In this document: positions 1 to 20,325 of the stretch, one piece after another
Layout: every line of letters begins with the position of its first letter
Position numbering within the stretch: the first letter of the stretch is position 1
Virus record (IMG/VR): IMGVR_UViG_3300019889_000044
Span: 1-20,325 of that record
From: a virus
Reading direction: 5' to 3' (one strand)
DNA: 20,325 nt
Notes under the pieces: model-generated
The model's input: only the letters and a program-made list of their open reading frames with translations
Told to the model about the DNA's origin: nothing
Databases searched by the model: none
Position numbers and translations under genes: made by a program

Positions 1-375
1 GGAAGTCAGCCCATCCGGATCGCGGAAAACGCGGGTCATCTGGTGGTTGAAAATGGCCAGTGCGTTGACGGTGAGTTCGACGGGCGGCGCTGCATAAAGC
101 AGGGCAGCGCGGACCGCGTCGGCGATCTTGTGCGCTTCCGGAAAGCCGGGGGTGGCATCGGAGCGCGACCAGCAGTCGATCTGCACGGCCAAGTTGAAGC
201 CGGTGATGCAGTCGTAGTCGTCGGTGAGCGCGTCGGCACCGGCATAGGAGATGTACGGAAACGCCGCATCTGCCGGTATCCGGTCGTAAACCCGGCTGCT
301 GACCAGCGCCGCGACAGCAGGATCGGACCTAAGCCGCTGGACGATCATCCCCTGCAGTTCGAGTTCTGGACTCAT
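1..375 (-). CDS. DUF3168 tail-completion protein (C-terminus cut by window edge)
   Basis: The frame from the ATG at 375 is open for all 125 codons to base 1. The protein begins MSPELELQGMIVQRL and contains FPYIS followed by a Q-I-D-C-W-S-R strand and an EAHKIADAVRAAL helix. These are the hallmarks of DUF3168 proteins, which in siphoviruses sit at the head-tail interface as tail-completion (gp17/gpU-like) factors. The start overlaps the stop of the upstream gp10-like gene as ATGA, indicating translational coupling. Its place directly after head closure and gp10 matches the usual siphovirus order, so the major tail protein would be expected just beyond the left edge. Family assignment is from motif recognition; the exact role is inferred. 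Confidence 0.85.
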   Translation of the reverse strand, partial: MSPELELQGMIVQRLRSDPAVAALVSSRVYDRIPADAAFPYISYAGADALTDDYDCITGFNLAVQIDCWSRSDATPGFPEAHKIADAVRAALLYAAPPVELTVNALAIFNHQMTRVFRDPDGLTS

Positions 376-896
376 GCCGCTACACCGACTTTCTGCGATG
401 CCGCTGCGGAAGCCGTTTTAGCGTTGCCATCGGCGACGGCTTTCTTCACCGCCTTATTGACGACAGCAGTCATCGACCGGCGCATCAGCGGTCGCCATGC
501 CCGATAGGTCGGATAGATGTGCGGCCTGCGGGTCATCTTGACGGTGCCGAATTCAAGCCACGCCCAGATGTACGGCGCGAACAGGCCGACCGCAGTTGGA
601 TCGACGCTGTTGGACCCGCTTGTCGGCAGGCGTGCGCCGGTCGTCGGCGCGGTCTTGGCTGCCTGCGCTCTGGCAACGGCAGCCGGATAGGCGGACAGAT
701 AGGCACCACGGATTGCAGCGGAATACCTGCCGGACTTGTGCGGCGCGACCGACTGCACCTTCGACGCCAGCCGCATCATCTGCTGCAGCTTGATCGCGTC
801 CAATTCCTTGGTGACTCCTGGGACGATGTCCTCAAGCGCCTTGATAACGCCATCAAACGCCACCTTGGCATCGACCTTGATCGCGTTACGAGCCAC
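372..896 (-). CDS. HK97 gp10-like morphogenesis protein
   Basis: This 174-residue protein has the HK97-gp10/putative phage tail-component pattern: a helical N-terminus, then VAPHKSGRYSAAIRG near residues 51-65, then APYIWAWLEFGT near residues 107-118, then a proline-rich stretch and a basic C-terminal helix. Homologues act in head-tail joining or tail completion. The start is GTG at 896 with GAGG about nine bases upstream. It overlaps the end of the preceding small gene by 11 bases and ends in an ATGA overlap with the DUF3168 gene. The C-terminal tail is rich in Ala and Lys. No in-frame ATG near this position fits better. Confidence 0.85.
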   Translation of the reverse strand: MARNAIKVDAKVAFDGVIKALEDIVPGVTKELDAIKLQQMMRLASKVQSVAPHKSGRYSAAIRGAYLSAYPAAVARAQAAKTAPTTGARLPTSGSNSVDPTAVGLFAPYIWAWLEFGTVKMTRRPHIYPTYRAWRPLMRRSMTAVVNKAVKKAVADGNAKTASAAASQKVGVAA

Positions 897-1095
897 TGGT
901 GGCCACCTCGGCAGGCTTCTCGTCCGTCTTGGGGACCGACTTGCCGTTGACGCGCTTCAGGGCCACGGCTGCACCCGCCTTCATGGCGGCGACAGCGACG
1001 GCTTCCGGAACGTTCATCTCGGTGCCAGCGACGTAATGCTGGGACGTCTGGGATGTTGGCTTGAAGCGGTAGTCTTTCTCGAAGCGGACCCACAT
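886..1095 (-). CDS. Small conserved phage protein
   Basis: A 69-residue protein starting MWVRFEKDYRFKPTSQ with an ATG at 1095 and a strong AGGAGAT ribosome site. The N-terminal half looks beta-rich. The centre has an Ala-rich helix around residues 29-48, where NVPEAVAVAAMKAGAAVAL is the densest part. Proteins of this size and pattern are frequent between head-closure and gp10 genes in alphaproteobacterial siphoviruses. I know no assigned function. Its position suggests a minor neck component or chaperone, which is inference only. Confidence 0.8.
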   Translation of the reverse strand: MWVRFEKDYRFKPTSQTSQHYVAGTEMNVPEAVAVAAMKAGAAVALKRVNGKSVPKTDEKPAEVATSGS

Positions 1096-1110
1096 GGCGA
1101 TATCTCCTTT

Positions 1111-1464
1111 TCAACCGGTGGCGACGCCGTACTCACACAGCAGATCGATGTGAGCGCGGTCGGGATTCCTGGTGACCTGTCGGATGTTGTATTGGACGCC
1201 GGAACGAAGATTCCGCGCCCGCCAGAACGTGGTTATGCGTTCGGCGTCGTCTGAAATGCGCAGTTGCAGGATCAGCGTGGCCTTGCCTTCAAGCTGCGCC
1301 GCCATAACGGTTTCGCTGCCGCGAACGGGGACAAGAGAGGCATGTTGCCAGAACTGTTCCTGCCAGTTGGCGATGGTGTTTCCATAGCCGTCATCGGCCG
1401 GAAGCCGCTCGTCGAACGCAACGCGCTCAAAAAGCGACCCGGCCCCGCGTGGCGAACGAGCCAT
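1111..1464 (-). CDS. Head closure / head-tail adaptor protein
   Basis: This 117-residue protein has the layout of the phage head-tail joining family (SPP1 gp16-like): an N-terminal F-x-R segment, a DGYGN turn near residue 26, and an EQFWQHASLVPVRGSE core. A later strand reads GVQYNIRQVT, followed by IDLLCEYG at the C-terminus. Such proteins plug the connector after packaging and receive the tail. I chose the ATG at 1464, which has AAAGG nine bases upstream, over an upstream ATG at 1512 that lies inside the promoter-like region and adds residues unlike the family. A candidate promoter precedes it. Confidence 0.85.
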   Translation of the reverse strand: MARSPRGAGSLFERVAFDERLPADDGYGNTIANWQEQFWQHASLVPVRGSETVMAAQLEGKATLILQLRISDDAERITTFWRARNLRSGVQYNIRQVTRNPDRAHIDLLCEYGVATG

Positions 1465-1500
1465 CGGGGTGAACCTTTCACAATTTCTGGAAGTAACAGA

Positions 1501-1528
1501 AAGATACATCACCCCTGCGCAGGGTCAA
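1501..1528 (-). promoter_or_regulatory. Candidate promoter with 12-bp palindrome in the spacer
   Basis: On the minus strand a TTGACC -35-like box (1523-1528) is 16 bases from a TATCTT -10-like box (1501-1506). A perfect palindrome CCCTGCGCAGGG (1513-1524) fills most of the spacer. The site lies in a 77-base gap between tightly packed genes and points at the head-closure/tail genes. It fits a regulated promoter for the tail block. No transcription data support this. Confidence 0.4.
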
Positions 1529-1541
1529 GCTTTTGTTCCAG

Positions 1542-1967
1542 TTATGTTCCCGGAATGTTCCAGAGGTCGGCGAGTTCGTCGAGGTGGATGCGCAACCGGT
1601 CGGCGGCGGTATCGCGCGCCCTTCTGGTGGTGTGGCGGTCGCCGATGGCATGGCCTAAGCCAGCGATTTGGCTCATCAATTCATAACCGGAGCGGCCCAG
1701 CAGCGCACGGCAGCGCCGAAGGTCTATGAGCGCGTCGGTCTGCTTTTCGGCGAGCGGAATTTTATCGCCGCCATCGACGTATTCGCGGAAGGCGCGGCCC
1801 GCCTCGGTGTTGGCGGTCCTGAAGGTATTGGCGAATCGAAATGCGGCCTCGACCTGCCGCGCGTTAAGCGCGCCGTTGCGGGCGAGGACGACCACCGACC
1901 ACTCGCGCAGCGCCAGCACCTGCGCGCGGTGTTCGATGGCGATGATCTTCGGCTGCGGCGTGGTCAT
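1542..1967 (-). CDS. Hypothetical protein, basic and helical
   Basis: Starts at the ATG at 1967 (MTTPQPKIIAIEHRAQ) with AGGA five bases upstream; the longer open frame above it overlaps the membrane-protein gene and is a shadow. The 141-residue product appears fully helical and rich in Arg and Ala, with one long amphipathic stretch (ALNARQVEAAFRFANTF) and a C-terminal RLRIHLDELADLWNIPGT. No signal, membrane segment or catalytic motif is visible. It is the last gene of the small cluster between connector and closure genes. I do not recognise the family. Confidence 0.7.
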   Translation of the reverse strand: MTTPQPKIIAIEHRAQVLALREWSVVVLARNGALNARQVEAAFRFANTFRTANTEAGRAFREYVDGGDKIPLAEKQTDALIDLRRCRALLGRSGYELMSQIAGLGHAIGDRHTTRRARDTAADRLRIHLDELADLWNIPGT

Positions 1968-1975
1968 TGGTTGTC

Positions 1976-2455
1976 CTAAGACGTTTGCAGGACGATGGTC
2001 GTTACTGCGACCGCCGCGCCGAGAACGAGGCTGGCCCACAGCAACACCTTGTCGCGGCCATGGAAGAGCGCGAAACCGTAATCGAGCGACATGACCTGCA
2101 TCACGGCAGCAATGATGGCGATGTAGCGCGACGCTGCTGCACCGGTATAGGTTGTGATTTCGAATTCCGTTGACCGCGCATATATCGACACCAGTACATT
2201 CACGACCATGGCCACCCACAACAGGAACAGCCCCATCGTCATTTGCCGTACTCGATCATAATCGCCGTCGCCGCGCACCGCCGACCAGATCAGGCGGTAA
2301 TAGGCTGCAACGATGGTAACGACCGAGCCAGCAAACAGTCCATTGAGGATGCTCATTAGCAGGTTTGGTTCGACAGTCTCCCGCAGTGCAAAGAACACAG
2401 CGGTCAGTCCGGCGATCCCCCACAGAAAGCGGTTAAGTGCTAGGCTTTTCAGCAT
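1976..2455 (-). CDS. Four-segment integral membrane protein
   Basis: This 159-residue protein has four hydrophobic stretches, near residues 8-24 (after LALNRFLWG), 33-58, 80-98 and 112-155, the last possibly two helices. Short basic loops such as RLIWSAVRGDGDYDR lie between them. The start at 2455 is preferred because AAGGG lies nine bases upstream; an ATG at 2485 would add ten residues and deepen the overlap with the previous gene. It overlaps the upstream small gene by 23 bases, so the two are probably coupled. I do not recognise the family. A role in the host membrane during infection is inferred from hydrophobicity alone. Confidence 0.75.
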   Translation of the reverse strand: MLKSLALNRFLWGIAGLTAVFFALRETVEPNLLMSILNGLFAGSVVTIVAAYYRLIWSAVRGDGDYDRVRQMTMGLFLLWVAMVVNVLVSIYARSTEFEITTYTGAAASRYIAIIAAVMQVMSLDYGFALFHGRDKVLLWASLVLGAAVAVTTIVLQTS

Positions 2456-2627
2456 TGCGCCGGTCCCTTCTCGCGATGTTGTCATTCTCTTGGATCATGC
2501 GTTTGACGACATATTCGAGCCTGCTTGATGCGGTCTCGATGTCGCGCCGCGCCTGCACAACACTGTCGAGCATATCCCGCCGTGTTCCGTCACGCGGATT
2601 GAACAGCATTTTAAGGAAGCGTTTCAC
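2433..2627 (-). CDS. Small highly charged helical protein
   Basis: A 64-residue soluble protein beginning MKRFLKMLFNPRDGTRR, very rich in Arg, Asp and Glu and probably one long helix or coiled coil. The start is GTG at 2627 with GAGG nine bases upstream, just after the stop of the preceding holin-like gene. Its end lies within the start region of the next membrane protein. The N-terminal basic-hydrophobic patch could touch a membrane or DNA. No family is recognised. Confidence 0.65.
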   Translation of the reverse strand: MKRFLKMLFNPRDGTRRDMLDSVVQARRDIETASSRLEYVVKRMIQENDNIARRDRRNAEKPST

Positions 2628-2633
2628 GGTGCT

Positions 2634-2867
2634 TTACCTCACTGGCGGTTGCGAACGCAGCAAGTCGGTCAGACGAATGATTGCTGCGGTCGCCGCTTCC
2701 TGTGCTTTGACGGTTTCTCTGGTCATGACGATCAGGGTTTCTGTAAGTTCCTGATTGCGGTTATAAAATCGGTAGCAAGTGAACCCCAATGCAATGATCA
2801 CCAGCCCAGGCAAGCCGAGGGCGAGCAGCTGCTGGAATGCGGGTTCAACTAGTCCTGTCGGTTCCAT
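2634..2867 (-). CDS. Single-span membrane protein, holin-like topology
   Basis: A 77-residue protein with a short N-terminus, one hydrophobic segment near residues 13-33 (QLLALGLPGLVIIALGF), a basic YRFYNRN stop-transfer, and then a charged amphipathic helix to the end (ELTETLIVMTRETVKAQ). This topology resembles BhlA/UviB-type holin-like proteins, but I see no diagnostic motif. The start is ATG at 2867, one base after the preceding stop. Flanking genes encode a small charged protein and a multi-span membrane protein. If the group is a lysis module, it sits unusually in the head-tail joining region. A structural minor protein is equally possible. Confidence 0.75.
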   Translation of the reverse strand: MEPTGLVEPAFQQLLALGLPGLVIIALGFTCYRFYNRNQELTETLIVMTRETVKAQEAATAAIIRLTDLLRSQPPVR

Positions 2868-2868
2868 G

Positions 2869-3075
2869 TCACTCTTCGGGCGGCGGTTCTGGCGCGGCGA
2901 GTGGTGTTGGTGGTGCTACTGGCCGGATGGCCGGTGTCACCAGTTCCTGCTGGTAAGTAACCGTTGTCGGTTGGGCAGCGTCGGGCGTAACCCACGTCGC
3001 GGTAGCTGCCTCCCATGTGTAGACAATGTCGCCAACGGTGATCGTGTCGCCATTTGTCAGCATCGCGGCACCCAT
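2869..3075 (-). CDS. Small protein with beta-rich N-terminus and proline-rich tail
   Basis: Starts MGAAMLTNGDTITVGD at the ATG at 3075; the ATG at 3063 (MLTNGD) is an equally plausible start. The first 35 residues look like a compact beta unit (GDIVYTWEAATATWV). The rest is low-complexity Pro/Ala ending EPPPEE. It overlaps the connector gene end by 19 bases and is followed one base later by the holin-like gene. The mixed fold/linker character is typical of small virion accessory proteins. Function is unknown. Confidence 0.7.
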   Translation of the reverse strand: MGAAMLTNGDTITVGDIVYTWEAATATWVTPDAAQPTTVTYQQELVTPAIRPVAPPTPLAAPEPPPEE

Positions 3076-3713
3076 AGCGTTGAGAGGGCATGGCGCAGCC
3101 AGTCCGGCGAGAACGACGGGGATCCGGAATTCGCTTCGCGGTCCTCGTAATACATGGCGGTAATTCTCAGAACGAGATCGCGCAGGCCCGCTGGCGTATC
3201 GTCCGGCGTCGCATAGCCGGTGATGATGCGGACGACCATATCGGTCGAGATCGGCGCGGCACCCTGTCTTTCGAGAATGCCACCGGAAGGGACGAGGAAT
3301 TGCTGGGCAGGCTGCAGTTCAGGCGAAACCGCACCGACCAGCTGGTAGAGCGGCGAAACGTCGTCGCCGCCGACGAAGACGCTGAAGGAAGATATCGCGC
3401 CCAGTTGTGTCGGCGAATCCGGCACGCTGTAGCCGGTACATGCGCCGCCCGCGCAGCGGTTGCTGGCTTCGGCGGACAGATATCCGGAAAAGGCGGAATA
3501 CGGCGCAATGGAACCGGCGTCCGGACGCCAGACATATTCGCTCTGGCAGACGGCAAGGCCGGTCTCGCGCTCGATAAGCGCCATGCCACGATCGAGAGTA
3601 TCCTTCAGATATTCGTCGTCATCGGTAAAATCGACGCGGCAGTGCGATTTGACCAGCACCAGCCACGCGGTCGAGACCGCCGCCTTATTGCGCTTGAGCA
3701 GCTGCACGCTCAT
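3057..3713 (-). CDS. Head-tail connector protein, gp6-like
   Basis: This 218-residue protein carries the HK97 gp6/head-tail connector pattern: an N-terminal helix with DDDEYLKDTLDRGMALIERETG near residues 32-53, then beta strands, and a C-terminal GYATPDDTPAGLRDLVLRIT helix followed by AMYYEDRE. Such proteins form a ring under the portal. The central part (residues about 60-110) is longer than in HK97 gp6 and contains two Cys. The start at 3713 makes an ATGA overlap with the stop of the collagen-like gene. A longer upstream open frame is a shadow of that gene. Confidence 0.85.
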   Translation of the reverse strand: MSVQLLKRNKAAVSTAWLVLVKSHCRVDFTDDDEYLKDTLDRGMALIERETGLAVCQSEYVWRPDAGSIAPYSAFSGYLSAEASNRCAGGACTGYSVPDSPTQLGAISSFSVFVGGDDVSPLYQLVGAVSPELQPAQQFLVPSGGILERQGAAPISTDMVVRIITGYATPDDTPAGLRDLVLRITAMYYEDREANSGSPSFSPDWLRHALSTLWVPRC

Positions 3714-5455
3714 TTCTTTTGCCGAGCCTCCATCGCCTTGGTAACGGCAGCCGAAACGGCGACCGCCACCTGTTCGTCGATGAACGATTTGAATTCGCCC
3801 TTGAGCGATGCGAGCAATGGCAGAGCGTTGCATTCGAAGATCTCGCCGTCTTCGCGCACGAACGCGAAACGGTCCTCAAGGGCACGCACCTCTATGAATG
3901 GCAGCGCCGCTTCCCCCTGCGCCCCTTGTGGCCCCACAATGCCCTTACCAGGAAGACCCTGCGGCCCCAGTTCTCCCGGCTTGCCGCGCTGACCGCGCGC
4001 CGCCATCAGCTGCCACAATGGTGAATCGCCCGGAACGCCGCTGTTATTGTTGGCTTTCGACAGGAACGAGCCGCCATCCTTGATGACGGTGTCGTGGTAA
4101 CGGTAGACCCTCGTCGGGTCGAAAGTGCCGAGGTGTTCCCATGGAATGGCATCGACGCCGGGTGCGCCCCTTTCGCCATCCTTGCCAGTCGCGCCGTCCT
4201 TGCCTGCCGGACCCTGCCCGCCGTCCTTGCCAGCTTCGCCCTGCGGCCCCTCGGCACCATCTTTGATGTCAGCCAGCCGTGCTTCGACGGCGGTTTCCTT
4301 GTCGGAAAGCCATTTGTCGGCGTCGGCCTGGTACTCGCGGAAGCGGATGGCAAGATCCTTGAATTCGCGTTTGAAGTCACGGATGGCGTCGTCGAGCACA
4401 TCGTGAACGGTGGCGTCGATGCTGGCGGTGGCCTCGTCGAGCAAAGCGGTGACGTCAGCGCGCAGGGCTTCCAGATCATCCGCAACGTCCGGCAGCTTGA
4501 TTCCGGCAATGAGTTCCTGCGTCTCTTTGGAATGGTCGTCGAACAGCTTGCGCACAGCAACGTCAACCGCCGCGAGCCGGTCGTCGCGTTCGGCCAAGGC
4601 ATCAACGCGATCATCGATGCTGCGCAACAGATCGGCTTCGAGCTTCTGCAGGCGATCGACGAAGGCTTCGCTGGACTTGTCCCATTGCCCGCGCAGGATA
4701 TCGAACGCCATGACGCTGTCGGCGCGGTCCAGCTTTTCTTCCAGTGCCTTGTCGAACTTCTGCTGCACGCTGGTGATGTGTTCACCGATGGCCATGGCAC
4801 GGCTGGCGAGATCATCCTGCGCCTTGGTTTTGAATGCGCCGACCAGTTCCTCGCAGATGCGGAACGTATCGGCGATATCGACGGCAACCTGTTTAACCCG
4901 CTCGTCGAGCGCTGCGTAATTGTCATCGGCCAGCTTTTGCAGGGCCTTCAGATCGTCCGCCGTCACTTTGCCGGCAAGCGAGGTCTCGTACTCTTTCGCC
5001 CGTTCTTCGATCCGCGCGTCGACGGCCGTCAAATCAACGCGGAATGCGTCCCACGCCGCGTCGGCAGCCTTTCGCTCTTCGGCAACGTCGCCCATGCCTT
5101 GTGCCAAGTCGTCGACAAGGCTCTGCATATCCTTGAGTTGCCCACGCAGGGCATCCATGCCTGCAAGCACCGCAGCGTCGTCGGCCTTCTTTTCCAGTTC
5201 GCTGCGGAGACCGCTAAGCGCATCCAGCGTTTCGCCTTCGAAGCCTTCCTGCACTTCGTCGCCATGGAGCATGCCTTTGGCAAGATCATCAATGTGTTCG
5301 TGAAGGCCTTTGACGTGCCCGCGCAGGACTTCGAGCGCTGCAAGGGCAACGTCGCTGCCCATCTTCTTTTCCAGTTCCATGCCGAGTTCGGCGCGGACCC
5401 TGCCGATTTCATCGCCAAGAACATCGATAATGACTTGGGGGTCGAATTTCATCAT
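3710..5455 (-). CDS. Collagen-like fibre protein with coiled coil and carbohydrate-binding-like module
   Basis: A 581-residue modular protein. Residues 1-395 are charged helical coiled coil with an internal repeat centred on LRG (near residues 28-62, 87-121 and 238-270). Residues 400-435 are twelve Gly-X-Y triplets. Residues about 438-487 form a module with VYRYHDTV, GGSF and PLWQLMA, resembling the small CBM5/12-type domains of phage fibres. Residues 488-516 are a second, interrupted Gly-X-Y block, and the last 65 residues are a beta/helix cap. Collagen-like segments in phages drive trimerisation. The start MM at 5455 overlaps the portal stop as ATGA. The position just after the portal suggests a head or neck fibre rather than a distal tail fibre; this is inference. 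Confidence 0.85.
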   Translation of the reverse strand: MMKFDPQVIIDVLGDEIGRVRAELGMELEKKMGSDVALAALEVLRGHVKGLHEHIDDLAKGMLHGDEVQEGFEGETLDALSGLRSELEKKADDAAVLAGMDALRGQLKDMQSLVDDLAQGMGDVAEERKAADAAWDAFRVDLTAVDARIEERAKEYETSLAGKVTADDLKALQKLADDNYAALDERVKQVAVDIADTFRICEELVGAFKTKAQDDLASRAMAIGEHITSVQQKFDKALEEKLDRADSVMAFDILRGQWDKSSEAFVDRLQKLEADLLRSIDDRVDALAERDDRLAAVDVAVRKLFDDHSKETQELIAGIKLPDVADDLEALRADVTALLDEATASIDATVHDVLDDAIRDFKREFKDLAIRFREYQADADKWLSDKETAVEARLADIKDGAEGPQGEAGKDGGQGPAGKDGATGKDGERGAPGVDAIPWEHLGTFDPTRVYRYHDTVIKDGGSFLSKANNNSGVPGDSPLWQLMAARGQRGKPGELGPQGLPGKGIVGPQGAQGEAALPFIEVRALEDRFAFVREDGEIFECNALPLLASLKGEFKSFIDEQVAVAVSAAVTKAMEARQKK

Positions 5456-6879
5456 GACGCACCTCGCAGTGCCACTTCCTTGCTGTCGGCCCTTGTCAAA
5501 AGCTTGTGGCGGAACAGGATTCTCTGATCGTCCAGGCTGGCAGCGTTGTCCTCATCGGCTGGCGGATTGTCATCGTTCGCGGGATCTGCTGCAGGCGTTG
5601 CTGGCGGTGCCGCCGGTTCCGGTATCTCGTATGACAGCGGCACCATCTGCTGCTGTACGCGTGGCTCGTCGCCATTCTTCGCGGCAGGCAGGCCTTCGGT
5701 ACGGCGAGCCTCGTTTGGTGCGTAAATGCCGCCCTGCACGGCTCTTGCCATGCCTTCCATGCGGGTCTTGAAATCGGGACGATCGAGAGCGGCGAGATCG
5801 AATTCGGTAAAGTCGTCAGTAAGCTCAATTTCGCCAAGCTTGTCATAAGCGAGTTCGATGTGGTTGACGTAAAAGGCAAGACCCTCGACCTTCCATTGCA
5901 AGGTTAGTTGCTCGACATTGTTCCAGGTTGCGCCGGTCATGTCGTCGATCAACGCCAGCGGCACCCCGAAACAGGCGGCGATCTGCTGGCGCGACAATTG
6001 AAGCGCCTGGATCACTTGCGCGTCCTGCGCATTCATCATCGTGGCTTTCCATTCCAGTTCGTTGGTCAGAATGGGCACGCCACCCGTATTGTGGCCGGTC
6101 GTCTGTTCCATCCAGCGCTCGCGCAGCTGGGTCACCTGATCCTTCGTCAGTGTTGCCTTGGTTTGCAGGACGCCGGACGGCTTCGACTGGTTGCCGAAGA
6201 ACCGTCCCATGTTGATGGTGGCGGCATTGTAGATGCCCTGTTCAATCAGCGAAGCGGTAACGGGCGGCTCGCCGATCAGACCGTGCTGCGGCGTCCGGCA
6301 GCGGATATGCATCATGTCGCGGGCCGGAACCATCCAGCGCTGGCCAGCTTCGAAGGCTGGATCGAGCAGCGGGTCGAGCAGCGGGTTGCCGCCTATCGAA
6401 TAGAACACGTCGCCGGTATCGGCGATCATCGGACGGGTCGATTTCGGGTTGCACAGGTAGAGGGCATCAACCTCGGTGCGGGCATTGCGCTGCGTCACGG
6501 CATAGGCATTGCCCTCGCCTAAAAGATCAAACACCAGATTGAACATGAAATCCGAGCGGGTCTGGTACTGGTTCGGGCGCTTCAGCACCCGCGCCAGACC
6601 GGTGTTCTTGATCACCTCCGTGCCGCCGTTGGTGAGTTCGCGTTTGTGGTTTCCCGGCAGCTGGGCGATGGTGCGGGCATAGAGCGAAATGCAGGCATAG
6701 ACGACGGAATTGCCCGACAGCGCCAGCGGGTCATAGCCGACCTGACCGAAATTGATCGGCCACGCGCAGGGGATCCAGCCCTCGTCGGTCGGCATGCCTG
6801 GCGAAGAATAAGGCCCTGGACGAGAGCGCCAAGGGCCTATCCCCATCAGACCAGCCATACGCTGCACCAGATTCGGCAT
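5452..6879 (-). CDS. Portal protein, HK97 type
   Basis: A 475-residue protein of the usual phage portal length. It has N-terminal YDPLALSGNSVVYACISLYARTIA (residues about 49-72), LLGEGNAYAVTQRN near 119-132, a central stem region with TKDQVTQLRERW, and GVPLALIDD plus ATWNNVEQ in the crown/wing part. It forms the dodecameric DNA gate at the capsid vertex and binds the large terminase. The C-terminal 70 residues are Pro/Ala/Asp-rich, as is common for portal tails. The ATG at 6879 follows GAGG. It comes after the capsid gene in transcription order, the reverse of the common portal-protease-capsid order. Confidence 0.93.
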   Translation of the reverse strand: MPNLVQRMAGLMGIGPWRSRPGPYSSPGMPTDEGWIPCAWPINFGQVGYDPLALSGNSVVYACISLYARTIAQLPGNHKRELTNGGTEVIKNTGLARVLKRPNQYQTRSDFMFNLVFDLLGEGNAYAVTQRNARTEVDALYLCNPKSTRPMIADTGDVFYSIGGNPLLDPLLDPAFEAGQRWMVPARDMMHIRCRTPQHGLIGEPPVTASLIEQGIYNAATINMGRFFGNQSKPSGVLQTKATLTKDQVTQLRERWMEQTTGHNTGGVPILTNELEWKATMMNAQDAQVIQALQLSRQQIAACFGVPLALIDDMTGATWNNVEQLTLQWKVEGLAFYVNHIELAYDKLGEIELTDDFTEFDLAALDRPDFKTRMEGMARAVQGGIYAPNEARRTEGLPAAKNGDEPRVQQQMVPLSYEIPEPAAPPATPAADPANDDNPPADEDNAASLDDQRILFRHKLLTRADSKEVALRGAS

Positions 6880-6888
6880 TGTTCCTCG

Positions 6889-7254
6889 CTATTTCTGTCT
6901 GGCCGCAGCCGGTTTCTTGTCGCGAGTACCTTTCGGCGGGGTGGTTTTTCCATTTGGCGATGCGGCGTCCACCCCGCCGTCCGGTTCCACAACCGTCGCG
7001 GGAGTATGCGGCGGTGGCGAAGGAGCAGCCTCCAGCTGGCGGTTTTGATAGCCTTCGGAATTCCGGTTGAAATAGGCGTCGGCCTTTTCCGTGTGTTCCG
7101 GTTCGTCGCTGACACTGTAGCTGCGGGCGTCGGTCCTCGGATCGTCTGCGATCAGGCCCCAGCCTTCCTTCTCAGCGTGCCGCGCATCGACGTCCGGCAT
7201 ATGCTGGAAAGTCTGGCGGCGTCTCCCGGCGCGGATGAAAACCTGCCGGGTCAT
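6889..7254 (-). CDS. Third paralogue of the module family, disordered tail
   Basis: A 121-residue protein whose residues 5-35 align without gaps to the N-terminal module of the next gene upstream (VFIRAG, central F, D, A-x-x-A, then WGL; nine identities in 31). After the module the protein is low-complexity and Pro/Lys-rich, ending PKGTRDKKPAAARQK, with no further fold visible. The start ATG at 7254 overlaps the stop of the upstream paralogue as ATGA, and the stop is nine bases before the portal start. The family is not recognised. Position between capsid and portal suggests a virion or assembly role. Confidence 0.8.
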   Translation of the reverse strand: MTRQVFIRAGRRRQTFQHMPDVDARHAEKEGWGLIADDPRTDARSYSVSDEPEHTEKADAYFNRNSEGYQNRQLEAAPSPPPHTPATVVEPDGGVDAASPNGKTTPPKGTRDKKPAAARQK

Positions 7255-7598
7255 TCGTCTTCCTCATCCGCCTTTGGCGACGCCTTGGCGGATGGTGCCG
7301 GTGCCGGTTTAGGTTCTGGCGCGGGGGATTCCGGCGCTGCTGGCGCTGCGGTAATCGATGCCTCGAAGTCCGTCAGAGACTTTGGCAGGGTGTGCGCGCT
7401 GGTGTCCCAGCCATCCGGAATCGACGTGTCGAAGCCACTCGCAGACGCGCCATCTTCGGTACTCAATCCCCACTGGTCACTCTTGGCGGCGGCGGCCTGG
7501 CTGTCGTCCAACTGCAGGAACTGGCCCGCATAATTGCCACGCGTCACATAAACGAGTTTCGTTCCACTGGAAGATTTTGCTGTGGGTGCTTTTGCCAT
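7251..7598 (-). CDS. Second paralogue of the module family
   Basis: A 115-residue protein. Residues 16-46 (VYVTRGNYAGQFLQL...WGLS) match the corresponding stretch of the upstream gene at 15 of 31 positions. A second shared motif follows (LPKSLTDFE against YPQSLVDFD). The last 45 residues are an Ala/Pro/Lys-rich linker ending in acidic DEEDE. I prefer the ATG at 7598, which has AAGGG seven bases upstream. The ATG at 7661 would add 21 residues and also has a weak ribosome site (GAGG). Function is unknown; it is probably structural by location. Confidence 0.8.
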   Translation of the reverse strand: MAKAPTAKSSSGTKLVYVTRGNYAGQFLQLDDSQAAAAKSDQWGLSTEDGASASGFDTSIPDGWDTSAHTLPKSLTDFEASITAAPAAPESPAPEPKPAPAPSAKASPKADEEDE

Positions 7599-7667
7599 GG
7601 TTTTACCCTTAATTTTCTGGACTTGTTCAATTTGCGGTGTGAAGTTCAGCGGCTCCGACATCGGGCC

Positions 7668-8282
7668 TCAAGCCACCACCAATTCGAAGTCGATAGGACC
7701 TCCGGTGAAGTACGGGCCGTCCGTGAATAGTATCTGTGTGATCCCGTTGCCGGGGGCGACTACCAGTGGCGTGTGCGTGACGCCCTCGACCTTCAAGGTT
7801 GTCACTCCATCCAATTCTGGGAATTCCCCTGCCAACACCACTGGGCTGTTGGCGTACGTGGTCCTCGCTTCATCCGAATATACATCTGTTATGACGGCGA
7901 GCGGGTATGGCCCGAAGAAATGCGTTGGGGTTATCGACCCGGACAGCCCCCCTATATTCAATACATCGTCTACATTCGCGCCACGGAACCATCCTCCAGC
8001 ACCATCAGTGAAGTCCCCTGAAACAGCTGTTACGGCCATAGGCCCTTCTGGCTCTTCTGGATCGCCGTCGCTGACGAAACTGTTGTCGAAATCGACGAGC
8101 GACTGCGGATAGCTGTAAGGGCTGATATTGAGGCCGGACTCGATGGATGAGTTGATGCCGTTACTGCCCCAGCTGGTGGCATCGACCGCCCATTTGTCGG
8201 TGATGGCTTGCGCGGCTTCGGTATCGGCCATCTGCAGCCGCTGGTTGGCATAATTTCCGAACAGGACGAGGACGTTCTTCAA
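7668..8282 (-). CDS. First paralogue of the module family fused to a beta-rich domain
   Basis: A 204-residue protein starting at TTG 8282, chosen because AGGGAG lies just upstream and no ATG fits. Residues 4-34 are the shared module (VLVLFGNYANQRLQ...DKWAV), then YPQSLVDFD. After an acidic linker (DGDPEEPEGP) comes a ~120-residue Gly/Thr/Val-rich beta domain that looks like a surface decoration or Ig/lectin-like fold. The DNA for that domain is AT-richer than its surroundings: I counted about 53% GC at 7861-8040. An internal ATG with a nearby AAGG at the domain boundary (near 8040) might allow separate expression. The gene follows the capsid, so a capsid decoration protein is plausible but unproven. 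Confidence 0.75.
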   Translation of the reverse strand: MKNVLVLFGNYANQRLQMADTEAAQAITDKWAVDATSWGSNGINSSIESGLNISPYSYPQSLVDFDNSFVSDGDPEEPEGPMAVTAVSGDFTDGAGGWFRGANVDDVLNIGGLSGSITPTHFFGPYPLAVITDVYSDEARTTYANSPVVLAGEFPELDGVTTLKVEGVTHTPLVVAPGNGITQILFTDGPYFTGGPIDFELVVA

Positions 8283-8304
8283 GGCTTTACTCCCTTTGAA
8301 TAGC

Positions 8305-8369
8305 TGCCGCCCAGCGGGCAAGCTAGGCGGCACCGAAAGCCATCCGTGACTGTTCCGGATGACTTTCGG
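8305..8369 (-). other. Two hairpins between the capsid stop and the next gene
   Basis: Immediately after the capsid stop codon, 8333-8369 forms a 7+6 bp stem with one mismatch and a nine-base loop (CCGAAAG, CATCCG and their complements). Next to it 8305-8332 forms a 7-bp TGCCGCC stem with a 14-base loop. An alternative TAGCT/AGCTA pairing (8301-8325) would exclude the second stem. There is no T-run, so this is not a standard terminator. mRNA protection or translational control of the TTG-started gene is possible. Confidence 0.55.
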
Positions 8370-8377
8370 GTCAAATG

Positions 8378-10357
8378 CTACCAGGTCAGTCCGTTGACCA
8401 CGGCAACCATGCCGGACCGGCGCATTGCCCAGTCCATATCGAGCAGCATGCGAATGCCGATCGAGGCCGTCTGCCACAACGAGCGGACCGGCGCAGCCGC
8501 CGCGCCAGCGCCATCGACGATGGGAAGCACCGTGCCCGGAACCGGAATGGCTTCCGTTGCCGGATAGCTGCCGTCCTCTTCGTGGATGGTCGCAACGTCG
8601 GAAACATCGAATTCTGGCGAATCGCCCACGCCCGTCGAGAAGTCGGCAACGCGCAGCAGGATCAGCTGTGTCGTCGGGACGCTCGTCGATGCGATGTAGG
8701 GGAATCCACCGATGTTACCGGCATTGATCTGGTCGCGGTACGGGTAGACACCGACCGTGGTGGCAACGTACTGCAGCTTGAAGATCATCGACGGGTTGAT
8801 CAGGAACACCAGCCGGTCAGCCGCATTGGCGGTAATGAACGGAGCAATGATCGCCTGAAGATCCTTGTCGATGGCATTCGTGCCGCCGCCAGCTGTTCCC
8901 GCAATCGGCGTGACGCCGTTCAGGAGGCCTGCGGGGCGGATCGCATCGCCTGCCACGGTGTCGAGCAAAGCCGCGTCAACCGCGATGGCGGTATCATCGA
9001 TAATGCCTTCACGAATCAGGTTCTCGATGGCCGGTGTGGAATGCAGGGCCATTTCGCGGGTATAGGTGGAGATGACGCCCATCTTGTGCGGCACCAGGGT
9101 CACCGACCCGAAAGAACCACGGCGGACAGGAATCGGCTGACCTTCGCCAACGAACGCACCGGCAAGATCGCCGGGTGCCCGACGTGCCTGATTGCGGCGC
9201 GGCAGCTTGATCTGACCGTTACGACCGAATGTGAACTTTGTCCCCATCGTCGAGAGACCGCCATAGACGGACACCGGCTTCAGAGATTCGAGTAGATCGT
9301 CGATGCCGGTCGTAACCAGTTCGGCGGCCCAGCCAGCAACAGTCGTCTGTGCCGGATTGGTCACTGCCTTGATCACTTCGGCAATGTCGTCGCGGTCGCC
9401 ATACCGCAAAGCACGGACGGCTTCGATAGGCTGGCGGGTGGCATGCGCCTGAAGGTGGCAAACGGCCATCTTGATCAGGATATCCATCGGACGTTCGCGG
9501 GCCGGTGCGCCTTTGCGGGCGTCACCCTGGACGGCTGGCTTGAACAGCTGTCCGCTGTTCTGGGCGGCAGCAGCCGTGCGCATGCCGAGGTCTTTCTCGG
9601 TCGAACGCAGGCGAGCGAGGTCTTTTTCGGTCTTTTCGATCTCGGCGGTCAGTGCGTCGAATTCGAGTGTTTCTTCGTCCGTGACGTCTTCGTCATCGCG
9701 GAACTTGGCATCAAGCGGTGCCTTTTTATCGTGGGCCGCGACGAGCTTCTGCTCCAGTTCGCGGATTCTCTCAGCGAGGGTCATTTTTCGCCCCTGTTTT
9801 TCGAGTTCAGGGCCGGACTTGGCGGTGGGTGGTTTTCCGATTTGCTGGTCTGGGATGCCTGACTTGGCGACGACAAGCGCTCGGGTTTCTGCGGTAAGTT
9901 CCAGGCCCTTGGAGCGGCGCAGCGCATCCGCATTCGCGGGCACCGATACGACCGAACATTCGAGCAATTTGGATTTGAGATAGCGGAATGGTCCCCAGAA
10001 CGGATCGGCGTCCTTGCTGATCGGTTCTTTTTCAAGGGGAATGAAGCCGACGCTGACGGCGCGCAGGATCCGCGCTTCCAATAGCTGGCGCACTTCGTCG
10101 ACGCGCGGGATTAGGCCGCTTTCAAGAAGCTTCAGGCGACCGACAAGCTGCTTACCGACGACCTTGACCTGATCCCATGTGCCGATTGGCTGGGTCTTGT
10201 CGTGCATGAACAAGGCGACGGGGTTGCGGTTGAAGTCGTCCAGCTGCCAGCCCTTGGCAACGATAATGTCGCCGACGCGATCTACCGATTCGCTGGACAT
10301 CACGAATTCATACGGATCGTCAGCGGATTGTTCGGCAGATTTGAAAACAAGGTCCAT
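8378..10357 (-). CDS. Fused HK97 prohead protease - scaffold - major capsid protein
   Basis: A single 659-residue frame. Residues 1-150 are an HK97-type prohead protease with SVDRVGD, catalytic-type His in FMHD (52), Ser in SVGF (102) and Glu in LLECSVVSVPAN (133). A linker follows to residue 190. Residues 192-260 are the charged delta/scaffold coiled coil (MTLAERIRELEQ...). The rest is an HK97-fold capsid protein with a typical E-loop/P-domain pattern and RSLWQTASIG near the end. In HK97 itself protease and capsid are separate genes. The ATG at 10357 is used although its ribosome site is weak; TTG 10393 is an alternative. An internal start at 9784 could make the capsid alone. Confidence 0.92.
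   Translation of the reverse strand: MDLVFKSAEQSADDPYEFVMSSESVDRVGDIIVAKGWQLDDFNRNPVALFMHDKTQPIGTWDQVKVVGKQLVGRLKLLESGLIPRVDEVRQLLEARILRAVSVGFIPLEKEPISKDADPFWGPFRYLKSKLLECSVVSVPANADALRRSKGLELTAETRALVVAKSGIPDQQIGKPPTAKSGPELEKQGRKMTLAERIRELEQKLVAAHDKKAPLDAKFRDDEDVTDEETLEFDALTAEIEKTEKDLARLRSTEKDLGMRTAAAAQNSGQLFKPAVQGDARKGAPARERPMDILIKMAVCHLQAHATRQPIEAVRALRYGDRDDIAEVIKAVTNPAQTTVAGWAAELVTTGIDDLLESLKPVSVYGGLSTMGTKFTFGRNGQIKLPRRNQARRAPGDLAGAFVGEGQPIPVRRGSFGSVTLVPHKMGVISTYTREMALHSTPAIENLIREGIIDDTAIAVDAALLDTVAGDAIRPAGLLNGVTPIAGTAGGGTNAIDKDLQAIIAPFITANAADRLVFLINPSMIFKLQYVATTVGVYPYRDQINAGNIGGFPYIASTSVPTTQLILLRVADFSTGVGDSPEFDVSDVATIHEEDGSYPATEAIPVPGTVLPIVDGAGAAAAPVRSLWQTASIGIRMLLDMDWAMRRSGMVAVVNGLTW
9782..9796 (-). 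promoter_or_regulatory. Internal ribosome-binding site and start for free capsid protein
   Basis: Within the protease-capsid frame, minus-strand CAGGGGCGAAAA precedes an in-frame ATG at 9784. AGGGG is six bases from the ATG, better than the site at the annotated gene start. The ATG falls exactly at the boundary where the delta/scaffold domain begins (MTLAERIREL), giving a 468-residue capsid of normal HK97-type length. It could set a high capsid:protease ratio. Confidence 0.6.
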
Positions 10358-10405
10358 CGGCAGCGGTCCAGAATTTGCGCTGCCTGATCGCAATAAATGC
10401 GTCGC

Positions 10406-10423
10406 TGTAACCTTTGTGTTACA
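10406..10423. promoter_or_regulatory. Operator-like inverted repeat upstream of the capsid gene
   Basis: TGTAAC and GTTACA form a perfect 6-bp inverted repeat with a six-base spacer, in the gap between the HTH gene and the protease-capsid gene. An AT-rich -10-like TAAAAT lies next to it on the minus strand, with no convincing -35. The half-site spacing fits a dimeric HTH protein; which protein binds is unknown. Confidence 0.45.
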
Positions 10424-10432
10424 TCGCTAAAT

Positions 10433-10645
10433 TTATTTTATGGTAGATGAAACGCCGTGCTGTTCGGCGAGATTGCTGATCTTGACGACCAGAGCATGGC
10501 GCGGAGACTGGACATCGCCTACGCCCAGCCGCCAGATGTGCATCCGGCTGCAACCAACTTTCGAGGCAATTTCGTTGCGCGTCATGCCGGTATCTTCAAG
10601 TCCGGCAATCATCGCCTGAAACTGTTCATTCGTTGTCAGCAACAT
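10433..10645 (-). CDS. Small helix-turn-helix DNA-binding protein
   Basis: From the ATG at 10645 this gives 70 residues (MLLTTNEQFQAMIAGLED...). The core GMTRNEIASKVGCSRMHIWRLG, near residues 20-41, is a clear helix-turn-helix with the A-x-x-V-G-C-S turn and a recognition helix. Such small Cro/sigma-like HTH proteins often regulate phage operons. It sits between an intrinsic terminator and the capsid gene, with an operator-like repeat just after its stop. The reading frame is also open upstream through the terminator to 10861. I prefer the shorter gene because the upstream part encodes the terminator hairpin. Confidence 0.65.
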   Translation of the reverse strand: MLLTTNEQFQAMIAGLEDTGMTRNEIASKVGCSRMHIWRLGVGDVQSPRHALVVKISNLAEQHGVSSTIK

Positions 10646-10670
10646 GGCGTAACCCTGTGGAATATTGACA

Positions 10671-10700
10671 CTTATACAACGAAAAGGCCGCAGACACCAA
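10671..10700 (-). promoter_or_regulatory. Weak candidate promoter for the HTH/capsid block
   Basis: Minus-strand TATAAG (10671-10676) matches the -10 consensus at five of six bases. A poor -35-like TTGGTG (10695-10700) lies 18 bases upstream inside the terminator loop. A promoter here would restart transcription after the terminator. Low confidence. Confidence 0.25.
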
Positions 10701-10716
10701 TACGGCGTCTGCGGCC
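10677..10716 (-). terminator. Intrinsic (rho-independent) terminator
   Basis: On the minus strand GGCCGCAGAC pairs perfectly with GTCTGCGGCC (10707-10716 with 10686-10695; 11-base loop), followed at once by TTTTCGTTGT. This is a textbook terminator and would separate the small-gene block from the head block. It lies inside an open frame, which is discussed as a finding. Confidence 0.8.
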
Positions 10717-10878
10717 CCACTTTGACGACCACTAGCAACGGGGGGGGAGCAATCGGGCCGTCAAGTGTCCCTGTTAACTGCAAATCATCCGGATCGGACA
10801 TTGATATATGAGTTGCGATTCTCTGGCGCTTTGCAATAATTCGCGGGTCGAATTTTATCATGGGCGTTCTTTTCCCCT

Positions 10879-11286
10879 TCAATTGCGCGTGATCTTTCCG
10901 GTCCGCAATTGCATGAGCAGATCCTGATAGGACTCCGGATCACGGACTTTCAGATGGCGCAATTGCATCGACCGCTGGTCTGGCGGCATTTCTTCCGGTG
11001 GCAGCCCTTTGCCGCCGCCCTGCTCCGGTTCGGTGTCGAGATAGCGCTCCATCCAGAATTTGATTTTGTCAGCCGCTTCCTGCTTGGTTTCCTTTGTCCC
11101 ATTCATATCGCCACTAAAGAACTTAACGTCCGAACCAAGCTGGAAGCTGTACGCCCACCGCCCGCGCTGCGGCCCCTGTTCTTCGCGCAGGATGCGCCCG
11201 ACGATGATGCCCTGGTACTTGGCACAGAAGTCATAAGCCAGTTCATCGCCGCCGATGACGGTTCTTACCCATTCGAGTTCAATCAT
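10879..11286 (-). CDS. Hypothetical protein
   Basis: A 135-residue protein starting MIELEWVRTVIGGDEL. The first half is beta-rich and contains RWAYSFQLGSDVKFFSG. It is followed by a helix with KQEAADKIKFWMERYLD and a polar C-terminal tail. The pattern (a small beta sheet that ends in a 'modified sequence' helix) is reminiscent of small phage or conjugation accessory proteins, but I recognise no family. The ATG at 11286 overlaps the stop of the preceding gene as ATGA. It is the last clear gene before the terminator region. Confidence 0.75.
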   Translation of the reverse strand: MIELEWVRTVIGGDELAYDFCAKYQGIIVGRILREEQGPQRGRWAYSFQLGSDVKFFSGDMNGTKETKQEAADKIKFWMERYLDTEPEQGGGKGLPPEEMPPDQRSMQLRHLKVRDPESYQDLLMQLRTGKITRN

Positions 11287-11474
11287 GGCCTTATCTCCAT
11301 CAGCTTGGCATAAACTTCGTCAGGCGTCCCGCCTAGGATTGTTTCCCGACCATCCAGCAATGCTTCTGCATCTGAAATAAAATCCCAAAGGATGTGCTGC
11401 GGGCCAACCCGCTCGGCAATCTCGCGCCATTTCAAAATTTGCATGCGCAAGGCCAGTCGCTCGTTTCTGTTCAC
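11283..11474 (-). CDS. Small hypothetical protein
   Basis: A 63-residue protein beginning MNRNERLALRMQILKWR from a GTG at 11474 that overlaps the stop of the DUF6283 gene. Two helices are likely (residues 3-22 and 30-42), followed by TPDEVYAKLMEIRP. No Cys cluster, signal or membrane segment is present. Both ends overlap neighbouring genes by four bases, which supports it being translated as part of the chain. Family not recognised. Confidence 0.65.
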   Translation of the reverse strand: MNRNERLALRMQILKWREIAERVGPQHILWDFISDAEALLDGRETILGGTPDEVYAKLMEIRP

Positions 11475-11950
11475 CGCTTCCCCCTCTTCGGCCTGCGGTA
11501 GCTGTCATGGTTGCCACGGCAGTCGGCCAGAACAGGATCGTCCGGCGCGACACCGTTGGCTTCGGCCATGGCGCGGTAGCTGTCATACAGCGGAAAGCCA
11601 CCATCGGTGATCGGGCGCTTGATATCGCCGCGCATGGCAGCGATGCGGACGCCCAGATTGTTGTCGGCGTTCTTCAACAGGAAACCGGCACACGTCGCAG
11701 GCTTCTCCGAACCGGTCACATGGCAGGCGAAGGTATTGAATGAAGCGTCGTAAGCCGTATTGGCGGAAATGCGGAAGGCTTCGGCAGGGAAGACGCCTGT
11801 CGGCAGGTCAGCGCGCCAAGGGCACTGGTCGCACGGCTCGCGCCGGTTCCAGCCCTTGCCGGTGGCTTCGGACAGCAGGCTGACGACAGCGTGTTCGCCA
11901 TCGCCGCAATGGCGGATATTCTCGACGCGGGTTTTACGGCGGCGACTCAT
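11471..11950 (-). CDS. DUF6283 family Cys-containing protein
   Basis: A 159-residue protein with the pattern I associate with DUF6283: EPCDQCPWR at residues 39-46, then FACHVTG near 75-81 and CAGF near 87-90, followed by DNNLGVRIAAMRG. The Cys residues 40, 43, 76 and 87 plus His 77 could bind a metal. The family is found in phages and actinobacterial or alphaproteobacterial genomes with no known function. The ATG at 11950 overlaps the stop of the preceding gene. The C-terminus is strongly basic (SYRRPKRGKR). Confidence 0.75.
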   Translation of the reverse strand: MSRRRKTRVENIRHCGDGEHAVVSLLSEATGKGWNRREPCDQCPWRADLPTGVFPAEAFRISANTAYDASFNTFACHVTGSEKPATCAGFLLKNADNNLGVRIAAMRGDIKRPITDGGFPLYDSYRAMAEANGVAPDDPVLADCRGNHDSYRRPKRGKR

Positions 11951-12270
11951 CTTGCGATCTTCCTTTCGGCAGCATCGGCGCGGTGAGTCAGCCCAGCGAC
12001 TTGCCCGCGCAACATGGCGATGTGGTTTTCCTTGCTTTCAATCATGCTGGCGGCATCGAGAAGCATGCGGCGCAGCGGCTCGCCGATGCCATACTTGTCG
12101 GCGGCGAGTTCGCGCAGGCGCTTCATAAGGTCATTGACGGCGGCGCGCTCCTTGCGAAAACCGTCGAGCCATTGCCGCGCCTCTTCGACGCTCTTGGCAG
12201 GGAGGATGGCAAAATATTCCTCGGTCGTCAGAGCACCGAGGTCTTCCATTCTTTCCTTGGCAGAGATCAT
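11947..12270 (-). CDS. Coiled-coil hypothetical protein
   Basis: A 107-residue, almost wholly helical protein. It begins MISAKERMEDLGALTTEEYF; residues 28-105 form charged heptad-like helices with EARQWLDGFRKERAAV and ENHIAMLRGQVAGL. The ATG at 12270 overlaps the zinc-ribbon stop; an ATG at 12249 is a less likely start. No domain is recognised. It may dimerise, judging from the heptads. Confidence 0.7.
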   Translation of the reverse strand: MISAKERMEDLGALTTEEYFAILPAKSVEEARQWLDGFRKERAAVNDLMKRLRELAADKYGIGEPLRRMLLDAASMIESKENHIAMLRGQVAGLTHRADAAERKIAR

Positions 12271-12452
12271 CGGTTCGGCCTCAATATCCCGCAGTTATCG
12301 CGCATGAATTCTTCGAAGCAATGCGAGCAGACCGGTTCATGAAAGCCGGTCTCGTCATTGGCGAACACCGGCGCTGTGCGCTGATGGTCTTGGCTGTAAG
12401 TTTCCTCGAAGCCGCAGCGTTCGCACTTATAGGGCGATGGATACTGATACAC
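12267..12452 (-). CDS. Small zinc-ribbon protein
   Basis: A 61-residue protein from a GTG at 12452, selected because AAGGAG lies seven bases upstream. The open frame extends further upstream, but through a hairpin-rich gap. Cys pairs at residues 10/13 (CERC) and 42/45 (CSHC) form a classic two-knuckle zinc ribbon. Short segments with Tyr/His between them and a FEEFMRDNCG helix complete the protein. Possible roles are nucleic-acid or protein binding. It is coupled by ATGA to the coiled-coil gene that follows. Confidence 0.7.
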   Translation of the reverse strand: MYQYPSPYKCERCGFEETYSQDHQRTAPVFANDETGFHEPVCSHCFEEFMRDNCGILRPNR

Positions 12453-12597
12453 CTTTGCTCTCCTTTCCTTTGCCGCCTTGAGGGAGGCCCTTCGGACAAC
12501 GCCTCCCTCCGCGCCCATCATTGTGGGCAGCCCTTGCGGGCGAAGGGCTACGGCCCACCCTTCTGCTGCCACTGCCGGATTGTCCGACCAGCAGCGG
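12453..12597 (-). other. Hairpin-rich non-coding gap, candidate structured RNA
   Basis: Within this 145-base gap there are three stem-loops in a row. 12480-12509 has a 9-bp GAGGGAGGC stem with a 12-base loop. 12523-12558 has 7+6 bp stems with a three-base bulge. 12563-12594 has a CTGCTG/CAGCAG stem. The loop of the first (TCGGACAA, 12492-12499) is complementary to 12580-12587. No T-run follows. It could be a small RNA or a control element for the zinc-ribbon gene. Confidence 0.45.
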
Positions 12598-12900
12598 CTA
12601 TCTCTTTGTCTTCCCTTTCCCTGTGCCACGGCCACCGACGCGATCCTCCGGAAAGATGAATATTCCGGCTTCCTCGCATGCCCTGACGAACGCCTTGCGG
12701 GCGGTGTCCCCTTGCACCTTGCCTTGCAAGGCCCTGAGACAGGCCTTCTGCGCCATAAGGTGTTCGCCGCCATGTTCGACGGGCCAGTCGCGCAGCAGGT
12801 ATTCGGCGAGGCCATTAACCGACGTCAAGGTGCGCGAGACGCCCAGTTTTTGCGTTGCGATTGCTATCCAGCGAATCTGGACGTCAGGCACATCGTCCAT
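12598..12900 (-). CDS. DUF982 family protein
   Basis: A 100-residue protein showing the DUF982 pattern: an N-terminal beta strand and then a SVNGLAEYLLRDWP helix (residues about 27-40). HGGEHLMAQKACLRALQG and TARKAFVRACEEAGI helices follow. The C-terminus is basic (GGRGTGKGKTKR). DUF982 proteins are abundant in Rhizobiales chromosomes, plasmids and phages, with no established biochemical role. The ATG at 12900 follows the stop of the Cys-cluster gene by four bases. This is one of the best taxonomic markers in the window. Confidence 0.8.
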   Translation of the reverse strand: MDDVPDVQIRWIAIATQKLGVSRTLTSVNGLAEYLLRDWPVEHGGEHLMAQKACLRALQGKVQGDTARKAFVRACEEAGIFIFPEDRVGGRGTGKGKTKR

Positions 12901-12904
12901 TTGG

Positions 12905-13450
12905 CTATCTTTCTTGGATTTCCAGCTTCACATTGAATTTCGACATCGTATCCATCAGAGAATGTTCTTCGGTGCGCATCTGGCTTGTCCGCCCGACCCA
13001 GCCTTGTCCGGTGACGGAAGGCGGGAACAGCACGAAGCCGTCCGACGAATTGTAACGGATGATCGCCGCCATGCCCGCTTCCTTGCCACGCCGTTCAAGG
13101 AAGGCGCGCAGCTGCGGATCCTCATGCGCGTCGGGGAAACGCGGATCCACCCAGATTTGCAGGACGGGAATATTGACGTCCTCGCCGTCGTCATACTGCA
13201 TGGTGATGTAGTCCGGCAGGATATCGATAACGTAATGGGCGCGGTCCGGCCTCGAAAGGTCGGCGGTGTCGTCGTTGACCAGCCACCGGCAGTTCCAGAC
13301 CATGCAGCTGAACGGACGCTGGGCATAGATGCCGCAACCCTTCCCCACCTTCTGGTGCTTGCAGCGCGTGTTCGCCGGTTTGTTGATTTCCTTTGTGGGC
13401 ACCAGCTTGCAGCACAGCTGGCAATCGCCGCAATTACGATGCTCGGTCAT
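12905..13450 (-). CDS. YkgJ-like Cys-cluster protein
   Basis: A 181-residue protein. The N-terminal third has Cys at positions 7, 10, 13, 14, 30, 39, 49 and 54, in the arrangement C-x2-C-x2-CC ... GC-x-IY-x2-RP-x2-C-x4-C that marks the YkgJ family of putative Zn/Fe-chelating proteins. The remainder is beta-rich (DYITMQYDDGEDVNIPVLQI) and lacks a known domain. The ATG at 13450 has GAGG six bases upstream and overlaps the preceding zinc-ribbon gene by 17 bases. It might bind a metal or protect the phage from metal or redox stress; this is not shown. Confidence 0.85.
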   Translation of the reverse strand: MTEHRNCGDCQLCCKLVPTKEINKPANTRCKHQKVGKGCGIYAQRPFSCMVWNCRWLVNDDTADLSRPDRAHYVIDILPDYITMQYDDGEDVNIPVLQIWVDPRFPDAHEDPQLRAFLERRGKEAGMAAIIRYNSSDGFVLFPPSVTGQGWVGRTSQMRTEEHSLMDTMSKFNVKLEIQER

Positions 13451-13742
13451 TGTCGTCCTCGAACTGGTGACAGTTGCCGCAGTAACGGTGCTTGATATCT
13501 ATCCGGTGATAACTTTTCATGCCGCAGCGCGGACAGGTGTAGGACGGCGGTTCTTCGTTCGGCTTCGCCATTTCGGATGCGAGGAATTTAGCCTCTTCCA
13601 ATAATGACGCGGAAACGATGAGGGTGTCGCCGCCCGTCTTATCCGCTATGGCTTGAAGGCGCTGCGCCAACTCCCGCCAGCGCCGTTCCACTTCGTGACG
13701 CGGAAGGGGTTCGGATATTCTCTGTTCAATGAGGCTGTTCAT
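13434..13742 (-). CDS. Helical protein with C-terminal zinc ribbon
   Basis: From the ATG at 13742 the product is 102 residues. The N-terminal ~60 are helical (RHEVERRWRELAQRLQAIAD and SLLEEAKFLASEM). Then CPRC at 70-73 and CGNC at 88-91 make a zinc ribbon, followed by an acidic tail. The start overlaps the previous stop as ATGA. The longer upstream open frame is a shadow. Small ribbons of this kind occur in DNA- or RNA-binding adaptors; the specific role is unknown. Confidence 0.75.
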   Translation of the reverse strand: MNSLIEQRISEPLPRHEVERRWRELAQRLQAIADKTGGDTLIVSASLLEEAKFLASEMAKPNEEPPSYTCPRCGMKSYHRIDIKHRYCGNCHQFEDDNDRAS

Positions 13743-13990
13743 TGCCTTGTCCTTGTGTCGGGATGCCCTTCGTCGCCGAAGAGTTCCGCCTCGCAAATGG
13801 GGATCAATCCATCGACGGCTTGGACATGCATCGCCAGCATATCGTCGCGAATGACCGGTGAATGTCCGGCTATCCACAGCGCCAGCAGTTCGCACAGGAT
13901 TGCCCCCTGCAATGCGGGATCGAGACCGGCGAGATGCGGTTTGATCGTCTCGACGATGGCGGTCGCTTGCTTGGCCTGATCAATGGACAT
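13739..13990 (-). CDS. Small helical hypothetical protein
   Basis: An 83-residue protein beginning MSIDQAKQATAIVETIKP. The segment LAGLDPALQGAILCELLALWIAGH (residues about 21-44) suggests an amphipathic helix bundle. Proteins with this LDPALQGAIL pattern are common in rhizobial phages, where I know no assigned function. The ATG at 13990 overlaps the end of the preceding gene by 11 bases. The upstream extension of the open frame is antisense-like noise. Confidence 0.7.
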   Translation of the reverse strand: MSIDQAKQATAIVETIKPHLAGLDPALQGAILCELLALWIAGHSPVIRDDMLAMHVQAVDGLIPICEAELFGDEGHPDTRTRQ

Positions 13991-14192
13991 GGTGCGAAAC
14001 CCCGCCAGCATCCTCCATGTTCGCCAGCACATGCCGTTCGAGATTGGTAATGCGGGCATGCTGGATGGCGTTGACATTGTGCTGCTCGCGATAGGCGCGT
14101 CTCTGCAGGCGGGTGCTGTAGAACAGCAGGCCCACCGTCGCCGCATTGGCAATGAGAACGAAGATATTCACGATCATGGACAAGGGCATCAT
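13980..14192 (-). CDS. Small membrane-anchored protein
   Basis: A 70-residue protein with an N-terminal hydrophobic segment (MIVNIFVLIANAATVGLLFY, residues about 6-25) and then a basic cluster (STRLQRRAYREQ) and a helical C-terminus. By the positive-inside pattern the tail is cytoplasmic. It starts at ATG 14192, overlapping the preceding stop as ATGA. It could be an anchor or a regulatory subunit at the membrane. No family is recognised. Confidence 0.65.
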   Translation of the reverse strand: MMPLSMIVNIFVLIANAATVGLLFYSTRLQRRAYREQHNVNAIQHARITNLERHVLANMEDAGGVSHHVH

Positions 14193-14392
14193 TCAATCCC
14201 TTCCAGCGAGCGGCGCACATCGAGGATGCGGTCGAAGCCGACGTCGCGCTTACCGCCACCGCGTGGCTTGTAGTAATACCCGCTGGCATCCTTTTCCATG
14301 AGGATATCGCCGACGTGCTTGCCTTGGAGATAGACGGATTCGTGGACATGGCGGCTTGCGCTGGCCAGCGGCTTTTCATAAGTGATCATCAT
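14189..14392 (-). CDS. Small hypothetical protein
   Basis: A 67-residue protein beginning MMITYEKPLASASRHVHE. The middle HVGDILMEKDASGYYYKPRGGGKR is a beta pair with a Gly-rich turn; the C-terminus DRILDVRRSLEGIE is a helix. The arrangement is like small DNA- or RNA-interacting proteins, but the family is not recognised. The ATG at 14392 shares its first base with the stop codon of the preceding gene (TGATG), a signature of tight coupling. Confidence 0.65.
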   Translation of the reverse strand: MMITYEKPLASASRHVHESVYLQGKHVGDILMEKDASGYYYKPRGGGKRDVGFDRILDVRRSLEGIE

Positions 14393-14649
14393 CAGTTCCT
14401 CCCGTCTATGACTTCAACTTCCTCGCGGCTGGTCAGCTTGACGATGCGCACCAGCCGGTTGTCGCGCTTGGCGACGAATGCCGCCTGTTCCTTAATGAAC
14501 GGCAGCCGCTTTTCGTCGGCGGCGAGCAGCGGCATCCACATGCCGTTGACCATAACCGCGCAGACGCCTTCGGTGCCGTCGTCATCCACCGACAGCGCCA
14601 TGAAGACGCTGTCGATGCGGAGCAAGGTGTTGCTTTGCGGGCCAGCCAT
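14392..14649 (-). CDS. Small hypothetical protein
   Basis: An 85-residue protein starting MAGPQSNTLLRIDSVF. Its N-terminal half is beta-rich with VCAVMVNGMWMPLL, followed by an FIKEQAAFVAKRDN helix and a final VRIVKLTSREEVEVI strand. No Cys, signal or membrane segment is present. It begins one base after the DUF3085 stop and ends in a TGATG overlap with the next gene. Function is unknown. Confidence 0.65.
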   Translation of the reverse strand: MAGPQSNTLLRIDSVFMALSVDDDGTEGVCAVMVNGMWMPLLAADEKRLPFIKEQAAFVAKRDNRLVRIVKLTSREEVEVIDGRN

Positions 14650-14650
14650 T

Positions 14651-15043
14651 TCAGTTGACTTTGCCTTTTGTCCAGACGGTGTTCATCGTCATCGCGTCCG
14701 CCGTGAATTCGAATTCAAGCCAGCCATTGCGGTCCAGCGCCTGCTTGACGGGAGCCATCTCGATAAAGTCGCAACCGTCATCACCGCCGAAGGTGGCGGA
14801 CTTGATGTCCCACCAGTCTTCGCAGGTTTCGGGGTTGCATTCCTCGGCATAGATGACGACCGCCTTTTCGCCGTCTGGAAACACGCCGTTGTGCATCAGG
14901 TAGACGCCCTGATCGCCGACAATCCAGAATCCGCGTTCGGGATTTTCTTCCTGCCCATAGGTCGGGCGGGTGCCGTTCGGCCATTGCTTCTCGGCGTCGG
15001 CCCAGAGCAGCTTCAGATTTTCGTTTGTGAAGGTGAGTTTCAT
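14651..15043 (-). CDS. DUF3085 domain protein
   Basis: A 130-residue protein with the DUF3085-type core GFWIVGDQGVYLMHNG near residues 38-53, followed by an acidic AEECNPETCEDWWDIK segment and a FTADAMTMNTVW strand. DUF3085 occurs on plasmids, integrative elements and phages, mainly in proteobacteria; its function is unknown. The ATG at 15043 has a good ribosome site in an AAAGGAACCA leader resembling those of the upstream envelope genes. It is the first gene of the long overlapping chain. Confidence 0.7.
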   Translation of the reverse strand: MKLTFTNENLKLLWADAEKQWPNGTRPTYGQEENPERGFWIVGDQGVYLMHNGVFPDGEKAVVIYAEECNPETCEDWWDIKSATFGGDDGCDFIEMAPVKQALDRNGWLEFEFTADAMTMNTVWTKGKVN

Positions 15044-15059
15044 TTCAGTTGGTTCCTTT

Positions 15060-15290
15060 CTATTGGTATTTCAGGATGCCGCGACGGTTGCAGTCAAGCA
15101 GTAAGGCGCGTTCTACGTCCGTCCATTTGCTGCTCTTGTCCCGCAATGCAACGCAGTCCTGCCGGTCCTTCACGACGCGGTCAAATTCCGCCTGCTGCTG
15201 GGCATCGCGTCGAGCAATGTATTGGCTGACGAAAAAGTAGCCGGTTGCAGCAATGATGCAGACGCAGGCTGCTGCGATGAGGATTTTCAT
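15060..15290 (-). CDS. Small single-span membrane protein
   Basis: A 76-residue protein starting MKILIAAACVCIIAATGYFFV, so an N-terminal membrane anchor or uncleaved signal. A charged soluble part with VVKDRQDCVALRDKSSKW and a second Cys near the end follows. I chose the ATG at 15290, three bases after the preceding stop, over the longer frame, which runs back through the lipoprotein gene. The topology (N-in, large periplasmic part) resembles an i-spanin, and the upstream neighbour is a lipoprotein, but the order is reversed and no lysis gene is nearby. Function is unknown. Confidence 0.65.
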   Translation of the reverse strand: MKILIAAACVCIIAATGYFFVSQYIARRDAQQQAEFDRVVKDRQDCVALRDKSSKWTDVERALLLDCNRRGILKYQ

Positions 15291-15292
15291 TT

Positions 15293-15547
15293 TTAGTAAC
15301 CCCCGTTGGCAGCGCGGGCCATCGAGGTCGTGATGTTGTGGTAGTTCTGCGCCGACCGATTGTTCTGCCTCAGCCCATCGATGGCGTGGCGCTGGTCGGC
15401 CATGGAACGGCATTGAACATAGGCGTCACTGCCAACTTTCGCCCCATAGCCTCGGCAAGTAGCATCATCAGCGGCAGCGACTTGCTGCGCAGTCTGGCAT
15501 CCGGCAAGGGCCAGCATCGAAGCTGCCAGAATGAGTAATTTCCTCAT
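15293..15547 (-). CDS. Small lipoprotein
   Basis: An 84-residue protein with a type II signal: MRKLLILAASMLALAGC, with a lipobox LAGC and Cys at residue 17. The mature part has CRGYGAKVGSDAYVQCRS (two Cys likely to form a disulphide) and a polar helical tail. Lipoproteins with a D-D-x-x-C-x-x-Y-G-A core are common in rhizobial genomes. The ATG at 15547 overlaps the preceding stop as ATGA. A role in the outer or inner membrane is probable; specific function is unknown. Confidence 0.75.
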   Translation of the reverse strand: MRKLLILAASMLALAGCQTAQQVAAADDATCRGYGAKVGSDAYVQCRSMADQRHAIDGLRQNNRSAQNYHNITTSMARAANGGY

Positions 15548-15708
15548 CGTGATTCCTCAGCAACGCGGGGCATGGCGCAAACGGCGACCAGCGCGAAAAT
15601 GCCGAAGAGAAGTCCAAGGATGAGCCAGCCGATAAAGTTGCGGCCCTTGGATGTGGCGATCACTGCGGCGGTAATGCCGAACATGATCCAGAGTATCGCT
15701 AATTCCAT
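15544..15708 (-). CDS. Small two-span membrane protein
   Basis: A 54-residue protein with two hydrophobic segments separated by SKGRNFIGW: ELAILWIMFGITAAVIAT and LILGLLFGIFALVAVCAMP. The KGR-x-x-x-GW...LG-LLG pattern belongs to a widespread family of tiny bacterial membrane proteins without a firm function. I use the ATG at 15708, which follows the GAAGGAACCAC leader. The longer frame to 15771 is not supported by a ribosome site. It could also act as a holin-like pore. Confidence 0.65.
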   Translation of the reverse strand: MELAILWIMFGITAAVIATSKGRNFIGWLILGLLFGIFALVAVCAMPRVAEESR

Positions 15709-15712
15709 AAGT

Positions 15713-15723
15713 GTGGTTCCTTC
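15713..15723 (-). promoter_or_regulatory. GAAGGAACCAC leader before the two-span membrane gene
   Basis: Minus-strand GAAGGAACCAC lies four bases before the ATG at 15708. The same 11-base string occurs upstream of the secreted-protein and acidic-protein genes. It contains the AAGGA ribosome-binding core, so the repeat probably includes the Shine-Dalgarno site. Confidence 0.55.
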
Positions 15724-15733
15724 AGGTTTGGAA

Positions 15734-15754
15734 GGGTCAGCACGAAGCCGACCC
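15734..15754. other. Hairpin between two membrane-protein genes
   Basis: GGGTCAGC and GCCGACCC pair over eight base pairs with one G-T wobble and a five-base loop, in the 59-base gap after the DUF805-like gene. There is no T-run. It might stabilise transcripts or attenuate transcription. Confidence 0.35.
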
Positions 15755-15767
15755 TGTTGTTTGGATT

Positions 15768-16115
15768 TCAAAGTTGCACGATTTCGACTTCTTCCGATGC
15801 CGCCAGATCATCGTCCTTCGATGGGAAGCAACCAAGGACGAAACAAGCGAAGGGAAAGAAGCCGCCGATGATCCATGCCATGCTCTTGCCAGCGTCCTTG
15901 GCGCGGGCGCGGAAGATAGCCGCCAAGGCGGTCGCCCAGATGCACAATGCGATGATGGTTATGGCCGTTCCGGCGTTGTCGATATGATGCTGCGTCATGT
16001 GCAGGCCGAGTATGCGTCCCCAGAAAAAGCCATAAGCGTAACACACGGCATAGACTCCGTAATGATAGGCGATAGTGACGCCAGCGATGCTGATGAAGTA
16101 ATTAAACCGTCTCAT
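15768..16115 (-). CDS. DUF805-like membrane protein
   Basis: A 115-residue protein with hydrophobic segments near residues 8-36, 50-66 and 78-96. Its RARAKDAGKSMAWIIGGFFP stretch resembles the R-x-x-D-x-G-x-S-x-W signature of DUF805 inner-membrane proteins. An acidic tail follows (ASEEVEIVQL). The ATG at 16115 has a purine-rich GGGGGGAAA leader. DNA at 16021-16140 is visibly AT-richer: I counted about 46% GC. Part of the envelope cassette; function is unknown. Confidence 0.65.
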   Translation of the reverse strand: MRRFNYFISIAGVTIAYHYGVYAVCYAYGFFWGRILGLHMTQHHIDNAGTAITIIALCIWATALAAIFRARAKDAGKSMAWIIGGFFPFACFVLGCFPSKDDDLAASEEVEIVQL

Positions 16116-16181
16116 TTTTCGTTTCCCCCCGTTTTTTGGGTTGGGGATCGGCGCGATGGCTGACCCCCGTTTGGTTCGTTT

Positions 16182-16436
16182 TTAGCAGCTGTATCCGCAG
16201 CCAAGCGTTCCATTGTTTGGCCGTTCCAAGCCATACGGGTTTTGAGTGCCCTGCTTGCCGGTGTACGGATTGACGTTGCCCCGCGTCGAATAGTTATCCA
16301 GCGTCGTGTTGTTCCGGTTGGAGCGCTGATAAGATTCGACATAGGTGCCATTTTTGCGGAAATGACCGTTGACGGTATCGGCATGTGCCGCCGTGGCGCA
16401 AAGCGCGAAAGCGATGGATGCAATAAGAGTTTTCAT
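16182..16436 (-). CDS. Small secreted protein with NVNPYTGKQGT motif
   Basis: An 84-residue protein with a clear Sec signal, MKTLIASIAFALCATAAHA. The mature chain reads DTVNGHFRKNGTYVESYQ, RSNRNNT, DNYSTRGNVNPYTGKQGT and ends CGYSC. This NGTYV...NVNPYTGK pattern is widespread in proteobacterial chromosomes, where it marks small exported proteins of unknown function. The ATG at 16436 follows the GAAGGAACCAC leader. A chromosomally common secreted protein inside a phage packaging region suggests recent host-derived cargo. Confidence 0.75.
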   Translation of the reverse strand: MKTLIASIAFALCATAAHADTVNGHFRKNGTYVESYQRSNRNNTTLDNYSTRGNVNPYTGKQGTQNPYGLERPNNGTLGCGYSC

Positions 16437-16438
16437 TC

Positions 16439-16449
16439 GTGGTTCCTTC
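16439..16449 (-). promoter_or_regulatory. GAAGGAACCAC leader before the secreted-protein gene
   Basis: Exact 11-base copy of the leader string two bases before the ATG at 16436; AAGGA supplies the ribosome site. Same string as at 15713-15723 and 16792-16802. Confidence 0.55.
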
Positions 16450-16516
16450 GTGAGCGTCTCATCAGGCTGGGGTTGCTCATGTGCCAGCGACGGGTTCTTT
16501 TCGCCCGTTTCGACTG

Positions 16517-16786
16517 TCAGTCTTCGCTGTCATCGTCCTCGTCTTCGTCGTCGGCATCTTCGGTTTCCGGTTCTTCCGGTTCCGGTTCCGGTTCGACGAA
16601 TTCGTCAATCTCGTTGACGCCATCCTGCAAGGTGTCGATGGCCTGTTGAATGCCGCCAGCGGTATAGCCGCCGATGTAGCTTTCGCGCGCCGGTTTCGGC
16701 AGGTTCTCTAATTTCGCCATGATCTCCTCAAGTGGGCCGATCAAGGCATCGATGTCGTCGCGGTAGGTTGCAAGCTGGTGTGGCAT
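16517..16786 (-). CDS. Acidic hypothetical protein
   Basis: An 89-residue protein beginning MPHQLATYRDDIDALIGPLEE. The first 60 residues are helical with YIGGYTAGGIQQAIDTLQDG. The last 25 are almost all Glu, Asp and Pro (VEPEPEPEE...). The ATG at 16786 follows the GAAGGAACCAC leader; the open frame back to a TTG at 16861 crosses a dyad and is not favoured. Acidic tails of this type occur in DNA-mimic, anti-restriction and scaffold proteins, but nothing specific supports one of these. Function unknown. Confidence 0.6.
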   Translation of the reverse strand: MPHQLATYRDDIDALIGPLEEIMAKLENLPKPARESYIGGYTAGGIQQAIDTLQDGVNEIDEFVEPEPEPEEPETEDADDEDEDDDSED

Positions 16787-16791
16787 GGTCC

Positions 16792-16802
16792 GTGGTTCCT
16801 TC
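16792..16802 (-). promoter_or_regulatory. GAAGGAACCAC leader before the acidic-protein gene
   Basis: Third exact copy of the 11-base leader, five bases before the ATG at 16786. Its recurrence before three cassette genes suggests a duplicated translation-start module. Confidence 0.55.
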
Positions 16803-16831
16803 GGTGAGTAACGTTCATCGCTACTCCCGAC

Positions 16832-16853
16832 ATACGTATTCCCAATTTTGGGA
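16832..16853. promoter_or_regulatory. Two adjacent palindromes in the post-terminase gap
   Basis: A perfect ATACGTAT palindrome (16832-16839) abuts a 6-bp inverted repeat TCCCAA/TTGGGA with two bases between arms (16840-16853). They lie in the 120-base gap between the large terminase and the acidic-protein gene. A TTGCAG box (16856-16861) is a possible minus-strand -35, without a good -10. The dyads look like operator sites. Confidence 0.4.
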
Positions 16854-16906
16854 GACTGCAAGTCGATAAATGCTAAATAATGCGATTATGATGGAGTGTC
16901 GCAACG

Positions 16907-18583
16907 TTACCCGATCATGGACTCCACGTCGGCGATGGTTTCCGTCTGCAATTTCAACGCAGCAACCGCTTCGACCGCAGCAACGGCAGGGTCTATGCGC
17001 CCGAATGATTTGGATTTGGTCAGCTTGCGGTTGTTCGCCGGATCGCGGTCGATGATCGCGTTCGATACCGCCCAGCGCAGAACCGGATGGCCGTTATGGA
17101 AGATCCGGCCTGCCAGCGCCAGTTCCTCGAACACATCGATCGCCGGGGCCATGTCCTTGTAACCTTGACCGAACTCCATGAGCGGAACGGACACGCCCAT
17201 GCGCACGAAGGATTGCTTGAGAACGTCAATGCGCCAGCGGTCGTAAGCCATGCGTACAAGGTTCATATTCGCGGTGGCTTCGCCGATATCGCTGGCCAGC
17301 CAGTCGTAGTTCAGGCTCGACCCTGGCACAGGGATCAAAAACTCCTGTTTCGCCCAGACGCGGTACGGTGCGCGATCCCGCAGGCCTCGATCGTCGAGGG
17401 TGTCATCCGGCGTCCAGATGCGCGGGAACAGGTGGATGTTGAATTCGTCGTCCTCGACCGCGAACACGGCCGCCGACAAATCGGTGCGGGCCGAGAGATC
17501 GAGACCGCCGAAAACCGGACGCCCGTCGTAGAGCAGCGCCTCGTTCGTCGGCTTGTCGCCGAGCTTCCACACGCTGGCAGTCAGAAACGGCGCTTTCGCC
17601 TGCACCCGTTGATTGAGGTAGAGGTTACGTACCGAGGCCTCCAGCGAAGGCACCTTGACGGCGCGCTTCATGGTGGTGCGGAACTCGTCGATGTCGCGAT
17701 AGTCGCCGAGCGTCGGGTTGGCGCGGTGCCATTCCTTCTCGTCCATCAAATCGCAGTTGTCGTTGGCGGCGAACAGATGGACGGTAAAGGTATCGTCGTC
17801 GATCTCCCCCGCCTTTACCTTCAGCCCGTAATCGATCAGCTCCGAAAGAATATGATCGTTCGCCGGGGCCTGCGTGGAAATAACCATCATCAGCGGCTCG
17901 ACCTGTGAACCAAGCGACGTCATCAGCGTATCGTACAGCGCCGAGTTCTTAGCTTGCGCAAGTTCGTCATATACAACTAGGTCAAGGCCTTCGCCGAACT
18001 GTCCGCCCGCTTCAGCCGCGATGGCCATGTAATGCGAACTATCGGTTTTGTTGACCACGGACTTGGTGGAGTCGATCACCTTCAGGCGCTTGGCGATGGT
18101 TTTATTGGCGCGGACCATCGCGGCAACGAAACGGAAGACGATGCCTGCCTGCTTGCGGCTGGTTGCCGCCGAGGCAATCGTCGAGTGCGGGCGCTTAGCG
18201 GGGCCGACGAGGTGGATAAGGATAACAAGTGCCGCGAGCAGCGTCTTTCCGGCGCGGCGGCCCACGGACATAACAGCCTGGCGGCGCTTGCGCCGTCCGT
18301 CCGGCCCGCGCGGATTGTAGACGTCGCGAAGGAAGTCCATCTGGAACGGGCGCAGGCGAAGCGGCTGGCCGACGAAGATACCGGCCGGCACCTTCAGCGA
18401 ATGGCAAAAAGCGATAATCGGGCCGGAAGGAAGATGCCAGTCGCGCTGCGGTACTTCCAGCAGGACGAACAGGTCGCGCAGATATTGCGGCAATGGCGGG
18501 CGGCGTTCGGCCTTCGCCTTCGGCAATACCGCCGTCGCTGCGGTGGCCCCTATGCCCGCGAGAACCGTCCGGCGCGTCACCAT
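16907..18583 (-). CDS. terL: Terminase large subunit
   Basis: A 558-residue packaging motor. The ATPase domain has Walker A SVGRRAGKT (106-114), Walker B LDLVVYDE (200-207) and a coupling motif ISTQA (235-239). The RNase-H-like nuclease begins with GLDLS, Asp 362, and ends with GRIDPAVAAVEA, Asp 531. It translocates and cuts the genome at the portal. The start, ATG 18583, shares a base with the methyltransferase stop (TGATG) behind GGAGG. Residues 1-25 (MVTRRTVLAGIGATAATAVL then AKA) look like a twin-arginine signal peptide, which is odd for a cytoplasmic enzyme. The remainder is normal in length. Confidence 0.95.
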   Translation of the reverse strand: MVTRRTVLAGIGATAATAVLPKAKAERRPPLPQYLRDLFVLLEVPQRDWHLPSGPIIAFCHSLKVPAGIFVGQPLRLRPFQMDFLRDVYNPRGPDGRRKRRQAVMSVGRRAGKTLLAALVILIHLVGPAKRPHSTIASAATSRKQAGIVFRFVAAMVRANKTIAKRLKVIDSTKSVVNKTDSSHYMAIAAEAGGQFGEGLDLVVYDELAQAKNSALYDTLMTSLGSQVEPLMMVISTQAPANDHILSELIDYGLKVKAGEIDDDTFTVHLFAANDNCDLMDEKEWHRANPTLGDYRDIDEFRTTMKRAVKVPSLEASVRNLYLNQRVQAKAPFLTASVWKLGDKPTNEALLYDGRPVFGGLDLSARTDLSAAVFAVEDDEFNIHLFPRIWTPDDTLDDRGLRDRAPYRVWAKQEFLIPVPGSSLNYDWLASDIGEATANMNLVRMAYDRWRIDVLKQSFVRMGVSVPLMEFGQGYKDMAPAIDVFEELALAGRIFHNGHPVLRWAVSNAIIDRDPANNRKLTKSKSFGRIDPAVAAVEAVAALKLQTETIADVESMIG

Positions 18584-19842
18584 CAGGCCTCCGCTTGCCG
18601 CTCGGCCTCAACCTCGGCAAAGGAGCGCCCGTCATCGAGCGCAGCGGTTTCGCCGGTAAAGGCTTCCCATCGTTTGACCGCCACATCGACATAGGGCGGC
18701 ATCAGTTCCATGGCGAGGCACGACCGCGCTTCCATTTCCGCCGCAATGATGGTGGTGCCGGACCCGACGAAAGGATCGTAGACCGCATGCCCCGGCGAAG
18801 AATTGGAAATGATCGGGCGGCGCATGCATTCGACCGGCTTTTGCGTCGAGTGGCCGGTTTCCGACTTCTGGTGTTCGATGGTCCACAGCGTCGATTGCGA
18901 CCGCCCGCCATGCCACGATGCCTTGTTACCCTTGCGCACGGCATACCAGCACGGCTCATGCTGCCAGTGATAGTTGCCGCGGGAAATGACAAAGCGGTTT
19001 TTTGCCCAGATGATTTGGCTGCGGATTTCGAAGCCTTCGGCCTTGAGCGAGTCCTCGACTTCCGATGCGAACAGGCCCGCATGCCAGACGTAAGCGACCT
19101 GTCCTGGAAACAGCGCGAAGGCCAGCCGCCAGTCGGCCTGCTCGTCGTTCGCTACCTTGCCGACCGCCCTTCCCCCGATCACGCTGCCGTCCTCGCGCAG
19201 CGCATGGTTGCGCCAGTCGGCATCATAGGCCACGCCGTAAGGCGGATCGGTCACCATCAGCCCCGGCTTGACGCCGTCCATCAGCCGACCGGCATTGTCG
19301 GGCGCGGTGCAATCGCCGCATAAGAGCCGGTGGTTGCCAAGGATCCACAGATCGCCGTTTCGTGACGTCGGGACGTCAGGCAGCGGCGGCACCTCGTCCG
19401 GATCGGTCAAGCCCTTGGTTCCGGCACCGGCCAGCACTCTGGTAAGATCGTCGCCCTCGTATCCTGTCAGAGCCTGATATTCCGGATCAAGTGACGCCAT
19501 GTCGGCGGCGAGCAGTTCGCTGTCCCATGTCGACAGTTCGGCGATGTGGTTGTCGGCGATGCGGTAGGCCTTGATTTGTGTTTCGGTCCAGCCGCGCGCC
19601 ACCATCACCGGCAGCGATTCCAGCTTCAAGAGCATGGCGGCGAGAATGCGCCCATGGCCCGCTATCACCACATCGTCCTCGTCGACGAGGATCGGCACGG
19701 TGAACCCCCACTCGCGAATTGAAGCGGCGATGCGCTCAATCTGGTGCTCGGTATGGACGCGGGCATTCTCGGCGTAGGGAATAAGCGTGGCAATCGGTCG
19801 GCGCTCAACCTTGTCGGCTGGCCACATGACGCGTTCGTTCAT
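18583..19842 (-). CDS. ParB/Srx domain - DNA methyltransferase fusion
   Basis: A 419-residue fusion. Residues about 15-105 are a ParB/sulfiredoxin-like domain with the AGHGRILAA box (61-69). Residues 165-395 are a DNA methyltransferase with DPPYG (199-203), a central target-recognition region, and DPFVGSGTT (356-364). DPPY before FxGxG is the beta-class order, giving N4-cytosine or N6-adenine methylation. I use the ATG at 19842, which follows AAGGA by seven bases and overlaps the small-terminase stop as ATGA. It lies between the two terminase genes, so genome methylation may be timed with packaging; target sequence is unknown. Confidence 0.93.
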   Translation of the reverse strand: MNERVMWPADKVERRPIATLIPYAENARVHTEHQIERIAASIREWGFTVPILVDEDDVVIAGHGRILAAMLLKLESLPVMVARGWTETQIKAYRIADNHIAELSTWDSELLAADMASLDPEYQALTGYEGDDLTRVLAGAGTKGLTDPDEVPPLPDVPTSRNGDLWILGNHRLLCGDCTAPDNAGRLMDGVKPGLMVTDPPYGVAYDADWRNHALREDGSVIGGRAVGKVANDEQADWRLAFALFPGQVAYVWHAGLFASEVEDSLKAEGFEIRSQIIWAKNRFVISRGNYHWQHEPCWYAVRKGNKASWHGGRSQSTLWTIEHQKSETGHSTQKPVECMRRPIISNSSPGHAVYDPFVGSGTTIIAAEMEARSCLAMELMPPYVDVAVKRWEAFTGETAALDDGRSFAEVEAERQAEA

Positions 19843-20325
19843 TGTTTCATCCTTGGCGGTGTGAACCACGCGCCGTTTGGGTCGCCATCGGCACCCAGCA
19901 GCAATTCAAGCGGATCGTCTTCGTCGCTGTCGGAACCGGCGAGCCGCGCCCTGGCAACCGGCGAAAGCCCGATCTCGCCACCGGCTCGGTGCATCTCCAG
20001 CGACGCCTTCTCCTGAATCGGCAGCAAAGGGTTACGAACCGGCCCTGCAGCCGAACGAACCAAAAGGCCACTTGCCCTGATCTGGGTTTGACAGTCGCGG
20101 AACCGGCTCCAAGCTATGGCGAACCGCTCCAATATGGCATCGTCCGCGCTCGACAGCAGACCCTTCGGCAGGGAACGTACAACGAGACGCCATAGCGCGG
20201 ATTCGGCTTCGGAAAGGTCCGCAGGCGGCGTCGGCTTGCCGCTGCCTTTCGGATCATCTTTCAGCTTATCCCTGCCAACTTTAGACCGGTTTCCTTCGGC
20301 TTTCTTGGCGATTGATGTCTTCGGC
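19839..20325 (-). CDS. terS: Terminase small subunit, P27 family (N-terminus outside window)
   Basis: The open frame enters at the right edge with ...AEGNRSKVGRDKLKDD and runs 161 residues to its stop. It has the P27-type pattern: a GN-x-x-K start, an acidic proline-rich linker, an LSEAESALWRLVVRSLP helix, a central DDAILERFAIAW helix, and EIGLSPVARARL near the end, close to the E-x-G-L-T-P-S-A-R-x-R-L family signature. It recognises the packaging site and regulates the large subunit. The stop overlaps the methyltransferase start. Only the first ~15-20 residues appear to be missing. Confidence 0.9.
   Translation of the reverse strand, partial: PKTSIAKKAEGNRSKVGRDKLKDDPKGSGKPTPPADLSEAESALWRLVVRSLPKGLLSSADDAILERFAIAWSRFRDCQTQIRASGLLVRSAAGPVRNPLLPIQEKASLEMHRAGGEIGLSPVARARLAGSDSDEDDPLELLLGADGDPNGAWFTPPRMKQ

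Follow-up and report, generated by a model that had tools for sequence, protein, structure and literature searches.

Three consecutive small genes lying between the genes for the major capsid protein and the portal protein raise the question of whether they descend from a single gene and, if so, what several versions of one small protein could do in the phage head. The window, by which we mean the entire stretch of DNA analysed here, is a virus record of 20,325 bases. The genes, hereafter A, B and C, are encoded on the minus strand between a gene for a prohead protease-capsid fusion protein and the portal gene (Table 1).

Table 1. Features of the capsid-portal region of the window, from the capsid end to the portal end
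Feature	Positions	Strand	Remarks
Prohead protease-major capsid fusion	8378..10393	(-)	Pfam Peptidase_S78 and Phage_capsid; PHROGs
Gene A	7668..8282	(-)	204 aa; TTG start at 8282; module, PxSLxxF motif and beta-rich tail; upstream kind
Module of A (residues 1-36)	8175..8282	(-)	Predicted beta-beta-alpha-beta; AlphaFold pLDDT above 90 for residues 1-40
PQSLVDF, second motif in A	8088..8108	(-)	Count of P-x-S-[LY]-x-x-[FWY] across upstream copies
Tail of A, probably a beta domain	7668..8042	(-)	Low-confidence model with strands (pLDDT 26-58)
Gene B	7251..7598	(-)	115 aa from ATG at 7598; ORF opens at 7661
Module of B	7452..7559	(-)	Pairwise and profile matches
PKSLTDF, second motif in B	7365..7385	(-)	Motif count in upstream copies
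Gene C	6889..7254	(-)	121 aa; portal-proximal kind
Module of C (residues 3-36)	7147..7248	(-)	AlphaFold pLDDT about 90; strand/helix order as in A
Predicted helix of C (residues 52-75)	7030..7101	(-)	AlphaFold
YQNR in C (residues 69-72)	7039..7050	(-)	Degenerate Y-x-[TN]-R peptide
Portal protein	5452..6879	(-)	Phage_portal, E 8.8e-76

Gene organization

The three ORFs reported in the initial annotation are all present between the capsid and portal genes, except that the start of B was moved to the ATG at 7598. The latter is most likely the start codon of B, rather than 7661, as (i) the ATG GCA AAA sequence is conserved in the near-twin locus L003, and (ii) AAGGG is found upstream of the ATG. 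The stop codon of B overlaps the start of C, and gene A is kept in L003 as well. The make-up of B is the module and the PxSLxxF motif, followed by a Pro/Ala-rich tail with an acidic end, and that of C is the module, a helix, a degenerate Y-x-T-R peptide and a basic tail. The tails had been described as entirely different from each other, which holds for the beta-rich tail of A and for that of B, but the tail of C is not wholly disordered, as had been supposed, because of its predicted helix and YQNR.

A shared module in A, B and C

From their sequences, A and B are unmistakable paralogues (BLASTP: 40% over 70 aa, E 3e-13). Their best ungapped 31-mer contains 16 identities with a score of 75, while 1000 shuffles peak at 44. 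The segment that the initial annotation had taken for a shared module of 31 residues is thus genuine, but the likeness between A and B extends over ~70 residues; P-x-S-L-x-D-F, noted there as common to the two genes, occurs as PQSLVDF in A and PKSLTDF in B. C is less readily connected by pairwise comparison. The 9 of 31 identities counted earlier between B and C were reproduced, and are equalled by 4 of 1000 shuffles (BLASTP E 0.006, which is marginal), and the similarity between A and C is not significant, being reached by 73 of 1000 shuffles. Likewise, the pattern V-x-V-x-x-G-N-Y-A-x-Q ... D-x-W, proposed for all three genes, fits A and B but not C, which reads V-F-I-R-A-G-R-R-R-Q-T ... E-G-W-G-L.

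A profile search, which had been named as a check on the claim of three genes with a shared module, links all three proteins. The profile rested on 25 modules from other phages, with the window and L003 left out, and its E-values refer to a local collection of 13,760 ORFs. Among all ORFs of the window it recovered exactly A (E 1.9e-11), B (6.8e-11) and C (1.8e-5), the next ORF being at 7.1, and the best E-value among 6000 shuffled sequences was 0.74. As the profile contains portal-proximal copies of other phages, the result for C indicates membership of the family more than a direct link to A. Iterative searches seeded with A, B or C reach one common set.

The modules of A and C were predicted by AlphaFold to comprise strands 2-6, 15-18 and 32-34 with helix 20-28 (A, from an alignment with all kinds of module) and strands 2-7, 15-20 and 33-36 with helix 21-30 (C, from an alignment with neither A nor B). 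In both models, which are of high confidence over this region, the module is the same beta-beta-alpha-beta mini-domain and not an unrelated fold. For both, the N-domain of ribosomal protein bL9 came up as a structural match (rmsd 1.2 and Z 3.5 over 35 residues for A, rmsd 2.8 and Z 4.2 over 50 residues for C). These matches are weak, with Foldseek E-values above 1, and suggest a common simple fold with no function implied. No relative emerged when solved structures were searched by sequence, and a low-ranking structure match, a 51-aa protein of Vibrio phage VP882 (gp27, judging by its length) that adjoins the tail sheath gene, was set aside as uninformative on position.

Could C have arrived at such a mini-domain independently, leaving only two paralogues? 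The chance-level similarity between A and C, the marginal match between B and C, and a fold simple enough to match unrelated proteins such as bL9 would all accord with convergence. We nevertheless consider it very improbable, as a profile built from neither the window nor L003 detects C and no further ORF of the window below an E-value of 7, and as the searches from each gene converge. That A, B and C constitute one modular gene family is therefore well supported. The window gene at 886-1095, considered as a fourth paralogue, was rejected, having no detectable paralogy to A, B or C. It lies on the minus strand and encodes a small protein matching phrog_29233 (E 4e-8), with a pattern resembling strand-strand-helix-strand.

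Relatives and copy number

Relatives were sampled via their portal and capsid genes, with the module itself not selected for, and amounted to about 100 loci. Fifteen of them are in bacterial genomes, namely those of Bradyrhizobium, Ensifer, Mesorhizobium, Sphingomonas, Lichenifustis and one Rhizobiales isolate, all of which are Alphaproteobacteria. An iterative search of the sampled loci yielded 43 module ORFs, some from near-identical contigs, and all but one of these (42/43) lie in the gap between the capsid and portal genes. One to four copies occur in tandem per locus, and most module-bearing phages have a single copy, as does L040, a prophage relative in Ensifer sp. MPMI2T. Two copies were found in L006, L017, L044 and L050, three in the window and L003, and four in L045. 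Of the two copies of L043, one is in the gap; the other, located after the portal gene (5516-6058), is the sole copy outside the gap and has a possible Ig/PKD-like tail with weak Pfam matches. None of 50,697 phage records matched when queried directly with A, B or C.

Two kinds of copy

The copies fall into two kinds. Those upstream consist of the module, the motif P-x-S-[LY]-x-x-[FWY] and a variable tail, which is TIG/Ig-like, another beta domain or Pro/Ala-rich. The motif is present in 8 of 11 upstream copies and in none of the 27 others, with 0.05 expected. Pfam identified three TIG domains in the tail of the second copy of L045 (E 3.8e-14) and one in the upstream tail of L044 (E 4e-9), and the tail of L028 has a TIG match at E 2.7e-4. 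The upstream tail of L017 is an Ig-like domain that matches a PHROG of virion structural proteins, and the first and third copies of L045 carry a domain resembling one in tail proteins. The tail of A itself has no Pfam match, and the structure matches to its low-confidence model are weak (Z 2-3), several being to Ig-like or beta-sandwich chains. Duplication of the module with different cargo, as suggested in the initial annotation, is thus borne out by relatives with up to four tandem copies and tails of the types above.

The portal-proximal or only copy, in turn, is composed of the module and a helix, from which a linker leads to a C-terminal Y-x-[TN]-R peptide. Across all types of gap protein, Y-x-[TN]-[RK] occurs in 59 of the 96 last proteins of the gap against 2.8 expected; the peptide is absent or degenerate in some members. 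In the module tree, which rests on 38 columns and in which most other forks are open, C clusters with the portal-proximal copies of L003, L006, L017 and L044 (support 95/92). This clade holds 5 of the 6 portal-proximal copies of multi-copy phages, the last copy of L045 falling outside. On these sequence grounds C is of the portal-proximal kind, and its clustering with the corresponding copies of other phages implies that the split between C and A/B is probably old and that the expansion took place within the upstream kind. The initial annotation overlooked this separate, apparently older sub-kind with its C-terminal peptide.

A putative alternative anchor in sister lineages

Loci without the module mostly have another small protein in the gap, with the motif PTPTQ-x-END, which we found 60 times in the capsid-portal gap and 3 times outside. 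Of these PTPTQ-type proteins, 30/54 have a Y-x-T-R end. Those with TIG tails (L032, E 1.9e-8; L035, 5.8e-9; L038, 4.5e-11) are accompanied by a second, TIG-less copy, and those of L092 and L105 bear Ig-like tails and match a PHROG of virion structural proteins. The slot, the Y-x-T-R peptide and the tail types persist in sister lineages while the anchor differs. Comparison of the single-copy and PTPTQ relatives with named phages gave no usable match; one weak match, MT835575, was set aside, as it is not in a capsid gene neighbourhood.

Comparison with known systems

The closest parallel, which comes from experiment, is offered by the linking proteins of Agrobacterium phage Milano. LP2 (38 residues) is similar to the N-terminal strand of LP1, which has an Ig-type domain in addition, and the two occupy quasi-equivalent positions of the shell (PMC10491603). 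The arrangement of the linking proteins in Agrobacterium phage 7-7-1 is similar (PMC12796354). Like these, the genes of the window are paralogues that share an N-terminal segment and differ in their C-terminal parts (see the A/B comparison above). The anchor of the linking proteins, however, is a short, unstructured, cysteine-bearing strand, whereas the module of the window is predicted to be folded (for A and C), and A, B and C have no cysteine. The LP genes of 7-7-1 are downstream of the capsid gene rather than between capsid and portal, and LP1 and LP2 of 7-7-1 have no visible sequence likeness to A, B or C. On the best reading of this analogy, the family would work like the linking proteins of Milano and 7-7-1 without being a member of theirs.

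In T5 pb10, an Ig-like domain is fused to a domain that binds the capsid (PMC5292684), and pb10, T4 Hoc and Sf14 gp20 all combine a capsid-binding domain with a variable number of Ig-like domains (PMC5292684, PMC10385173, PMC11821841). The anchor of pb10 is alpha-helical, unlike the module of the window, and proteins of this type are usually encoded by a single gene, without tandem paralogues sharing an anchor. No sequence match was found between these Ig-like decoration proteins and the window family.

Among PHROGs, phrog_26939 (104 positions, no function assigned) spans the single-copy relatives from the module to the C-terminus (L009: E 8.8e-7, residues 5-105), and its HMM matches A weakly (E 0.0024), B at 0.52 and C not at all. 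The 'head protein' phrog_25283 (E 0.012 to A) was dropped, as it did not recur in the relatives. Escherichia phage JLK-2012 and Salmonella phage FSL SP-016 likewise have one small protein, phrog_829, in the capsid-portal slot beside a protease-capsid fusion. An hhalign comparison of phrog_829, with a profile of two sequences only, and the C family gave no match (probability 0.3%, one aligned column).

Proposed function

Gene position, tail types and repeated duplication together point to an anchor on the head surface. We thus favour, with a probability of roughly 55%, the interpretation that A, B and C are paralogous head-accessory proteins composed of a head-surface docking module and exchangeable tails; their incorporation into virions, the surface on which they dock and the display of the tails are what we infer. 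Docking on the head is supported by the concentration of module ORFs in the gap, in loci that had been collected by their portal or capsid genes and not by the module. TIG and Ig-like domains are typical of known decoration proteins. The anchor of ~36 residues would dock at a site that recurs across the HK97-type capsid shell. In the upstream copies A and B, it would be followed by the second motif and then by a variable tail presented outside, i.e., a beta domain from A and a flexible Pro/Ala-rich arm from B. C would represent the basal kind, which is the single one in most relatives, with an anchor, a helix, a flexible linker and the Y-x-T-R peptide, and the latter may make a second contact, on the shell or on the portal. 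Sharing one anchor, the paralogues could be rivals for quasi-equivalent sites or partition them among themselves, and a single shell may thus display tails of two to four types. It is attractive, albeit distinctly more tentative, to speculate that the head is a mosaic, with two to four paralogues on quasi-equivalent sites of the shell, the last of them adding the Y-x-T-R contact, and with both tails and anchor swapped in the capsid-portal slot.

The initial annotation had suggested a capsid- or portal-docking tag, which is still a plausible description of the module and has a structural precedent in the linking proteins of Milano and 7-7-1. If the portal is the target, either the module or the Y-x-T-R peptide would bind it (12 copies per particle), and the tails would operate at the vertex where head and tail join, or at the collar. 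In nearly all loci the gene immediately precedes the portal gene, the peptide marks the last gene before it, and one clade accommodates 5 of the 6 portal-proximal copies of multi-copy phages. The gene is, however, equally close to the capsid gene, and decoration of the shell better suits TIG/Ig-like tails. Module type showed no preference in a nearest-neighbour test against capsid (82/85) or portal (80/85) sequence, and we regard portal or neck docking as rather unlikely. Slightly less likely again is that the proteins are assembly factors of a scaffold- or chaperone-like type, acting in the prohead with most copies leaving the particle. Small, partly disordered proteins beside the capsid gene would be compatible with such a role, and the annotated proteins include none recognisable as a separate scaffold. 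Nevertheless, the capsid protein is a protease fusion, and HK97-type fusions of this sort usually carry a scaffolding domain of their own; folded TIG/Ig-like tails would also be unusual in scaffolds.

Other genes of the window and its relatives

Directly after the portal gene and before the head-tail connector gene, the window encodes a 581-aa coiled-coil/collagen-like protein (3710-5455, minus strand), which has a 656-aa counterpart at the same place in L003 (7177-9147). Its place after the portal gene is more suggestive of a head fibre than of a tail fibre. In the capsid-portal gap of other loci we noticed a gene with TPR and weak glycosyltransferase-9 matches (L096, 3452-4546), and a pair with a weak glycosyltransferase-9 match and a methyltransferase (L012, 4197-4904 and 4754-5896); these are possibly virion modification genes. 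Rhizobium phage RHph_X2_26 (L122) has an annotated SGNH hydrolase with weak Pfam GDSL lipase matches between capsid and portal (6032-7246). Just upstream of the terminase gene of the window is a gene for a DNA methylase (18583-19869, minus strand; N6_N4_Mtase, E 1.7e-18) whose N-terminus has a weak ParB-like match.

Implications

Paralogues sharing a docking segment are already known from Milano and 7-7-1, and what appears to differ here, judging from sequences and models, is a folded, cysteine-free anchor in the capsid-portal slot. Roles can now be proposed for proteins listed as unknown, i.e., phrog_26939 and the PTPTQ type, and a folded anchor of ~36 residues could serve as a natural display tag. 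If the interpretation favoured here is correct, the capsid-portal gap of these phages is a plug-in site at which a small anchor gene is duplicated and given new tails. Surface domains could then be acquired while the capsid protein itself stays unchanged, which would account for their gain by phages.
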